In this document: piece by piece, positions 1-64,000 of the stretch
Numbering within the stretch: position 1 is the stretch's first letter
Layout of the letters: each line of letters begins with the position of its first letter
Assembly: GCA_022843585.1 (NCBI GenBank)
Contig: JALHNJ010000001.1
Span: forward strand, 372,001 to 436,000
Length of the DNA stretch: 64,000 bases
Origin: Chitinophagaceae bacterium
GTDB lineage: Bacteria; Bacteroidota; Bacteroidia; Chitinophagales; Chitinophagaceae
Direction of reading: 5' to 3'
The notes under the pieces: generated by a model
Told to the model about the DNA's origin: nothing
What the model saw: the letters and a program-made list of their open reading frames with translations, nothing else
The model's database searches: none
Made by a program: the position numbers and the translations under genes

Positions 1-17
1 ATTTTAAACAACTCAAT

Positions 18-755
18 ATGAAAAAATTTCTCTTATTCGTTTGTATTCTGTTCATGGCTGGAATAGCCAATGGCCAAGAAGAAGAAAAACCTGTATTCGA
101 TAAATCAATTATCGTTAAATGGTCTCCAGCCAGTCTTTCATTTGGGAAAATAGGGTTAGGCTCAGAGTTTAACTTTAAACAAAAGAAATCTATTACACTC
201 AACGTCGGCATTCCCTTTGAAAAAACGCTGGCGGCTGAAATTGACGGTGAGGACCGCAGTCTTATGATGAAAACAATGTCAGTAATGGCGGGCTATCGTA
301 TGTATTTTGGTAAAAAACCAATGCGAGGTTTGTATTTAGAGCCCTACTTGAAATATTTGAAGAATGAAGCCACTACTAATACTGATTTTGAAATTGACGG
401 AACGGAACGGGCTTTTCTGGTAACAAGTGATTACAGTGGTTTTGGTGTAGGAGCCCAGTTAGGTGTTCAGTTTTTGATAGCCAAATTAGTAGCGATTGAC
501 TTTTATTTTTTAGGTCCCGAAGCAAATAGTGCTAAACATGATTTCATGGCACAGGAAACAGGAGCTGGTTTACCCTGGAGCAATGCCGAAGTACAGGATG
601 CTGAGAATGAAATAAATGATTTTGTCAATGATATTCCGTTACTAAAAAACAATCTTGATGTTACAGTGAGTGCTGCCAACCGAAATGTAAAGACCAGCTA
701 CAATGGTTTTTTACCCGGTTTTCGTTTTGGTCTATCTATTGGAATAAGATTTTAA
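18..755 (+). CDS. Putative outer-membrane beta-barrel protein
   Basis: Protein of 245 residues with a clear N-terminal signal peptide (lysines at 2-3, hydrophobic core, likely cleavage after the Ala-Asn-Gly-Gln at 17-20). The mature part alternates hydrophobic and polar residues, has many Gly/Phe/Tyr positions (for example GFGVGAQLGVQF) and ends in a C-terminal Phe, as usual for outer-membrane barrels. This resembles the small porin-like or DUF3575-like proteins of Bacteroidota, but I do not recognise a specific family. It lies in front of metF on the same strand with a 91-base gap that holds its own promoter for metF, so the two are probably not strictly co-transcribed. Function unknown. Confidence 0.7.
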   Translation: MKKFLLFVCILFMAGIANGQEEEKPVFDKSIIVKWSPASLSFGKIGLGSEFNFKQKKSITLNVGIPFEKTLAAEIDGEDRSLMMKTMSVMAGYRMYFGKKPMRGLYLEPYLKYLKNEATTNTDFEIDGTERAFLVTSDYSGFGVGAQLGVQFLIAKLVAIDFYFLGPEANSAKHDFMAQETGAGLPWSNAEVQDAENEINDFVNDIPLLKNNLDVTVSAANRNVKTSYNGFLPGFRFGLSIGIRF

Positions 756-797
756 TATAACTGATTGAATTGGATCTTGTGTCTTTTGCATATTGCT

Positions 798-828
798 TTT
801 GATATGTTTAGCTTCCAGCGTATGTTTG
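798..828 (+). promoter_or_regulatory. Bacteroidota-type promoter for metF
   Basis: TTTG at 798-801, 19 bases, then TATGTTTG at 821-828, an exact match to the TAnnTTTG -7 element of Bacteroidota primary-sigma promoters. The metF start codon follows 18 bases after the -7 element. Confidence 0.6.
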
Positions 829-846
829 CACGAATTTTGACGAGCA

Positions 847-1800
847 ATGAAAGTAACAGACCATATAGCACAGGCGAAAGATACTCTGATTTCTTTTGAA
901 GTTTTACCCCCCTTAAAAGGTAAAGGTATTGAAGCATTATACAAACATCTTGATCCCTTAATGGAGTTCAAACCTTCTTTTATTAATGTTACCTACCACC
1001 GAAGTGAGCATGTTTTTAAGAAAACGGCAGACGGTAATTTTCAAAAAGTGGTCATTCGCAAACGACCGGGCACGGAAAGTATTTGTGCTGCTATCATGAA
1101 TAAATACAATGTTGATACTGTGCCGCATCTTATCTGCGGTGGCTTTAGTATTAATGATACAGAAGATGCGTTGATCAATTTACGTTATCTCGGAATTGAC
1201 AATGTGTTGGTGCTGCGGGGCGATGCAGCAAAAAATGAAACAACATTTGAACCAGAACCGGGCGGTCATAAATATGCAAGTGATCTGTTGAAACAGGTGG
1301 CCAATCTTAATGCAGGAATTTATTTAGAGGACGAACTGAAAGGAACACATAAAACGGAATTCTGTATTGGTGTAGCTGGCTACCCGGAAAAACATTTTGA
1401 AGCACCTAACATGGATACCGACCTGCAATATTTAAAAGCTAAAGTAGATGCAGGTGCAGATTATATAATTACACAGATGTTTTTTGACAATGCAAAATTC
1501 TTCGCATTTGAAAAAGCTTGCCGGGATATTGGAATCACTGTTCCAATTATTCCGGGCTTAAAGCCAATTTATACCAGGAAACAATTAACTGTGTTGCCTA
1601 AAACATTTTCTATTGAACTACCATCTGATCTCAGCACTGCTGTGATGCAATGTAGATCAGATGAGGATGTGGAGAAAGTAGGGACTGAGTGGTTGTTAAA
1701 TCAATCAAGAGAATTAAAGAAAGCCGGTGTACCAGTCCTTCATTATTATACATTGGGTCGACCGTTAATGGTGGCAGAGGTTGTAAAAGGGTTGCTGTAA
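847..1800 (+). CDS. metF: 5,10-methylenetetrahydrofolate reductase
   Basis: FAD enzyme that reduces 5,10-methylene-THF to 5-methyl-THF, the methyl donor for methionine synthesis, in the cytoplasm. The 317-residue length fits bacterial MetF, a single TIM barrel. Recognisable motifs are ISFEVLPPLKGKG near the N-terminus (Glu18, equivalent to the catalytic Glu28 of the E. coli enzyme), NVLVLRGD (Asp126) and DYIITQMFFD (Gln210, folate contact). An exact TAnnTTTG promoter lies just upstream, and an 18-bp hairpin terminator separates it from the convergent parvulin gene. Start chosen at the ATG that keeps the standard N-terminus. Confidence 0.95.
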   Translation: MKVTDHIAQAKDTLISFEVLPPLKGKGIEALYKHLDPLMEFKPSFINVTYHRSEHVFKKTADGNFQKVVIRKRPGTESICAAIMNKYNVDTVPHLICGGFSINDTEDALINLRYLGIDNVLVLRGDAAKNETTFEPEPGGHKYASDLLKQVANLNAGIYLEDELKGTHKTEFCIGVAGYPEKHFEAPNMDTDLQYLKAKVDAGADYIITQMFFDNAKFFAFEKACRDIGITVPIIPGLKPIYTRKQLTVLPKTFSIELPSDLSTAVMQCRSDEDVEKVGTEWLLNQSRELKKAGVPVLHYYTLGRPLMVAEVVKGLL

Positions 1801-1809
1801 GCTAATTAT

Positions 1810-1851
1810 AAAATAAAATAACCATCTACTTTAAGATGGTTATTTTATTTT
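1810..1851. terminator. Bidirectional hairpin terminator
   Basis: Perfect 18-bp inverted repeat (arms 1810-1827 and 1834-1851, 6-base loop) with A-rich and T-rich outer ends, sitting between the convergent metF and parvulin genes. It can act in both directions. Confidence 0.85.
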
Positions 1852-1862
1852 GGGCAATTGAA

Positions 1863-3806
1863 TTATTTTGATATATCACTCAGCACCTTCTTATCTATAA
1901 CTACGGGGTATTTCTTTTTCAACGCTTCATCCCATTGCTTTTCTATGATAGTTTGATAGTCATTTACAATCAATCCCCTTGCTTCGGCAAATGTTCTTTG
2001 TATGGGTTGGAGGTACACATTTACGATGTAAGCAAAGGAAGCAGTATTGTCATTTGTATTTATCAGTGGTGCAGTAACCATCCCTGCTTTAGGAATGGTT
2101 GTTCCAAGATTAGGGATCTGATCCCAGGTATATTTTGAAGAATCAGTTACTACTTTTTCACTTAACCCAATAATAATTTTTCTCCAATCGGCGGGTGTCT
2201 TTTTTAATTCCTTGTAAATATTGGTAGCTACAATCTGATCGGAGCAGAAAAATACAACTGCGTCAGCACTTTGTTTCCAGGTGTAATTCTTTTTGTTTTT
2301 ACTATACATTTCAAGCAGAGCAGTTGAATCACTTTGTGCTTTATCCCACACTTCCCGCTGCATTATTTCAAAAAACAGATTGCCATCTGTGAACTCTGTC
2401 ATTTGCTCTTTAAAATCAGCATTAAAATCTTCCAGGTGATTACGATAATAATCTTTCATTGCTGATTTCTGGTATTCATCCAACACCTGGATATGTGCTT
2501 TGGCACCGCTGCCATCTTCATTAAACCGGTTAGTGCGGCCATAGCCTATCCAATTGCCAACGGTATAAGCAGAATCACCAATAGAAAACAAGGGAGTTGT
2601 TTCGCTGATTAATTTACCAGTCTCTCTCATCGGCTGAAAATTAAACATACTATCTGCCACTGCCCACAAAGCATCATTGTTGAACGAATGCTTTTTGTAA
2701 AGCCCCCGGCTGTTTATCCGCTCATAAATAAAATCGGTAGAAGTTTTCCATCTTTTATCGGCCATTATTTTCTGCTCAATATCTTTTAAGTTGGCTTTGT
2801 TTTGTTCATCAGTAACAATAGGCTTTCTTGAAACTCTTTTCACAATATGCCAGCCATGTGATGTTAGGAAAGGCTTTCCAATTGCTCCATCTTTTGGCAA
2901 CGACCACAACATATTTTCAAAAGCAGGCTCATATTGGCCAACACTTATATCCGGAATGTTTCCGCCGGTAGCTGCACTAACATAATCATTACTGAATTGT
3001 GTAGCCAGTGTAGAAAAATCACTTCCTGCAAGCAGACGTTTGTATATGGAATCAGCCAATAATGAAATTTGTTTTTTTGACGGCTCATCAGAACCCGGAG
3101 GAATGGCTAACAATATTTGCTGCACTTTAATTTTACCTGCTGCTTTTCGTTCACCCAAGTTTTTAAATAGATGAAAGCCAGCTTTGGAACGATACAAAGC
3201 AGAGTGTTTTCCAACCGCTGTATTGAAAACTAAATTTTCAAATTCATAGGGAAGTGTAAAAGCAGTGATAAATCCCAAATCACCTTTGTTTGTTTTTACT
3301 GCCGGGTCGTCTGAATATTGCTGTGCTACAGTTAAAAAATCTGTGCCATCATTTAACTGCTTTAATGCTGCTTCTTTTTTTTGCCAGGCAGTGGCGGTAT
3401 CAACCGCACCATAAGAATTTTTAAAGGAAATGAAAATATGCGCAACATGAATATCTTTTTGGCTTCTTTGAAAAGCTTCTTTTGACAAACGATCCATGAT
3501 AGTCGGGTCTGTCATATAGTTATCTGCAATCTGTGCCCGAAGATTTTTTATTTCGTTTGCTACCTGCGGTAAGGTATCATACCTTCTTTCGTAGGCTTCC
3601 CGAACTTTTAATCTTGAACTAATGTACAGGTCAAGATAGTCACTTATAGATTTTGCTTTATTAGTCGTGGTAGCCGTGTTGTTTTTTTTGTAAGCCTTTA
3701 AAAACTCTTTGGCATCAACAGTTTGGTTGCCATAGGTAAAAAGTGTTTGCGAAGAAGCGGCCGACATTACACAACAAGTAATGGCGGCAAAGATGATTTT
3801 TTTCAT
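1863..3806 (-). CDS. Periplasmic peptidyl-prolyl isomerase with two parvulin domains (SurA/PpiD-like)
   Basis: Protein of 647 residues with a signal peptide (cleavage near residue 19). Two parvulin-type PPIase domains follow: about 115-225 (begins IHVAHIFI, contains GDLGFI and GFHLFK) and about 228-330 (begins IKVQQILLAI, contains GGNIPDI and GWHIVKR). A long C-terminal half of about 300 residues without a recognised domain follows, as in other Bacteroidota SurA-like chaperones. The likely role is folding or escort of outer-membrane proteins in the periplasm; this is inferred from the family. The next minus-strand gene upstream is 29 bases away and encodes a thiol oxidoreductase, so the two may form a periplasmic folding operon. 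Confidence 0.85.
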   Translation of the reverse strand: MKKIIFAAITCCVMSAASSQTLFTYGNQTVDAKEFLKAYKKNNTATTTNKAKSISDYLDLYISSRLKVREAYERRYDTLPQVANEIKNLRAQIADNYMTDPTIMDRLSKEAFQRSQKDIHVAHIFISFKNSYGAVDTATAWQKKEAALKQLNDGTDFLTVAQQYSDDPAVKTNKGDLGFITAFTLPYEFENLVFNTAVGKHSALYRSKAGFHLFKNLGERKAAGKIKVQQILLAIPPGSDEPSKKQISLLADSIYKRLLAGSDFSTLATQFSNDYVSAATGGNIPDISVGQYEPAFENMLWSLPKDGAIGKPFLTSHGWHIVKRVSRKPIVTDEQNKANLKDIEQKIMADKRWKTSTDFIYERINSRGLYKKHSFNNDALWAVADSMFNFQPMRETGKLISETTPLFSIGDSAYTVGNWIGYGRTNRFNEDGSGAKAHIQVLDEYQKSAMKDYYRNHLEDFNADFKEQMTEFTDGNLFFEIMQREVWDKAQSDSTALLEMYSKNKKNYTWKQSADAVVFFCSDQIVATNIYKELKKTPADWRKIIIGLSEKVVTDSSKYTWDQIPNLGTTIPKAGMVTAPLINTNDNTASFAYIVNVYLQPIQRTFAEARGLIVNDYQTIIEKQWDEALKKKYPVVIDKKVLSDISK

Positions 3807-3835
3807 AGTATATAATATTCAGAAAAGACGATTGC

Positions 3836-5266
3836 TTATTGTCCCTTCATCTTCAATTGCAGTACCTCATCAATTTGCTGGTAACTCAGTTTCTTGGCAA
3901 TAATCCGCTTGTCTTTGTCCAGCAAATATAATGTAGGGAACGATTGTATATCGTATAACTGTGAGTAGCCGGGAATGCCTGCAGTAATTCTTGCCTTGTC
4001 ATCTGCTTTGGAGTAATAAACATGTGCCCACTCCTGCAAATGATATTCATTTACAAAACCCATCCAATCTTTTTTAGGCGCATCGGTTTCTTTGGCTACT
4101 GCAAATATTTTTAATCCCGCAGCTTTCCATTTTGCATGATAAAAGGAATCTAGTTTTGGAAGCACTTCTTTACAATGACCACAAGCCGGATCCCAAAAAG
4201 CTACCACTGTGTAAGCAGCCTCTATGTCATACATAGAAATTGTTTTACCGCTTGAATCGGGTAAGGCAATTTCTGCAGCAGGAGTGCCCATTATATTTGC
4301 CATCAGGCTATAAGCTCTGTCGGTAATTGTTTTCTTCCCTTGTTCGTTAAGCCATGAATAGTTCTTATTCGCAAAATATTTTTCAAACAGGTGAACAAAC
4401 ACCTGATCTTCCCACATGTATTTTTGATTCAGGTAACGGTTCACAAATTTTATTAGCAAAAAGCGGCTCATCTCTTCGTTTATGGATGCGGGACCGAGCA
4501 TAAAGTCTAATTCTTTAATAACAGAATCTGGTTGTGGCACTACTAATTGCTCAAAGTATTTGTCAACCTTATCTTCAAAAAAAGGAGTGTAGGATAAACG
4601 GCCATCCCAAAAATTTACACCATCCCAAAAATGACCTTTATAATATGCATAGGCCGCCAGCGAATCTTCTTTGGTAGCAGGGTCTTTTAACTTACCTGTA
4701 AGTACTGGCTCCTGCATAGATGCTAAGAGTGTACTGAGAATAGTGCCCTGATTTTTGGTAATGATATTTTCACGATAAGCAGATACTGCACTATCTTCCT
4801 TAATAAGTTGTGTTGCAATTAAAACAGAATCTGTTTTTGAAGCTGTTTTTATTTGTTGTTGCAAACCCGCAATTTTTTGTCCTTTTGCAGACATGAATTG
4901 CTGGTAACCGGTAAACATTACATTGTCTGGAGAGTTTTGAAATTGAACGCCATTTTTTATTGTGGCAGTATCCGCAATGATGGAGAATTTTTGTTGCTTA
5001 TCAATTAATATTTCAAAAAAACCAGTCTTATTTGGATAGCCAACTAAATAGATGCCACCGGGTAGTTTTTTATTGCCCTTAAAAACAGCTTCACTTTTCT
5101 CATTCAGCAAAGCAGAATCAATGATGGGATAGGTTTTACCAAAATAGTGACCCAGGTAAATGTATTGCTTCTTAAATGGCTTAAACGTTACTTTAATTTC
5201 GTAAGCATTTTGAGCAAAAACAGTAGTAGAACAAAGTAGCGTCAGTAGAAATAATCCTTTTTTCAT
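3836..5266 (-). CDS. TlpA-like thioredoxin-fold lipid/periplasmic oxidoreductase (DUF4369/DUF5106 type)
   Basis: Protein of 476 residues with signal peptide (ends near Ala18). Domain order typical of Bacteroidota TlpA-like proteins: DUF4369-like beta domain (about 20-110), helical DUF5106-like middle (about 150-310), then a thioredoxin/AhpC-TSA fold (about 330-470). The redox motif is Cys362-Gly-His-Cys365 in WDPACGHCKEVLP, with the later cis-Pro region near SFPTLYLLD. It is expected to reduce or isomerise disulfides on exported proteins. It lies 29 bases upstream of the parvulin gene on the same strand, so both probably serve envelope protein folding. Divergent from rlmD across a 158-base gap. 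Confidence 0.85.
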   Translation of the reverse strand: MKKGLFLLTLLCSTTVFAQNAYEIKVTFKPFKKQYIYLGHYFGKTYPIIDSALLNEKSEAVFKGNKKLPGGIYLVGYPNKTGFFEILIDKQQKFSIIADTATIKNGVQFQNSPDNVMFTGYQQFMSAKGQKIAGLQQQIKTASKTDSVLIATQLIKEDSAVSAYRENIITKNQGTILSTLLASMQEPVLTGKLKDPATKEDSLAAYAYYKGHFWDGVNFWDGRLSYTPFFEDKVDKYFEQLVVPQPDSVIKELDFMLGPASINEEMSRFLLIKFVNRYLNQKYMWEDQVFVHLFEKYFANKNYSWLNEQGKKTITDRAYSLMANIMGTPAAEIALPDSSGKTISMYDIEAAYTVVAFWDPACGHCKEVLPKLDSFYHAKWKAAGLKIFAVAKETDAPKKDWMGFVNEYHLQEWAHVYYSKADDKARITAGIPGYSQLYDIQSFPTLYLLDKDKRIIAKKLSYQQIDEVLQLKMKGQ

Positions 5267-5412
5267 ACGTAAGAATAAATCAGGTAAAGTTATCTAAAAA
5301 CTCCAAGCCGCTGAAGCGTAAAAGTGAAAAGTTCTCTAAAGAGGCGGATGGGGACAATTTCGTTGCTTTTAAAAGGGTAAAGACGATGTTTATTCCCTTT
5401 ACCGGTTAGGGG

Positions 5413-5420
5413 TATATTTG
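5413..5420 (+). promoter_or_regulatory. -7 promoter element for rlmD
   Basis: TATATTTG, an exact TAnnTTTG match, only four bases before the GTG start codon. No good -33 TTTG is seen at the right distance. Transcription from here would give a nearly leaderless mRNA. Confidence 0.45.
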
Positions 5421-5424
5421 CGCC

Positions 5425-6831
5425 GTGAAAAGAAAAAAGAAAAATATACTACTGGAGAAAGTATTGGTAGAAGACTATGCCGCAGAAGGCAAAAGCCTGG
5501 CCCGGTTAGATGGAAAAGTTGTTTTTATAGAAGGGGCGGTGCCGGGAGATCTGGTAGATGTACAGCTTTCCAAAAGTAAAAAGGACTGGGCGGAAGGAAG
5601 AGCAGTACAGATTCACTCATTTTCTGCTGATAGGGTTATTCCTTTTTGCTCCCATTTTGGAGTATGCGGCGGTTGCCAATGGCAAATGCTGCCGTATGAA
5701 AAGCAATTGCAATATAAGACCCAGCAAGTAACAGATGTGTTGACACGGATTGGCAAAGTAGCATTACCTGCTATAGAACCTATTATTGGTGGAGCAGAAA
5801 CAAGGTATTACCGGAATAAACTGGAGTATACCTTTGGAAACAAGCGATACCTGCTAAAAGAAGAAATTAAAGATGACACTGTCAATGGTATGCAGGATGT
5901 GGCGGGGTTTCATGCCAAAGGGTTTTTTGATAAAGTGGTAGATATTCAAACCTGTTATTTACAAGCCGAACCGACCAATGAAATTAGATTGGCGGTAAAA
6001 GAATTTGCTATTCAGCAGGGCTGGCTTTTTTATGATATTCGTAATCATGTTGGTTTTTTAAGAACCATGCAGGTGCGACTTTGTACTACCGGTGAACTGA
6101 TGGTAAATATCATGGTAGGTGAAGATGATGCAGCTAAAATAAAATTGCTGATGGAATATGTCGCCAATAAGTTCCCATCTATTACTACATTGCTCTATAC
6201 GGTTAACTTAAAATGGAATGATAGTTTGTTTGACTTGGAGCCGGTAACTTATTCAGGCAAAGGGTATGTGATTGAAAAATTAGAAGACTTTCAATTTAAA
6301 ATCGGACCAAAATCTTTTTTTCAAACCAATACTAAGCAGGGTGAACGGCTGTACCAGGTAACAAGAGAGTTTGCAGAGTTGACGGGCAATGAAATTGTGT
6401 ATGATCTGTATTGCGGCACCGGGAGCATCGGCATTTTTGTAAGTGGTAAAGCCAAAAAAATTATTGGGGTAGAGATGATCGCAGCCGCAATAAACGATGC
6501 CAAAGAAAATGCAGCATTGAATAATTTAACGGGAGCAGCATTTTTTGCCGGCGATGTAATTGATATTTGCAATGATGAATTTTTTGCTACACATGGCCGG
6601 CCGGATGTAATTATTACTGACCCGCCAAGAGGCGGTATGCATGATAAACTGGTACAGAAAATTTTGGATATCGCCGCACCAACCGTTGTATATGTAAGTT
6701 GCAACCCGGCTACCCAGGCAAGAGATCTGCAATTGCTGGATGCAAAATACGCCGTAACAAAAGTGCAACCGGTTGATATGTTTCCGCATACACACCATAT
6801 AGAAAATGTGGTGCAATTGAAGTTGAAATAA
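5425..6831 (+). CDS. rlmD: 23S rRNA (uracil-1939-C5)-methyltransferase RlmD-type
   Basis: SAM-dependent RNA m5U methyltransferase of the RumA/RlmD family, 468 residues. An N-terminal TRAM RNA-binding domain (about 8-65) is followed by the iron-sulfur cluster cysteines Cys75, Cys81 and Cys84 (PFCSHFGVCGGC) plus Cys177 (IQTCYLQ). The Rossmann methyltransferase domain contains YDLYCGTGSIGIF, the DPPRGG motif and the catalytic Cys426 in VSCNPATQARD. The start codon is GTG; no ATG exists near the TRAM domain start and the basic N-terminus is typical. RlmD is the best guess for the target, but RlmC or a dual enzyme cannot be excluded from sequence reading. Confidence 0.9.
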   Translation: MKRKKKNILLEKVLVEDYAAEGKSLARLDGKVVFIEGAVPGDLVDVQLSKSKKDWAEGRAVQIHSFSADRVIPFCSHFGVCGGCQWQMLPYEKQLQYKTQQVTDVLTRIGKVALPAIEPIIGGAETRYYRNKLEYTFGNKRYLLKEEIKDDTVNGMQDVAGFHAKGFFDKVVDIQTCYLQAEPTNEIRLAVKEFAIQQGWLFYDIRNHVGFLRTMQVRLCTTGELMVNIMVGEDDAAKIKLLMEYVANKFPSITTLLYTVNLKWNDSLFDLEPVTYSGKGYVIEKLEDFQFKIGPKSFFQTNTKQGERLYQVTREFAELTGNEIVYDLYCGTGSIGIFVSGKAKKIIGVEMIAAAINDAKENAALNNLTGAAFFAGDVIDICNDEFFATHGRPDVIITDPPRGGMHDKLVQKILDIAAPTVVYVSCNPATQARDLQLLDAKYAVTKVQPVDMFPHTHHIENVVQLKLK

Positions 6832-6875
6832 CAGTTAAAATAAGTTTTTATACAAAACCGCCAATTAATTAAAAC

Positions 6876-6883
6876 TATTTTTG
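6876..6883 (+). promoter_or_regulatory. -7 promoter element for rhomboid gene
   Basis: TATTTTTG, an exact TAnnTTTG match, four bases before the ATG at 6888. No clear -33 element at 19-20 bases. Confidence 0.4.
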
Positions 6884-6887
6884 CCCT

Positions 6888-7625
6888 ATGAGTAATTTTC
6901 GACCAACCCGTGTAGATAGATTTCCGCCGATCGTAAAAAATCTTATCATTATTAATGTATTGGTGTTTGTAGCGCAGCTGCTATTACAAGATTATGAATT
7001 GACAGAAAAGGTGATGATGTGGCCTCTAATGCCAGAAAAGTTACATGCTTTTTTAGTTGAGCATGGCGGACTGGAAAGCTCTCAAAAATTTCAGCCTTAT
7101 CAGGTTGCCACGCACATGTTTGCGCATTCTCCTTCCATAATTTTCCATATATTTTTTAACATGTTTGCTTTGTTTATGTTTGGAAGAGTGTTAGAAAATG
7201 TATGGGGTCCCAAACGATTTTTATTCTTTTACCTTGCTTGTGGTGTTGGTGCTGCTGCACTTCACCTTGCTATTCAATACTTTCGTTGTGAGCAATTGTT
7301 ACAACTAGCAGAAGCTAACGACATGATAGGAGTGCAGGCTAAAATTGGAGCTGCAGCTCCAGCATTAGGTGCTTCCGGAGCCGTAATGGGGGTGATGGCA
7401 GCTTTTGCACTCACTTTTCCGAACACAGAATTACATATAATGTTTATTCCAGTGCCTGTAAAAGCCAAATGGGCTATTCTGGGTTTTGTAGCCCTTGATT
7501 TATTTGGAGGCGTTGCACAAGTAACAGGTGACAATATTGCTCACTTTGCTCACCTTGGTGGTGCCTTAACAGGCTTTATTATTGTAATGATCTGGAACAA
7601 AACCAACAGAAAGACGTTGTATTAA
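6888..7625 (+). CDS. Rhomboid-family intramembrane serine protease
   Basis: Integral membrane protein of 245 residues with six or more hydrophobic segments. All elements of an active rhomboid are present: His87 and Asn91 in FHIFFNMFALFMFG (oxyanion side), the catalytic Ser163 in GASGAVMG, and the catalytic His222 in HFAHLGGALTG. It cleaves single-pass membrane proteins within the membrane; the substrate is unknown. A second rhomboid-family gene follows after 72 bases on the same strand and lacks the catalytic His, so the two may act as a pair. Confidence 0.9.
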   Translation: MSNFRPTRVDRFPPIVKNLIIINVLVFVAQLLLQDYELTEKVMMWPLMPEKLHAFLVEHGGLESSQKFQPYQVATHMFAHSPSIIFHIFFNMFALFMFGRVLENVWGPKRFLFFYLACGVGAAALHLAIQYFRCEQLLQLAEANDMIGVQAKIGAAAPALGASGAVMGVMAAFALTFPNTELHIMFIPVPVKAKWAILGFVALDLFGGVAQVTGDNIAHFAHLGGALTGFIIVMIWNKTNRKTLY

Positions 7626-7697
7626 ATAAGAATAAATAATAAAAAGTCAAAATATAGCGACCTTTGTAATTGACTTTTCACCATTGTCAATTTACCA

Positions 7698-8627
7698 ATG
7701 TACTCCGAGAAAAAATACAAACAGAAAATAACACTGGGACAGAGCGATAATGCACTGATATTGCTGATTGCTATTTGTCTTATTACATATGTTGGGCTTG
7801 CCTTTATGAAGGCAGTATCGTATTTCACTTACCAGCAAGACCTGGCACTTCCTTTTTTTAATAAGAATGTATTGGGCTTATTTGTGTTGCCTGCTGATAC
7901 AGATAAATTATTAAGCAAGCCGTGGACTATCATCACTCATATGTTTGTGCATGATAATGTTTGGAGGGTTTTTACCAATATGATCTGGCTCTGGGCTTTT
8001 GGCTATATCATGCAGGATATTACCGGTAACAAAAAAATAATCCCTGTTTTTATATATGGAGCTTTAGGCGGTGCCATAGCTTTTTTATTAGCTGCTAACC
8101 TGATGCCATCACTAAAAGAACAACTTCCTTTTGTTACCACTATGGGAGCTTCCGCAGGTGTGATGGCAGTAGCTATCACTATCACAATGATAGCACCGGG
8201 CTATAAAATTTTCCCCTTATTAAGTGGTGGTATGCCGTTATGGGTATTAACAGCTTTTTACGTTGTTACCAGCTTACTTACTATTTCTTTTAGCGATACG
8301 ATCAACATTATAATAAATGTAGCAGGTGCCTTAACGGGTTTCTTATTTATATTCTTTCTGCGTCGTGGGTATGACTGGAGCAACTGGATGAGTAATTTCT
8401 TTGATTGGTTTGGCAATCTTTTTAACCCAAACAAACAAAGCAAGAACAGGAATCTGAAAGAAGAACTTTTTTATAAATCTACATCGGCTCCGTACATTAA
8501 AACTCCCAATGTAACAACCCAACGGGTAGATGAAGTTTTGGAGAAAGTTCATCAAATGGGCTACGACCATCTTTCAGAAGAAGAGAAAGACCTATTACGA
8601 AGAGCCAGCGAAGATGATATAAATTGA
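7698..8627 (+). CDS. Rhomboid-family protein lacking the catalytic His, with C-terminal DUF6576-like tail
   Basis: Membrane protein of 309 residues. The rhomboid core is recognisable: TNMIWLWAFG (Asn94), Ser152 in MGASAGVMA, and a last helix INVAGALTGFLF that aligns with AHLGGALTGFII of the neighbour. At the catalytic His position there is Asn207, and the conserved His of the HxxxN motif is Arg90. The Ser-His dyad is therefore broken, as in iRhom-type pseudoproteases. A soluble tail of about 80 residues ends in RVDEVLEKVHQMGYDHLSEE, the DUF6576-type helical motif found on Bacteroidota rhomboids. It probably binds clients or the neighbouring protease rather than cleaving; that is inference. 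Confidence 0.8.
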   Translation: MYSEKKYKQKITLGQSDNALILLIAICLITYVGLAFMKAVSYFTYQQDLALPFFNKNVLGLFVLPADTDKLLSKPWTIITHMFVHDNVWRVFTNMIWLWAFGYIMQDITGNKKIIPVFIYGALGGAIAFLLAANLMPSLKEQLPFVTTMGASAGVMAVAITITMIAPGYKIFPLLSGGMPLWVLTAFYVVTSLLTISFSDTINIIINVAGALTGFLFIFFLRRGYDWSNWMSNFFDWFGNLFNPNKQSKNRNLKEELFYKSTSAPYIKTPNVTTQRVDEVLEKVHQMGYDHLSEEEKDLLRRASEDDIN

Positions 8628-8754
8628 TAAGTTCAAGGTTCTCTTAGCAGATATTCCTTTGTACTTTATTGCGTTTCAACAATTGAAATATGCCTCTTGT
8701 CAAGAACTCTGGTTGTACGGATGGCTATTCTTCTCTTTTTCTTAAATTGCATCA

Positions 8755-9873
8755 ATGGCCAATAAGTTTGCAATCTTTACCAGGCGTTTTTTTATTTATA
8801 CTAACATAGCGGTTGTAATTTTCTTTTTACTGTCTTGTTTGGCATCATCTCTTAATCCAGGAAAATGGTGGTTCATTTCTTTTTTAAGCCTGGCTTTTCC
8901 TTTTTTACTGGTGGCCGTTATTACATTTGCTATAACATGGTTGATGGTGTTAAAGCCCCGGTTGGCTATTATTTCAGGGGTGGCATTAGTATTGGGGATT
9001 AAAAGCATTATTGTGTTTTTTGCTTTTCATGCACCAACTTCATTTAAATCTAAAAAGGAACAAGGAAATCTACGGATAGTAAGCTGGAATGTAGCCCGGT
9101 TTATTGAATTAAAACGTAACACCAATAAAGGGAGCCAGACAAGATTAAAAATGCTGGAATTGATCAAACAGCAAAATGCAGATGTGCTTTGTTTGCAAGA
9201 ATTTCATACCTCTCTTGACTCTTCTTATTACAACAATATAAAAGCTGTTCAGGATCTAGGCTATCAGCATTTTTATTTTTCTTTTGATACGGATGGCGAT
9301 AATCACTTTTACAGCTCTATTATTTTTTCCCGCTACCCAATTGTTGACAATGGTAAAATTCGTTACCCTCGTCCTAGTTTACCGGATGCACTGATCCATG
9401 CAGACATTAAAATAGGTGCTGATACTATCCGTATTTATACAACCCACCTGCAATCATTACAGCTTGGCAAAAATGATTATGATAGAATTGGAAAAATAAA
9501 AAGTGGGGAAGACAGCCTGGTGGCCAATTCGAGAAATATTTTATCAAAAATTAAACGGGGCTTTACTAACCGCAGCCTGCAGGCAGATGTGGTGAGTGAG
9601 GTAATTGGCGATAGCCCACATCCTGTTTTGTTTGCTGCTGATTTGAATGATGTGCCTAATTCGTATACCTATGCAACGGTGCGGGGTAGCCTGCAGGATG
9701 CTTTTTTGAAAAAAGGATTTGGCATTGGCCGCACTTTTTCCGCATTATCACCCACACTTCGTATTGATTATATTTTTGCCGATAAAAATTTTAAGATCAA
9801 CCAGTTTAACCGCATTGTTCGAAGATATTCCGATCATTATATGATAGTGGCAGATGTAGAGTTAAAGAAATGA
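8755..9873 (+). CDS. Membrane-anchored endonuclease/exonuclease/phosphatase (EEP) family hydrolase
   Basis: Protein of 372 residues. Residues about 8-90 form three hydrophobic segments; the rest is an EEP domain with the metal and catalytic signatures SWNVARF, DVLCLQEFH (Glu of the metal site), IYTTHLQS, FAADLNDVPNS and the C-terminal DHYMIVADVEL (catalytic Asp-His). This architecture is common in Bacteroidota and the substrate (DNA, phospholipid or phosphate ester) cannot be told from the sequence. It follows the rhomboid pair but 127 bases away, so co-transcription is uncertain. Confidence 0.85.
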   Translation: MANKFAIFTRRFFIYTNIAVVIFFLLSCLASSLNPGKWWFISFLSLAFPFLLVAVITFAITWLMVLKPRLAIISGVALVLGIKSIIVFFAFHAPTSFKSKKEQGNLRIVSWNVARFIELKRNTNKGSQTRLKMLELIKQQNADVLCLQEFHTSLDSSYYNNIKAVQDLGYQHFYFSFDTDGDNHFYSSIIFSRYPIVDNGKIRYPRPSLPDALIHADIKIGADTIRIYTTHLQSLQLGKNDYDRIGKIKSGEDSLVANSRNILSKIKRGFTNRSLQADVVSEVIGDSPHPVLFAADLNDVPNSYTYATVRGSLQDAFLKKGFGIGRTFSALSPTLRIDYIFADKNFKINQFNRIVRRYSDHYMIVADVELKK

Positions 9874-9908
9874 GTCTTTAGTCGGGAGTTTAGAGTCGGA
9901 AGTTGGCG
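9872..9908. repeat. Heptad AGTC-type short repeat
   Basis: Five heptad units of the pattern nnnAGTy (GAGTC, TTTAGTC, GGGAGTT, TAGAGTC, GGAAGTT) begin at the stop codon of the EEP gene. The same heptads occur at 11172-11194, 16358-16389 and 45958-45991. Confidence 0.55.
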
Positions 9909-9944
9909 TGCAAAGGTCCCTGACTCCGCTGTGGGCATAACAAA

Positions 9945-9985
9945 TAAAAATTCTCTGCGAACCCCGTGCCCTCTGCGTGAAAAAG
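9945..9985. repeat. CTCTGCG-type dispersed repeat
   Basis: Two CTCTGCG units separated by AACCCCGTGCC, followed by an A-rich run. A related segment (TGTGTTCTCTGCGG) is at 16556-16572. Such 'CTCTGCG/CGCAGAG' repeats are known as dispersed intergenic repeats in several bacteria; the function is unknown. Confidence 0.4.
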
Positions 9986-10059
9986 CTATCTTTGAAACAA
10001 TGAAACACATTGTATTTCATACTTCTTATTGCTGTTGTCCCTGTTGACAGCATAATTGC

Positions 10060-10067
10060 TACTTTTG
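10060..10067 (+). promoter_or_regulatory. -7 promoter element for cysS
   Basis: TACTTTTG, an exact TAnnTTTG match, 52 bases before the cysS ATG. A TTG at 10035-10037 (22-base spacing) could be the -33 element. Confidence 0.45.
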
Positions 10068-10119
10068 CCGTGCCGGCACAATACCCATTTCAATTTTTCC
10101 ATTTTAGCCAATCAGTATT

Positions 10120-11613
10120 ATGAGTGAACTGAAGATTTATAACACTTTATCAAGAACAAAAGAGCCTTTTGAACCACTAACACCCAACCATGTTGGTTTA
10201 TATGTTTGCGGCCCTACTGTTTACAGCGATGTACATTTAGGAAATTGCCGCACTTTTATTTCATTCGATATTATTTATCGCTACCTGAAATATGTTGGGT
10301 ATAAAGTGAGGTATGTGCGAAACATAACTGATGCTGGTCACTTAGAAGGAGACAGAGATGAGGGTGATGATAAATTCTCCAAGAAAGCAAGACTGGAGCA
10401 ATTGGAGCCCATGGAAATTGTACAACGCTACACTGTAGGCTTTCATAAAGTGATGGAGTTGTTCAATACATTACCACCAACGATTGAGCCAACTGCAACC
10501 GGCCACATTACCGAACAAATAAAAATGGCGCAGCAGATCATTGATAATGGTTATGCGTATGTGGTGGATGGTACCGTTTATTTTGATGTGGAGAAGTATA
10601 ATAAAGAAAAGCCTTACGGTATTTTGACCAATAGAAAATTGGAAGACTTGCTGGAAGGCACAAGAGAACTCGGTGGGCAAGATGAAAAAAAAGGACGACT
10701 GGATTTTGCACTTTGGATAAAAGCAGGTCCGGAACATTTGATGCAATGGCCATCGCCATGGGGAATGGGTTTTCCCGGCTGGCATATTGAATGCTCGGCC
10801 ATGAGTGAAAAATATTTGGGAAAACAATTTGATATACATGGTGGAGGAATGGATCTGGCCGCCACACATCATACCAATGAAATTGCGCAATCACAAGCTT
10901 GCTATAAAGTATCACCGGTAAAATACTGGATGCATACCAACATGCTTACAGTAAATGGTGTACGAATGAGTAAGAGTGCTGGTAATGGTTTTTTGCCGGA
11001 AGAATTATTCAGTGGCTCACATCCATTATTAGAAAAAGCATATTCGCCGATGAATGTCCGCTTCTTTATGTTGCAGACGCATTATCGTAGTACATTGGAC
11101 TTTAGTAATGAAGCATTGCAAGCGGCAGAGAAGGGGTTGAAAAGGTTGTGGGACGCTTATGAAAAGTTGGCAGTCATGAGTCATGAGTCGGGAACAGATT
11201 CTGTAGATGCAGAGCTTGATGCGAAGGTGAAGGGTTTGGTTGCCGAGTTTGATGAACACATGAATGATGACTTTAATACTGCAAGAGTATTGGCCAGTAT
11301 GTTTGAATTAGTGCCGGTCATTAATTCTATAAAAGATAAAACGATCCCGTTGTCGGCGTTGTCAAAAGAAACGTTGACATTGCTACAAACCAAATTCAAA
11401 AGTTATTTGGAGGATGTATTTGGATTGAAACCTTCTAATGAAGCAGACAATACCAAATTGCAAGGTGTAATGCAATTGCTTATTGACATTCGCAAAGAAG
11501 CCAAGACAAAAAAGGATTTTGCAACTTCTGATAAAATAAGAAACCAGCTTGCTGAATTAGGAATTACGTTGAAGGATGAGAAAGGCGGAGATATGAGCTG
11601 GTCTGCCGACTAA
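10120..11613 (+). CDS. cysS: Cysteinyl-tRNA synthetase
   Basis: Class I aminoacyl-tRNA synthetase of 497 residues, full length. It loads Cys onto tRNA-Cys in the cytoplasm. Visible signatures are Cys30 (zinc ligand) in YVCGPTVYSDVHLGN with the HIGH-type motif at 37-42, WHIECSAM and the second zinc region HHTNEIAQS, and the KMSKS loop as Arg282-Met-Ser-Lys-Ser286. Around residues 352-359 the sequence VMSHESG is encoded by a heptad repeat (11172-11194) of a kind also found between genes, so a short in-frame insertion is likely in the linker before the anticodon-binding helical domain. A hairpin terminator follows the stop codon. Confidence 0.95.
   Translation: MSELKIYNTLSRTKEPFEPLTPNHVGLYVCGPTVYSDVHLGNCRTFISFDIIYRYLKYVGYKVRYVRNITDAGHLEGDRDEGDDKFSKKARLEQLEPMEIVQRYTVGFHKVMELFNTLPPTIEPTATGHITEQIKMAQQIIDNGYAYVVDGTVYFDVEKYNKEKPYGILTNRKLEDLLEGTRELGGQDEKKGRLDFALWIKAGPEHLMQWPSPWGMGFPGWHIECSAMSEKYLGKQFDIHGGGMDLAATHHTNEIAQSQACYKVSPVKYWMHTNMLTVNGVRMSKSAGNGFLPEELFSGSHPLLEKAYSPMNVRFFMLQTHYRSTLDFSNEALQAAEKGLKRLWDAYEKLAVMSHESGTDSVDAELDAKVKGLVAEFDEHMNDDFNTARVLASMFELVPVINSIKDKTIPLSALSKETLTLLQTKFKSYLEDVFGLKPSNEADNTKLQGVMQLLIDIRKEAKTKKDFATSDKIRNQLAELGITLKDEKGGDMSWSAD
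11172..11194. repeat. Heptad repeat inside cysS
   Basis: CAGTCAT, GAGTCAT and GAGTCGG in tandem within the cysS reading frame. They match the heptads at 9872, 16358 and 45958 and fall in a variable linker of the enzyme. Confidence 0.5.
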
Positions 11614-11634
11614 TTACTACTTTATTTTAATATG

Positions 11635-11666
11635 ATGCCCGTTCTTTTCGTAGAATGGGCATTTTT
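11635..11666 (+). terminator. Terminator of cysS
   Basis: Hairpin with an 11-bp stem (ATGCCCGTTCT against AGAATGGGCAT, one G-U pair) followed by five T, 21 bases after the cysS stop codon. Confidence 0.8.
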
Positions 11667-11795
11667 ATACCAACCGTTAAACACAATTCACTCCGTTTAA
11701 ACTACAATTCACTCCATTCACCAGTTTATTCATTCCTTCCTGCACATCCCCGGCCATTTGGTTTTGTTATTCTATTAAACAAAAATTAATCAATT

Positions 11796-12812
11796 ATGAA
11801 ACCAAATCAGTTTTTTAAAAAAGCAGGTCTTGTATTGGCCTTAGGCTTACCACTAGTATTTACCAGTTGCGATAAAGATGATGATGACTCAACTGTTCCG
11901 CCAAAAACAATTACGGAAACAGTAGTAGAGGGTGCCAATTTTACATTGCTGGAAGCGGCGGTGGTAAAGGCAGGGTATGCAGGTTTACTCGGAACAACAG
12001 CTAATCTTACCGTTTTTGCTCCTAATGATGATGCTTTTCGCCAGTTAGATATTACTGGTGATGGAGTACCGGATTTAGATACAGAAGCAAAGATTAATGC
12101 GTTAACCGGTGCTGGCTTAGATCTGTTGAGAGCTGTTCTTAATTATCATGTGCTTACATCAAGAGTACCTGCCAGTGCAATTACTACTGCCGGAATTTCA
12201 TCTCCTACATATGCAACTGCCGGAGCAGGGCCTACACTATATGCAAAAATAAATGGGGGCAAAGCGTATATAAATGGAGTTGAGGTAGTGCAGGCGGATG
12301 TTTCTGCGAGCAATGGTATCATTCATGTAATTAATAGAGTATTGGTGCCACCAGCTACCACCATTACAGGAACTGTAGCGGCTAATCCTAATTTTTCAAG
12401 ATTGCTATATGCTATCAACCGTGTAAAAAATAATGGCGGTGCTGATATTGCAGCAGCTTTAAGCGGTGCTGGTCCGTTCACTGTTTTTGCACCAACCAAT
12501 GCGGCCTTTACGGCTAGTGGTTTTGCTACTGATGCCTCATTGGATGCGGTTCCGGTTGCAACTTTACAAAGCATCTTACTACATCATGCAGTAGGCGCAA
12601 GAGTATTCTCTTCAGACCTCGCTGCGGGTACGGTGAACAGCCTTCTTACTGCAACAGATGCTACTAAAACATTGACCATTAATTTAACAGGTCCTGCGGT
12701 GTATGGTGCCGGAAACGGAGCCGCTTCAGCAACCTGGCCAAAGATTACCGGTGTTAACCTGATGCAAACCAATGGTGTTGTACATGTTATTGACCGGGTG
12801 ATACTCCCATAA
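11796..12812 (+). CDS. Lipoprotein with two fasciclin (FAS1) domains
   Basis: Protein of 338 residues. The N-terminal signal ends in a lipobox (PLVFTSC, Cys25), followed by an acidic DKDDDD stretch of the kind that accompanies surface-exposed lipoproteins in this phylum. Two FAS1 domains follow, about 45-185 and 190-338, each with the FAS1 boxes (LTVFAPNDDAF and FTVFAPTNAAF; VLNYHVLTSRV and LLHHAVGARV; IIHVINRVLVPP and VVHVIDRVILP). FAS1 proteins mediate adhesion or matrix contacts. A stable hairpin separates it from the downstream histidine kinase gene. Confidence 0.9.
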   Translation: MKPNQFFKKAGLVLALGLPLVFTSCDKDDDDSTVPPKTITETVVEGANFTLLEAAVVKAGYAGLLGTTANLTVFAPNDDAFRQLDITGDGVPDLDTEAKINALTGAGLDLLRAVLNYHVLTSRVPASAITTAGISSPTYATAGAGPTLYAKINGGKAYINGVEVVQADVSASNGIIHVINRVLVPPATTITGTVAANPNFSRLLYAINRVKNNGGADIAAALSGAGPFTVFAPTNAAFTASGFATDASLDAVPVATLQSILLHHAVGARVFSSDLAAGTVNSLLTATDATKTLTINLTGPAVYGAGNGAASATWPKITGVNLMQTNGVVHVIDRVILP

Positions 12813-12841
12813 AAAAATTACCCCTATCATGGAAAACCATT

Positions 12842-12879
12842 ATCAGTCCTGTTCGTTATTTATAGCGGGCAGGACTGAT
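12842..12879 (+). other. Long hairpin directly before the histidine-kinase start codon
   Basis: Arms 12842-12858 and 12863-12879 pair over about 17 bp (including G-U pairs) with a four-base loop. The hairpin ends five bases before the ATG at 12885. It has no T-run, so it is a weak terminator on the plus strand. It could instead control translation of the kinase or protect the upstream mRNA end. Confidence 0.55.
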
Positions 12880-12884
12880 TAAAT

Positions 12885-13925
12885 ATGGGCACTATGTTAT
12901 TTAACCATAAATACCGCTACCTCTTTATTGCCATTCTTTCTGCATACACTTTTTTAAATACAGTGTTATGCGATGTGTATTATTACTTCAATATTGAAAT
13001 TGAATGGTATTATGCACTGTTGACTATTTCCGGTATAACCTTTCTCACATGGGAAGGCAATCGTCTTATTAAACCGTATTTTAAAAGAAAATTTTTAGCA
13101 CAAAAAGGAAAAATTCATTTTTTAGGTTTCTTTTTCCTGGCAGGAAATGTAGTAGCACCGCTATCTGCTTTACTGGTAGTTTTTTTGGTGGGTAATATTT
13201 TTCACGGCTATACCTGGGAGCAAAACAGCAATCCACTTAAATTAAATATCATCTATGCCAGCCTCATTAATCTTTTCTTTCATTTACTAAATGCCATTTT
13301 ATTTTTCTTCCGGGAGTATAAAAGGCATTGGATGGAAGTGGAAGACCTGCGAAAAAAAACTACACAAGCACAGGTGCAATTAGTTAAAAGTCAGATTAAC
13401 CCACATTTTTTATTCAATAATCTTAATGTACTATCGGGGATGGTTATAAAAAATAACCCGGAGGCCAATCATTTTATTGAAGAGTTTTCAAAAGTGTACC
13501 GGTACATATTAAGTAACCAGGATAAAGAATTGGTAGAATTAAAATCAGAGTTGGAATTTATCACACCGTATCTTTTTCTTTTACAAAAAAGATTTGATGA
13601 AGGCCTTGTAATTAGTATAAACATACCGGAGCATTATAAAACCTGGCATGTGGTACCCGCCGCCTTACAAATGCTGATTGAAAATGCCATCAAGCATAAT
13701 ATAGTAAGCAGGAATAAGCCCTTGCATATTGATATACATGCCAATGGCAGCCAAACATTGGTAGTAAAGAATAACCTGCAGCCCCGCCAAATGGTGGAGC
13801 CCTCTACCAAAATTGGATTACAGAATATTAAAAAAAGATATGAGCTTATCAGCGGAAGAGATATTGATATAAAAAAAACAGCAACCGAATTTGAAGTAAG
13901 CCTGCCGCTGCTCAACTTAAATTGA
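12885..13925 (+). CDS. LytS/YpdA-type sensor histidine kinase
   Basis: Protein of 346 residues with four predicted membrane helices in the first about 150 residues and no obvious extracellular sensor domain. The cytoplasmic part has the His-kinase-LytS motif QINPHFLFNNLN with the phospho-accepting His174, and a shortened HATPase region containing LQMLIENAIKHN and GLQNIKKRYEL. It is expected to phosphorylate the LytTR regulator encoded directly downstream (five bases between the stop codon and the chosen start). ATG at 12885 or 12894 are both possible starts. The signal sensed is unknown. Confidence 0.9.
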   Translation: MGTMLFNHKYRYLFIAILSAYTFLNTVLCDVYYYFNIEIEWYYALLTISGITFLTWEGNRLIKPYFKRKFLAQKGKIHFLGFFFLAGNVVAPLSALLVVFLVGNIFHGYTWEQNSNPLKLNIIYASLINLFFHLLNAILFFFREYKRHWMEVEDLRKKTTQAQVQLVKSQINPHFLFNNLNVLSGMVIKNNPEANHFIEEFSKVYRYILSNQDKELVELKSELEFITPYLFLLQKRFDEGLVISINIPEHYKTWHVVPAALQMLIENAIKHNIVSRNKPLHIDIHANGSQTLVVKNNLQPRQMVEPSTKIGLQNIKKRYELISGRDIDIKKTATEFEVSLPLLNLN

Positions 13926-13930
13926 TACGT

Positions 13931-14683
13931 ATGAAAATAGTAATAGTAGAGGATGAAAAGCTGGCTGCCGAAAGGCTTCAAACCATATTAAAAGAATATG
14001 ATAAGGACGCAGAAGTAGTTGCCTGCCTCGAAAGTATTGAAGAAACAGTTCAATATTTTAAACTGCATCCGCATCCGGATTTATTATTGCTGGATATTCA
14101 TTTATCCGACGGGCCAAGTTTTGAAATTTTTAAACAAGTTAACTATAACAAGCCAATAATATTTACAACGGCTTACGATCAGTATGCATTAGAAGCTTTT
14201 AAACTATTCAGTATCGATTATATTTTAAAACCCGTTACGCTGGAGGCATTGGCTGCAGCTATCAATAAATTAAAATCATTAGAGGGTACTTTCACTGCTG
14301 TTGATTTCAGGCAACTGGCACCAGCACTTGCCGCAGAAAAATACAAAAAACGTTTTTTAGGAAAAGTAGGGCAACGACTTTTTTTCTTAGAATCCAGCAA
14401 TATCGCTTTTTTCCAGGCCGATAATAAAATTGTTCATGTAGTAGATAAGGAAGGCAACAGATATGTGGTGGATTATACCATGGAGCAATTAGAAGATGTA
14501 TTGAACCCGCAACATTTCTTCCGCCTCAACCGCAGCTTTATTGTACATATAGATGCAATACAACAAGTAAAACCATATTACAACAGCCGGCTAAAACTTT
14601 CTGTAAAGGGAAGTACGCAGCAAGATGAAATGATCATAAGCCGGGAACGGGTAGCACATTTTCGGGCCTGGGCTGAGGCATGA
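13931..14683 (+). CDS. LytTR-family response regulator
   Basis: Protein of 250 residues from the ATG at 13931; an in-frame TTG at 13922 overlaps the kinase stop codon but adds only three residues. The receiver domain (1-120) has the acidic pair Glu7-Asp8, phospho-Asp55 in LLLLDIHLSDG, a Thr in FTTAYDQ and Lys in ILKPV. The LytTR DNA-binding domain (about 145-245) contains FFRLNRSFIVH. It partners with the adjacent LytS-type kinase; target genes cannot be deduced from the window. Confidence 0.92.
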   Translation: MKIVIVEDEKLAAERLQTILKEYDKDAEVVACLESIEETVQYFKLHPHPDLLLLDIHLSDGPSFEIFKQVNYNKPIIFTTAYDQYALEAFKLFSIDYILKPVTLEALAAAINKLKSLEGTFTAVDFRQLAPALAAEKYKKRFLGKVGQRLFFLESSNIAFFQADNKIVHVVDKEGNRYVVDYTMEQLEDVLNPQHFFRLNRSFIVHIDAIQQVKPYYNSRLKLSVKGSTQQDEMIISRERVAHFRAWAEA

Positions 14684-14773
14684 AAGTAAACTTCTAGCCA
14701 AAACAAAAACACTGATGGAGGCCTGCTGCCAATTTAAAATACTGTAATTTGTTCCTCACAAAACAGTAGCAGC

Positions 14774-16354
14774 ATGTCAACCAAAATCTTTCATTTTATC
14801 ACTGCATTATTTTTATCCATCCCCCTCCTTGCACAAATACCAAAAGCCCCTGAGAAAAAAGAAGGAGAAGGTCAATTTGCACAACTCATCATTCGAGGGG
14901 TAACATTAATAAATGGTAATGGAGCACCACCTATTGGTCCGGTAGATATTGTAATTGAAAAAAATCGTATTGTACAAGTAGCCAGTGCCGGTAGTCCGGG
15001 TATGCCACCAAGTAAGAGCCGACCTAAATTAAAAGAAGGCGGCAAAGAATTGAATTGCGAAGGTATGTATGCATTGCCGGGCTTTGTAGATATGCATGGA
15101 CATATTGGAGGAAGCGGGCAAGGCACTCCGGCTGAATATGTTTTTAAATTATGGATGGCACATGGCATTACTACTGTAAGAGATCCATCAGCAGGTAATG
15201 GATTAGATTGGACACTGGATGAAAAAAGATTAAGTGCCGAAAATAAAATTACTGCACCCCGGTTATTAGCCTACACCGCTTTTGGTTCGGGTGCTAAACA
15301 ACCAATCAATACACCTGAACTGGCTATTGAATGGGTAAGAGAAAATGCAAAGAAAGGTGCCGATGGAATAAAATTTTTTGGTGCAGCACCGGAGATCATG
15401 GATGCGGCATTACGGGAAAATAAAAAACTGGGTCTTCGTTCCTGCTGTCATCATGCACAAATGTCCGTAGCAAGATGGAATGTGGTGAACAGTGCAAAAG
15501 CAGGCCTTACATCAATGGAACATTGGTATGGCTTGCCCGAAGCATTGTTTACCGATAGAACCGTACAAAATTATCCGGCGGATTATAATTATGCGAATGA
15601 ATCACATCGCTTTGAAGAAGCTGGTAAATTATGGAAGCAAGCCGCAGCACCTTACAGCGAACATTGGAATAAAGTGATGAATGAATTATTAGCACTTGAT
15701 TTCACACTCGATCCTACGTTTAATATTTACGATGCCAACCGTGACCTGCACCGTACAAGAAGGGCCGAGTGGCATGAGCATTATACATTGCCATCACTCT
15801 GGAAATTTTTTGAACCAAGCCGGGAGTCGCATGGCTCTTATTGGTTCAATTGGGGAACGGAACAGGAAATTGCCTGGAAAGAAAATTATCGGTTGTGGAT
15901 GACGTTTGTAAATGAATATAAGAATCGTGGCGGCAGAGTAACTACCGGTTCCGATAATGGATTTATTTATCAAACCTATGGCTTTGGTTATGTGCGGGAA
16001 TTGGAATTGTTGCGGGAAGGCGGCTTTCATCCGTTGGAAGTAATTCGCAGTGCCACACTCAGTGGTGCGCAGGCGTTAGGAATGGATAAAGAAATTGGAA
16101 CGGTAGAAGCAGGCAAGCTGGCCGACATTGTAATTGTGGATGCCAACCCATTGGAAAATTTTCAATACCTCTATGGCACGGGTGCTATTTATATGAATGA
16201 TAAAAATGAAGTAGTACGCAAAGGCGGAGTAAAGTATACTATCAAAGACGGAATTATTTATGACGCCAAAAAATTACTGGATGATGTAAAAAAGATGGTA
16301 GATGAAGAAAAAGCAAAAACAGGATGGAAGTTGTTGCAGCCGGGAGTGAAATGA
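14774..16354 (+). CDS. Secreted amidohydrolase-family protein
   Basis: Metal-dependent hydrolase of 526 residues with a signal peptide (cleavage near LLAQ, residues 18-21). The amidohydrolase TIM-barrel signatures are His108-Gly-His110 (DMHGHIGG), Lys200 in GADGIKFFG (candidate carboxylated metal-bridging Lys), CCHHAQ, EHWYG and the Asp in TTGSDNGF, followed by the C-terminal GTVEAGKLADIVIVD typical of imidazolonepropionase/aryldialkylphosphatase-related enzymes. Periplasmic or secreted; the substrate is not predictable. Stands alone between the LytTR regulator and a repeat-rich gap. Confidence 0.85.
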   Translation: MSTKIFHFITALFLSIPLLAQIPKAPEKKEGEGQFAQLIIRGVTLINGNGAPPIGPVDIVIEKNRIVQVASAGSPGMPPSKSRPKLKEGGKELNCEGMYALPGFVDMHGHIGGSGQGTPAEYVFKLWMAHGITTVRDPSAGNGLDWTLDEKRLSAENKITAPRLLAYTAFGSGAKQPINTPELAIEWVRENAKKGADGIKFFGAAPEIMDAALRENKKLGLRSCCHHAQMSVARWNVVNSAKAGLTSMEHWYGLPEALFTDRTVQNYPADYNYANESHRFEEAGKLWKQAAAPYSEHWNKVMNELLALDFTLDPTFNIYDANRDLHRTRRAEWHEHYTLPSLWKFFEPSRESHGSYWFNWGTEQEIAWKENYRLWMTFVNEYKNRGGRVTTGSDNGFIYQTYGFGYVRELELLREGGFHPLEVIRSATLSGAQALGMDKEIGTVEAGKLADIVIVDANPLENFQYLYGTGAIYMNDKNEVVRKGGVKYTIKDGIIYDAKKLLDDVKKMVDEEKAKTGWKLLQPGVK

Positions 16355-16357
16355 TTT

Positions 16358-16389
16358 CGGAGTCATTAGTCGGGAGTCAGGAGTAGTCG
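16358..16389. repeat. Heptad AGTC-type repeat
   Basis: Tandem heptads CGGAGTC, ATTAGTC, GGGAGTC, AGGAGTA just after the amidohydrolase stop codon; same family as at 9872, 11172 and 45958. Confidence 0.55.
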
Positions 16390-16488
16390 TAAATTTTATT
16401 TCAGTGTTTCTGTGCTTCAGTGGCATTGTTATTTTACCATCTGCATTGCAACTATCAGCCCAATTGCGTCGCACTCTTCATCGTTCTG

Positions 16489-16510
16489 CCTGCCTGCCGG
16501 CTAAGGCAGG
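16489..16510. repeat. Palindromic CCTGCC...GGCAGG element
   Basis: Inverted repeat CCTGCC / GGCAGG around a GC-rich loop (TGCCGGCTAA). A related palindrome is inserted in frame in the propeller gene at 21220-21240. Confidence 0.55.
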
Positions 16511-16537
16511 TTCGCTACTGAGCACTTTCTCAGCGAA

Positions 16538-16572
16538 CTCTGTATTGTATTTAATCTGTGTTCTCTGCGGTT
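16538..16572. repeat. CTCTG-type dispersed repeat
   Basis: Segment with CTCTGTA and GTTCTCTGCGG close to the start of the AlkA-like gene; resembles 9945-9985. The rest of the 237-base gap 16355-16591 shows no gene. Confidence 0.35.
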
Positions 16573-16591
16573 TAATAAAATAAATAATTAA

Positions 16592-17230
16592 ATGGACTAT
16601 ATCATTCACCTTTCAAAAGACAAGAAGCTTAAAAAACTTGTTGAGAATGGCCAAACACACAAACTAATAAAAAGAAAAAACATCTGCACCTATCTCTGCG
16701 CTTCCATCATGAGTCAGCAGTTATCCACCAAAGTTGCTGATGTAATTTATAAACGGTTCCTTACTTTATATGGCGACAAAGAACCAACTGCACAACAAAT
16801 ACTCGACACCCCTTTTGAAAAATTACGAGCCATTGGTTTATCTAACAACAAGGTGAGTTATGTAAAAAATGTAGCCCAGTTTGAAACAGCGTTTGGTATG
16901 GATGCCAAGAAGCTGGCTAAAATGACCAATGATGAAGTGATAGAATACCTCATCGTAATAAAAGGAGTGGGAAGATGGACAATAGAAATGCTGCTGATGT
17001 TTGCTCTCGGAAGAGAAGATGTATTCGCCGTAGATGATCTCGGTATTCAAAACGCCATGATCAAATTATACAAGCTCGACAATACCGATAAAAAGAAACT
17101 AAAAGAAGATATGCTCCGCCTCTCCAAAAAATGGAGCCCTTACCGCACTTATGCCTGTGTGCATTTATGGCGATGGAAAGACAATGTGCCGGTTGTGAAA
17201 GAGAAAAGACCGAAGGAAAAGATCAAATAG
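16592..17230 (+). CDS. DNA-3-methyladenine glycosylase II-like (HhH-GPD)
   Basis: Base-excision repair glycosylase of 212 residues, the compact form without the AlkA N-terminal domain. The helix-hairpin-helix is in YLIVIKGVGRWTIEMLLMFALGR, and the catalytic Asp is Asp149 in VFAVDDLGIQNAM, equivalent to Asp238 of E. coli AlkA. It removes alkylated purines from DNA. The C-terminus contains WSPYRTYACVHLWRW, usual for this family. The upstream gap is filled with dispersed repeats and no clear promoter is seen. Confidence 0.9.
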   Translation: MDYIIHLSKDKKLKKLVENGQTHKLIKRKNICTYLCASIMSQQLSTKVADVIYKRFLTLYGDKEPTAQQILDTPFEKLRAIGLSNNKVSYVKNVAQFETAFGMDAKKLAKMTNDEVIEYLIVIKGVGRWTIEMLLMFALGREDVFAVDDLGIQNAMIKLYKLDNTDKKKLKEDMLRLSKKWSPYRTYACVHLWRWKDNVPVVKEKRPKEKIK

Positions 17231-17441
17231 TCCCTGCGACTTTTATCATTACGTATTATACATTGAAGCTGATTATTCCTCCCACAAAATTTTTGTATAT
17301 AAGCTCTGTTGCAAAAGGGGTTACTATAAAAATGGCAGAGCTGATATTTTTTTCTTCTCCTTGTAATTTTTAATGAGGTGTTGCTACTAATTATCCGTTA
17401 ACAGTCCGGACAATTAAAAACGTTTAATAAACATTATTAAA

Positions 17442-18383
17442 ATGACTACTTATCATTCGACAAAATTTATAAAAGAAAGAATTTATAAGGTACGAATTGC
17501 AGCTACACTGTTGCTATTTATTTTTGGAATCGGATCAGGTCTTACAACTAATGCCCAGGAGGCCAGCCAACAAAGTAATTTTTATGCTATTACAGGAAAT
17601 GGATTAAAAGACACTTCTTGGTTGTTTGGAACTTATCATTTAGTAAAAAGTAGTTATTTGAGTGAAGTGCCTGAAGTGCTGCGGGCCTTTAATAAAGCAA
17701 AAGCAGTAGCTGTGGAATTAGTGCTCGACTCCGCAAAAACAGTTGCTGGCAGATCCATGGGAATGCTTCAAAACAAAACACTTTCGGATTTGCTGGATAA
17801 GCCTTTTAAAGATAGCCTGGATAAAGAACTGAGAACTACATTAGGCGTTGGGATAGAACAGATAAACCAATTGAAACCTATAAATGTTGCACTTACTCTA
17901 TCTATGGTTTACCTGATATCAGATTTGAATTCGCCATTACAAAAATATTCGGGTGCTATGCTGGATGGTTATTTTGCCGAAGCAGGTAAGCAGGCAGGTA
18001 AAACAGTAACGGAATTTGAAACTATTGAAGAACAGATGAATTTATTATTTAACAGTGCTACTAATGAAGAACAGGTTGATCAGCTAAAACTTTTTTTGCG
18101 TAATAAGAATGATATGATCAACCAGGGAAATGAACTGATAGATAACTGGTTTAAGCATGATCTTGAAAAAATGTATGCCGTTTCTGAAAGGGGACTAGCC
18201 GTATTTGGCAATGAAAATGATTTTTTAACGAATCGAAATAACAAGTGGATGAAAACACTGCCCGGGTTGCTGAAAAAAGAATCGCAGTTTATTGCAGTGG
18301 GTGCATTGCACCTGGCGGGTTCATCCGGATTGATAAAACAATTGCAGTTGCTTGGATATACCCTTACTCCAATAAAACTTTAA
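17442..18383 (+). CDS. TraB/GumN-family exported protein
   Basis: Protein of 313 residues with an N-terminal signal (hydrophobic 18-32, cleavage near TTNAQ). TraB/GumN fold signatures are present: LKDTSWLFGTYHLV near the N-terminus, KAVAVELVLDS, and the C-terminal SQFIAVGALHLAGSSGLIKQLQLLGYTLTPI with the conserved GxxH. These proteins are metalloprotease-like (Tiki-related) with unknown substrate in bacteria. The ECF sigma gene starts three bases after its stop codon, so it heads an operon TraB - sigma - membrane protein. Confidence 0.85.
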   Translation: MTTYHSTKFIKERIYKVRIAATLLLFIFGIGSGLTTNAQEASQQSNFYAITGNGLKDTSWLFGTYHLVKSSYLSEVPEVLRAFNKAKAVAVELVLDSAKTVAGRSMGMLQNKTLSDLLDKPFKDSLDKELRTTLGVGIEQINQLKPINVALTLSMVYLISDLNSPLQKYSGAMLDGYFAEAGKQAGKTVTEFETIEEQMNLLFNSATNEEQVDQLKLFLRNKNDMINQGNELIDNWFKHDLEKMYAVSERGLAVFGNENDFLTNRNNKWMKTLPGLLKKESQFIAVGALHLAGSSGLIKQLQLLGYTLTPIKL

Positions 18384-18386
18384 AAC

Positions 18387-18863
18387 TTGAGCGAAGCAGC
18401 ATTTTTAGAACAGGTACGGCAAAACCAGGGTGTTATTTATAAACTGGTAGGCTTGTATGCGAATGATACAGAGGAAAAAAAAGATCTGTACCAGGAAATA
18501 TTGCTACAGGCCTGGAAAGGGTGGCCCAGTTTCCGCAAGGAAGCTAAGTTTAGTACCTGGCTCTACCGTATCTGTTTAAATACCATCTTAACACAAAAAC
18601 GAAAGCCCCAACGGGTTGACTACAAAGATTCGTTGGAAAGTATTTCTCCTGCTGTACAAAACAGTGTGGTGCAAAATGAGGATGTGGTACGATTGAGAAT
18701 GGCCATACGGCAATTACCTGAAACAGACCGGGCCATCATTTCTATGAATATTGATGGATATGAAAATGCAGAAGTGGCAGAAATGCTGGGTATTTCTAAT
18801 AATCATGTGGCAGTGAAACTGCATCGGATCAAACAACAATTGGGTAATCTTTTAACAACATAA
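18387..18863 (+). CDS. ECF-type RNA polymerase sigma factor
   Basis: Protein of 158 residues from a TTG start three bases after the TraB gene; no ATG is available before region 2. Region 2 (DLYQEILLQAWKGWPSFR, FSTWLYRICLNT) and region 4 (LPETDRAIISMNIDGYENAEVAEMLGIS, NNHVAVKLHRIKQQL) are both complete. The following gene encodes a membrane protein two bases downstream and probably is its anti-sigma factor or co-regulated partner. Confidence 0.9.
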   Translation: MSEAAFLEQVRQNQGVIYKLVGLYANDTEEKKDLYQEILLQAWKGWPSFRKEAKFSTWLYRICLNTILTQKRKPQRVDYKDSLESISPAVQNSVVQNEDVVRLRMAIRQLPETDRAIISMNIDGYENAEVAEMLGISNNHVAVKLHRIKQQLGNLLTT

Positions 18864-18865
18864 AA

Positions 18866-19480
18866 ATGAGTACCAATAAAACATGGAACGAAATAAATGA
18901 GCCGCAGGATGATGATTTATCCTCACTATTGAAATCATCCAGGCTTTCAACTATTTCTTCGCATAGCCCATTGGAAAAAATAAAAAAGAATTTACTGCTC
19001 AATATGATCTGGGGTGTATTGATCTGCCTTTTATATTTGGTAGCTATCTTTTATTTCCGGATATGGCAGGTACAGCTATGTATATTTTTGGTATTCCTCT
19101 TTTCAATATGGGCTTTATATACGGCCTATATGCAATACAAAAATATCAATGCTGCTATTTCGCCTACTAACCCGGTGCTGCATGAACTGAAAAGGCATTA
19201 TCAATCCATTACCAACTGGATGAATATGCAGCAGCGGGTGGCCTTGTTCATTTACCCGATAAGTGCATCCGGTGGTTTTATGCTGGGTGGTGTTTCCGGC
19301 TCCGGAAAATCAGTTGCTGTTTTGATGAGTAAACCGGTAGTATGGATCGCATTATTGATTGCACTTGCTGTACTGGTACCTGCCTGTTGGTATGTAACTA
19401 AATGGATGTTCAAATACAGCTTTGGCAAGCATATGAAAACATTAAAAGAAAATATTGAGGCGTTGGAAGAGGAAAAATAA
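18866..19480 (+). CDS. Membrane protein, possible anti-sigma partner
   Basis: Protein of 204 residues with a polar N-terminus of about 45 residues and four hydrophobic segments (about 46-66, 70-90, 128-146, 158-180), ending in a charged helix. It begins two bases after the ECF sigma gene. The cytoplasmic N-terminal segment followed by helices and its position suggest an anti-sigma role, but no anti-sigma domain is recognised. Translation coupling to the sigma gene is likely. Confidence 0.7.
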   Translation: MSTNKTWNEINEPQDDDLSSLLKSSRLSTISSHSPLEKIKKNLLLNMIWGVLICLLYLVAIFYFRIWQVQLCIFLVFLFSIWALYTAYMQYKNINAAISPTNPVLHELKRHYQSITNWMNMQQRVALFIYPISASGGFMLGGVSGSGKSVAVLMSKPVVWIALLIALAVLVPACWYVTKWMFKYSFGKHMKTLKENIEALEEEK

Positions 19481-19536
19481 TGTAAGGCTTCTGTAATAAT
19501 GAGCAGGAAGATGCAACTAATAAATAAAAATAGGCG

Positions 19537-19791
19537 ATGGAAACAAAAATAAACCCGGCAGTACGAAATTTTAATAAACCAGCTTATGTTGTTTTTATTT
19601 TAGTGGGCAGTTGGTTTTTAATTCAAAAAGATATTTCACAGGCCGTTATTTTTTGGGGGTTAGCCCTGGTGTTTGACCCGTTTGATATACAGAAGCCTTT
19701 TAATAAGCGTCCGGTGTATCAGCAAGTTTGGTTAGTGTTGCATTTATCAATTACCCTTGCATTGTTTGTGTTAGATATAATGGGGAAATAA
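19537..19791 (+). CDS. Small two-helix membrane protein
   Basis: Protein of 84 residues with hydrophobic segments at about 16-32, 38-48 and 64-80. It lies 56 bases after the putative anti-sigma gene on the same strand. No family recognised; small proteins of this shape are common at the end of such clusters in Bacteroidota. Confidence 0.6.
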   Translation: METKINPAVRNFNKPAYVVFILVGSWFLIQKDISQAVIFWGLALVFDPFDIQKPFNKRPVYQQVWLVLHLSITLALFVLDIMGK

Positions 19792-19943
19792 ATCAACTTA
19801 GGCCTTAAAGTACGTATGGTTGTTGTGTGTATTTATGGCTTCAGAAAGACAAGGCACTAATTGTTAAAGAGAAAAGCCGGAAAAGGAGAACAAGTTGTGG
19901 TTACGTAATTCACAATAAGTATAAACTTTCTTTTATAGGCTAT

Positions 19944-20567
19944 TTACTTTTTTCGTCCTACAAATCTTATTACAGATCCAGTTCCGTTATGAAAAATGCC
20001 TTCGTTTAATTCAATTTCCTTTTCCAATAGTTCTATTATTTCATAATTCGGAAAGTCCGCCTGTATTTCTTCTATTGAGAATAAACTTTCTATGTCTTTA
20101 GGTCCACCCACCTTTTCATTTGCTGTTACGTAATCAATGTGCTTTTTACTGAATGCTTCAAAAATAATTACTCCCTCCTTTTTCAAATAAGAATCAAATG
20201 TTTTGTGGTAAAGTGATTTAATGGATGCAGGAAAGTGAGCATAAATTAAGGCGATCGCATCAAACTGTTCGGCTTTAAAGTTCAATGTTTGTAATTCGCC
20301 AACCTGGTAATCAATTCCCACCTTATTTTTTTCAGCAAGCTTGATAGCTTTATTTTTTCCTTCGTTACTAATATCGAATGCAGTAACCGTCCAGCCAAGT
20401 TTGGCGGCAAAAACTGCATTACGTCCTTCCCCTTCTGCGGGAAAAAGTATTGTGCCTGGAGCTAACTTCTCCAATTGCTCTTTTAGATAGTTATTAGGCT
20501 GCTCGCCATATGCAAATTCGTCTTTACTATATCTTTCATTCCATCTTTCTATCCAGGGATCTGTCAT
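19944..20567 (-). CDS. Class I SAM-dependent methyltransferase (TehB/TPMT-like)
   Basis: Protein of 207 residues from the ATG at 20567 ([14 protein letters not shown]); this start is preferred because family members begin at this motif, while the upstream in-frame 23 codons run through a boundary motif. The SAM site is [19 protein letters not shown] (motif I), VTAFDIS (motif II) and [12 protein letters not shown]. Similar proteins are annotated as thiopurine- or tellurite-type methyltransferases; the substrate is unknown. It belongs to a three-gene minus-strand patch (19.9-22.6 kb) flanked by recurring TTATAG/CCGCTAA motifs, which suggests recent acquisition. Confidence 0.8.
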
Positions 20568-20645
20568 ACTATTTTTGGTTGTAGGTGTTATAGCGGTTCG
20601 GGTATTGCCGAATACAGAGAATTTCAGCTCTTCCACTTTATAGAT

Positions 20646-21833
20646 TTACTGGTGCTTATATTCCGAATAAGTAATAAACGTTTTTCCATCGTAAAGGTAC
20701 AGACCTGTTTCCCTGGTACCCACCCAAATATTTCCAGTTTTATCTTCCAAAATTGACCAAATACTGTAATTGAGTAGGCCATCTTTTGATGTAAAACGAG
20801 TGAAAGACTTGCCATCGTAACGGCTAAGTCCGGCATTAGCATCACCGCCAAACCAAAGGTTTCCCTTTTTGTCTTCTATAATCCGTGTAACACCACCGTG
20901 TAAGCCATCTTTTTTTGTAAAACTTGTAAATGATTTGCCATCATACCGGTAGGCCCCACCCCAATTGCTGAACCAAATATTCCCGTTTTTATCTTGTAAT
21001 TGAGGCCATGCCCAATTATGAGGTTTTGGCTTTGGCCCATCTTGAAATAATTCCTTTAGTTTAATGTTGGTTACAGATTTACCATCATATCGATACAACC
21101 CTTCATTACTTCGTCCACCAAACCAAATGTTACCGGCTTTATCTTCTAACATAAATTCTATGTTGTTGTTAGTGCTTGCAAAGCCACCTGCACTTTCATT
21201 AACTATAAATGGAGTAAAGCCTGCCTGTCCGGTAGGCAGGGATTTACCCTGCCCGACTTCGTCATTCAGGCGGGCATCGTAGATATAAACACCATTAATT
21301 GTTGCGAACCATAGTTTTCCGCTTTTTGCCTGCATGATACTGAATACCCAATGCGAGTTGCGATATAACTCATTCTTGTTGGGAGGGAGGTTTTTTGGTA
21401 AAGGAATCTCGATTTCAGCAAATGTTTTACCACCTGTACTGGGTGAAGTCGAAGGGTCGTAAAGACAAAGTCCTGCACCAGTACCTATCCAAATTTTACC
21501 CTCATTATCTTCCAAAATGCAAGAAATATTATTACTGTTTAGCCCATCAGCCACTAAAAATTGGGTAAACGATTTACCGTCATATTTATACAAACCATTT
21601 TCTGTGGTGCCGAACCAAAGGTTACCGGCTTTGTCCTGCAGAGCACATTGAACATTACCATATTTAGGCGAGCCAATGGTTTTTATAAGTTTTGGATGTG
21701 TACCAGCTATTTTATTTGATTCACTTAGCTTTTCTTTTGGCAAGTCTTTTTTAACGGGTCCGTTACAGGCAGTGGCAAAAAGTACTATTGTCAGAAAAGT
21801 AAAAGCCTGCGTTGGTGAGAAATATTTTTTCAT
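20646..21833 (-). CDS. Two-component-regulator-type propeller lipoprotein with repeat insertions
   Basis: Lipoprotein of 395 residues (lipobox LFATAC, Cys23). The mature part is a seven- or eight-bladed beta-propeller of the Reg_prop type; each blade has the phrase L(E/Q)DKxGNxWFGT followed by YDGKSFT. Unlike the hybrid histidine kinases that carry these propellers, this protein ends after the propeller. In three blades the YDGKSF phrase is split by extra codons: PSTSPSTG, ARLNDEVGQ and LPTGQAG, each encoded by a GC-rich palindromic or REP-like element (21434-21457, 21249-21275, 21220-21240), all multiples of three. Function unknown; possibly a surface binding protein. Confidence 0.85.
   Translation of the reverse strand: MKKYFSPTQAFTFLTIVLFATACNGPVKKDLPKEKLSESNKIAGTHPKLIKTIGSPKYGNVQCALQDKAGNLWFGTTENGLYKYDGKSFTQFLVADGLNSNNISCILEDNEGKIWIGTGAGLCLYDPSTSPSTGGKTFAEIEIPLPKNLPPNKNELYRNSHWVFSIMQAKSGKLWFATINGVYIYDARLNDEVGQGKSLPTGQAGFTPFIVNESAGGFASTNNNIEFMLEDKAGNIWFGGRSNEGLYRYDGKSVTNIKLKELFQDGPKPKPHNWAWPQLQDKNGNIWFSNWGGAYRYDGKSFTSFTKKDGLHGGVTRIIEDKKGNLWFGGDANAGLSRYDGKSFTRFTSKDGLLNYSIWSILEDKTGNIWVGTRETGLYLYDGKTFITYSEYKHQ
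21220..21240. repeat. In-frame palindromic element (LPTGQAG)
   Basis: Palindrome with 7-bp arms (CCTGCCT / AGGCAGG) inside the propeller gene. It adds seven codons between GKS and FTPF. A related palindrome is intergenic at 16489-16510. Confidence 0.7.
21249..21275. repeat. In-frame palindromic element (ARLNDEVGQ)
   Basis: A 27-base insertion with GCCCG / CGGGC ends inside the propeller gene, adding nine codons between YD and GKS of the same blade. Confidence 0.65.
21434..21457. repeat. In-frame REP-like element (PSTSPSTG)
   Basis: A 24-base segment containing CCTTCGACTTCACCCAG on the minus strand, like the dispersed 'CCTTCGACTTCGCTCAG' repeats of Bacteroidota. It adds eight codons between YD and GKTF of a propeller blade. 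Confidence 0.6.
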
Positions 21834-21888
21834 TGTTCAAATTGTCATTGAGGTTTTTATCTATTTGTTGGTTGGGCCGTTGCTCTGC

Positions 21889-21996
21889 AATAACCGCTAA
21901 TGTACAGGTATTGCAGCAGGCGGGATATTTATGATGTCCATTTTGGTTGATTTACTGTCAACCTATTTCAGGACAAGACACCCAATGTTATAGGCA
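21889..21996. other. Possible cassette boundary / IS-end relic
   Basis: Contains AACCGCTAATG (21891-21901), a segment TGTCAACCTATTTCAGGAC (21957-21975) that looks like an insertion-sequence end, and ATGTTATAGGCAG (21984-21996). Similar TTATAGCGG and CCGCTAAC motifs flank the other two genes of this patch (20585-20595; 22566-22574). The whole gap 21834-22002 has no gene. Confidence 0.35.
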
Positions 21997-22002
21997 GTTT
22001 CG

Positions 22003-22554
22003 TCAGAGTCTCTTCAGTTTCCGTCTATACAATTTTCTGTCTATTAGAATGTCGCCTGTCTTAGTAAATGTAAAAAATAACTCTCTAACTCTATCTAAAT
22101 CAGTTGGGTCACTAGCATCCATTATTGTCGGTGTGCTATAAGTAGTGTCCCTATTATTAATAATTGTATCTGTTTCTCCGTATTGCCATACATGGGTTTC
22201 AATATTTAAACTATCCTTCGATTTTAAAGTGTATTTCCAAAAATCAGGACAAGTATCGCAACTCATTATCATTAACCAACCAGAATAAAATGGTCCGTTG
22301 TTATAACCTGTCTTGTGATGCCTAAAGTCACCTTTCCAATTCGTATACTTTTCACCAGGAAGAATATTTTTTCCATATTTCTTTCTCTCAAACCAAATAG
22401 AGTCTTTTTCAATTTTGATAACATTCTCTGTTCTTATGCCTAAAGAATCAGTTTCAATATTTATGAATGTTCCGTCAACTTTTCTCTGTCCTAACACAGT
22501 ATGGGAGAGAAAAATAAAGAATCCTAGGAATAAAAATCTTAAGACAGATTGCAT
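22003..22554 (-). CDS. Exported hypothetical protein
   Basis: Protein of 183 residues with a signal peptide (hydrophobic 5-18, cleavage after VLGQ). The mature part is rich in Asp, Lys and aromatic residues with no family I recognise. Phrases such as IKIEKDSIWFERKKYGKN suggest a beta-rich secreted domain. Part of the accessory patch 19.9-22.6 kb. Confidence 0.6.
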   Translation of the reverse strand: MQSVLRFLFLGFFIFLSHTVLGQRKVDGTFINIETDSLGIRTENVIKIEKDSIWFERKKYGKNILPGEKYTNWKGDFRHHKTGYNNGPFYSGWLMIMSCDTCPDFWKYTLKSKDSLNIETHVWQYGETDTIINNRDTTYSTPTIMDASDPTDLDRVRELFFTFTKTGDILIDRKLYRRKLKRL

Positions 22555-22700
22555 GTTTTCTAAATTGCCGCTAACATATATATTGTCGAATATACAAAGC
22601 TTTTAATTTTTGAGTAACGAAGTGTTGCCAATCAGATTTACAATTTATTAACTGTATTTATACAAGGTTTGTAACCACACTCCAAATCAATCAACATGTA

Positions 22701-23816
22701 TTAAACAATTACTTTCTCCATCTTACTCAACCAGCTTTCATCAATCGTAGCACCGAGCCCGGCTACTTCCGGTACTTCTACCACACCATTGGCTTTGTAT
22801 TGTATGCCACCGGTTACCGGGTCTTCTCTAAACATTAGTGCCGTATCAAAATCAAAATGTTCTATTAATGGGCTGCATAAAGAAAAATGTGCAAAGGCGG
22901 TCATGGCTAACCTAGATTCGATCATCGCTCCCACCTGCAAATGAATATTAGCTGCTTCAGCCATTCTCACCATTTTTAATCCTTTAAAAATGCCACCTGA
23001 TTTGCCGAGTTTGATATTGAAATAATCACAAGCATCTAATTCAATTAATCGTTCGGCATCATGGTCATCACCACAACATTCATCTGCCATAATAGGAATA
23101 GGACTGTTCTTTTTTACTTTTTTTAGTTTCATAAATTTCCAGCGGGCAATTGGTTCTTCGCAATGCTGTATGTCAAACTCATGTAAAGCATTTAATGTTT
23201 CAATCGCTTCATTTACTTTCCATCCCTGGTTGGCATCAATACGTAAGGGTATTTCATTGCCTACTGCTTTGCGGATTGCTCTTATTCTTTCAACATCCTT
23301 CTTTCCATTTTTACCCAGCTTAATTTTTATAGCCGGGTAGCCCTGGTTTTTTATTTTAACTGCATCAGCCGCCATTTTTTCTGGTTCACCAATGCTTACA
23401 GTATAATCAGTAATGATCGTTTTAGTATTGTCGCCTCCTAAAAATTTATACAGCGGTACTCCTGCATGTTGCGAAGCGATATCATACAAGGCCATGTCAA
23501 ATGCACTTTTAATACTGGTATTGGCATAAATGATGGAATCCATTAATGCAATACAGCCTTCAATATCCAATGCATTTTTTCCTTTTAAGGCTTTGGCAAA
23601 ATATTGGCCGGTAATAAAACAACTGGCCTGGCTCTCCCCGTTGATCGGCATATACGGACTGCATTCACCAAAACCAATGATCCCTTCGTTGGTAAATATT
23701 TTTACAACAACATTCTCGGCCGCTTCATCCGTTCCTAACGACGTAATAAAGGGTTCAATAAGCGGAATATAAAGTTTGTATAACTCTACTGACTGTATGG
23801 TAACTGTATTGCTCAT
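22701..23816 (-). CDS. Dipeptide epimerase (enolase superfamily)
   Basis: Enzyme of 371 residues from the ATG at 23816; the longer frame adds 13 unlikely residues. All residues of the muconate-lactonising/dipeptide-epimerase subgroup are visible: Lys164-x-Lys166 (AIKIKLGK), metal ligands Asp194 (RIDANQGW), Glu220 (HCEEP) and Asp245 (MADECCGD), and Lys269 (NIKLGKSGG) as the second acid/base. The presence of Lys on both sides fits racemisation of an L-amino-acid residue, typically L-Ala-D/L-Glu in murein peptide recycling, but the DxD specificity motif cannot be judged by eye. It stands alone. Confidence 0.88.
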   Translation of the reverse strand: MSNTVTIQSVELYKLYIPLIEPFITSLGTDEAAENVVVKIFTNEGIIGFGECSPYMPINGESQASCFITGQYFAKALKGKNALDIEGCIALMDSIIYANTSIKSAFDMALYDIASQHAGVPLYKFLGGDNTKTIITDYTVSIGEPEKMAADAVKIKNQGYPAIKIKLGKNGKKDVERIRAIRKAVGNEIPLRIDANQGWKVNEAIETLNALHEFDIQHCEEPIARWKFMKLKKVKKNSPIPIMADECCGDDHDAERLIELDACDYFNIKLGKSGGIFKGLKMVRMAEAANIHLQVGAMIESRLAMTAFAHFSLCSPLIEHFDFDTALMFREDPVTGGIQYKANGVVEVPEVAGLGATIDESWLSKMEKVIV

Positions 23817-23978
23817 GTGGTGATAATAAGACGTTAAAGATAATACCAAACTCAATAACTGTCAGGCCATTGAAAGAGCATTTGCACTATTCTGGCCTTG
23901 TTTTTGACAATTAGCCTATGTTATACCAAAAACACAAAAAAATCGTTTATATATTCTGATACCATCGAATCCATTATT

Positions 23979-24515
23979 ATGAAAAATTTTCTTACCGCTT
24001 GCTTATCCATTTTTTTGTTTGCCTCCTGTAATAAAGAAGTAGAAGAATTGCCACCTGCTACACAAACAGGGGCTAATACTTTTGGAGCAAGTGTAGACGG
24101 AACGCTTTGGGTGCCTAAAGCATTTGGGCCTATTAATGCAAATAGCATAACGGAAGTAAGAGTGTTGGGAGGCCAGGATTATATTATACATGCCCGCAAC
24201 TTTGCAACTTCTCCAACAGAAACCGAATTTGAATTTTTTCTGAAAGGGGTTACTGCACCGGGTACTTATGTTTTAAATACCAACGTATCGTATCCATCTT
24301 CGGCAGCCAGTTATGGGTATTATATAAAAAGAAGATTGACTCCCCTTAATCAATGGATCACTTCAGCTACAAATACCGGTTCTGTTACTATTACTAAAGT
24401 TGACCTGGTAACAAGAATAATAGCAGGAACTTTTCAATTTACTGCTGCGGATATTGCAGATGCTTCTAATCAAATTACCGTAAGTGAAGGCCGCTTTGAT
24501 TTAAAAATTCCGTGA
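23979..24515 (+). CDS. Lipoprotein (DUF6252-like)
   Basis: Protein of 178 residues from the ATG at 23979, chosen because it starts a lipoprotein signal (FLFASC, Cys17); the upstream in-frame extension has no signal character. The mature domain (GANTFGASVDGTLWVPKAFG... SEGRFDLKIP) is a beta-sandwich-like domain found in many small Bacteroidota lipoproteins. Function unknown. Convergent with the next gene, six bases between the stop codons. Confidence 0.75.
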   Translation: MKNFLTACLSIFLFASCNKEVEELPPATQTGANTFGASVDGTLWVPKAFGPINANSITEVRVLGGQDYIIHARNFATSPTETEFEFFLKGVTAPGTYVLNTNVSYPSSAASYGYYIKRRLTPLNQWITSATNTGSVTITKVDLVTRIIAGTFQFTAADIADASNQITVSEGRFDLKIP

Positions 24516-24520
24516 GCCGG

Positions 24521-25189
24521 TTAATTAAAAAAAATGCGAAGCCCAAGGTTTAACATACCAACAAAGGGAGCATTATCATTTACAAAAATATAGTTGCTCG
24601 GGTAGTCGGTAGTAGGTACCCATACTCTTCCTTCAGTATAAAAAAAGAAATCGCCGCCCATAGGTATTTCCCAGCCCACCGCAAGGTCAAGTGTAAGTCT
24701 TTTAAAATTAGCCTTACCACTAAAAACATGCACATTATATAGAGAAGTATCTATTGCAACAGAGTGAGTGTTTTCAATGCGGCCCATTATTATTCCAAGC
24801 CCTGCATTGGCATACACATTCCAATCTTTTTCTGCATCCGCACTTCCTTTTAAATATTTTCTATAGCCAATAGAAAAATGTTTCAACCGCATCTTTCCGC
24901 TGTTTACATAATTTATTTGCTGCGGAAGAGTAAGGAGTGATTTTGCTGAAGCTGTTACATCATTTTTAAATTTGCCATTAGAGTAATAATTGAAGTTGGT
25001 ATACACCGCATCTTTACCTTTAAGGTGTAAAATGGCATTGATGGTTTGCCCGATAGAAGTGTATTGTTGTTCTTTCTTAAAATTGCGTTGCAAGCTTACA
25101 TCCGTAGCAATACTGACTTGCGGAAACTGGGCAAAAGCATTTCCAATGATCAGAGTAAGTATAACAGATATGGTGATTTGTTTTTTCAA
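24521..25189 (-). CDS. Putative outer-membrane beta-barrel protein
   Basis: Protein of 222 residues if it starts at the in-frame TTG at 25189, which gives a textbook signal peptide (KKQITISVILTLIIGNAFAQ); a TTG at 25216 is the only longer option and no ATG exists. The mature chain shows alternating beta strands (RLTLDLAVGWEIPMGGDFFFYTEGRVW) and ends MLNLGLRIFFN. No named family recognised. A terminator for the upstream S46 peptidase lies just before it. Confidence 0.7.
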   Translation of the reverse strand: MKKQITISVILTLIIGNAFAQFPQVSIATDVSLQRNFKKEQQYTSIGQTINAILHLKGKDAVYTNFNYYSNGKFKNDVTASAKSLLTLPQQINYVNSGKMRLKHFSIGYRKYLKGSADAEKDWNVYANAGLGIIMGRIENTHSVAIDTSLYNVHVFSGKANFKRLTLDLAVGWEIPMGGDFFFYTEGRVWVPTTDYPSNYIFVNDNAPFVGMLNLGLRIFFN

Positions 25190-25237
25190 AAGAAACTGTT
25201 CTGCAATGTTAAGCAAATAATTTATGGGTAAAATAAG

Positions 25238-25270
25238 AAAGCCACCCTGATTTGCGCAGGATGGCTTTTT
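25238..25270 (-). terminator. Terminator downstream of S46 peptidase gene
   Basis: Inverted repeat with 12-base arms (AAAGCCACCCTG / CAGGATGGCTTT, one G-U on the minus strand) between the two minus-strand genes; the plus side also has a T-run. Confidence 0.7.
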
Positions 25271-25285
25271 GTGGAGATGAATTAT

Positions 25286-27451
25286 TTATTTCACCAACTT
25301 CAATTCTTTAATAATATTAGCACCACCTCCTAATTTGTCAATACACCACAATACGTAGCGGATGTCAACACAGATAGTACGGTTAAGATCTTTATCAAAA
25401 GCTAACTTATGGCTCAGGGCTTCGTAGTTTCCATCAAAAGCTAATCCAATCAATTCGCCTTTACCATTTATAACTGGTGAGCCGGAATTGCCACCCGTAA
25501 TATCATTGGTGGTAATAAATCCAATTACCAGGTCTTTTCTTGTGGGGTCCATATACTGGCCGAAATCTTTTTTCTTCAGCAATTCAATTTGTTTGGCTGG
25601 TAAATCAAATTCATAATCGCCGGCCTTGTATTTTTCCAGCAATCCTTTGGAAGTGGTTACGTAATCATAAAACACCGCATCTCTGGGACGATATGATTTT
25701 ACGGCACCATAACTTACCCGCATCGTAAATGTTGCATCGGGGTACATCATTTTTGCTTTGGCAGGATCCATTTCCATAATACCTTTTAAATACAATCTTC
25801 CAAACTCTGCATTCTTTGCATTGAACTGTTGAAAATAAGTGGCATACTTACTATTGTAGCTGGTAAAAAATGTGCTGGCATGTGCAAAGGCCGGGTCGCC
25901 TTGTAAGGTTAATGCATCCGGGTTAGCTACAAAAGCCTTCCATTTGGCATCATCAAAAATCATTGTTTTGCTGAACATATCCGCTGCATATTTTTTATAA
26001 GTAGCATCATCATCCAACGGACCGTATGTATTTTTTAAAGTGCCATAAAAGCCCACCGGGTGCTGGTCCTTATTTACATCATCATAAAACATTTTTGTAA
26101 CGGCTGCCACAATATTTTGATCGGAGACTTTATTCTCTCCTTCTAAAAAAGACATCCGTTGTTTGTCAGCAGCATCTAGTGCTTTTCTTACATCAGCCTG
26201 GTTGCTGCCTGTTTTTACCATAGCAGCTTCTACTTGTAATAAAGAAGCAGCAAAGGAAAGAAGCGGGGAACCGGCCACCCCTTCATTCATATACTGGCGC
26301 AGTTTTGTATAGGGTTTCCAGGCATCATATGCTTTGCCCCAGTCTGCAAAAAGATTTTTGTATTCTGGTTTATTAGCGGCCCAGGCATTGAATTTTTCTT
26401 CTGCTTTTTTCTTTTGGCCAAACACATCATACTTTAAAAGCTGTTTGGTTTCACCATCAAAAAACTTCCAGTAGTTAGCAATACCTGCATAAGAAGATGA
26501 TAATTGTAATTTCACCGCCGGGTCTTTCTTCATTTCTTCAAACATATATTTCAATCGGGCATCACGCAATTTTACCAAGGTGGGATTGTTAATATCAGTT
26601 GCTAACGCAATGCCGTAAGAACTTTCATAACGGTTCGTTCCACCAGGATAACCCCATATCATTGCAAAGTCACCATCTTTTAATGGCTTTAATGAAACAG
26701 GTAAATACCATTTTGGTTTCATTGGTACATTAGCTGCAGCATATTTTGCTGGTTTGCCATTGGCATCTGCATATACACGGAACACAGAAAAATCACCAGT
26801 GTGGCGTGGCCATTCCCAGTTGTCTGTATCGCCACCAAACTTACCTACACTTTCAGGAGGGGTTCCCACTAAACGAACATCAGTATAACGCTGATATACG
26901 AAGGCCAGAAATTGATTGCCTTTAAATAGTGAACTTACTCTTGTTTCAATATTTTGATTGGCATCACTCAATCTTTTATTAATAGCCGCTAAAACGGCGG
27001 CTTGCTTTTGTAATCTTTCAGTTCCACTCAATCCTTGTAAAGAATCAAGTACTTCTTTTGTTACATCATCAATGCGCAACAGAAATTGAACAGAAAGAGT
27101 AGTAGGAATTTCTTCTCCTTTGTTTTTAGCATAAAAACCATTTTGCAAATAGTTTTGTTCTACCGTGCTTGCATTGGCGATGGCATCATAGCCGCAGTGG
27201 TGATTGGTAAATATCAACCCTTCTGCACTTACAATTTCGCCGGTGCAGCCGCCACCAAAAATGATGATCGCATCTTTCAACGATGCTTTGTTGATATTAT
27301 ACAACTGGTCTTTGGTGAGCTTTAATCCTTTTTTCACCATGTCATTATACACTTGCTGGCCAAGTAGCAAAGGCAGCCACATACCTTCATCGGCAAAGGA
27401 TTTAAAGAACAATCCTACCGAGAGAACAATCATTAGCAAAAACTTCTTCAT
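25286..27451 (-). CDS. S46-family dipeptidyl peptidase (DPP7-type)
   Basis: Periplasmic serine exopeptidase of 721 residues from the ATG at 27451, where a signal peptide begins (MKKFLLMIVL, cleavage after Ala20); an upstream in-frame extension of 20 codons is not needed and a promoter lies inside it. The catalytic residues are His85 in FTNHHCGYDA, an Asp in DNWEWPRHTGDFSVFRVYAD and Ser656 in TGGNSGSPVING. The residue that sets specificity (Arg673 in the Asp/Glu-specific DPP11 of Porphyromonas) is Gly674 here (GLAFDGN), which fits DPP7-like hydrophobic P1 preference. It would release dipeptides from peptides in the periplasm. Confidence 0.92.
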   Translation of the reverse strand: MKKFLLMIVLSVGLFFKSFADEGMWLPLLLGQQVYNDMVKKGLKLTKDQLYNINKASLKDAIIIFGGGCTGEIVSAEGLIFTNHHCGYDAIANASTVEQNYLQNGFYAKNKGEEIPTTLSVQFLLRIDDVTKEVLDSLQGLSGTERLQKQAAVLAAINKRLSDANQNIETRVSSLFKGNQFLAFVYQRYTDVRLVGTPPESVGKFGGDTDNWEWPRHTGDFSVFRVYADANGKPAKYAAANVPMKPKWYLPVSLKPLKDGDFAMIWGYPGGTNRYESSYGIALATDINNPTLVKLRDARLKYMFEEMKKDPAVKLQLSSSYAGIANYWKFFDGETKQLLKYDVFGQKKKAEEKFNAWAANKPEYKNLFADWGKAYDAWKPYTKLRQYMNEGVAGSPLLSFAASLLQVEAAMVKTGSNQADVRKALDAADKQRMSFLEGENKVSDQNIVAAVTKMFYDDVNKDQHPVGFYGTLKNTYGPLDDDATYKKYAADMFSKTMIFDDAKWKAFVANPDALTLQGDPAFAHASTFFTSYNSKYATYFQQFNAKNAEFGRLYLKGIMEMDPAKAKMMYPDATFTMRVSYGAVKSYRPRDAVFYDYVTTSKGLLEKYKAGDYEFDLPAKQIELLKKKDFGQYMDPTRKDLVIGFITTNDITGGNSGSPVINGKGELIGLAFDGNYEALSHKLAFDKDLNRTICVDIRYVLWCIDKLGGGANIIKELKLVK

Positions 27452-27469
27452 ACAAAAAAATTTAGGCGA

Positions 27470-27501
27470 CAAACCTACTGCAAAAAATAAGCGTAGCCAA
27501 A
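27470..27501 (-). promoter_or_regulatory. Promoter of the S46 peptidase gene
   Basis: On the minus strand TTTG, 20 bases, then TAGGTTTG (plus 27470-27477), an exact Bacteroidota pattern, 18 bases before the ATG at 27451. Confidence 0.6.
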
Positions 27502-27548
27502 ATGAATACAATGGTTGGGTTTAGTATATTGTTGCTTCAATCAGCTGT

Positions 27549-28898
27549 ATGAATCGTACCAAAATTATCCTGTACCTGTTAGTTATAGCTTTAGTTATTA
27601 ACTCTTGTAGTAAAAATGGTGGGACTACAGCTCCACCACCACCGCCACCTCCGCCTTTGCCGGGTTGTGCAAGCAATAGTGCTCCTGCAAATGGCAGCTT
27701 TGCTACGAATACTTCCGTAACACTTTCATGGAGTACAGTAAGCGGGGCTACCGGTTATGATGTATATCTGGGCACCACAAGTACTCCAACAACTGTAGTT
27801 GCGGCTAATCATAGTGGAACTACATTAAACTATAACATACCTGCCACAGCAAATGCTACGTACTATTGGTATGTACAACCCAAAAATGCAGCCGGTAATG
27901 CTACCGGATGTGCTACTACAGTTACATTATTTACATATATAGTTATACAGGCACCAGCACCATTTGGTTATTATGTAGTTGGCTATTTTCCTTCGTATAG
28001 AAATCCTGCAGATGTGCCGGATGTAAAATTCAGAATGACGAATGTTATTGTATATGCTTTCTTTGGAGTTAACACTGCTGGTACGTTGACGGTAAACAGC
28101 CCGGCTACATTGGATGCGGTGATAACAAAGGCAAGAGCCAATAATGCAAAAGTATTTGTAGGTATTAATGATGGCAGTGGCGATGGCAAAACAAATTTTA
28201 AAGCAATGGCTGCCACAGCAGCAGGAAGAAATACTTTTATAAAAGATGTGATGGCCAAAGTGCGGCAATATAATTTTGATGGAGTGGATATGGACTGGGA
28301 ATTCCCTACAACTACGGATGGTACAGATTTGACATTTACCTTATTGATGAAAGAATTGTCTGATTCACTACACCGGGATGCAAAATATTATTTATCATCT
28401 GCAATTACTGCAGGGAAGTATGCCGGCGGTATCAGGGATGCAGTGCGCAATGAAATTTTTCCTTATGTAGATTTCTTCAATATTATGGCCTATGATGATT
28501 TTAATACAACAGTTCCTTACAAACACCATAGCGATTATGCATTAGCTACCACCTGTTTAAATTATTGGTTGACGACAAGAGGAATGCCCGCCTCCAAAGC
28601 GGTACTTGGCTTACCTGCTTATGGAAGGCCATCGGGTATTACACAAAGCGGCACTGTACTAACCTATAAATCTATTTTAGCCCAAGGTGCCAATCCGCAA
28701 TATGATTCGGCGGTTGTTACAGCCGGAGCATTTACTAATTATACTATTTATTATAACGGACAGTATACCATTAAGCGAAAAGCAAAATTGGCAAAGGACA
28801 TTGCCAATGGGGTTATGCTTTGGGAAAAATGGCAGGATGCGACGGATGTAAATTCACTACTAAAAGCCGCTTGCGATACAGTAGGAAGAGCTTATTAA
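27549..28898 (+). CDS. GH18 chitinase-like lipoprotein with N-terminal Fn3-like domain
   Basis: Protein of 449 residues. Lipobox at LVINSC (Cys20), then a short Pro run (nine in ten residues), an Fn3-like domain (about 40-130: NTSVTLSWSTVSGATGYDVYLG) and a GH18 domain (about 138-449). The GH18 signature DGVDMDWEFP is intact, with Asp244, Asp247, Asp249 and the acid/base Glu251. The conserved Met-Ala-Tyr-Asp (NIMAYDDF) and a C-terminal Trp region (VMLWEKWQ) are also present. Expected to hydrolyse chitin or related beta-1,4-GlcNAc polymers at the cell surface. Confidence 0.9.
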   Translation: MNRTKIILYLLVIALVINSCSKNGGTTAPPPPPPPPLPGCASNSAPANGSFATNTSVTLSWSTVSGATGYDVYLGTTSTPTTVVAANHSGTTLNYNIPATANATYYWYVQPKNAAGNATGCATTVTLFTYIVIQAPAPFGYYVVGYFPSYRNPADVPDVKFRMTNVIVYAFFGVNTAGTLTVNSPATLDAVITKARANNAKVFVGINDGSGDGKTNFKAMAATAAGRNTFIKDVMAKVRQYNFDGVDMDWEFPTTTDGTDLTFTLLMKELSDSLHRDAKYYLSSAITAGKYAGGIRDAVRNEIFPYVDFFNIMAYDDFNTTVPYKHHSDYALATTCLNYWLTTRGMPASKAVLGLPAYGRPSGITQSGTVLTYKSILAQGANPQYDSAVVTAGAFTNYTIYYNGQYTIKRKAKLAKDIANGVMLWEKWQDATDVNSLLKAACDTVGRAY

Positions 28899-28901
28899 AA
28901 G

Positions 28902-29078
28902 TTACTGTTTATGTTCTTTGTCAGAAACATGATTTGTTTCTAACAATTTATTTGTTTCGCAATTGTCGCCATCACAACAAGGTAAACAATTCGTATAACA
29001 AACAGGGCATTGGTAATGGCCATGCACATGTACCATTTCAACCGTATGACCGCAGAATAAACAGGTTTGTAATTGCAT
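28902..29078 (-). CDS. Small Cys-rich (zinc-ribbon-like) protein
   Basis: Protein of 58 residues from the ATG at 29078, four bases after the obgE stop codon. It carries the metal-binding pattern CLFCGH, CPVC, CLPCC and C, with several His residues (HVHGH). The reading frame is well packed between obgE and the convergent chitinase gene. The fold looks like a zinc ribbon; function unknown. It is probably co-transcribed with obgE. Confidence 0.6.
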   Translation of the reverse strand: MQLQTCLFCGHTVEMVHVHGHYQCPVCYTNCLPCCDGDNCETNKLLETNHVSDKEHKQ

Positions 29079-29082
29079 GAGC

Positions 29083-30084
29083 TTACTCAACAGGTTGGTT
29101 CAACACTTTCCATAACAGGTCTTTTAATTCAGTCAATCCTTTATTGGTAAGCGATGAAATGAAAAGATGCGGAATGTTTGCTGGTAGTTCACTTTGGATA
29201 GCCGCTTTTAATTCATCATCCAGCATATCGCTTTTGCTGATGGCAATAATAAATTGCTTATTCAATAATTCAGGATTGAACTGCTCCAGTTCATTCAGCA
29301 ATATGTCAAATTCTTTTTTATGATTGTCGCTATCAGCCGGAATCAAAAATAGCAATATTGAATTTCGTTCTATGTGACGAAGAAAACGATGGCCTAAACC
29401 TTTGCCTTCTGCTGCGCCTTCAATAATGCCCGGCAAATCGGCCATGCAAAAACTTTTCCCTTCTCTATATTCTACAATACCAAGATTAGGTGTAATGGTA
29501 GTAAAAGCATAATCAGCAATCTTTGGCTTAGCTGCGGTAATAACAGATAGCAATGTTGACTTACCCGCATTTGGAAAACCAACTAATCCAACATCTGCCA
29601 ATACTTTTAACTCCAATACTTTCCAACCTTCCAATCCCGGTTCACCGGGTTGTGCATGTTCGGGGGCTTGATTAGTAGAAGTTGCAAAATTAGCATTACC
29701 AAGTCCGCCTCTTCCGCCGGGTATCCAAACTACTTCCTGCCCATCTTCCAATATTTCTACTTCTTGTTTACCGGTTTCTTCATCTCTTGCAATAGTACCA
29801 AGCGGTACATCTATAATAACATCTTTACCGGCACGACCACTGCTGTTATTGCTGCTGCCGCCTTCGCCGTTTTCGGCCAATACGTTTTTATAATAACGAA
29901 GATGGAGCAATGTCCATAGATTACTATTACCCCTTAATATTATGTGGGCACCTCTTCCGCCATCACCACCATCGGGGCCACCCATTGCGGTAAATTTATT
30001 GCGCACAAAATGCTTGCTGCCTGCACCACCATGACCACTGCGGCAAAAAATTCTTATCTGGTCAACAAAGTTACTTTTCTCCAA
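29083..30084 (-). CDS. obgE: Obg-family GTPase
   Basis: Ribosome-associated GTPase of 333 residues. The glycine-rich Obg fold is at 1-160 ([27 protein letters not shown]), followed by the G domain with G1 [10 protein letters not shown]3 DLPGIIEGA and G4 AISKSD. There is no C-terminal OCT extension, as usual in this phylum. The start is a TTG at 30084; no ATG is near and the N-terminus ([16 protein letters not shown]) matches the family. Involved in 50S assembly and stress control. Confidence 0.93.
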
Positions 30085-30134
30085 AACTGTATTTTATAAA
30101 ATGGTAATCCGCTTGTTCAACTTTGCGGAAAGTG

Positions 30135-30142
30135 CAAATATA
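30135..30142 (-). promoter_or_regulatory. -7 promoter element for obgE
   Basis: TATATTTG on the minus strand, exact TAnnTTTG, 50 bases before the obgE start. No clear -33 element. Confidence 0.4.
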
Positions 30143-30180
30143 CCTAATCACAAGCCGATTGCCCGTTTAAGCAATGGCAC

Positions 30181-30214
30181 AAAAAAACCCGCTTTACTTT
30201 CGCAAAACGGGTTT
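30181..30214 (-). terminator. Terminator of the T9SS cargo gene
   Basis: Minus-strand hairpin AAACCCG / CGGGTTT followed by a T-run, 22 bases after the stop codon of the 30236-31498 gene and before obgE. Confidence 0.75.
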
Positions 30215-30235
30215 GTTGTTGTGACGGGACATTGT

Positions 30236-31498
30236 TTATTGTACAACAATCTTTGTGTTAAACACTATTTTACTTTGTGCATCTGCAATCTTTACCAAAT
30301 AAACTCCTTTTGAAGCAGATGAGGCTAAATTAATTCTTTGTGCCTGGTTATCGCCATTAATACTAATGCTTTGTTGCAATACCTGGCGGCCTGTTACATC
30401 AGTAACTTGAAGAGTATAATTACCAGCTTCCAGTTTGTTGAAACGAACAGTAAAATTGTTATCGGTAACCGGGTTAGGGAAGATGCTTACTTTGCCATCC
30501 GCAACAATAGCAGGCGCCGTTTTTAAATCTGTAATTGCAATTTCTGTAATCGGTTTTTTACTGTTTGTTATTAGTAAGTTACTGTTCGCCAAATCCGAAC
30601 TTTGCCAAACAGTACCGGCTATTTGATAAGGAACAGCTTCTAATGATTTATAATCAAATGCAAAATAGGAAGCCGATTGAGTAGCGGACCCAATGATGAT
30701 TTTGTTGTCATCGTTCACCGCAGCACCGTTCGTAGTAAAATTGGCTGGCAATCCTTTTATAGTACCAAGATGTGTAGCTACTTTAGTTTCAATATTTACC
30801 TGGAAAACATTGTTGCGGGCAGAAAGAACATAGAGATTGCCATTATCATCAGCAATCATATCGCCACCAAAACTGCTGCAAGAACTATGAATTGAAGCAG
30901 CATTATTTGCAGGGTTATCAACTAATGAACCTAAATCGGTTATTTCCATTTTCTTTCCGGTGGTAAAACGAATGAGTTGTCTTGCATCATTCGTCATGGC
31001 ATAGCCATTACCATCCGATGCTATTACCATGCGGGTAACAATATTTCCCTGGTCGGGAGATTTTTGTGGCTTGCCGGTAAAAGAACGATCGGTTACATAA
31101 AACACCTTCATCGTTTTTAAATCCAGGTAACGTAACTGGTCAACCAGCATGGGAGTGTAATAAAGACGGTTATTCTTTTTATCATATGCCATGGCGGCAA
31201 CACCAGTACCAAAAGCAGCATTAGCGGCACTGCCATAAATGGCATCCGTAACCGGGGCAGTTAATTGTTTTTTGGTGGATGCATTATAGGCTAGCAGTGA
31301 AGCATCGTTACCATTTAGTAATACAGGGCTATACTCGCCGGTTTGCAGATTTAATTTGCGTAAAAAACTCCAGTTGCCACCTTGTTGTTGCATATCCGTA
31401 ACGGCATATGCAAAACGATCAGTTTGCTGAGCGTTGATAGAGGAAGAAACTAATAAAGTGGCCAAAAAGAGGGAAAGAATAGGTAAACTTTTTCTCAT
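30236..31498 (-). CDS. T9SS type A sorting-domain protein
   Basis: Secreted protein of 420 residues. Signal peptide (cleavage near SINAQ, 20-24), a beta-propeller-like body (about 30-335) with repeated phrases such as GNGYAMTNDARQLIRF and GNLYVLSARNNVFQV, and a typical T9SS type A C-terminal domain (about 340-420: SIFPNPVTDNNFTVRF ... GVYLVKIADAQ). It is expected to be exported by the type IX system and attached to or released from the surface. The CTD differs from those of the three genes that follow, so it is not part of that family. Confidence 0.85.
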   Translation of the reverse strand: MRKSLPILSLFLATLLVSSSINAQQTDRFAYAVTDMQQQGGNWSFLRKLNLQTGEYSPVLLNGNDASLLAYNASTKKQLTAPVTDAIYGSAANAAFGTGVAAMAYDKKNNRLYYTPMLVDQLRYLDLKTMKVFYVTDRSFTGKPQKSPDQGNIVTRMVIASDGNGYAMTNDARQLIRFTTGKKMEITDLGSLVDNPANNAASIHSSCSSFGGDMIADDNGNLYVLSARNNVFQVNIETKVATHLGTIKGLPANFTTNGAAVNDDNKIIIGSATQSASYFAFDYKSLEAVPYQIAGTVWQSSDLANSNLLITNSKKPITEIAITDLKTAPAIVADGKVSIFPNPVTDNNFTVRFNKLEAGNYTLQVTDVTGRQVLQQSISINGDNQAQRINLASSASKGVYLVKIADAQSKIVFNTKIVVQ

Positions 31499-31695
31499 AC
31501 ACTAAGGTTTTAGATTATTAAGCGAAGATTAAATTACAACTATTTGTCGGCTGGAAAAAGAAATTTTTATGGGTGGTTTTAGAGAGTAAAACTGGCCATT
31601 GAGCATGGAGGATAAGTTGCCCTCGTCGGTGTTTCGGGTAATTTGGCTTCGGTTAGGCTTTGGATAATCTGACTTGGTTTGATGGTGCGGATAAC

Positions 31696-31718
31696 CCGCC
31701 TTCGCTAAAGCTTTGCGG
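31696..31718. repeat. REP-like palindrome, copy 1
   Basis: CCGCCTTCGCTAAAGC followed by TTTGCGG; near-identical to 35249-35272. It lies in the 418-base gap 31499-31916, which otherwise holds the 3' region of the following T9SS gene and no gene of its own. Confidence 0.6.
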
Positions 31719-31724
31719 ATAAAT

Positions 31725-31779
31725 AAAAAACCCCTCCGCATGGGCCAGAGGGGTTCAAGGTCTAAAAACCCTGAGCATG
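31725..31779 (-). repeat. T9SS 3'-UTR element, copy 1 (terminator plus anti-start segment)
   Basis: On the minus strand: CATGCTCAGGG, a T-run, then hairpin AACCCCTC / GAGGGGTT ending in T6. About 140-190 bases after the stop codon at 31917. Copies 2 and 3 are at 35277 and 38031. The first part is complementary to the start region of these genes. Confidence 0.75.
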
Positions 31780-31869
31780 ATCGTCTGATTTACTAATCAA
31801 TATTATTCGTCTATAAGCAACGCCGTACTTTTTTATTAAGAACAGGGTACTTTGCAGAGATTGGGAAAA

Positions 31870-31896
31870 ATGGGGATGGCATTGCGCCATCCCCAT
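31870..31896 (-). terminator. First terminator of T9SS gene A
   Basis: Perfect 11-bp stem (ATGGGGATGGC / GCCATCCCCAT), five-base loop, then T5 on the minus strand, 20 bases after the stop codon. Confidence 0.8.
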
Positions 31897-31916
31897 ATTA
31901 ATACCGGTTTAAATTA

Positions 31917-34784
31917 TTAACGGGCTATAGTGAACTTGGCTGTTTGTGTTCCTGCGCCGTCGTTCATTTGTAATACATAAGTACCCGGTTGTAATCTATC
32001 AACACTGTTGATAGCAATACTGTTATTTCCCTGTGCTACATTATTGCGTTGCGTTGCAACAATACGGCCAGCCATGTCAATTACTTTAAAATCAACAGTG
32101 CCTTTTGCGGGAGCATTATAAATTACTGCAGCTATACCACCCCTTACAATTGGATTAGGGTTGATAGTAAAGCCAAGTTTTCCTGTTTGTTCTTTGCGGA
32201 TTACAATAATGCTACTGTATTTGTACGAGCCATCAATATCAACCATTTTTAAACGGTAGTAAAGTATGTTAGCATGTTCCGAAGAAATATCGTCCACAAA
32301 ACCATAGTTTACTCTGCTAGTAGATGCCTGTGCAGCTTTAGATCCAATACTGCTGAACTCGATTCCATTATAGCTACGTTCTATAACATAGAAAGAGAAA
32401 TTGATTTCATTTTCTGCTGTCCAGTCCAGATTAGCATTATTGTTAGCATAAGTGCCAGTAAAGCTCAATAAAGTAACAGGTAATGTAACCCCGGTACAGA
32501 AGTCAACAAGGGAAGGATCATCTGGTGCAGGAGTAAGAGGGTCATTTGACAGATCAATTGAACCTAAACTTGCAGGAAGTCCTGATAAAGATGATTGTAA
32601 TGGAACAGGCGAATAAGTTCCACCTAACGTAACTAATTTAAGCTGCAATGTAAAGTTCAATGTTGTATTTACAGCACCTGTTTGTACACCGGTAACAACC
32701 AGTTTATTGTTTAGACCCGATGTTGATGAAATAACAACATCAGCAACTGTAGCAGATAATGGCAGCACCTGAGCTGCTTGTAAAATTGCCAGAATAGCAG
32801 CCGGTGTTTGATTAAATGAAAACCTGTTGCCTGGTATATCCAATGTATAGGTAAGACCTGTTTTCGGATCACTGCTTTGATTTGTTATTGCAACAGTAAA
32901 ATTGAAAACCGGATTAGGATTACCTTGGGAAGGACAAATATCCCCCACATTTAACGTGTGAAATACACGACCGAAACTACAGCTACAACCATCGGCACCT
33001 GAATAAGCTATACCAGAACCGGCAGGAGTAAGAGCTGCAGTAGTTTTATTGATTTTAGAGAATGAGCCATCTGCATTATAACCATACAACTCACCTAACT
33101 CATCAAAAAATAAACCGGCAAAGAATTCGCCACCAGCATTGCCACCAGCAATAGTAGTTACTGCGCCGGTTCCTTTATTTACTGTTATAAGGAAGTTAGC
33201 CCCCGTGCTGGAATTAGTTCCATACATCACCCCATCAACAGGGTTTATAGCAAGGTCATAAATACTACCGAAGCCAGAAGCGGCTACCTCTGTAGCAGTA
33301 CGAGAAGCAAGGTTTGCATTTGTAATTTTCATCAATCTTGAACCACTGGTAAAATAGTAATCACCATTTTCGTCAAAGCAGCCTGCATAAGAAATTTCAC
33401 TAGTAGCCATTGCAGCTATTTCACCAAGATCTGTTTGGTTTGCTCCTGTGTTTCCAATTCTCACTAAACGGCCTTTAGCACTTGTAGCCGGGTAGCGAAT
33501 GGCATAAATATACCCGTCTATCGGATTTAATCCCATGGAATTAAAGCCAATACTGCCTGGTGACACAGGGAAAGAAGAGGCTGTTAAATTACTACCTACA
33601 AATGTAAGCTTGTTCATAAGTGTGTTACCATTAGCCCCAGAAGTAGGTCCATAGCTCACATAGAATTGGCCATTACAACCAAATGGAGAATTAGGGGCCA
33701 CTGCTTCTACCGTAGTAGCAGAAGTATTTATACTTGTTGCTGTGCCGGCTCTTGTAACAGTTACACTAACCAAATAATTATTTACTGAAGAAAAAGTAAT
33801 TGATTTAGAATTAGTATTTGAAGCTACTGAAGCCGGATTAGGCACCGGAATAGTTGCAGCTGGGCTAGATGACCAGTTAAAACTATAGTTACCGCCGCTC
33901 GGAAAATTATAAGCAGTTGCTGTGAAATTTACAGAGCCGCCGACGCTGATTGTTTGCGTAAGAGATGGGGTGAGTATTACATAAGGATCTCCCTGGCGCA
34001 GGGCAATTAGCAAACCTGCATTACGGCTGCCATTACTCATTGTAACAGTTCCGTTACCGGTTGTTCCTGCAAGTGGCTGAATAGCGAATGCAGCACCTGC
34101 GGCATGGTCTGCTCCACTACCTGTGTTGACATCAAAAGCCTCAGCTAATATCAAAGTATTAGTGGCAACTCTCCAGCTACCCGCACCATTACCTCCGGTA
34201 AATGAATTATCGTTTCCGGACATTCCAAACATTACGATACCGGCACTTGCTGTACTTGTTGTAATAGCTGGTGCAGTAACTCCTGTGCTATTATTGGCAG
34301 GCCCGAAATTACCCGCAGCCACATCAAAAGGGCCGCTTCCTGTTCCATCGGGACCAACACCACCGGATGCATCAACATTATAAAATGCCACTATGCCTCC
34401 AACAGTCGCGTCGTTAGAAACATTGGGAACAGTAAATGAAAAATTGGTCGCATTCACATCTGCTGTAGTAGCCACTTTGTATAAAACAGTGCCATACCAG
34501 GTATTATTACCGTCAACTCCAAATTGCACTCCTTTAACCAGTGTCCATGTAGCATCGCTGCTTGCGGCGACGGATGTTGTACCACCTCCAGTTTCACTCT
34601 GTACAATATTTACCAGCATTACATCACCTGCTTGCAACCCCGTAGGTTTTGCAATTGTAAGTGTTGCTCCGGTAGTTGTTGCAGTAGTACCAGTACCTCT
34701 TTGGGTTATCTGCCCAAAGGCATTACTGCCTAAAAATAGAATCGCTATAAAAGCGAAGATTAAAGAAAAAATAATTTTTTTCAT
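31917..34784 (-). CDS. T9SS cargo protein A (large, multi-module)
   Basis: Secreted protein of 955 residues from the ATG at 34784, where the signal peptide starts (cleavage near AFGQ, 22-25); the 19-codon upstream extension is not supported. Modules: an N-terminal domain (about 27-270) similar to that of gene B (TIAKPTGLQAGDVMLVNIVQ), a PKD-like segment (about 275-370), a propeller-like region of the DUF6923 kind (about 375-640), a segment of about 140 residues (645-785) and a C-terminal region with LPVTLLSFTGTY and a T9SS type A CTD (FTINPNPIVRGG ... GTYVLQMNDG). First of three related genes in tandem. Confidence 0.85.
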   Translation of the reverse strand: MKKIIFSLIFAFIAILFLGSNAFGQITQRGTGTTATTTGATLTIAKPTGLQAGDVMLVNIVQSETGGGTTSVAASSDATWTLVKGVQFGVDGNNTWYGTVLYKVATTADVNATNFSFTVPNVSNDATVGGIVAFYNVDASGGVGPDGTGSGPFDVAAGNFGPANNSTGVTAPAITTSTASAGIVMFGMSGNDNSFTGGNGAGSWRVATNTLILAEAFDVNTGSGADHAAGAAFAIQPLAGTTGNGTVTMSNGSRNAGLLIALRQGDPYVILTPSLTQTISVGGSVNFTATAYNFPSGGNYSFNWSSSPAATIPVPNPASVASNTNSKSITFSSVNNYLVSVTVTRAGTATSINTSATTVEAVAPNSPFGCNGQFYVSYGPTSGANGNTLMNKLTFVGSNLTASSFPVSPGSIGFNSMGLNPIDGYIYAIRYPATSAKGRLVRIGNTGANQTDLGEIAAMATSEISYAGCFDENGDYYFTSGSRLMKITNANLASRTATEVAASGFGSIYDLAINPVDGVMYGTNSSTGANFLITVNKGTGAVTTIAGGNAGGEFFAGLFFDELGELYGYNADGSFSKINKTTAALTPAGSGIAYSGADGCSCSFGRVFHTLNVGDICPSQGNPNPVFNFTVAITNQSSDPKTGLTYTLDIPGNRFSFNQTPAAILAILQAAQVLPLSATVADVVISSTSGLNNKLVVTGVQTGAVNTTLNFTLQLKLVTLGGTYSPVPLQSSLSGLPASLGSIDLSNDPLTPAPDDPSLVDFCTGVTLPVTLLSFTGTYANNNANLDWTAENEINFSFYVIERSYNGIEFSSIGSKAAQASTSRVNYGFVDDISSEHANILYYRLKMVDIDGSYKYSSIIVIRKEQTGKLGFTINPNPIVRGGIAAVIYNAPAKGTVDFKVIDMAGRIVATQRNNVAQGNNSIAINSVDRLQPGTYVLQMNDGAGTQTAKFTIAR

Positions 34785-34851
34785 GCTCAAGGGTTTATGG
34801 TTACTAAATAAATAAATCCGATACCGTGGTGGTTTGGACATAGCGGATAAT

Positions 34852-34877
34852 AAACCGTTGGCTTTATGCAGGATTGG
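34852..34877 (-). promoter_or_regulatory. Conserved leader motif, gene A
   Basis: Minus-strand CCAATCCTGC, AAAGCC and AACGGTTTA in the 5' leader, shared with the leaders of genes B (37654-37679) and C (40004-40028). The 680-base gap 34785-35464 holds this leader, AT-rich DNA and the 3' region of gene B; no gene is seen. Confidence 0.45.
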
Positions 34878-35248
34878 ACCCGATATGGGTAATACAAAAA
34901 ATAAAAATTCCTATGAGGTTTTTGCAGTGGAAAGGGTGGATGCGTACAAATGACGCTGGTTATTGTGGCTCTTGTATAGGTACGAATTCTGAAGTAGCAT
35001 AAAAGTAAAAACCCAACGTAATACCTGCAAGGTAATTTTACGATTTTTGAAAAAAAGTTTAAACTTTTTTTCAAATAATTAAATAAGAGTGAACAAAGGT
35101 TTTATTATTCATTCTTTACTATTGAGTTGCACATTTAATGTAGATTTTCTTTTGTGCTATGCGAAAGAAGTTGCGAGTAATAAATCTTTCCCCAATTAAA
35201 CTTGGCATAATTTGCTTGTCTTTTTGCACATGAGCTTATACAATTTAT

Positions 35249-35272
35249 CCGCCTTCGCTAAAGCTTCGGCGG
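35249..35272. repeat. REP-like palindrome, copy 2
   Basis: CCGCCTTCGCTAAAGC then TTCGGCGG; imperfect inverted repeat, second copy of the element at 31696-31718. Directly before the 3'-UTR element, as in copy 1. Confidence 0.6.
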
Positions 35273-35276
35273 AAAA

Positions 35277-35331
35277 TAAAAAACCCCTCCGCATGGGCCA
35301 GAGGGGTTCAAGGTATAAAAACCCTGAGCAT
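35277..35331 (-). repeat. T9SS 3'-UTR element, copy 2
   Basis: Same element as 31725-31779 (hairpin AACCCCTC / GAGGGGTT with T-run on the minus strand, preceded by CATGCTCAGGGTTTTTAT). The near-identity with copy 3 extends over the whole stretch to the stop codon of gene B (35277-35464 against 38031-38221). Confidence 0.8.
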
Positions 35332-35420
35332 GTATCATCTATCAGTCTTTCATTTATCCATATGTAACTGAATCTTCGATAAGGTTATCCCGTAAGGGCA
35401 GTGCTATAAATAAAAATGAA

Positions 35421-35453
35421 AAGAAAAAAAGGGATGGAGAAACCCATCCCTTT
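35421..35453 (-). terminator. First terminator of T9SS gene B
   Basis: Stem AAAGGGATGG / CCATCCCTTT followed by a T-run on the minus strand, 12 bases after the stop codon. Confidence 0.85.
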
Positions 35454-35464
35454 ATATTGAAATA

Positions 35465-37615
35465 TTATTGTGCTACGATGAACTTGGTTGATTGTATTGT
35501 CGTGCCATCATTCATTTGCAAAATGTATGTACCAGGTTGCAAACGATCAAGGCTGTTAACCGGCACACTGTTGATACCTTCCGCAACATTGTTCTGCTGT
35601 CTCAATACGATGCGACCAGCCATATCAACTATTCTGAATTCTACAACACCTTTAGCACTTGCTTCAAAACGTAAAGTAGCTACACCACCAGTTACAACCG
35701 GGTTCGGGTTGATGCGGATACCTTTTACATTACTTTCTTTACGTACCAATATTACATTGCTGTATTTGAACTGGCCATTCAGGTCTATCATTTTAAGGCG
35801 ATAGTAGAATACAGTACCATTTACAGCAGACAGATCATCTGTATGTAAATAGGTAGTTCTGGCTGCGGTTTGTACCGGAGCTTTAGTAGCAACAGTAGCA
35901 AAATTGCTTCCATCAGTGCTGCGTTCTACTTCAAAACGATCAAAGTCCTGTAAGTTTTCAGTTACCCAGTTAAGATTAGTTTTCTGGTTGCTGTATGCGC
36001 CGGCAAAACTGATCAGGTCAACTGGAAGAGTTGTTTGAGTAGGGAATCTGTCTGAACCAAGGTCAGTTAATGACAATCCACCTGTGTTGGCAACTAAAGT
36101 TGCCTGAACTGTACCCGAATTAGTGTTTGCAGTAAACTGGTCGATAAAATATATACCTGTGCTTGTAGAGAAATGTAATGAACCTGACTGTGTCCATGCT
36201 AATCCATTTACACTACCGGAGAAAGTGTTCCCACCTTGTTGTACTGTCCATTTGCGGGTAAGAGTGGTTGGGGTGTTAAGAGAGTTCAATACATACACAT
36301 AAGTTTCACCGTCTGTTACGTTTGCAACAGCGTACATCGTACCATTCGCAGTAATAGCCAAATCACCATTTTGGAAATCCGTTGCAGCACCCGGAGCAGC
36401 AACGTTAAGTGTTGCATTTCCAAAAGTATTTACACCACTAATTGCATTAACTCCATTTCCCTGGAAGGAAGCAATATAAATAGTTCCACCTGTACCGGCT
36501 AAAATCCAACCTCTTCCTAATGCATCAAAACCAAGACGTACAAAGCTGAAATCAGAATTATTAGCAGGGCCGTTCATATCAATTGTACCTCTGCTGCCAT
36601 GTCCGGTACCATCAGGTCTTAAAGAATATATTGTTACAACTCCATTTTTTGTATCATCATCATCTCTGTCAAGGTAATATATGCAACCGTTTACATCGTT
36701 TGGTGTAATTTGATTTTTGGCAACGGCCGCAGTAGAAGTTAAAGGAGTAACTACAGTTGCAGGTCCTGCTAATAAAGTACCGGCTATAGGATCCATGGTA
36801 TACTTTCTAAGATCACCTGTTCCTGATACAGACCATAAATTTGGATTTGGCACCGGGTCTATAAATGGTCTCAAAGCAATCAATAAAGACCCATTAGGAT
36901 AATTTCCAGCTAGTGTAGCTGTACCTGTTGGGCCAGTAGTTCCGGTACTTGCTTTTGTAGCCCAAGCAGCGCCTACACCTCTTCCCCTTGTACCAGTTGC
37001 ACCAAAATCAACAAGTTCAGCTAAACCACCAGGACTTGTGGTATTCCAGCCGCTGAAAATATTACCGGTTCCGGTATTTAGGCCAACAAAGCCAAGCATA
37101 ACAATAGCGGTATTAGGAGATATAGGAGAAATTGCAGTAGGTGACAAACTGTTATCTGTGTTTACACCCGTAAGCGATGCACCTGGTGTTACATCAAAAG
37201 GAGTAGTGTTATTAACTCCCCTAAAAGCAATAATACTTCCAGACGCTGCATTATTAGAACCATCCAGATCAAAAGTATAATCACTGGCCGTTACATCTGC
37301 TAAAACAGCAATTTTATAAAACGCATAGCCATAAAATTCTGGATTGGTTCCAGCCAATGTTCCTTCGCTCATTAAAGTCCAACCAGTTAAGCCATTTGAA
37401 CCACCAAGGTCAGTTCCGCCAGAAGCTTCACTTTCCACAATGGATGCAATCATTAAATCACCAACTTGTATGCCCGTTGGTTTGCTAATTGTAATTGAAC
37501 CAGTTGTTGAGGAAGCAGTTGTTGCAGTCCCAACAGTTGTAATCTGCCCAAAGGCTGTTCCCGAAAATAGTATCGCTGCAAAAGCGATCAGTAAAGAATA
37601 AGTAAATTTTTTCAT
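35465..37615 (-). CDS. T9SS cargo protein B
   Basis: Secreted protein of 716 residues. Signal peptide (cleavage near AFGQ, 21-24); N-terminal module (about 27-255) related to that of gene A; propeller-like module (about 258-520: LRKYTMDPIAGTLLAG ... GSLHFSTSTGIYFID); then LPVDLISFAGAYSNQKTNLNW and a T9SS type A CTD ending in TKFIVAQ. From TLPVDL to the end (about 187 residues) it differs from gene C at only five positions, whereas the passenger modules are clearly unlike. The T9SS CTD predicts export across the outer membrane. Confidence 0.88.
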   Translation of the reverse strand: MKKFTYSLLIAFAAILFSGTAFGQITTVGTATTASSTTGSITISKPTGIQVGDLMIASIVESEASGGTDLGGSNGLTGWTLMSEGTLAGTNPEFYGYAFYKIAVLADVTASDYTFDLDGSNNAASGSIIAFRGVNNTTPFDVTPGASLTGVNTDNSLSPTAISPISPNTAIVMLGFVGLNTGTGNIFSGWNTTSPGGLAELVDFGATGTRGRGVGAAWATKASTGTTGPTGTATLAGNYPNGSLLIALRPFIDPVPNPNLWSVSGTGDLRKYTMDPIAGTLLAGPATVVTPLTSTAAVAKNQITPNDVNGCIYYLDRDDDDTKNGVVTIYSLRPDGTGHGSRGTIDMNGPANNSDFSFVRLGFDALGRGWILAGTGGTIYIASFQGNGVNAISGVNTFGNATLNVAAPGAATDFQNGDLAITANGTMYAVANVTDGETYVYVLNSLNTPTTLTRKWTVQQGGNTFSGSVNGLAWTQSGSLHFSTSTGIYFIDQFTANTNSGTVQATLVANTGGLSLTDLGSDRFPTQTTLPVDLISFAGAYSNQKTNLNWVTENLQDFDRFEVERSTDGSNFATVATKAPVQTAARTTYLHTDDLSAVNGTVFYYRLKMIDLNGQFKYSNVILVRKESNVKGIRINPNPVVTGGVATLRFEASAKGVVEFRIVDMAGRIVLRQQNNVAEGINSVPVNSLDRLQPGTYILQMNDGTTIQSTKFIVAQ

Positions 37616-37653
37616 GCTCTGAGATTTTTATGTTATAAATAATAGTAAATCCT

Positions 37654-37679
37654 AAACCGTTGGGCTTTAGTAGAATTGG
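37654..37679 (-). promoter_or_regulatory. Conserved leader motif, gene B
   Basis: Minus strand: CCAATTCT, AAAGCCC and AACGGTTTAG, shared with the leaders of genes A and C. CCGTT and AACGG around it can pair to a small hairpin. Confidence 0.45.
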
Positions 37680-37681
37680 AA

Positions 37682-37795
37682 CGGCATATCAATAGGATTC
37701 GAGACTCAGAGTTTCAACTAGAGGAATAGATTTTGGTTACGGTATATCAATAGGATTGTAAGACTCGGTGGTTCAACGAGGAATAAGTATGGAAC
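37682..37795. repeat. Tandem leader repeats upstream of gene B
   Basis: Two degenerate units of about 57 bases, each starting CGG(C/T)ATATCAATAGGATT followed by AGACTC and GAGGAATA. The same pair lies upstream of gene C (40031-40140). The remainder of the 606-base gap 37616-38221 is AT-rich DNA and the 3' region of gene C, with no gene. Confidence 0.65.
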
Positions 37796-38030
37796 TTAAT
37801 TCGATGGTCTTTTTGGAGGAGTGGAGTTCAATTGGGAGAACGAAACTAACCATTGGGTTTAAATTTTGCAAGCTTTTGTAGAGAAAAATCTACAAGAAGG
37901 GATAATTATTTTTTAAAAACATTTATAACATGTTGAATATTAAAATATTAGGTTTATTAATATAAATATTTTTGAGCAAACATATATTGTAAGTTCTAGC
38001 GGCTTTTTAATGTAATTAGTGCTCAAAATG

Positions 38031-38085
38031 AAAAAACCCCTCCGCAAGGGCCAGAGGGGTTCAAGGTATAAAAACCCTGAGCATG
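38031..38085 (-). repeat. T9SS 3'-UTR element, copy 3
   Basis: Third copy; the hairpin loop reads CAAGGG instead of CATGGG on the plus strand, otherwise the same, including CATGCTCAGGGTTTTTAT. Confidence 0.8.
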
Positions 38086-38182
38086 TATCATCTATCAGTC
38101 TTTCATTTATCCATAACGGTGCTGAATCTTCTATAAGGTTTGTCCTACAGGGCAGGGTTATAAATAAAAAATGAAAAGGAAA

Positions 38183-38210
38183 AAAAGGGATGGAGAAACC
38201 CATCCCTTTT
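38183..38210 (-). terminator. First terminator of T9SS gene C
   Basis: 11-bp stem AAAAGGGATGG / CCATCCCTTTT followed by T-run on the minus strand, 12 bases after the stop codon. Confidence 0.85.
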
Positions 38211-38221
38211 TAGTTGAAATA

Positions 38222-39964
38222 TTATTGTGCTACGATGAACTTAGTTGATTGTATTGTTGTACCATCATTCATTTGCAAAATGTATGTACCAGGTTGCAAA
38301 CGATCAAGGCTGTTAACCGGAACACTGTTGATACCTTCTGCAACATTGTTCTGCTGCCTCAATACTATGCGACCCGCCATATCAACTATTCTGAATTCTA
38401 CAACGCCTTTAGCAATTGCTTCAAAACGTAAAGTAGCTACACCACCAGTAACAATCGGGTTCGGGTTGATGCGGATACCTTTTATATTACCTTCTTTACG
38501 TACCAGTATTACATTGCTGTATTTGAACTGTCCGTTCAGGTCTATCATTTTAAGGCGATAGTAGAATACAGTACCATTTACTGCAGATAGATCATCTGTA
38601 TGTAAATAGGTAGTTCTTGCTGTAGTTTGTACCGGAGCTTTAGTAGCAACAGTAGCAAAATTGCTTCCATCAGTGCTGCGTTCTACTTCAAAACGATCAA
38701 AGTCCTGTAAGTTTTCAGTTACCCAGTTAAGATTAGTTTTCTGGTTGCTGTACGCACCGGCAAAACTGATCAGATCAACAGGAAGGGTTGTTTGATTAGG
38801 CCAAACATTAGAACCAAGATCCGTTAAGCCATCAATTGCATGGACAAAATCGGCCTCAACAGTATTATTTACACTAACGGAGTTTTGATCAATAAAATAA
38901 AGTCCATCAGCCGCAGAGATATATAAATTGCCCTGAATATCAAATGCTGCACCGTTTACTGTTCCTACAAATGGATCGCCTTGTTCATCAAAAACAAAAA
39001 ATTGTCTCTTTAAAGTTGGTGTAACCGCAGTTGGATTTAAGCTGAAAATAGCTGTAGAAGTTGGTGTGGTTGCACCATCATTTGCAAGGATATACATTGT
39101 TCCGTTTGCCGTAAATGCTAAATCGCCATTTTGAAAAAGACTGGCATCTCCACTATTGGGGCCGAACGGAACATTAGAAGAAACTACTGTTATAGGAGCA
39201 GCAGTAGTACCATTTGTTGTGAATCTGGCAAGATAAATAGTGGTTCCATCGCCAGCAAGTATCCAGCATACACCCGTAACATCAACACCTAAACGAACGA
39301 ACCCAAGGTCTGCACCTGCCCCACCATTTATATCTAATGTACCTATAATTCCGCCACCAGTACCTGTGGAAGTACAGGCTCTTACAGTTACAGAACCATT
39401 ATTATTTGCAATATTTTCAATATAATAAATAAAGCCGGCTTGGTTAATAGCTACGGCAGAAACTCTTTCGGTAACGCCAAAATCAAACATATTTTTTTGG
39501 CCATTAGCATTACCTGCTAATACGCCAAGATTAGCCAAAAAGCCACCAGCCCACTCACCTCTGTTTCCGAAGGTACTGTCATTGGCAACGGATGCGAGAA
39601 TGTTGTTGAGTGTAACAGAAACTGAACGGCTAACACCAGCTCTGGTTAATGTAAAAATATATACACCAGATGCGGAAGAATTGAAAGTGACATTCACGTC
39701 GCCAATATTAGTACCGGAAGCTACTACAGTACCAATAGTAACTCCAGTGGGGTTATTCACGGTCCAGACATAAGCAGCATTTCCGCCTCCCCATTGCCCG
39801 TTTGAACCTGATCTGTCTAAGTATACAGTAACTGTATTTCCGGCAAGGGGTTTCATGATGTTTGCCGGACTAGCCTCTACAGTTGCCTGACCCGACAGTT
39901 TTATGCTGGCCGTAGTTAGAATAAATAAAATGAAAATAAAGCCTTTAAAAGTAAAAGTTTTCAT
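38222..39964 (-). CDS. T9SS cargo protein C
   Basis: Secreted protein of 580 residues. Signal peptide (cleavage near KLSGQ, 22-26), PKD-like module (about 28-120: YVWTVNNPTGVTIG, GVYIFTLTRAG), propeller-like module (about 125-385), then a C-terminal region almost identical to gene B (TLPVDLISFAGAYSNQ to TKFIVAQ) with the T9SS type A CTD. Its N-terminal module differs from those of A and B. Leader, CTD and 3' region are shared with gene B, so the passenger appears to be the variable part. Confidence 0.87.
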   Translation of the reverse strand: MKTFTFKGFIFILFILTTASIKLSGQATVEASPANIMKPLAGNTVTVYLDRSGSNGQWGGGNAAYVWTVNNPTGVTIGTVVASGTNIGDVNVTFNSSASGVYIFTLTRAGVSRSVSVTLNNILASVANDSTFGNRGEWAGGFLANLGVLAGNANGQKNMFDFGVTERVSAVAINQAGFIYYIENIANNNGSVTVRACTSTGTGGGIIGTLDINGGAGADLGFVRLGVDVTGVCWILAGDGTTIYLARFTTNGTTAAPITVVSSNVPFGPNSGDASLFQNGDLAFTANGTMYILANDGATTPTSTAIFSLNPTAVTPTLKRQFFVFDEQGDPFVGTVNGAAFDIQGNLYISAADGLYFIDQNSVSVNNTVEADFVHAIDGLTDLGSNVWPNQTTLPVDLISFAGAYSNQKTNLNWVTENLQDFDRFEVERSTDGSNFATVATKAPVQTTARTTYLHTDDLSAVNGTVFYYRLKMIDLNGQFKYSNVILVRKEGNIKGIRINPNPIVTGGVATLRFEAIAKGVVEFRIVDMAGRIVLRQQNNVAEGINSVPVNSLDRLQPGTYILQMNDGTTIQSTKFIVAQ

Positions 39965-40003
39965 GCTCTGAAATTTTTATGTTATAAAAAATAGTATACC
40001 CTT

Positions 40004-40028
40004 AACCGTTAGGCTTTACAAGAATTGG
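40004..40028 (-). promoter_or_regulatory. Conserved leader motif, gene C
   Basis: Minus strand: CCAATTCT, AAAGCCT and AACGGTTAAG. Third instance of the leader motif of the T9SS gene family. Confidence 0.45.
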
Positions 40029-40030
40029 AG

Positions 40031-40140
40031 CGGTATATCAACAGGATTTGAGACTCAAAGGTTTCAGTCAGAGGAATAGATTTCTTAAGGTATATCAACA
40101 GGATGTAAGACTCGGTGGTTTCGATGAGGAAAGTATGGAA
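40031..40140. repeat. Tandem leader repeats upstream of gene C
   Basis: Two units beginning GGTATATCAACAGGAT, homologous to 37682-37795. The rest of the 326-base gap 39965-40290 is AT-rich with nothing recognisable. Confidence 0.65.
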
Positions 40141-40290
40141 CTTAATTCTATGGTCTTTTTAGAGGAGTGGAAATTGTAATGGGAAGCGAAAGTAGTTTGC
40201 TTTGTTGACAATGCAGTTGTATTTCAATTTATTTTTTACATTATTCCTATTATATTTTATACAATTCCCACATTCATATATAAACGAAGT

Positions 40291-40878
40291 TTATTTTGTT
40301 CTCCAATTTTTGTAGGAAGCAGCATGAGTTACATTTTTTTCGCATATACTATCCAGTGAGTCGCATACTTTTAAGGTTTTATAGCAATCAGTGGGTAGTT
40401 GCTGGTAAAGCTTTGTTCCTTCGGTTTTCCATTTTATCATCTCATCACTTACCTGCTTAATAATTTTTCCGGGGTTGCCCGCTACCAGGCTTCGGTAAGG
40501 AATTATTTCACCTTCCTTAACAAGCGTTAATGCACCTACAATACATTCATCACCCAGTTGCACATTATCCATTACAACTGCATTCATACCTACCAGGCAA
40601 TTTTTTCCAATTGTTGCACCATGTATAATTGCACCATGCCCAATATGTACACCTTCTTTTAATAATACCGTTACGCCGGGAAACATATGGATGGTACAAT
40701 TTTCCTGCACATTGCATCCATCTTCTAAAATAATTTGACCCCAATCTCCCCGCAATGCTGCGCCCGGGCCGATATAGCAATCTTTGCCGATGATTACATT
40801 GCCTGTTACCGCAGCTTGCGGATGTACGAAGGATGATTTATGTACAACAGGTTTTATGCCTTGGAATTCATAGAACAT
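40291..40878 (-). CDS. paaY: Left-handed beta-helix acyltransferase-like / gamma-carbonic-anhydrase-like protein PaaY
   Basis: Protein of 195 residues from the ATG at 40878; the upstream extension overlaps paaI and is not supported. It has hexapeptide repeats through about 25-150 (NVIIGKDCYIGPGAALRGDWG, VHIGHGAIIHGATIGKNCLVGMNAVV) and the three metal-binding His of the gamma-CA type (His in CTIHMF, IGHGAIIHG). By position at the end of the paa operon it corresponds to PaaY, reported as a thioesterase that handles a dead-end CoA product of the pathway. Symbol inferred from context. Confidence 0.82.
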   Translation of the reverse strand: MFYEFQGIKPVVHKSSFVHPQAAVTGNVIIGKDCYIGPGAALRGDWGQIILEDGCNVQENCTIHMFPGVTVLLKEGVHIGHGAIIHGATIGKNCLVGMNAVVMDNVQLGDECIVGALTLVKEGEIIPYRSLVAGNPGKIIKQVSDEMIKWKTEGTKLYQQLPTDCYKTLKVCDSLDSICEKNVTHAASYKNWRTK

Positions 40879-40885
40879 AATAGAA

Positions 40886-41320
40886 TCAGTTTTTAGGTAA
40901 AAGGGATTTATCAGTTCTGTAGCAAAGACCTTTAAACTGCGCAATCAAATGCTCTTTTTGGTTGGTAATATTAATATGGTATAGTCCGGTTGACTTCCCA
41001 TTATGCAATTCTTTTGCTTCAGCAATTAATATATCATCTATATGTACTGGCTTAATAAAATTGATAGAAGTGTCTAATGCAACAGATAAAACATTTCTGT
41101 TGTTGCAGGCAAATGCAAAAGCACTATCGGCTAACGAAAAAGCAATACCACCATGAACAATTCCAAAACCGTTGATCATTTCTTTTCGCACCATCATTTT
41201 TATTTTACTGTAACCTTCTTTTACCTCCAATACTTCAATCCCGAGCCATTGAGAAAAAAGGTCATGCTCCATCATATGAGATACAACAGCATTAGCAAGT
41301 TTATCTTTTTCGTGGTTCAT
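40886..41320 (-). CDS. paaI: Hotdog-fold acyl-CoA thioesterase PaaI
   Basis: Protein of 144 residues, full length for PaaI. The hotdog signature NGFGIVHGGIAFSLADSAFAFACN holds the catalytic Asp region (HGG...LAD). PaaI hydrolyses hydroxyphenylacetyl-CoA-type side products and frees CoA when the pathway stalls. It is eight bases from paaY and 30 bases downstream of paaG, in one operon. Confidence 0.9.
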   Translation of the reverse strand: MNHEKDKLANAVVSHMMEHDLFSQWLGIEVLEVKEGYSKIKMMVRKEMINGFGIVHGGIAFSLADSAFAFACNNRNVLSVALDTSINFIKPVHIDDILIAEAKELHNGKSTGLYHINITNQKEHLIAQFKGLCYRTDKSLLPKN

Positions 41321-41350
41321 AGAAAATATTTAATCAAAATAATCAATGGT

Positions 41351-42124
41351 TTATTCGCCTTTGAAATTTGGTTGTCGTTTTTCCAGAAATGCCTGCACAC
41401 CTTCTTTATAATCGGCTGTTTGAGCAGCCCGGTGCTGAAAAATATCTTCATCCTGTAATTGTTCTTCCCAGCAATTGATTACAGAATTATTCAATACCAG
41501 TTTTGTGTAGGCTAATCCTTTTGTAGGCATTTTGGCGAGGTAATGTGCAATCAGCAATGCGTTCTCTTCAAATGTTTCCTGAGTAAATACTTTATAGATC
41601 ATTCCCATTTTTTCGGCATCAGTGGCTGATACCTTTTCTCCCAGCATCATTAATGCGGATGCTTTTTGCCAACCAATTAACCGGGGTAAGGTAAATGTGC
41701 CGCCGCTATCGGGTATCAATCCTATTTTAGAAAAGGCTTGTATAAAAGATGCATTTTCGGAAGCCACTACAATATCACAACACAATGCAATATTAGCTCC
41801 GGCACCTGCAGCCACACCATTAATAGCAGCTACAACTGGTTTTTCTAATTTTCTTATTCTTGTTACAATAGGATTATAATGTTCGCTCAATATTCGTTGC
41901 ATACCGGGGCCGTCAGGATCTACCACTTCTGCCAAATCCTGCCCGGCACTAAATGCTTTACCTGCACCAGTTATATAAACACAGCGTACAGATTCATCTT
42001 TGCATTTATCCAAAGCGTCCTGCATTAGCAATGCCATTTCACGGTTAAATGAATTGAGTTTCTCGGGACGATTTAATGTAATAAAACCGATAGAGTTTTT
42101 TATTTCGAAAAGGATAGAAGACAT
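41351..42124 (-). CDS. paaG: Enoyl-CoA hydratase/isomerase PaaG (ring-1,2-epoxide isomerase)
   Basis: Crotonase-fold protein of 257 residues. Oxyanion-hole motifs are GKAFSAGQDLAEV (about 55-67) and AAINGVAAGAGANIALCCDIVVAS (about 97-120), with the Asp of LIPDSGGTF. In the paa pathway PaaG converts the ring 1,2-epoxide of phenylacetyl-CoA to the oxepin. The gene context (downstream of paaABCD) supports PaaG over a fatty-acid hydratase. Confidence 0.9.
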   Translation of the reverse strand: MSSILFEIKNSIGFITLNRPEKLNSFNREMALLMQDALDKCKDESVRCVYITGAGKAFSAGQDLAEVVDPDGPGMQRILSEHYNPIVTRIRKLEKPVVAAINGVAAGAGANIALCCDIVVASENASFIQAFSKIGLIPDSGGTFTLPRLIGWQKASALMMLGEKVSATDAEKMGMIYKVFTQETFEENALLIAHYLAKMPTKGLAYTKLVLNNSVINCWEEQLQDEDIFQHRAAQTADYKEGVQAFLEKRQPNFKGE

Positions 42125-42189
42125 GTTGAGTTGCTTTTATTAATGATAGATATCAAATCTAAATGCTATATCCGGCAACTAAAAATTTA

Positions 42190-42705
42190 TCAGTGGCATT
42201 TAAAATAATCGAACGGCTCTTTGCAATCATCGCACTGATATAAGGATTTGCAAGCCGTACTGCCAAACTCACTGATGCGGTGAGTATGATGAGAGTTACA
42301 ATGCGGACATTGAATCGCTTCCGCTGCAGCAAACAAATCATTATTGCAAACCTGCTGTCTTGGATTGGGCGGTGCAATACCGTATTCTTTCAATTTTCTT
42401 TTTCCATCTTCACTCATCCAATCGGTTGTCCATACGGGAGAAAGAACAGAAGTAATTTTTATATTTTGAAAACCATTTTCTATTAAAGCCAGTTTAATAT
42501 TCATGGCTATCATATCCATGGCAGGGCAGCCTGTGTAAGTAGGTGTGATGATTACCTCAATGCCCCCATCCCCTAAAGGGGGGTGAAGGATTACATCTCT
42601 CACAATTCCTAAATCAGTAATGGTAAGAACAGGAACTTCCGGGTCGGTTACAGTTTCAAGTATCGACCAAATATTGTCTTTTGATATGGTTGGGGTATTT
42701 ACCAT
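42190..42705 (-). CDS. paaD: Phenylacetyl-CoA epoxidase maturation protein PaaD
   Basis: Protein of 171 residues: an N-terminal MIP18/DUF59-like domain (about 8-110, with ITPTYTGCPAMDMIA) and a C-terminal zinc ribbon (CPHC near 135 and CDDCKEPFDYFKC at the end). PaaD helps assemble or activate the PaaABCE epoxidase. Its start overlaps the paaC stop by seven bases. Residues HPPLGDGG at about 41-48 interrupt the usual short turn between VRDV and the next strand, and are encoded by a palindromic repeat at 42562-42585. Confidence 0.9.
   Translation of the reverse strand: MVNTPTISKDNIWSILETVTDPEVPVLTITDLGIVRDVILHPPLGDGGIEVIITPTYTGCPAMDMIAMNIKLALIENGFQNIKITSVLSPVWTTDWMSEDGKRKLKEYGIAPPNPRQQVCNNDLFAAAEAIQCPHCNSHHTHRISEFGSTACKSLYQCDDCKEPFDYFKCH
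42562..42585. repeat. In-frame palindromic element in paaD
   Basis: GCCCCCATCCCCTAAAGGGG plus GGTG, a CCCC/GGGG palindrome of the dispersed type seen in Bacteroidota genomes. It is 24 bases (eight codons) and lies in a beta-turn of PaaD. Confidence 0.65.
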
Positions 42706-43433
42706 TCTGCACCCGGATATGTTCTTTGTAAATATTGTAAGTCAGTAAGTATATAGCCAAGTTGTTCGGTATGAATTCCATTCTTGCCACCGTTTTGCAT
42801 AAACATTTTTTCAGGAATCGATAAAGTGGCTTCAGAAAAAATGTTCATTACTTTTTGTTGCCATTCATTTTTTAGTCTTGAAACTTCAACAATAGTTTCG
42901 TAAGCTGCAGGCACAAACATTTCACCTGTATATCTCCACAATTCATCAATGGCTTTTAACATTCTTGTATGGCTTTCTTCTGTGCCATCTCCCAATCGAA
43001 TTACCCATTCACTGCTCCAACGTACATGGTAAGTCGTTTCTTTTATAGATTTTGCAGCAATAGCAGCTAATTGCGCATCATTACATTGCTGTAATTTTTC
43101 AAATAATAAGTATTGAAACTGGCTGTATAAATATTGACGTAAGATCGTTTGACCCCAATCGCCATTGGCTTGTTCTACTAATAATAGATTTTTAAATTCT
43201 CTTTCTTTTCTTAAATAGGCAAGTGAATCCTCAGAAGCATCCCCGCCAATTAATGTTGCGGCGTATTGATAAAAATTTCTTGATTGCCCTAACAAATCCA
43301 ACGAAATATTAGTGATAGCAATATCCTGTTCCAATATCGGTCCATGACCACACCATTCTGCATTTCTTTGCGAAAGAATTAGTGTGGTATCTGCTAAGTG
43401 CAATGTATAATCAATCAGCGGAGAGTTCATCAT
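42699..43433 (-). CDS. paaC: Phenylacetyl-CoA epoxidase subunit PaaC
   Basis: Structural non-catalytic ferritin-like subunit of 244 residues, pairing with PaaA. Family features are the N-terminal DTTLILSQRNAEWCGHGPILEQDIAITNISLDLLGQSRNFYQYA region and KSIKETTYHVRWSSEWVIRLGDGTEESHTRM. Part of the paaABCD run; 29 bases after paaB and overlapping paaD by seven bases. Confidence 0.92.
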   Translation of the reverse strand: MMNSPLIDYTLHLADTTLILSQRNAEWCGHGPILEQDIAITNISLDLLGQSRNFYQYAATLIGGDASEDSLAYLRKEREFKNLLLVEQANGDWGQTILRQYLYSQFQYLLFEKLQQCNDAQLAAIAAKSIKETTYHVRWSSEWVIRLGDGTEESHTRMLKAIDELWRYTGEMFVPAAYETIVEVSRLKNEWQQKVMNIFSEATLSIPEKMFMQNGGKNGIHTEQLGYILTDLQYLQRTYPGAEW

Positions 43434-43462
43434 TCAAATCATTTAATCCTTTGAATCAGTGG

Positions 43463-43828
43463 TTACATGTGGTTTACTTCATCAGGTAGTTGATAAAAAG
43501 TAGGATGCCGGTAAATTTTATCAACTGCCGGTTCATACAATTCACCAGCTTCTTCAGGGTTGGAGGCGGTTATATATTTACTTTCCACCACCCAGATACT
43601 TACACCTTCCATTCTTCTGGTATAAACATCTCTAGCATTTTCAATGGCCATTTGCGCATCAGCAGCATGAAGACTGCCGGCATGTTTATGATCCAGCCCT
43701 TGTTTACTGCGAATAAATACTTCCCACAAAGGCCAATTTGCTGTATCATTTATTGTTTGATAAGAACCGCCACCAGCTTTCTCTTCCGGGATATCTCCGT
43801 AATAAAATTTTCTAATAAAATTTTTCAT
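43463..43828 (-). CDS. paaB: Phenylacetyl-CoA epoxidase subunit PaaB
   Basis: Small subunit of 121 residues from the ATG at 43828; the longer frame would overlap paaA and is rejected. Family signature: WPLWEVFIRSKQGLDHKHAGSLHAADAQMAIENARDVYTRR and WVVESKYI. PaaB bridges PaaAC heterodimers. Slightly longer N-terminus (MKNFIRKFYYGDIPEEKAGGG) than the proteobacterial form. Confidence 0.92.
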   Translation of the reverse strand: MKNFIRKFYYGDIPEEKAGGGSYQTINDTANWPLWEVFIRSKQGLDHKHAGSLHAADAQMAIENARDVYTRRMEGVSIWVVESKYITASNPEEAGELYEPAVDKIYRHPTFYQLPDEVNHM

Positions 43829-43847
43829 TGTTACTGCTTTAGTAGGG

Positions 43848-44798
43848 TTAAGCTGCTTTCTGTTTTGATCTTCTTTTCTCTGCAAATGCCATCGCCGCCT
43901 CTCTCACCCATTGTCCTTCTTCATGTGCTTTACGTCTTGCTTCTAATCGTTGCTTGTTGCAAGGGCCGTTTCCTTTTACTACATTCCAGAATTCATTCCA
44001 ATCTATTTCGCCAAAATCATAATGTTTTCTTTCAGCATTCCATTTTAGTTTTTCATCCGGCAACGTCATTCCTAAAACTTTTACTTGTTCTGCTGCCATA
44101 TCAATAAATTGCTGTCGCAATTCATCATTTGTTTTTCTTTTGATCTTCCACTTCATACTCTGATCGCTATTAGTGCTTTCACTATCCTTGGGTCCAAACA
44201 TCATCAGCGATGGCCACCACCAACGGTTAATGGCATCCTGGCACATAGCTTTTTGTTCATCCGTACCTCTTGATAAAACTAATAATGTTTCAAACCCCTG
44301 GCGTTGATGAAAACTTTCTTCTTTACAAATTCTAACCATGGCTCTTGCATAGGGGCCATACGATGTTCTGCATAACATTACCTGATTTAATATTGCAGCA
44401 CCATCAACCAACCAACCAACAGCACCCATATCAGCCCATGTTAATGTGGGGTAATTAAAAATGGAAGAATATTTTGCTTTGCCACTGTGTAAATCGTTGA
44501 TCATTTCTTCACGACTCATTCCCAATGTTTCTGCCGCAGAATATAAATACAAACCATGCCCTGCTTCATCCTGTACTTTAGCAATTAAGATGGCTTTTCT
44601 TTTTAATGAAGGAGCTCTTGAAATCCAATTGCCTTCTGGCAGCATTCCCACTATTTCACTGTGGGCATGCTGACTGATCTGGCGGATATTTGTTTTGCGG
44701 TAAGCATCCGGCATCCAATCTTTGGGTTCGATCTTCACTTCGTTGTCGATCTTTTTCTGAAATAGTTGTTCAAAATCCTGAACAGGCATAGCATTCAT
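43848..44798 (-). CDS. paaA: Phenylacetyl-CoA epoxidase catalytic subunit PaaA
   Basis: Di-iron monooxygenase subunit of 316 residues. Ferritin-like helices carry the metal signatures, including [10 protein letters not shown] (Glu48), [12 protein letters not shown] (Glu78, His81) and [12 protein letters not shown]. With PaaB, PaaC and the reductase PaaE it inserts one O2 oxygen into the aromatic ring of phenylacetyl-CoA. A -7 promoter element sits nine bases before its start, and a terminator separates it from the HNH gene and paaE upstream, so the epoxidase core has its own transcript. Confidence 0.94.
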
Positions 44799-44807
44799 TT
44801 TAAGTTA

Positions 44808-44815
44808 CAAATCTA
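44808..44815 (-). promoter_or_regulatory. -7 promoter element for the paaABCDGIY operon
   Basis: TAGATTTG on the minus strand, exact TAnnTTTG, nine bases before the paaA ATG. No clear -33 TTTG, which could mean activator dependence. Confidence 0.45.
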
Positions 44816-44874
44816 CTAAAACTAACGCCTGTTTGCGTAGATTGTTGAGGAAAGAAGCAGCTTTAACAGGTAAC

Positions 44875-44903
44875 AAAAAAAGGCCGCCCATTGTAGCAGC
44901 CTT
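44875..44903 (-). terminator. Terminator after the HNH gene
   Basis: Minus-strand hairpin AAGGCTGC / GCGGCCTT (one U-G pair) followed by T6, between the HNH gene and paaA. The gap 44799-45067 otherwise shows no gene. Confidence 0.75.
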
Positions 44904-45067
44904 ATAGTATAACCATGAAAAACAAAACTATTTGGAGAAAACGGAGAATCTTACCGGTTGAATAATCTTTCTATTGTAAAGAAAACAAACTGCCAACTCA
45001 TATTCATACCGGGCTGAGGGTATTTTTGAATCAAGCAGTACAGCAGTGTAGGCTCATCGGGTAATAA

Positions 45068-45643
45068 CTATTGGAGATGTCCCCAGTTTTCACCGGTTTT
45101 AATCCGGTGTATTTGCATATCACTTACCATGAATGTAGCAGCTAGTTCCTTGAGTGTTTTTCCTTTTGCCAGCGACCTTTTTATATACTTTACGTTAGCT
45201 TCTGTTAGTTTTGTGTTATAACCACCTTTGCTTATGTTTTTTCGCATCAATTGTTTTGCCTTTATTACAGCCGGGTTCTTTTTAGAATGCTCCGTTACTT
45301 CTTCTTGCGTGGCCCATTTTAAATTTTTGTAATGGTTGTCTGTCTTCTTATGATTTAGATGTATAAGTATTGTTTGATTTTTTAATGGGGGGCTTAAAAA
45401 GTATTTGGCTACCAGGCGGTGAAATAGAATATGTTTATATTTTCCATTTTTCAGATAGCGCCAAATTGGATAGCCTTCCTGCAGACTACCTTTCAACAGT
45501 GAACCGTCTTTAAAAGTCTTTGTAAATTTTACCAGACGCCCATGATTACTGATAGCATATTTTTCCCCATAAGCAGATTTCTGTTCACGGATAACTGACC
45601 ATCTTTCGCCAGGAAAAGAAATAATTTTTTTGGTGCTTACCAT
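45068..45643 (-). CDS. NUMOD4-HNH endonuclease-like protein with C-terminal HTH
   Basis: Protein of 191 residues. N-terminal NUMOD4-like segment (about 8-60: ERWSVIREQKSAYGEKYAISNHGRLVKF), HNH core (about 70-105: LFHRLVAKYFL, ILIHLNHKKTDNHYKNLKWAT with His and Asn of the HNH site), and a C-terminal helix-turn-helix (about 140-191: KLTEANVKYIKRSLAKGKTLKELA ... HRIKTGENWG). It lies between paaE and paaA, 18 bases after the paaE stop codon, breaking the usual paa gene order. A paralogue with the same layout is at 52997-53560. A selfish or homing-like role is likely but not shown. Confidence 0.82.
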   Translation of the reverse strand: MVSTKKIISFPGERWSVIREQKSAYGEKYAISNHGRLVKFTKTFKDGSLLKGSLQEGYPIWRYLKNGKYKHILFHRLVAKYFLSPPLKNQTILIHLNHKKTDNHYKNLKWATQEEVTEHSKKNPAVIKAKQLMRKNISKGGYNTKLTEANVKYIKRSLAKGKTLKELAATFMVSDMQIHRIKTGENWGHLQ

Positions 45644-45661
45644 ATTCAGGAACTAAAGAAT

Positions 45662-46741
45662 TTATTTTATGTCGAAATCAACCACAACTTTCTCCGTCTT
45701 GGGATGGCTTTGGCAGGTAAGTATATAACCTTGCTCCACTTCTTCATCTTCTAATCCCCAATGTACATCCATGCTAACCTGTCCTTCTAATAGTTTGGCT
45801 TTGCAGGTACAGCATACGCCACCTTTGCAGGCAAAGGGTAAGTCAGCACCTTCTTTTAGTGCAGCATCCAGAATCGTTATATCACTTGTCAAGGATAAAT
45901 CAAAGTCAAAGCTTCTGCCATCCAACTTTATTGAAATATTACTCTTAGGCCCGGTATCAACTCCCGCCCCCCGACTAACAACTTCCGACTTTTTTTGCCC
46001 CGGTTTAGTAAACAATTCAAAATGAATTTTCTTTTTATCAATTCCTTTTGATGCTAAAAAATCTTTTGCTGTAAATATCATTTCTTCCGGTCCGCAAATA
46101 AAAGCTTCGTCGAAAGATTTATAATCAACGAGTTTTTCAAGCTCGTTTAACTTGTCTGCATTAATTCTTCCAAAATTAATTGTTGCATCAGTCCGTTCCC
46201 GGCTAAGTATATTGATGAAATTAAATCGCTGCAGGTATTTATTCTTTAGTCCTTCCAGTTCTTCAAAGAAAATAATTGAACTGCGATTTTTATTTCCATA
46301 GACCAATGTAAAACTGCTTTGTGGCTCTGTTCGCAACGTAGTTTTTATGATAGAGAGTAACGGAGTAATACCGCTTCCAGCAGCAATAGCCAGGTAATTT
46401 TTTTTATGCGATGGATTTAATTCTACATAAAATTTACCAACCGGCTGCATTACTTCCAATACATCACCTTTCTTTAAATCTGTATTGGCAAAAGAAGAGA
46501 ATAAGCCACCATCTACTTTTTTAATGGCGACTCTCCATTCATTATCTAAAGGAGAACTGCAGATAGAATAAGTGCGGCGAACATCTTCATTGTTTAATGT
46601 CTTTCTCATGGTAAGACTTTGCCCTTGCTGAAAAAGGAAACTTTCTTTTAAGTTGTCGGGAATTTCAAATACAACAGAAACACAATCTTCTGTTTCCTTT
46701 CTTACTTCTTTTACTGTAAGCTGGTGAAAATGAATGGACAT
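45662..46741 (-). CDS. paaE: Phenylacetyl-CoA epoxidase reductase PaaE
   Basis: Electron-transfer subunit of 359 residues: ferredoxin-reductase-type FAD domain (1-105, RRTYSICSSP), NAD(P) domain (110-230, AAGSGITPLLSII, CGPEEMI) and a plant-type [2Fe-2S] domain with Cys305, Cys310, Cys313 and Cys343 (CKGGVCCTC ... LTCQSHP). It passes electrons from NADPH to PaaA. The linker between the NAD and iron-sulfur domains (KKSEVVSRGAGVDTG, about 250-264) is encoded by a heptad repeat (45958-45991). Three bases separate it from the TetR gene upstream. Confidence 0.94.
   Translation of the reverse strand: MSIHFHQLTVKEVRKETEDCVSVVFEIPDNLKESFLFQQGQSLTMRKTLNNEDVRRTYSICSSPLDNEWRVAIKKVDGGLFSSFANTDLKKGDVLEVMQPVGKFYVELNPSHKKNYLAIAAGSGITPLLSIIKTTLRTEPQSSFTLVYGNKNRSSIIFFEELEGLKNKYLQRFNFINILSRERTDATINFGRINADKLNELEKLVDYKSFDEAFICGPEEMIFTAKDFLASKGIDKKKIHFELFTKPGQKKSEVVSRGAGVDTGPKSNISIKLDGRSFDFDLSLTSDITILDAALKEGADLPFACKGGVCCTCKAKLLEGQVSMDVHWGLEDEEVEQGYILTCQSHPKTEKVVVDFDIK
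45958..45991. repeat. Heptad repeat inside paaE
   Basis: On the minus strand the units GGAAGTT, GTTAGTC, GGGGGGC and GGGAGTT follow each other in frame, in the interdomain linker of PaaE. Same family as 9872, 11172 and 16358. Confidence 0.55.
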
Positions 46742-46744
46742 AGA

Positions 46745-47338
46745 TCAGGAGTGTTTTCGTAAACCATCAATCATTATCATCACCATATTGTCTTCTAATT
46801 CCTGTGCATTGATTTTTGCCTTACTGCGATGCCAACTTTCAATACCACTCACAGCATGAAGAATTATTAGCACAGCCGTAGGAGCATCTATTTTGCGTAT
46901 TTCATTTTTGGCAATGCCATCTTCAATTATAGCAGCAAATTTTTTGCGATAGTTACGTCGCTGTGTTTGAAAATTAGATAAATAAGGTTCGTCCAAATGC
47001 TTCCACTCTCTGTCACTCACATACACTTCTTCATAATTTTCGATCATCTGACGAATATGAAACCGAAGCAGGTTATCAATTTTACCAATCGATTTTTGGT
47101 TGCTTGCTTCAATCGTTTCAATATTGGTGTTAAAAATATTAGCCACATCAAAGCAAATTGCTTCGAGTATCTCATTTTTCGACCGGATATGATTGTACAA
47201 ACTGGCGGCTTCAATGCCTACCATTTCTGCCAGGTCTCGCATGGAAGTAGCTGCAAATCCCTTTTCCCGAAACATAGCCGCCGCCCGACGAAGAATCAAT
47301 TCTTTTTTGGAAGCTTTTTTTCTTACTGATTTTGCCAT
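46745..47338 (-). CDS. TetR/AcrR-family regulator of the paa locus
   Basis: Protein of 197 residues from the ATG at 47338. The N-terminal HTH is complete (KELILRRAAAMFREKGFAATSMRDLAEMVGIEAASLYNHIRSKNEILEAI); the C-terminal ligand domain resembles TetR_C of the PaaR type (IRQMIENYEEVYVSDREWKHL). It is co-transcribed with paaE and probably represses the paa genes until phenylacetyl-CoA binds, as PaaR-type regulators do; this is inference from position. Its promoter region carries three phased GGTAAA repeats. Confidence 0.88.
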   Translation of the reverse strand: MAKSVRKKASKKELILRRAAAMFREKGFAATSMRDLAEMVGIEAASLYNHIRSKNEILEAICFDVANIFNTNIETIEASNQKSIGKIDNLLRFHIRQMIENYEEVYVSDREWKHLDEPYLSNFQTQRRNYRKKFAAIIEDGIAKNEIRKIDAPTAVLIILHAVSGIESWHRSKAKINAQELEDNMVMIMIDGLRKHS

Positions 47339-47341
47339 AGC

Positions 47342-47349
47342 CAAAGATA
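47342..47349 (-). promoter_or_regulatory. -7 promoter element for tetR-paaE
   Basis: TATCTTTG on the minus strand, exact TAnnTTTG, three bases before the ATG at 47338; a leaderless or near-leaderless transcript is implied. Confidence 0.45.
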
Positions 47350-47360
47350 ATAAACGAATA

Positions 47361-47408
47361 GGTAAAGCGGCCGATGTTATTGGTAAATGGTTTTTTCAGG
47401 TAGGTAAA
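47361..47408. promoter_or_regulatory. Three GGTAAA direct repeats at 21-bp spacing
   Basis: GGTAAA at 47361-47366, 47382-47387 and 47403-47408, exactly two helical turns apart, between the divergent tetR and PfkB genes and just upstream of the tetR -7 element. A possible operator array. Confidence 0.4.
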
Positions 47409-47415
47409 TTTCATG

Positions 47416-47423
47416 TAGGTTTG
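47416..47423 (+). promoter_or_regulatory. -7 promoter element for the PfkB-family gene
   Basis: TAGGTTTG, exact TAnnTTTG, 65 bases before the ATG at 47489. No clear -33 element. Confidence 0.4.
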
Positions 47424-47488
47424 CACGCCTTTTAATTAGTCAGGAGCCCACTCCCGGCTTTTCTATAAAACTTAATCTGATATTTATT

Positions 47489-48412
47489 ATGTCGCTTATT
47501 GCAGTTGGTACCATGGCATTTGATGCTATAGAAACACCTTTCGGAAAAACAGAAAAGATTATAGGGGGCTCTGCTACATATGTGGCTTATGCAGCCAGCA
47601 ATTTTGTAAAACCGGTACAGCAGATATCTATTGTAGGGTACGATTATCCAAAGGAAGAAATGGAAGACCTGAAAAAAAGAGGCGTTCAGCTGGAAGGAGT
47701 GGAAGTTGTACCTGATAAAAAATCATTTTTCTGGAGCGGCCGCTACCACGAAGACATGAATAGCCGTGATACATTAATAACTGACCTGAATGTATTAGCA
47801 GATTTTAATCCAAAAGTGCCCGACAGCTACCAGGGAGCAGAGTTTCTAATGCTGGGTAATCTTTCACCAGATGTTCAATTGAGTGTAATCAACCAAATGA
47901 AAAAAAGGCCAAAGTTGATTGTAATGGACACCATGAACTTTTGGATGGAGATTGCATTGGATGGCTTGAAGGAAGTGTTGAAGCATGTAGATATGCTGAT
48001 GGTGAACGATGCAGAAGCAAGACAATTAACGGGTGAATATTCTATAGTAAAGGCAGCTAAGAAGATCTTAACAATGGGCCCGCAGTATCTTATCATTAAA
48101 AAAGGGGAGCATGGAGCTTTATTATTTGATCAGGATAGTGTGTTCTTTGCACCTGCGTTGCCATTAGAAGAAGTGTTTGACCCAACAGGTGCCGGTGATA
48201 CATTTGCTGGTGGCTTTATCGGTCATCTGGCCAAAACAGGTGACATCTCTTTTGAAAATATGAAGCGGGCAATAATTGTTGGTTCAGCCATGGCAAGTTT
48301 TTGCGTAGAAAAATTTGGCCCAACAAGACTGAAAGAAGTAACAAAAGAAGATATTAATGAACGTATGCAGGAGTTTAAAGATTTGGTGAGCTTTGAAATT
48401 GAGTTAGGATAA
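47489..48412 (+). CDS. PfkB-family carbohydrate/nucleoside kinase
   Basis: Cytoplasmic kinase of 307 residues. The N-terminal GGSATYVAYAASNF segment and the C-terminal PfkB signature DPTGAGDTFAGGFIGHLA (catalytic Asp in GAGD) are clear, with NDAEARQLTGEYS before it. The substrate (sugar, nucleoside or other) cannot be read from the sequence. It ends at a strong bidirectional terminator. Confidence 0.88.
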   Translation: MSLIAVGTMAFDAIETPFGKTEKIIGGSATYVAYAASNFVKPVQQISIVGYDYPKEEMEDLKKRGVQLEGVEVVPDKKSFFWSGRYHEDMNSRDTLITDLNVLADFNPKVPDSYQGAEFLMLGNLSPDVQLSVINQMKKRPKLIVMDTMNFWMEIALDGLKEVLKHVDMLMVNDAEARQLTGEYSIVKAAKKILTMGPQYLIIKKGEHGALLFDQDSVFFAPALPLEEVFDPTGAGDTFAGGFIGHLAKTGDISFENMKRAIIVGSAMASFCVEKFGPTRLKEVTKEDINERMQEFKDLVSFEIELG

Positions 48413-48428
48413 TTAATTTATCAGCTAC

Positions 48429-48468
48429 AAAAGAAAAGGCTTCTCGTTTCGGAGAAGCCTTTTCTTTT
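48429..48468. terminator. Strong bidirectional terminator
   Basis: Perfect 17-bp stem (arms 48429-48445 and 48452-48468, six-base loop) with A-rich and T-rich ends, between the convergent PfkB gene and the Cys-repeat gene. Confidence 0.9.
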
Positions 48469-48488
48469 ACAAGAAATGATGTATATAA

Positions 48489-49202
48489 TTACTCGTTGCA
48501 ATCCAACAATACCCGCTTCCAATGCGGACTATTTATTTTATCTGGAATTAAGTATTGTGCTTCCGAAAAAATGGGTAGTCTCAGCTCGATTTTTGAAAGT
48601 GCACAATCACAATAATTTCTTGCTTTTAAATCACTCATTGTTTTTTTAGCTTCTTTTATACAATCATTTGTAAACACAACTTTTTCAGCACCTGTCCAGC
48701 CTCTTGTGCAATCTTGTATCATTTTTTGAAATTCTTCTGATTGAAGCTCGGTTTCAGTTATTTTACCGGCTTCGCTTACTGTGGGGTACTTTGCTTCTAC
48801 TTTTACCTGCATACAGTTACAATAAAAAGATGCTTTTTCTTCGCCTAATGATTCTTGGGCAGTTGCTACACATTCCTGTATAAATTCAGCTTTGTCTTTA
48901 TTGGTCCAGCTTTGCAGGCAATCGTCAATCATTTTTTTCCACTCCGGAGTTGCCAGTACCTCTTCGGTTAAATTTCCGGCATCTTCTATCCTTGGATATT
49001 TAGCTTCTACTTTTGGAAGCATGCAATTGCAATAACTGCTTGCTGAATCAATACTCATACTTTCATTGGCGCTATTAATACACTCTTTTATAAAATCGAT
49101 ACGGTCTTTGGTGGTCCAATTGTTATTTGCGCCAGCTGTTTGTGCCATTGTGTTTATTGCCAATACAAAGAGGCATACGAGTAAAACAAGTTTTGTTTTC
49201 AT
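48489..49202 (-). CDS. Exported protein with three Cys-rich repeats
   Basis: Protein of 237 residues with a signal peptide (cleavage near TMAQ, 18-21). Three tandem repeats of about 66-70 residues follow (about 28-94, 95-162, 163-236). Each has W(T/S)-x-x-(D/E)-K-x-x-F/I-x-x-x-C, then YCNCMxxKVEAKYP (YCDCALSKIELRLP in the third), then W/F-x-x-(M/V)(I/L)-x-D-C. Each repeat thus has four Cys, likely two disulfides per unit. Function unknown; single-copy versions are common as small Bacteroidota periplasmic proteins. Confidence 0.8.
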   Translation of the reverse strand: MKTKLVLLVCLFVLAINTMAQTAGANNNWTTKDRIDFIKECINSANESMSIDSASSYCNCMLPKVEAKYPRIEDAGNLTEEVLATPEWKKMIDDCLQSWTNKDKAEFIQECVATAQESLGEEKASFYCNCMQVKVEAKYPTVSEAGKITETELQSEEFQKMIQDCTRGWTGAEKVVFTNDCIKEAKKTMSDLKARNYCDCALSKIELRLPIFSEAQYLIPDKINSPHWKRVLLDCNE

Positions 49203-49228
49203 GTAATTATGTAGGATAGTTGAAAAAA

Positions 49229-50938
49229 TTAATTGATTTTTCTTGCGAGTACGACTGCATTTTTAAATGTAGCTTTCTTTCCCTGCAAGTTAAATAACTC
49301 AGTAAAGATAATGTAAGTGCCAATGGGTATTTTCCTACCCTTATCATCCAATCCATCCCAGTTCCAATAACCCTTTAACCCTACTGTTCCATTGCGTACC
49401 AAATTGCGAACGGGTCTTCCTGCTGCATCAAAAATAGTGATGTTGGCTATATAACCGGTTTCTGTTACTTCATATTGAATAGTAGCAATATCATCCCGTC
49501 CATCATTATCAGGAGAGAATACTTTTGGTGTTATCTGTATTGTTGCATCAATTGCATTTAATAATTTATACTGCGAATTTTTATAGGTGGGTGTTCCGTA
49601 CCCTGCAGTTGAAGCAGCACTATGCCAATTATTTTCATCCTGCGAAATGCCAGACGGATCAATTCTTTCTAACGAAACACCTTCGTCATTGTCGATAAGT
49701 TTAAAATGCCAGTCGTCTTTATATTTTACTTCGTCTACAACATTACCCTGGAAATTCAATGCAACTACAGTTCCTTCATCGTCTGGAAATGAAGGCGGAG
49801 AGCTAATTATAAATAAATTATCCGGATTTTGAACAAGATATTGTAACGACAAATTATCCGCATCTTCTGTTTCAACAATATAATCACCAGGAAAAATATA
49901 ATGAGGTACTGTGCTTAATGGTTTGATGGAACCGATAATGCCGCTGCTATTGCGATTGGCAATATATAATTTCGACGCATCAAGTATTTTATTGCTGTTG
50001 TTATAAAATTCTACAAAGTCAAAGGCATTTGATTTGGGATTAAATAATATTTCATTTATTATCCATTCGCCCGGCACAGGATCGGAAGGCAAACCTACTT
50101 TTGCTTTATTGGCAACACCAATAATATTTCCTTTACAATCTGTAATGTTGGTAGCAGTAATATTATAAACCGTATTGGTCGCTAATGGTCCGGTTGTTTT
50201 TAATTGTACCAAATTAAATAACGGAGCTAAGCTTGTTGCGCTGCTAAATGTTAATCCGCCATCAATTGAATAGTTGGCTAATGTGGCACCGGCTAAACTA
50301 TCAACAGGCTCATCATACACTAATATAATTGTTGTGTTATCTGTTGTATAAGCTCTTTTTAGTTGTGGTGCTGTTGCATCATTTATTATGGCATCAATAG
50401 AATTTTTTGTACCTGGCGTGCCTCCTGCCGTATTTATTGATGCTTTCCAGTTGTAGCCACCTGCACACGGATTTTTTGTGTCAATCATTTCTAATGTCCA
50501 GCCTCCATCTTTCTTTACCTCATTCTGATACCAGCCAGATGTATAATTAACTGCATGAATTGTTCTTCCATTAGCAGCCCGCAAAAAAAGTTGGTCACCA
50601 TCATTGTCTAATGAGGGAAAACTGGTAACTGAAATTACAGACCCAAATACAGACATTGCTGCTACAGCACTACCGGTACAAATAATTACATAACCATCAG
50701 GGGGTAGAATAAAACTTGGCATCGGTCCGCTCTGGCCTGTGGCATCACCTATCCGCCAGTTTTGTAAGTTGATTGGTGCAGTGGTTGTATTTTTTAATTC
50801 GATCCACTCGTTGGTGGGCATTCCAATTTGTGGAGTTGGATCGGCCATTATTTCGTCTATCACTACATCATACCTGTTTTGCGCCATTAAAAAAGATGGC
50901 AACAGAATAGCAAATAATAGCGATAAGACTGCTTTCAT
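49229..50938 (-). CDS. Lamin-tail-domain protein with gliding/T9SS type B-like C-terminus
   Basis: Secreted protein of 569 residues. Signal peptide (cleavage near LMAQ, 17-20), an LTD (lamin tail) domain (about 22-140: YDVVIDEIMADPTPQIGMP, NEWIELKNTT), an Ig-like middle segment (about 180-280), a second LTD-like segment (about 290-440: WIINEILFNPKSNAFDFVEFYN) and a C-terminal region PKVFSPDNDGRDDIATIQYEV ... YIIFTELFNLQGKKATFKNAVVLARK that resembles T9SS type B/CHU_C sorting domains. Expected to be surface exposed; LTD domains often accompany nucleases, but none is seen here. Confidence 0.85.
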   Translation of the reverse strand: MKAVLSLLFAILLPSFLMAQNRYDVVIDEIMADPTPQIGMPTNEWIELKNTTTAPINLQNWRIGDATGQSGPMPSFILPPDGYVIICTGSAVAAMSVFGSVISVTSFPSLDNDGDQLFLRAANGRTIHAVNYTSGWYQNEVKKDGGWTLEMIDTKNPCAGGYNWKASINTAGGTPGTKNSIDAIINDATAPQLKRAYTTDNTTIILVYDEPVDSLAGATLANYSIDGGLTFSSATSLAPLFNLVQLKTTGPLATNTVYNITATNITDCKGNIIGVANKAKVGLPSDPVPGEWIINEILFNPKSNAFDFVEFYNNSNKILDASKLYIANRNSSGIIGSIKPLSTVPHYIFPGDYIVETEDADNLSLQYLVQNPDNLFIISSPPSFPDDEGTVVALNFQGNVVDEVKYKDDWHFKLIDNDEGVSLERIDPSGISQDENNWHSAASTAGYGTPTYKNSQYKLLNAIDATIQITPKVFSPDNDGRDDIATIQYEVTETGYIANITIFDAAGRPVRNLVRNGTVGLKGYWNWDGLDDKGRKIPIGTYIIFTELFNLQGKKATFKNAVVLARKIN

Positions 50939-50998
50939 TATATCAAGTTAAAACAAACGGTTGTAATATATTCAATTCGCTATTTTTTTTGTTGATTG

Positions 50999-51030
50999 TT
51001 TGGGATAAAGGTTTCATCCGCTTATTTTTG
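50999..51030 (+). promoter_or_regulatory. Promoter of the asd leader and asd
   Basis: TTTG at 50999-51002, 20 bases, TATTTTTG at 51023-51030 (exact TAnnTTTG). Transcription would begin close to 51035, a few bases before the leader ATG at 51039. Confidence 0.6.
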
Positions 51031-51038
51031 CAATCATC

Positions 51039-51083
51039 ATGGCAGCAACGAAACATACGAAACGCAATAAGAAACATCCCTGA
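51039..51083 (+). CDS. Putative 14-residue leader peptide of asd
   Basis: Short frame encoding MAATKHTKRNKKHP and a TGA. Seven of the fourteen residues are Thr, Lys or Asn, amino acids derived from aspartate; asd makes the precursor of Thr, Lys and Met. The stop codon abuts the antiterminator arm (51084-51095). Identified from the position and the RNA structures, not from homology; translation is unproven, and no ribosome-binding site is seen between the predicted start of transcription and the ATG. Confidence 0.6.
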   Translation: MAATKHTKRNKKHP

Positions 51084-51158
51084 GGGAGGTTTGCAGCGTT
51101 ATGTGTGTATCAACATAAAAATTTTGCAGGCCTTCCTAAATGGAAGGCCTCTTTTTTT
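51084..51158 (+). promoter_or_regulatory. Attenuator: antiterminator versus terminator
   Basis: The strand 51084-51095 (GGGAGGTTTGCA) pairs with 51125-51136 (TGCAGGCCTTCC) over 12 bp with three G-U pairs and no gap. The second arm includes the whole 5' arm of the terminator hairpin (51128-51136), so the two structures exclude each other. A ribosome finishing the leader would cover 51084 onward and permit the terminator; one stalled at Thr4-Lys8 would leave it free. Confidence 0.65.
51128..51158 (+). terminator. Intrinsic terminator in the asd leader
   Basis: Perfect 9-bp stem AGGCCTTCC / GGAAGGCCT, five-base loop TAAAT, then C and seven T. It lies 94 bases before the asd ATG, inside the transcribed leader, and cannot serve the minus-strand gene upstream. 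Confidence 0.85.
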
Positions 51159-51252
51159 GCCCATTCCAAAAAGGAGCAAGGCAGATGCCATTAAAAAAAT
51201 TATTCACTACTTAAAACTTCATCCTTTGAGATGAAAATTGGGGGAACAAAAA

Positions 51253-52260
51253 ATGAAAGTTGCAGTTGTAGGAGCCACAGGATTAGTAGGCACCAAAATG
51301 TTACAGGTATTAGCAGAAAGAAATTTTCCGGTAACGGAATTAGTTCCGGTGGCATCAGAAAGGTCAGTAGGCAAGGAAGTTGAATTTAAGGGCAAGAAGT
51401 ATAAGGTGGTTAGTATGGCTGATGGTATTGCTGCAAAGCCTGCAGTTGCAATTTTTTCTGCTGGTGGCGGTACATCATTAGAGTGGGCACCAAAATTTGC
51501 TGAAGCAGGTATTAAAGTAATTGATAACAGCAGCGCCTGGAGAATGGACCCCACCAAAAAATTAGTTGTGCCGGAGGTAAACGCAGATGCATTAACGGGA
51601 GATGATTTTATTATAGCAAACCCTAACTGTTCTACAATACAAATGGTAGTAGCCCTGCAACCACTGCATGCAAAGTATAAAATTAAAAGAGTAGTGGTGA
51701 GTACATACCAGAGTGTAACAGGAACAGGAGTGAAAGCTGTTGAACAATTGATGGGAGAAAGAGAGAAGGCTGTTAAAGGGGTAACTACTGAACATCCAAT
51801 GGCCTATAAATACCCGATTGACCTGAATGTTATTCCGCAGATAGATGTGTTTTTAGAAAATGGTTACACTAAGGAAGAAATGAAAATGGTGAAAGAAACT
51901 TGTAAAATTATGCGGGACGATTCTATCCGGGTAACAGCTACTACTGTTCGTATTCCGGTAATAGGTGGCCATAGTGAAAGTGTGAACGTAGAATTTGAAA
52001 AGGATTTTGATTTGACCGAACTTAAATCACTATTAGCAGCTACGCCGGGTATTGTAGTACAAAATGATGATGCTGCACAGCACTACCCAATGCCGATAGA
52101 TGCACATGAAAAGGATGAAGTGTTTGTAGGAAGGTTACGAAGAGATGAAAGTCAGCCAAATACGTTGAATATGTGGGTGGTTTCCGATAATCTTAGAAAA
52201 GGAGCTGCAACAAATGCGGTACAGATTGCAGAATATATGCTCTCGAAAAAATTACTTTGA
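51253..52260 (+). CDS. asd: Aspartate-semialdehyde dehydrogenase
   Basis: Enzyme of 335 residues from the ATG at 51253; the track-extending TTG at 51238 is not needed, since the family starts at MKVAVVGATG. It reduces aspartyl phosphate to aspartate semialdehyde, the branch point to lysine/diaminopimelate, threonine and methionine. The nucleotide-binding GATGLVG, catalytic Cys126 in NPNCSTIQ and His240 in GGHSESV are present. A leader with attenuator precedes it, suggesting control by end-product amino acid supply. Confidence 0.95.
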   Translation: MKVAVVGATGLVGTKMLQVLAERNFPVTELVPVASERSVGKEVEFKGKKYKVVSMADGIAAKPAVAIFSAGGGTSLEWAPKFAEAGIKVIDNSSAWRMDPTKKLVVPEVNADALTGDDFIIANPNCSTIQMVVALQPLHAKYKIKRVVVSTYQSVTGTGVKAVEQLMGEREKAVKGVTTEHPMAYKYPIDLNVIPQIDVFLENGYTKEEMKMVKETCKIMRDDSIRVTATTVRIPVIGGHSESVNVEFEKDFDLTELKSLLAATPGIVVQNDDAAQHYPMPIDAHEKDEVFVGRLRRDESQPNTLNMWVVSDNLRKGAATNAVQIAEYMLSKKLL

Positions 52261-52262
52261 TT

Positions 52263-52931
52263 TTACTCCATACTCTTATTTATAAATTCTATCACCGGTT
52301 GCAGAGCTTCAAAAGCTGCAACCGTTTTTTTTACAAGATCTTTGGAAACAAGGTCTGTGTCTTTGATCTCTATCATCGCAATAAAACTTTTCATTTTTAA
52401 ATATTCCGCTGCGGGGTTATCAGCTTCATATCCTTTTGGTACCCGGCTTAGAGTATATTCAGCACTTTTATTTAAATCGCCATAAATGGATTTGAATTTT
52501 TTGGCAGTGATTATTTTTTTGAAATCTGAAAAATTATAATCAATCTCTTGTCTTACTTTTTTTAATTCGTCGGGCATGGGCATCCAAATGCCCCCACCAG
52601 TAAAACTGCTTCCGGGTTCTAAATGAAAATAATACCCCGCAGAGCTGTTTGCTTTTCTCCCGCCTTTATTAATGCTGGCGCCAAAGTTTGATTTGTAGGG
52701 CGATTTGTCTTTAGCAAAACGAACATCTCTGTTGATACGGAACATACAATCTTTGGCAACAATATTTTTTATAGATGCATCTTTCTTTCCATGCTGATCA
52801 ATAACTGCCTGAATGAAATTTGCAAAATCAGCTTTTGCACTCTCATATACTTTCCTGTTAATGTCAAACCAGGGCTTGTTATTGTTCCCTTTTAAATCTT
52901 TCAAGAATTTAATAGTAGCAGGACTTAGCAT
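52263..52931 (-). CDS. DUF2461-family protein
   Basis: Protein of 222 residues. The signature at the N-terminus (FLKDLKGNNNKPWFDINRKVYE) and the basic-aromatic segment FRINRDVRFAKDKSPYKSNFGASINKGGRK are those of the DUF2461/TIGR02453 family, which is widespread in Bacteroidota and has no established biochemical role. The stop codon is two bases from that of the convergent asd. Confidence 0.9.
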   Translation of the reverse strand: MLSPATIKFLKDLKGNNNKPWFDINRKVYESAKADFANFIQAVIDQHGKKDASIKNIVAKDCMFRINRDVRFAKDKSPYKSNFGASINKGGRKANSSAGYYFHLEPGSSFTGGGIWMPMPDELKKVRQEIDYNFSDFKKIITAKKFKSIYGDLNKSAEYTLSRVPKGYEADNPAAEYLKMKSFIAMIEIKDTDLVSKDLVKKTVAAFEALQPVIEFINKSME

Positions 52932-52996
52932 GTTTATTTTTTGCTAAGTTACCACAGAGTAGTATAACAATAAACTATGAACCAAAAACTACAAAC

Positions 52997-53560
52997 TCAC
53001 TTTATTCTTCCCCAGTTTTCTCCACTCTTAATTCTATATAACGTCATTTCGCTAACATTATATTTTTCTGCCAGTTTTTTTATAGTAATGTTGCGGCTTT
53101 TGCTATTAAGAATTGTTTTAATTTTTTTTACCTGTGTTGCCGAAAGCTTTAGTCCTTGTGTACGGTTGGCTTGTTTTATTTTATAGGCAATTTTGGCAGG
53201 GCTTTGTTGTTGGTGAGCAATCATCTGTTGTAAAGTTACCCAACGAAGATTGCTGATGTTATTATCAAGCTTATTATGATTGCGATGAATTACGTATTTA
53301 TGTTGCGCAGAAGGTTTGGTTAAAAAAATATGTGCCATCTCCCGATGGATATAAAGAGTGCCTTTATTGTTAGGGCGATGGAGGTTGAGAGTGCGGTAGC
53401 CGGTCGTAAGCGAACCGCTCAATAGCTTTCCATCTTCCAGCACTTCTTTTTTATAACTGGCTATTCGTCCCTTGTTAGAAACTCCATAACGATTGCGTAG
53501 TTGCCTCCAGCCGGAAAACGTTAATGGTTTCCAGATTTCACCGGCTATTTTTTTTATCAT
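52997..53560 (-). CDS. NUMOD4-HNH endonuclease-like protein with C-terminal HTH (second copy)
   Basis: Protein of 187 residues with the same architecture as 45068-45643: NUMOD4-like N-terminus (EIWKPLTFSGWRQLRNRYGVSNKGRIASYKKE), HNH core (about 70-105: YIHREMAHIFL, YVIHRNHNKLDNNISNLRWVT) and an HTH tail (KLSATQVKKIKTILNSKSRNITIKKLAEKYNVSEMTLYRIKSGENWG). It sits between the DUF2461 gene and ligA, alone. The two copies share layout and the terminal GENWG phrase but are divergent elsewhere. Likely a mobile, free-standing homing-type gene; target unknown. Confidence 0.82.
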   Translation of the reverse strand: MIKKIAGEIWKPLTFSGWRQLRNRYGVSNKGRIASYKKEVLEDGKLLSGSLTTGYRTLNLHRPNNKGTLYIHREMAHIFLTKPSAQHKYVIHRNHNKLDNNISNLRWVTLQQMIAHQQQSPAKIAYKIKQANRTQGLKLSATQVKKIKTILNSKSRNITIKKLAEKYNVSEMTLYRIKSGENWGRIK

Positions 53561-53673
53561 AAAAAATTTTTTAGCCAGGGCCGGGGTGCAATTAATAACG
53601 GCGGTACGTAGAGGTTATCAGAGCAGGTAGTTAGTATCTGTACTAAGTTAAAAAAAGAAATGGATAACAAATA

Positions 53674-55782
<2,109 letters not shown>

Positions 55783-55888
55783 TTAATGTTGGCTGGTAAA
55801 GTTAGCCCAAACAAAATAATACCCCATGCAGGGTTTAATAAAAATTGTCTTCGAAATGTTGGTTGGCTAAATAGTTTGCCTGTAGGCA

Positions 55889-55896
55889 TATATTTG
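55889..55896 (+). promoter_or_regulatory. -7 promoter element for the Nudix regulator
   Basis: TATATTTG, exact TAnnTTTG, 76 bases before the ATG at 55973. TTG at 55863-55865 (23-base spacing) could be the -33 element. Confidence 0.4.
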
Positions 55897-55972
55897 CTGA
55901 AATAGAAGCTATCATTTAATTATTGTAGAGCGGACAGATGCGTAATAAATAACTATCAATGGAATTTGATGT

Positions 55973-56668
55973 ATGGCAAATGAATTAAAATTGAAAACAG
56001 CGGAGAGTGAAAAAATAAGTCACCTCGATTATTTCAATATCGCAGTATCTGTAGACTGTGTCATCTTTGGTTATGAGGCTAAAGAAATAAAAGTATTGCT
56101 TATTAAATCTGATTTAAAAGAGTTTGAAGGATTGTATTCGCTACTTGGCGATTTAGTAAAGCCCGATGAGGATCTTACCAAATCATCTTACCGGGTATTA
56201 AAAGAAAGAACAGGGTTAGATGATGTGTACCTGGAACAGGTGCAGGCATTTGGCAGTGTTGGGAGGCATCCGTCGGGCAGGGTGATTACTATTGCTTATT
56301 ATTCTCTTCTGGATATTAGCAACCACAAACTAAAGCTCAGTCACAATGAACTGCACTGGCATTCTTTAAAACAAATTAAAAAGCTGGCATTCGATCATAA
56401 GAAAATATTAGAAAGCTGCTTGCACCGATTGCGGGAACAGGTAATGGAGCAGCCGGTAATTTTTAACTTGTTACCTGAAAAATTCTCACTAAGGGATTTG
56501 CAGGAAGTATATGAATCAATATTGGGAGTGTCGTTAGACCGCCGCAATTTCAGGAAAAAAATTTCAGTGAAAGATTGGTTACAGGATTTAAATGAAATGG
56601 AAACCAATCTTTCTCATCGTCCCGGAAAATTGTATGGATTGAAAAAGCAATACCAGCGAAAAGTATAG
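55973..56668 (+). CDS. Nudix-type transcriptional regulator (NrtR/AraR-like)
   Basis: Protein of 231 residues. An N-terminal Nudix fold (about 18-150) is followed by a winged-HTH-like C-terminal domain (about 160-228: LPEKFSLRDLQEVYESILGVSLDRRNFRKKI), the arrangement of NrtR-family regulators. The Nudix box reads YRVLKERTGL, where catalytic enzymes have REVxEExG, so catalysis is probably lost and the fold serves as a ligand sensor. Relatives in Bacteroides regulate sugar (arabinose) genes. The adjacent LacI and susCD genes fit a carbohydrate context. Confidence 0.85.
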   Translation: MANELKLKTAESEKISHLDYFNIAVSVDCVIFGYEAKEIKVLLIKSDLKEFEGLYSLLGDLVKPDEDLTKSSYRVLKERTGLDDVYLEQVQAFGSVGRHPSGRVITIAYYSLLDISNHKLKLSHNELHWHSLKQIKKLAFDHKKILESCLHRLREQVMEQPVIFNLLPEKFSLRDLQEVYESILGVSLDRRNFRKKISVKDWLQDLNEMETNLSHRPGKLYGLKKQYQRKV

Positions 56669-56697
56669 CTAGTAAATTTGTTGTTAACTCCAAATGA

Positions 56698-57690
56698 TTA
56701 CAGGGAATTTCCTTCTACAAATCTCGAAGGCAGCATGATAGCTTTTATTGGTGTTTTTGCTTCCATGTTTTCCAGCATCCTTTTAATGGCTAGTTTACCC
56801 AATTCAAATCCACTGGTTTCTACATAGCTTATTTCCGGGTTAAAAAGTCCCGGTATAAAACCATTACTGATAGCCAGTACGGATATATCTTCTGGTATTT
56901 TCAACGGAGCATTTTTCAACACCTTCATGGCTCCAATTAGTATTTCATCACTCATGCAAAATATATGGTCTGGTGGGTTTGTTTTGCTTATAGTTTTTGT
57001 AACATGTTGAGTGGCATCTGCCCCGTTAATACAATACTGCACTTCTACCACTACAGTTTTTTCTTTCTCCAGTATTTTTAAAAAGGCATCCTTTCTTTTT
57101 TTAGTAATAGATAAAACCGGGTTGCCAAATAGTGCCAGCACCTTTTTCTTTTTATATGTAATAATAGCATGTGCTGCCATCGTAGCTGCTTCTTCATCAG
57201 CCATACACACTGTATCAAAGTTGCCAGCTTCCGGCACTCTGTCAAAAAAAATAATGGGGATGTCTGCAGCTATATATTTAGTAAAAAGTTCACTGGAATA
57301 ACTTTCAGCTGCCAGCGAAATAAAAATTCCATCCACCCTGTAATGTTTACACAGCTTTAGATTTTCGCTTTCTTGCAGCGGGTCGTCGCCGGATTGTAAT
57401 ATCATTAATGAATACCCACTTTTTCTGGCTTCATTTTCCACAGCAGATATAAATGACTCGTTGAACATGTTTGAAATGGCAGGTACTATCAATCCCAGTA
57501 CTTTGCTTTTGTTGGTTCGCAGGTTTACCGCATAGCTGTTGGGTTCATATTCCATGAGGGCTGCCAGTTCTTTTACCTTTCTTTTCGTGTTTTCAGATAT
57601 ATCAGGGTGATTTTTCAAGGCCCTGCTCACAGTAGAGATGCTCATATTGAGCTGAACGGAAATCTTCTTTAAAGTGGCAGTTTGTCCCAT
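56698..57690 (-). CDS. LacI-family transcriptional regulator
   Basis: Protein of 330 residues. The N-terminal LacI HTH and hinge are complete (ATLKKISVQLNMSISTVSRALKNHPDISENTKRKVKELA), followed by a periplasmic-binding-protein-like sensor domain (about 60-330). It is divergent from susC across a 288-base gap that contains a 28-bp perfect inverted repeat (57733-57760), the best operator candidate for control of itself and of susCD. The effector is presumably a sugar. Confidence 0.9.
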   Translation of the reverse strand: MGQTATLKKISVQLNMSISTVSRALKNHPDISENTKRKVKELAALMEYEPNSYAVNLRTNKSKVLGLIVPAISNMFNESFISAVENEARKSGYSLMILQSGDDPLQESENLKLCKHYRVDGIFISLAAESYSSELFTKYIAADIPIIFFDRVPEAGNFDTVCMADEEAATMAAHAIITYKKKKVLALFGNPVLSITKKRKDAFLKILEKEKTVVVEVQYCINGADATQHVTKTISKTNPPDHIFCMSDEILIGAMKVLKNAPLKIPEDISVLAISNGFIPGLFNPEISYVETSGFELGKLAIKRMLENMEAKTPIKAIMLPSRFVEGNSL

Positions 57691-57732
57691 TTTGTGGCAA
57701 TTATATTAAAATTACGTTCATTATTTTATCCA

Positions 57733-57760
57733 CCGCAAACATTTGCGAAAATGTTTGCGG
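57733..57760. promoter_or_regulatory. 28-bp palindrome, candidate LacI operator
   Basis: CCGCAAACATTT, four bases GCGA, AAATGTTTGCGG: 12-bp perfect arms, 42 bases upstream of the lacI start and 218 upstream of susC. Lacks a T-run on either side, so it is not a terminator. A near -7 match for lacI (TATAATTG on the minus strand, plus 57698-57705) lies between it and the gene. Confidence 0.6.
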
Positions 57761-57978
57761 GCAAAAACCTGCAAATTTTGACTTGCAAAGTGTTTTTGGT
57801 ACACATAAATCAATATAAATTTATAATGTATTTACATTCTTTTAACATTCAGATATAAAAGATTGAGTGCTAAAGTTGTAATACAAACCTTATCTGTTTA
57901 ATCATTCAGTCCTGTTTGCCACGGGATCAATGTATTGTATTTAGTATTTAGATTATAAATTTCAAAAATCGATTGCTT

Positions 57979-60954
57979 ATGTCTGCACAAAAACTGCTTT
58001 CTGCTCTATTTAGCATCGTATTCGTTCTTATCCTTCAAGTATCCTTTGCTCAGGACAGAACGATTACCGGAAAAGTTACAGATTCAAAAGACGGATCTCC
58101 TGTTGCGGGTGCATCTGTTCAGCCCAAAGGCGCTAAGGGTGGAACTACAACCAAATCTGACGGTACTTTCAGTATTAATGTAGGTCCGAACGTAAACACA
58201 ATTGTTATAACCTCTATCGGCTATGCTTCTCAGGAAATTTCAATTGCCGGAAAGAATTCCGTAGATGTTTCATTTGAAGCAACTTTCGGCTCTAATTTGA
58301 ATGAGGTTATAGTAACTGGTTATGGCTCTTCTAAGAAGAAGGATTTAACGGGTGCAATTGCATCTGTTAAAGCTAAAGACTTTAATAAAGGAGTGGTTAC
58401 TTCTCCTGATCAATTAATTCAAGGTAAAGTTGCCGGTTTGCAAGTTACCAATAACAGTGGCCAACCGGGTGGAGGTGCTACAATTCGTATCAGGGGTGCC
58501 AGCTCGGTGAGAGCAGGTAATGGCCCGTTGATCGTTGTAGATGGAGTGCCTTTAGAAGGTGGTTCTGGTCGCCCGGGTCTGGGTCTTAATAATATTGGTG
58601 ATAGCCCTGGTGGCAACCCGCTTACATTTATTAACCCGGCAGATATTGCCAGCATGGATGTATTAAAAGATGCGTCAGCTGCAGCAATATATGGTTCAAG
58701 GGGAGCTAACGGTGTAATTTTAATCACTACTAAAAGAGGTACAGGTGGCGATCCGCAAATTGAGGTAGGATATTCTGTAGGTACCGCAAAAATTTTAAAA
58801 CAGTTAGATGTTTTAGATGGTAATGAATACCGTGCTGCATTAGCGAAGTATAGTTTAACAGGTGGCGACTATGGCTCTAACGTTAATGCTATGAATGAAA
58901 TTTTAAGAACCGGCGTTACACATAATCTTAATGTAGCGGCAAGTGGAGGTAATACCAATGCCCGTTACAGATTTTCTGCAAGTGCCTTAGGCGAAAATGG
59001 TATTATAAAAGAATCTGGTCTTACAAAATATACGGTAGGATTTACCGGAAATTTTAAATTTCTTGATTCTAAAAAATTGGGCTTAGATGTATCCCTAAAT
59101 ACAGCGCAATTAAATGAAGATGTAGTTCCGGTTACCAGAGATGCCGGCTTTGAAGGTAACTTAATAGGTCAGGCATTACAGTGGAACCCTACACACCCTT
59201 TATTCAATCCTGATGGCACCCCCTGGATCCAGCCGCAATTTGGCGCTAGTTCAATAAATCCGGTATGGTTTCTCCGAATGTATGAGGATAGAGTAAATAC
59301 CTCCACAATTTATGGAAGCATATCTCCCTATTATAAATTTACAGACAACTTGGAATACAGGTTTCTCTATGCCATCAATCAGAGCGATGGAAGAAGAAAA
59401 GCGGCTGTAGGGAGACAATTATTAAATATAGACAGGTATAGAGACAGGGGATTTGCTTCTGTAGGAAATAACCGGGTTAGAACGCAGCAGTTTATTCATA
59501 CGTTAAGCTATAATAAGAAAATTACAACAGCATTAAATTTAGATGCGGTGTTAGGATATGAGTACAATAAGTTTGAATTCACCAGCAATTCAATAACAGC
59601 TCAGGACTTTCAAGATGTTGGTATTCCTTACTATAATATGCTTGGCTTTTCAACCCAAGCTTCCCGTACAATCAGCAATTATGAGGCTCCAACCAATGAG
59701 CTGCAATCATATTTTGGAAGAGTAGCTCTTAATTTTAAAGAAAAGTATTTATTAACTGCAACTGTTAGAGCTGATGGATCTACAAAGTTTGGGGAGAATA
59801 ATAAGTATGGTACTTTCCCTTCATTTTCTGCAGCATGGAATATCAGCAATGAGAGTTTTATGAACTCTGTAAGTTTTGTTAAAGGGCTGAAATTAAGATT
59901 AGGATGGGGACAAACTGGTAATCAAGAGTTTCCTTCTGGAGCTTCTCAAACAAGATTTGGAGTTTCAGGTCCAGGGTCTCTTACCCAGCAAAACGTTGGA
60001 AATCCAGAATTGAGATGGGAAACATCTACCACTTTTAATGCAGGGTTGGATTTCTCCCTACTTAATAATCGTATTAATTTCTCTGTTGATTACTTCAATA
60101 AAGAAACTGATGATGTGTTGTTTGAAGTTGATTTCCCACAACCCGGTGCATCAAGTGCAAAACAATGGCAGAATTTTCCGGCACTTATTACTAATAAAGG
60201 GGTTGAGTTGACATTAAACTCAAATATTATTGCTAAAGAAAATCTATCCTGGAATTTTGGGGTTAATGCAGCGTTCCTGAAAAATCAAATTGACGGTTTG
60301 AATGGTACATATAACACTGGCGCAATCTCCGGACAGGGTAGCACAGGTGCATTCGTTCAGAAATTAGCTTCAGGATATCCTTTAAATGTTTATTATTTAC
60401 GTCGTTTTGAGGGTATAGATAAAACAACTGGCCAGAGTATTTATGCAGAAGATGGAGATGTTTCTTTTTATGGGGAAGATCCTAACCCCAATATGTTATT
60501 GGGTTTAAGCACTGATGTTACTTACAAAAAATTTAGCCTGGTAATTAATATGAACGGCGCTTTTGGCCACTATATCTACAACAATACCGCTACTTCAGTT
60601 GTTCCTATTACAAATTTGGGAACAAGAAATGTGGTTAGTTCTTTAATTAATAGTCCTGATAAAGAAGATCTTTCTAACCCGATTACAACTTCAGACAGGT
60701 ACCTGGAAAAAGGAAATTACCTGAAAATGGCAAATGCAACACTTTCTTACAGCCTTGGGAAGATTGTTAAGTTTGTAAAAAATTCAAGCATTTCTCTTAC
60801 CGGGCAGAATCTTTTTATCCTAACTAATTTCACTGGATTTGATCCGGAAGTGAACGTTGATAAGAACATTGGCGGAATACCTTCAAATGGAATTGAATAT
60901 ATTCCTTACCCAAGTGCCCGCAGGTTTATTTTCAGTATAAACTTTGGACTCTAA
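57979..60954 (+). CDS. SusC/RagA-family TonB-linked outer-membrane transporter
   Basis: Protein of 991 residues from the ATG at 57979. Signal peptide (cleavage near SFAQ), a carboxypeptidase-regulatory-like N-terminal domain (about 27-110: RTITGKVTDSKDGSPVAGASV), the plug domain (about 115-240: NEVIVTGYGSSKKKDLTGAI, GANGVILITTKRG) and a TonB barrel ending at the terminal Leu after FSINFG. It imports oligosaccharides or peptides with its SusD partner downstream. The pairing with a LacI regulator points to a carbohydrate substrate. Confidence 0.95.
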   Translation: MSAQKLLSALFSIVFVLILQVSFAQDRTITGKVTDSKDGSPVAGASVQPKGAKGGTTTKSDGTFSINVGPNVNTIVITSIGYASQEISIAGKNSVDVSFEATFGSNLNEVIVTGYGSSKKKDLTGAIASVKAKDFNKGVVTSPDQLIQGKVAGLQVTNNSGQPGGGATIRIRGASSVRAGNGPLIVVDGVPLEGGSGRPGLGLNNIGDSPGGNPLTFINPADIASMDVLKDASAAAIYGSRGANGVILITTKRGTGGDPQIEVGYSVGTAKILKQLDVLDGNEYRAALAKYSLTGGDYGSNVNAMNEILRTGVTHNLNVAASGGNTNARYRFSASALGENGIIKESGLTKYTVGFTGNFKFLDSKKLGLDVSLNTAQLNEDVVPVTRDAGFEGNLIGQALQWNPTHPLFNPDGTPWIQPQFGASSINPVWFLRMYEDRVNTSTIYGSISPYYKFTDNLEYRFLYAINQSDGRRKAAVGRQLLNIDRYRDRGFASVGNNRVRTQQFIHTLSYNKKITTALNLDAVLGYEYNKFEFTSNSITAQDFQDVGIPYYNMLGFSTQASRTISNYEAPTNELQSYFGRVALNFKEKYLLTATVRADGSTKFGENNKYGTFPSFSAAWNISNESFMNSVSFVKGLKLRLGWGQTGNQEFPSGASQTRFGVSGPGSLTQQNVGNPELRWETSTTFNAGLDFSLLNNRINFSVDYFNKETDDVLFEVDFPQPGASSAKQWQNFPALITNKGVELTLNSNIIAKENLSWNFGVNAAFLKNQIDGLNGTYNTGAISGQGSTGAFVQKLASGYPLNVYYLRRFEGIDKTTGQSIYAEDGDVSFYGEDPNPNMLLGLSTDVTYKKFSLVINMNGAFGHYIYNNTATSVVPITNLGTRNVVSSLINSPDKEDLSNPITTSDRYLEKGNYLKMANATLSYSLGKIVKFVKNSSISLTGQNLFILTNFTGFDPEVNVDKNIGGIPSNGIEYIPYPSARRFIFSINFGL

Positions 60955-60985
60955 TCAGTTTATGATCATTAATAAATTAAGTCAT

Positions 60986-62590
60986 ATGAAATATAATAAA
61001 ATAATATTGATTCTTACCTCAGTCCTTATTATCTCTTCCTGTACCAAGCTTGAAGAGAATTTTAAGAGTGAAACCGCAGTAGGTGGTTCCAGTGGTGGTG
61101 GTGGTTCGGTTAACGCAACTGCATTATTAGTTGGTGCATACAGGTCAATTGAAAATCTATATAATAACCAGGAAAGACTGTTTGCTTCTTTTGAACATAC
61201 TACTGATGAATCGGTAGGACCAACAAGAGGTGGTGACTGGGATGATAATGGTATTTGGAGAGTGTACCATAGTCATAGATGGAATGATGAACATGCATAT
61301 CTTACAGCTACATATCGTCAATTAGCACAATCACAGTTTGCTGCAACTACGGTATTGGATGCAACTACTGCTACTGCTCAACAAAAAGCTGAAGCTACTT
61401 TCTTACGGTCATTAGCGATGTGGTATGCATTAGATGGTTGGGACCAGGTTCCATTCCGTTCAACTTCTCTTGGAGATTTAACAGCGTCTTTGCCTGAAGT
61501 AAAAAAAGGTACGGAGTGTGCAGATTTTTTAATAGCGGAATTAAATGCAGCTATACCAAATTTACCGGCAACAGGCATAGGTATAGCGAATAGAAATGCT
61601 GCCAGAGCATTGTTGATGAAAATTTATTTGAACAAAGGAGTGTATGCAAACAGAGTTGCACCTACTTTTTCTGCAGCCGACATGAACCAGGTTATTTCAT
61701 TAGCCGACCAAATTATTAATAGCGGTAGTTATAGTTTTACCGCTAATTATTTCGACAATTTTGCTCCTAATAATGATGTTATCGGCACAGAGCTTATTTA
61801 TACACAACGCAACGATAATGGTTTAGGTATTGGTGGTAACGGTGCAATGTTTATGAATTTTCAAGGCTTGCATTACAACATGAACCCAAGTGGTTGGAAT
61901 GGGTTTTCAACTTTAGGCGATTTCTATGATAAGTTTAGCTCTGCTGATAAAAGAAGAGGTGGGCCAGGAGCAGTTGCAGGACCTCCGGCACCCGGTCAAC
62001 CTGGTTATTATCCGGGCTTAACAAATGTAACGGGTCTTTGGGTTGGTTTGTTGGAAGGCCAGCAGTATAACCAGAGCGGAACAGCATTACTGGATAGAAA
62101 GGGTAATCCATTATCATTTACCAAAGCTGTTCAATTAAAAGAAACCGGAAACAACCTGGAAATAACTGGTGTGAGAGTAATGAAATATGTTCCGGATCTT
62201 GTAAGCCAGTTTCCTTGGAATAACGATTTTGTTATTTTCCGTTTGGCAGATATCTTATTGATGAAAGCAGAAGCTATACTTCGTGGCGGTACCGGTACAG
62301 CAGCAGGTCCTTACGGTTCAACTCCTGCAGCTATAGTTGATTACATCCGCACACTTCCTAGTCGTGGTGTTCCTGCATTAGGAGCTGTAACACTGGATGC
62401 TTTATTTGATGAAAGGGGCCGTGAGCTTTACTGGGAATTATGGAGAAGAAATGATATGATCAGATTTGGTAAGTTCCTTGCTCCAAGAGCATTGAAACCT
62501 GCCGTAAGTGGAAATGAACGTTTACTTTTCCCTATCCCTAACGAGCAATTGATCATTAATCCTAATCTTACTCAAAATCCGGGATATTAA
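60986..62590 (+). CDS. SusD/RagB-family nutrient-binding lipoprotein
   Basis: Protein of 534 residues from the ATG at 60986, which begins the lipoprotein signal (ILTSVLIISSC, Cys19); an ATG at 60962 gives eight extra residues without benefit. Outer-membrane surface lipoprotein forming a lid on the SusC transporter. TPR-rich SusD features are visible (AEATFLRSLAMWYALDGWDQVPFR, ADFLIAELNAAIPNLP, DERGRELYWELWRRNDMIRFGKF). It starts 31 bases after susC and ends before a terminator. Confidence 0.95.
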   Translation: MKYNKIILILTSVLIISSCTKLEENFKSETAVGGSSGGGGSVNATALLVGAYRSIENLYNNQERLFASFEHTTDESVGPTRGGDWDDNGIWRVYHSHRWNDEHAYLTATYRQLAQSQFAATTVLDATTATAQQKAEATFLRSLAMWYALDGWDQVPFRSTSLGDLTASLPEVKKGTECADFLIAELNAAIPNLPATGIGIANRNAARALLMKIYLNKGVYANRVAPTFSAADMNQVISLADQIINSGSYSFTANYFDNFAPNNDVIGTELIYTQRNDNGLGIGGNGAMFMNFQGLHYNMNPSGWNGFSTLGDFYDKFSSADKRRGGPGAVAGPPAPGQPGYYPGLTNVTGLWVGLLEGQQYNQSGTALLDRKGNPLSFTKAVQLKETGNNLEITGVRVMKYVPDLVSQFPWNNDFVIFRLADILLMKAEAILRGGTGTAAGPYGSTPAAIVDYIRTLPSRGVPALGAVTLDALFDERGRELYWELWRRNDMIRFGKFLAPRALKPAVSGNERLLFPIPNEQLIINPNLTQNPGY

Positions 62591-62627
62591 TAGTTTCGAA
62601 TAAATAAGCAGTTAGTTTAAGCAATCA

Positions 62628-62656
62628 AAAGCCATTTTAAAAAAATGGCTTTTTTT
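62628..62656 (+). terminator. Terminator of the susCD operon
   Basis: Stem AAAGCCATTTT / AAAATGGCTTT with a three-base loop and T-run, 37 bases after the susD stop codon. Confidence 0.85.
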
Positions 62657-62744
62657 ATGAAATTGACCGTAGGATTTTACACATATACTGACTGCTTGTA
62701 CTTAAAAGTAATAGATTTGGATTTTAAACTTTAATCAACGAAAA

Positions 62745-64000
62745 GTGAATAAGGCATCGCTGTATTTTTTCTTAGCATTTATTGTTACTTCGCTAAGTTG
62801 TCAGCAAAGTAAAAAAGAGCCTCCCTTGTTTTCTTTACAGGAAAATACAGGTATTGATTTTAAGAACATAATTCAAAACACTCCTGATTTTAATATTTTC
62901 AGTTATCGCAATTTTTACAATGGCGGCGGTGTAGCTATCGGGGATATTAATAACGATGGACTATCAGATGTTTTTTTTACCGCTAACATGGGTAGCAACA
63001 AACTGTATTTGAACAAAGGAAATTTTCAATTTGAAGATATTTCTGTAAAAGCCGGATTTATTCCAAAAAATGACTGGAGTACGGGTATTGTGTTTGTTGA
63101 TATTAATTACGATGGTTGGTTAGATATTTTTATCTGCAATGCAGGCTACGTCAATGGCCAAATTCCAAAAAGTCAATTATATATTAATAATAAAGACCTC
63201 ACCTTTACGGAGAAAGCGGATGAATACGGTTTGACCAATGAAGGAGGTTATACTACCCATGCTGCTTTTTTTGATTATGATTTAGATGGGGATTTAGATT
63301 GTTTTATTGTCAACAATAGTTTTATTCCGGTAAATACATTGAACTATGCAAACAAAAGAAATTTAAGAGCACCTGATTGGCCTGTTGCTGATTTTTTGAA
63401 AGGCGGAGGAGATCATCTTTATCGAAATGATGGCGACAAATTTGTAGATGTAAGTAAAGAAGCCGGTATTTATGGTAGCCTTATTAGTTTTGGATTGGGA
63501 GTTACCATAGGCGATGTGAATGGGGATCATTATCCGGACGTTTATGTTTCGAATGACTTTTTTGAAAGAGATTACCTATACATTAATAAGAAAGATGGAA
63601 CTTTTAAAGATGAAATAGAAGAATGGACCCAGCATGTTAGTCACTCATCAATGGGAGCGGATATGGGTGATATTAATAACGACGGTTTTCCTGATATTTT
63701 TACTACAGATATGCTGCCTGATGATGATTACAGGTTAAAAGCAAATACTTCTTTTGATAATATCGATGTAAACAGGCTGAAAGAAAAATCGGGATTTTAT
63801 TACCAGTACACACAAAATACATTACAGGTAAATACGCAGAATAACAGGTTTGCAGAAACTGGGTATTACAGTGGGGTAGCTGCCTCCGACTGGAGTTGGG
63901 GCGGATTAATTTTTGATGCAGACAATGATGGCCTTTCTGATATTTTTGTATGTAACGGTATTTACAAAGATGTAACCAACCAGGATTTTATTGATTTTTT
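62745..64000 (+). CDS. FG-GAP/VCBS-repeat lipoprotein of the ASPIC/UnbV type (partial)
   Basis: Open from a GTG start at 62745 to the end of the window (418 full codons, no stop), so the 3' end is missing. The start gives a lipoprotein signal (FIVTSLSC, Cys18). The body has repeated calcium-binding FG-GAP/VCBS motifs: GVAIGDINNDGLSDVFFTAN, DYDLDGDLDCF, GDVNGDHYPDVYVSNDFF, GDINNDGFPDIF and DADNDGLSDIF. Such proteins usually end in an ASPIC/UnbV domain and are often found after susCD pairs; that domain lies outside the window. Probably a surface binding protein of the same locus, but separated from susD by the terminator. Confidence 0.85.
   Translation, partial: MNKASLYFFLAFIVTSLSCQQSKKEPPLFSLQENTGIDFKNIIQNTPDFNIFSYRNFYNGGGVAIGDINNDGLSDVFFTANMGSNKLYLNKGNFQFEDISVKAGFIPKNDWSTGIVFVDINYDGWLDIFICNAGYVNGQIPKSQLYINNKDLTFTEKADEYGLTNEGGYTTHAAFFDYDLDGDLDCFIVNNSFIPVNTLNYANKRNLRAPDWPVADFLKGGGDHLYRNDGDKFVDVSKEAGIYGSLISFGLGVTIGDVNGDHYPDVYVSNDFFERDYLYINKKDGTFKDEIEEWTQHVSHSSMGADMGDINNDGFPDIFTTDMLPDDDYRLKANTSFDNIDVNRLKEKSGFYYQYTQNTLQVNTQNNRFAETGYYSGVAASDWSWGGLIFDADNDGLSDIFVCNGIYKDVTNQDFIDF

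Follow-up and report, generated by a model that had tools for sequence, protein, structure and literature searches.

What controls asd in a Chitinophagaceae bacterium whose copy of the gene is preceded by a short reading frame and a terminator? Aspartate-semialdehyde dehydrogenase feeds lysine, threonine and methionine synthesis, and E. coli asd is, to our knowledge, described as lacking a typical attenuation signal. A preliminary description of this DNA proposed a ribosome-mediated attenuator. Comparison with relatives supports that interpretation, and asd is very probably controlled by a ribosome-mediated transcription attenuator of the trp/his/thr type. In the enterobacterial architecture, 1:2, 2:3 and 3:4 helices are mutually exclusive. 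The window (the whole 64,000-nt stretch analysed) carries the following features upstream of and including asd:

50999..51030, + strand: Bacteroidetes-type promoter, with a -33 element TTTG (50999-51002), a 20-nt spacer and a -7 box TATTTTTG (51023-51030)
51035..51038, + strand: predicted 5' UTR of about 4 nt, from the placement of the -7 box in F. psychrophilum (predicted start near 51035)
51039..51083, + strand: leader ORF and attenuator region 1, with ATG 51039-51041, 14 codons MAATKHTKRNKKHP and TGA 51081-51083
51053..51108, + strand: 1:2 hairpin (anti-antiterminator), from the minimum free-energy fold, the pre-terminator fold z and two-sided changes in helices 1-3; outer pairing of 51053-51059 and 51061-51065 with 51096-51100 and 51102-51108, inner pairing of 51072-51075 and 51077-51080 with 51084-51087 and 51089-51092
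51084..51095, + strand: region 2, antiterminator 5' arm GGGAGGTTTGCA, directly 3' of the leader stop codon
51125..51136, + strand: region 3, antiterminator 3' arm TGCAGGCCTTCC, overlapping the terminator 5' arm
51128..51158, + strand: intrinsic terminator (3:4), AGGCCTTCC (51128-51136) and GGAAGGCCT (51142-51150), with a loop of 5, then C and T7 (51152-51158)
51253..52260, + strand: asd, aspartate-semialdehyde dehydrogenase, NCBIfam TIGR01296 asd_B (E 3e-127) and NF011456 (1.1e-134); the frame start used is ATG 51253

Direct reading of the sequence bears out, base for base, the 14-codon leader in which seven of the 14 positions are Thr, Lys or Asn. The 12-position antiterminator described between 51084-51095 and 51125-51136 is present when G-U pairs are included, and 51084-51136 folded alone reaches -22.8 kcal/mol (z -4.8, with 0 of 200 shuffles as good). 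A pattern scan recovers the 9-bp terminator, its 5' arm lying inside the antiterminator arm as stated; six of its pairs are G-C, and C and T7 follow. Across 1.1 kb, this type of scan found three terminator-like sites against 1.1 expected. The TIGR01296 match also confirms the earlier assignment of the downstream gene as asd.

The element is not a peculiarity of one genome. A DNA search with 51020-51165 against 58 genomes matched 18, comprising 17 of 35 genomes of the same genus (source included) and one of 23 others, where the match spans 41 nt (L018) and was left out. The element is absent by DNA match from the remaining 18 of 35 genus genomes. In all 17 genus rows it immediately precedes asd and shares its strand (L004 contains asd in part only). 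When upstream DNA was read at candidate asd loci from a protein search, the element preceded asd in 24 of the best 80 of 586 loci, in genomes labelled Chitinophagaceae, Chitinophagales, Niastella, Filimonas, Limnovirga, Flavihumibacter, Sediminibacterium and Parafilimonas and in Bacteroidetes and Sphingobacteriales MAGs. After two duplicates were dropped (L020 = L005, L036 = L017), 22 of these loci, each accepted after both leader and terminator were seen, joined the 17 genus rows in a curated set of 39. Among the other 56 asd loci, the upstream DNA of L043 and L063 is too short for a verdict, and in L030 and L035 asd sits a few dozen bases behind another gene, without a leader. Reading by eye covered most non-carrier loci up to L068, and a detector alone covered L069-L098; absence in the latter is not firm because the detector missed some true leaders.

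A covariance model of the 39 rows extends this distribution. At E<=0.01 it matched 85 of 298 genomes of the order, and every match below 6e-4 belongs to the source genome's own family. There, 85 of 117 genomes and 77 of 101 genera were matched, leaving 32 of 117 genomes without a match. Among 29 best-match loci (window excluded), 27 precede asd and 2 precede dapA; 19 second matches chosen from a longer list precede asd (4), dapA (2) or hisG (13). Within the source genome, 10 of the 48 loci listed at E<=10 were inspected and two are real by context, those before asd and hisG; matches L101-L108 (E 0.0075-0.27) precede none of asd, dapA or hisG and were rejected as leaders. For other families of the order, 20 of the 24 weak matches listed were read by eye: 18 were dismissed as plain terminators, and two are leaders, one before trpE (L207) and one before ilvD (L197).

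The promoter elements of the preliminary description held up in one form only. An E. coli-type (sigma-70) scan found one site against 2.6 expected, nothing above chance, and a sigma-70 consensus promoter was rejected; the Bacteroidetes form, TTTG with TATTTTTG, fits. In the 17 genus rows the TTTGG and TA(T)TTTTG columns stay conserved, while the sequence separating them drifts. In 31 of 39 rows, a strict TANNTTYG box has its end 5-9 nt upstream of the leader start; among the other ATGs of these regions, 2 of 184 have such a box. The eight rows without a strict box are L004, L009, L021, L022, L038, L039, L058 and L060, and in L004, L009, L021, L038 and L060 a looser pattern finds no box that near either. 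The -7 box spans -12 to -5 in Flavobacterium psychrophilum (PMC9723704), and a box 5-9 nt before the start thus predicts that the asd-leader 5' UTR is probably 1-5 nt long. A very short UTR is usual, not universal, among the leader rows. Promoter-to-ATG proximity had been named as a weak point of the attenuator proposal. The distance is real (8 nt from the -7 box to ATG 51039, read from the sequence), but it is no defect: judged from predicted starts, near-leaderless initiation is a feature of the family. For comparison, leaderless mRNAs make up 5.5% in F. psychrophilum (PMC9723704), and about 3.7% of 5' UTRs are shorter than 10 nt in Bacteroides thetaiotaomicron (PMC7366714).

An intrinsic terminator stands between leader and gene, and no TANNTTYG box falls between terminator and asd in any of 39 rows; this count concerns the consensus -7 box only. 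The terminator-asd gap is 45 nt or less in 8 of 39 rows.

Conservation of the leader frame, one of the features expected in relatives if the attenuator proposal is correct, is evident at the codon level. The frame runs without a stop through its first 13 codons in 39 of 39 rows, as opposed to stops in 36 and 24 of 39 in the other two frames, a count that is unbiased solely for the 17 rows found by DNA similarity. Among 22 short-type rows, the differences from consensus at codons 5-9 (K H T K R) are synonymous in 13 cases and non-synonymous in one, and codon 12 (K) differs in none; at codons 2-4, 10, 11, 13 and 14, differences are mostly or often non-synonymous. Differences across codons 5-14 fall at codon positions 1, 2 and 3 in numbers of 10, 34 and 29, without a plain third-position excess. 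The mean BLOSUM62 score of differing codon pairs is 1.19 in frame versus 0.35 and 0.72 in the other frames. Part of the codon conservation may be structural, since leader codons double as hairpin region 1. In longer leaders (e.g. L019, L027 and L042) the frame continues through region 2.

The three pairings expected of an attenuator, mutually exclusive 1:2, 2:3 and 3:4 helices, are found in the same RNA, although RNAalifold alone recovers only 3:4. The whole leader of the window folds at -39.6 kcal/mol (z -4.3), and the lowest-energy whole-RNA fold contains a 1:2 hairpin of the classical attenuator type. This hairpin, which pairs leader codons with region 2 and beyond, was absent from the earlier description. 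When the RNA preceding the terminator is folded, z is under -1 in every one of the 39 rows and under -2 in 30 of them, and the antiterminator duplex between leader RNA and terminator 5' arm scores z<-2 against dinucleotide shuffles in 39 of 39 rows (mean -4.4).

The predicted covariation in relatives is also present, the alternative structures being kept with two-sided changes. Run on the 39-row alignment, RNAalifold predicted the terminator and not the leader hairpin, the automatic alignment being poor in loops; because it gave the terminator alone, the structures were assessed instead by counting pairs in each named structure and by duplex energies computed row by row. Leader hairpin and terminator together show 83.4% standard pairs, with two-sided changes at 16 of 29 pairs; all five measures are reached by 0 of 500 shuffles, and every slid version scores lower. 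The 2:3 antiterminator shows 72.6% pairs (0/500 shuffles) and a covariation of 0.226 (0/500), while two of its five measures are unexceptional, namely pairs with two-sided change (32/500) and pair types (127/500). The rows behind these structure counts are related rather than independent events, and the counts carry no tree correction.

Attenuation further depends on where a ribosome would stand. By the usual toeprint distance, the front edge of a ribosome lies at +15, counted from the start of its P-site codon. If the A site holds the last usable Lys codon, that edge would come to lie between -1 and +8 nt from region 2 in every one of the 39 rows (mean 1.6); the bound of -1 follows from the selection rule. 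Shuffles of codon order that keep composition give a mean stall distance of 6.3 (sd 1.0), and 0 of 2000 match the observed value. In the window, placing Lys12 in the A site brings the front edge within one nt of region 2, and a stop codon in the A site leaves most of region 2 covered (worked by hand). Codon placement would thus let a stalled ribosome free region 2 and a ribosome at the stop codon cover it.

From these features we infer a transcription start, leader translation, a sensed amino acid and a read-through response. The conserved frame speaks indirectly for leader translation. Transcription would begin 1-5 nt before the 14-codon frame, so that the first ribosome would load at or almost at the RNA 5' end. 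When charged tRNA-Lys is plentiful (and perhaps tRNA-Thr too), the ribosome would reach the stop codon with its front covering region 2 (51084-51095); regions 3 and 4 would then pair as the terminator, releasing an RNA of roughly 120 nt. When charged tRNA-Lys is short, the ribosome would halt at Lys11 or Lys12 with its front edge at the first base of region 2. The stalled ribosome would mask region 1, region 2 would pair with region 3, the terminator would be blocked, and asd would be read through. The case for this attenuator comes from comparison, which shows the leader frame, three alternative pairings, a terminator, a constant place before asd and the lack of any other consensus promoter.

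Sister leaders stand before other amino-acid genes. The hisG leaders (HIHHHH), found as covariance-model matches, read MKQFTHIHHHHLLP and the like, and the source genome's own hisG leader is MTTYTHNHHHFLLSTSRP, 9 nt after TACTTTTG. Upstream of trpE in the source genome, TATATTTG is followed after 4 nt by a GTG, VIKHTNNIWWWHTTLRGL (WWW) and a terminator; upstream of pheA, TATATTTG is followed after 6 nt by a GTG, VTTTNTYFGFYFYYFFSKRPGMLLLKTN (YFGFYFYYFF) and a terminator. An ATG-only leader scan of other amino-acid genes came back empty, a false negative because the trpE and pheA leaders start with GTG. A DNA search with the 3' part of the pheA leader matched 17 of 34 genus genomes. Sixteen of these genomes contribute one locus each at which the frame richest in Phe and Tyr, among those starting no more than 12 nt from a box, is a leader of the pheA type; its start lies 4-10 nt from the box. 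A downstream pheA is seen at 14 of the 16 loci, L184 and L186 being the two where none was found. In four relatives dapA is preceded by a Lys-rich leader of the asd type, with MLMIKKNTKRSKKHSQCTEG in G134, MQNIQKHTKQVKTISIQGKG in G207, MQNIQKHTKQVKTISIQREG in G224 and MQLIKKHTKRVKKHSVYREG in G236, and each of these genomes has an asd leader as well. In the source genome, reading by eye found no leader before dapA (L161, L162), ilvD (L168, L169) or two other homoserine dehydrogenases (L159, L160). NCBIfam confirms asd, hisG, dapA (L140), thrA, trpE and pheA, the trpE and pheA checks having been made on partial sequences with scores below family cut-offs. Among leaders of the same layout, the putative regulatory codons vary with the pathway.

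Which amino acid the asd leader senses had been left as threonine or lysine. The lysine half of that suggestion gains from the codon counts, in which Lys accounts for 163 of 599 leader-frame codons (27%) against 37 and 64 in the other frames, or 4.4 and 2.5 times as many; the leader ORF is thus rich in codons of an amino acid that asd helps make. Threonine does not stand out in this way, with 91 of 599 codons in the leader frame and also 91 of 599 in frame 2; His accounts for 51 of 599 leader-frame codons. The same attenuator could nonetheless respond to threonine, or to lysine and threonine together, much as the E. coli thr leader combines Thr and Ile. asd also feeds threonine, the Thr at codon 7 has zero non-synonymous differences in the 22 short-type rows, some leaders are Thr-rich (e.g. 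L031, MINFTNTTIKTIKGFPRGKA), and one relative (L019) resembles Rfam Thr_leader weakly (30.3 bits, cut-off 55). However, the Thr at codon 7 belongs to a KHT motif that is probably scaffold, as the trpE leader of the source genome also opens V-I-K-H-T, and the 251 codons between KHT and region 2 include 92 Lys and 21 Thr (counted in the 33 rows that have the motif, with the 6 rows without KHT excluded). Also against a threonine signal, thrA of the source genome has its own, separate upstream run of eight Thr codons, and the lysine-branch gene dapA carries the same leader type in the four relatives. A threonine signal, alone or joint, is therefore possible but rather doubtful, and of the two amino acids lysine is the more probable signal.

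Two further readings would dispense with the leader peptide as a sensor. The 120-nt RNA might be a free-standing small RNA, with asd transcribed from its own promoter: a complete promoter-to-terminator unit is present, and an attenuator RNA, once released, could also work in trans in the manner of rnTrpL (PMC7298713). A small RNA with no tie to asd is hard to reconcile with an element that precedes asd on the same strand in every genus row, with conservation at the codon level, or with sister elements before hisG, dapA, trpE and pheA; a separate asd promoter, for its part, would lack a consensus -7 box in all 39 rows and have little room in 8. This reading is accordingly very improbable. Slightly more remote still is an attenuator that binds a protein or metabolite (a lysine riboswitch, a T-box or an RNA-binding protein) and in which the frame is incidental. 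The strong conserved leader hairpin would suit such a device, but the leader frame is kept open, the regulatory codons change with the pathway, and neither a lysine riboswitch nor a T-box is among the Rfam matches at E up to 1 for the window, the leaders of relatives or the source genome's own trpE leader. The asd window itself has a single weak Rfam match at E up to 1, to the unrelated sRNA suhB (51092-51165, E 0.075, 23.1 bits against a cut-off of 41), which was judged a chance match to the terminator.

The ribosome-mediated attenuator favoured here has known counterparts. With the enterobacterial trp, his and thr attenuators (Rfam Trp_leader, His_leader and Thr_leader; the thr leader is described in PMC12925634), the asd element shares a peptide with regulatory codons, exclusive helices and a terminator before the gene. 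It differs in having no detectable sequence homology, Lys codons, asd as its gene and a predicted 5' UTR of a few nt. The window has no match to Thr_leader (RF00506) at E up to 1, and L019 falls short of the gathering score. Bacteroid-trp RNA (RF01692), the 'Bacteroidete tryptophan peptide leader RNA', is likewise a Bacteroidetes leader-peptide RNA before an amino-acid gene, but it concerns tryptophan and has another sequence: the window and the source genome's own trpE leader have no match at E up to 1, and the Trp leader L207, which belongs to a different family of the order, reaches 37.4 bits against a cut-off of 49. In Sinorhizobium meliloti, trpLE(G) has a 14-aa leader whose trpL ATG is the transcript 5' end, making it leaderless (PMC7298713). 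That system is proteobacterial and serves tryptophan, in contrast to the predicted 1-5 nt UTR of the asd element and the several amino acids served in one lineage. Ribosome-mediated attenuation, Bacteroid-trp RNA and the leaderless S. meliloti trpL are thus already known.

RNA elements before asd have also been described elsewhere. The asd RNA motif of Lactobacillales (RF01732), whose cis-regulation is marked '?' (PMC2864571), comes from another order and phylum and has no match in the asd window at E up to 1. An attenuator-like sequence likewise precedes asd in Streptococcus mutans, of another phylum. As of 2010, leader peptides outside Proteobacteria and Actinobacteria were said not to have been shown except in the authors' own Firmicutes case and ermC (PMC2965389). 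In E. coli, ArgP controls asd and responds to lysine, and lysine is sensed by a riboswitch in gamma-Proteobacteria and Bacillus/Clostridium (PMC12925634). Within Bacteroidota, 'strong clues' for leader-peptide attenuation at amino-acid operons were reported in F. psychrophilum, with elements before pheA and hisG named (PMC9723704), and long 5' UTRs of B. thetaiotaomicron contain sORFs reminiscent of leader peptides (PMC7366714). The main-text parts consulted of these two papers name neither asd nor lysine. Among the literature matches listed (titles and abstract openings, outside the subscription literature), there is no lysine leader at asd or dapA in Bacteroidota, and among the titles and abstract openings listed there is no near-leaderless attenuator set in this phylum.

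Coupling of transcription and translation has its textbook example in attenuation, which is known mainly from Proteobacteria. Flavobacteria are described as lacking Shine-Dalgarno sequences. The broadest reading of these leaders, for and against which we would give equal weight, is that Chitinophagaceae, and perhaps Bacteroidota, possess a set of attenuators (Lys at asd and dapA, His, Trp, Phe/Tyr and Ile) with frames at or within a few bases of the 5' end. In such a set, near-leaderless, Shine-Dalgarno-free loading of the first ribosome would be an essential part of the timing, and the asd/dapA member would be the first lysine-sensing ribosome-mediated transcription attenuator. Leaderless mRNAs and very short UTRs are rare in two Bacteroidetes transcriptomes (PMC9723704, PMC7366714); against this background, a conserved near-leaderless asd leader makes two questions testable, namely how a ribosome loads on nascent RNA without a Shine-Dalgarno sequence and how tightly transcription and translation are coupled in Bacteroidota. 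One genome with leaders for several amino acids offers swappable controls for such work. For the organism itself, the asd leader is a candidate ribosome-based sensor of lysine, an amino acid sensed elsewhere by riboswitches.

The Lys-rich leader of asd, the aspartate-semialdehyde dehydrogenase gene, has counterparts before dapA in four relatives (L119, L126, L140 and L144), each of which also carries the leader at asd itself (L116, L138, L139 and L212). The asd leader has no match in the 1.5-2.1 Mb genomes of the genus covered by the DNA search with this leader, and at two named loci, L030 and L035, asd lies directly behind another gene with no leader at all. Elsewhere in the window's own genome (G000), leaders with terminators precede hisG, trpE and pheA:

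L100:1505-1620, and L157 (contig C7:97093-97210): histidine leader MTTYTHNHHHFLLSTSRP with terminator, 5' of hisG
L170 (contig C1): GTG-start leader VIKHTNNIWWWHTTLRGL with terminator, directly 5' of trpE
L171 (contig C12): GTG-start leader VTTTNTYFGFYFYYFFSKRPGMLLLKTN with 12-bp terminator, directly 5' of pheA

The GTG of the trpE leader sits 4 nt after TATATTTG, and this leader has no match to the Rfam tryptophan leader Bacteroid-trp at E values up to 1. Leaders resembling the pheA one occur in 16 of 34 genus genomes, with pheA visible downstream in 14. Upstream of thrA, whose product is a bifunctional aspartokinase/homoserine dehydrogenase, a candidate frame (L167:1020-1080, contig C5 of G000) closes with KSTTTTTTTTR* and so contains a run of eight Thr codons.

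A further element adjoins the asd start:

window 51212-51252: second small hairpin, TTCATC/GATGAA, then GGGGGA, immediately 5' of asd

Several relatives carry a hairpin at the same asd-proximal site with altered letters (e.g., CTTCCGC/GCGGAAG and CCTCCCC/GGGGAGG), followed by a G-rich stretch that is AGGAGG-like in some. Shine-Dalgarno sequences are described as absent from the phylum, and the G-rich, in some cases AGGAGG-like, stretch in these relatives stands in contrast. No strong hairpin was found at two other window ATGs preceded by a similar G-rich stretch.

Two leaders come from other families of the order Chitinophagales:

L197:230-370: Ile-rich leader MKNMIQIIVIISIIILMNG, 5' of ilvD
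L207:230-400: Trp leader MIFNNTNWWWHIQSFRPGS, 5' of trpE

Because these ilvD and trpE leaders lie in other families, leader-peptide attenuation, as predicted from sequence, extends outside the Chitinophagaceae.
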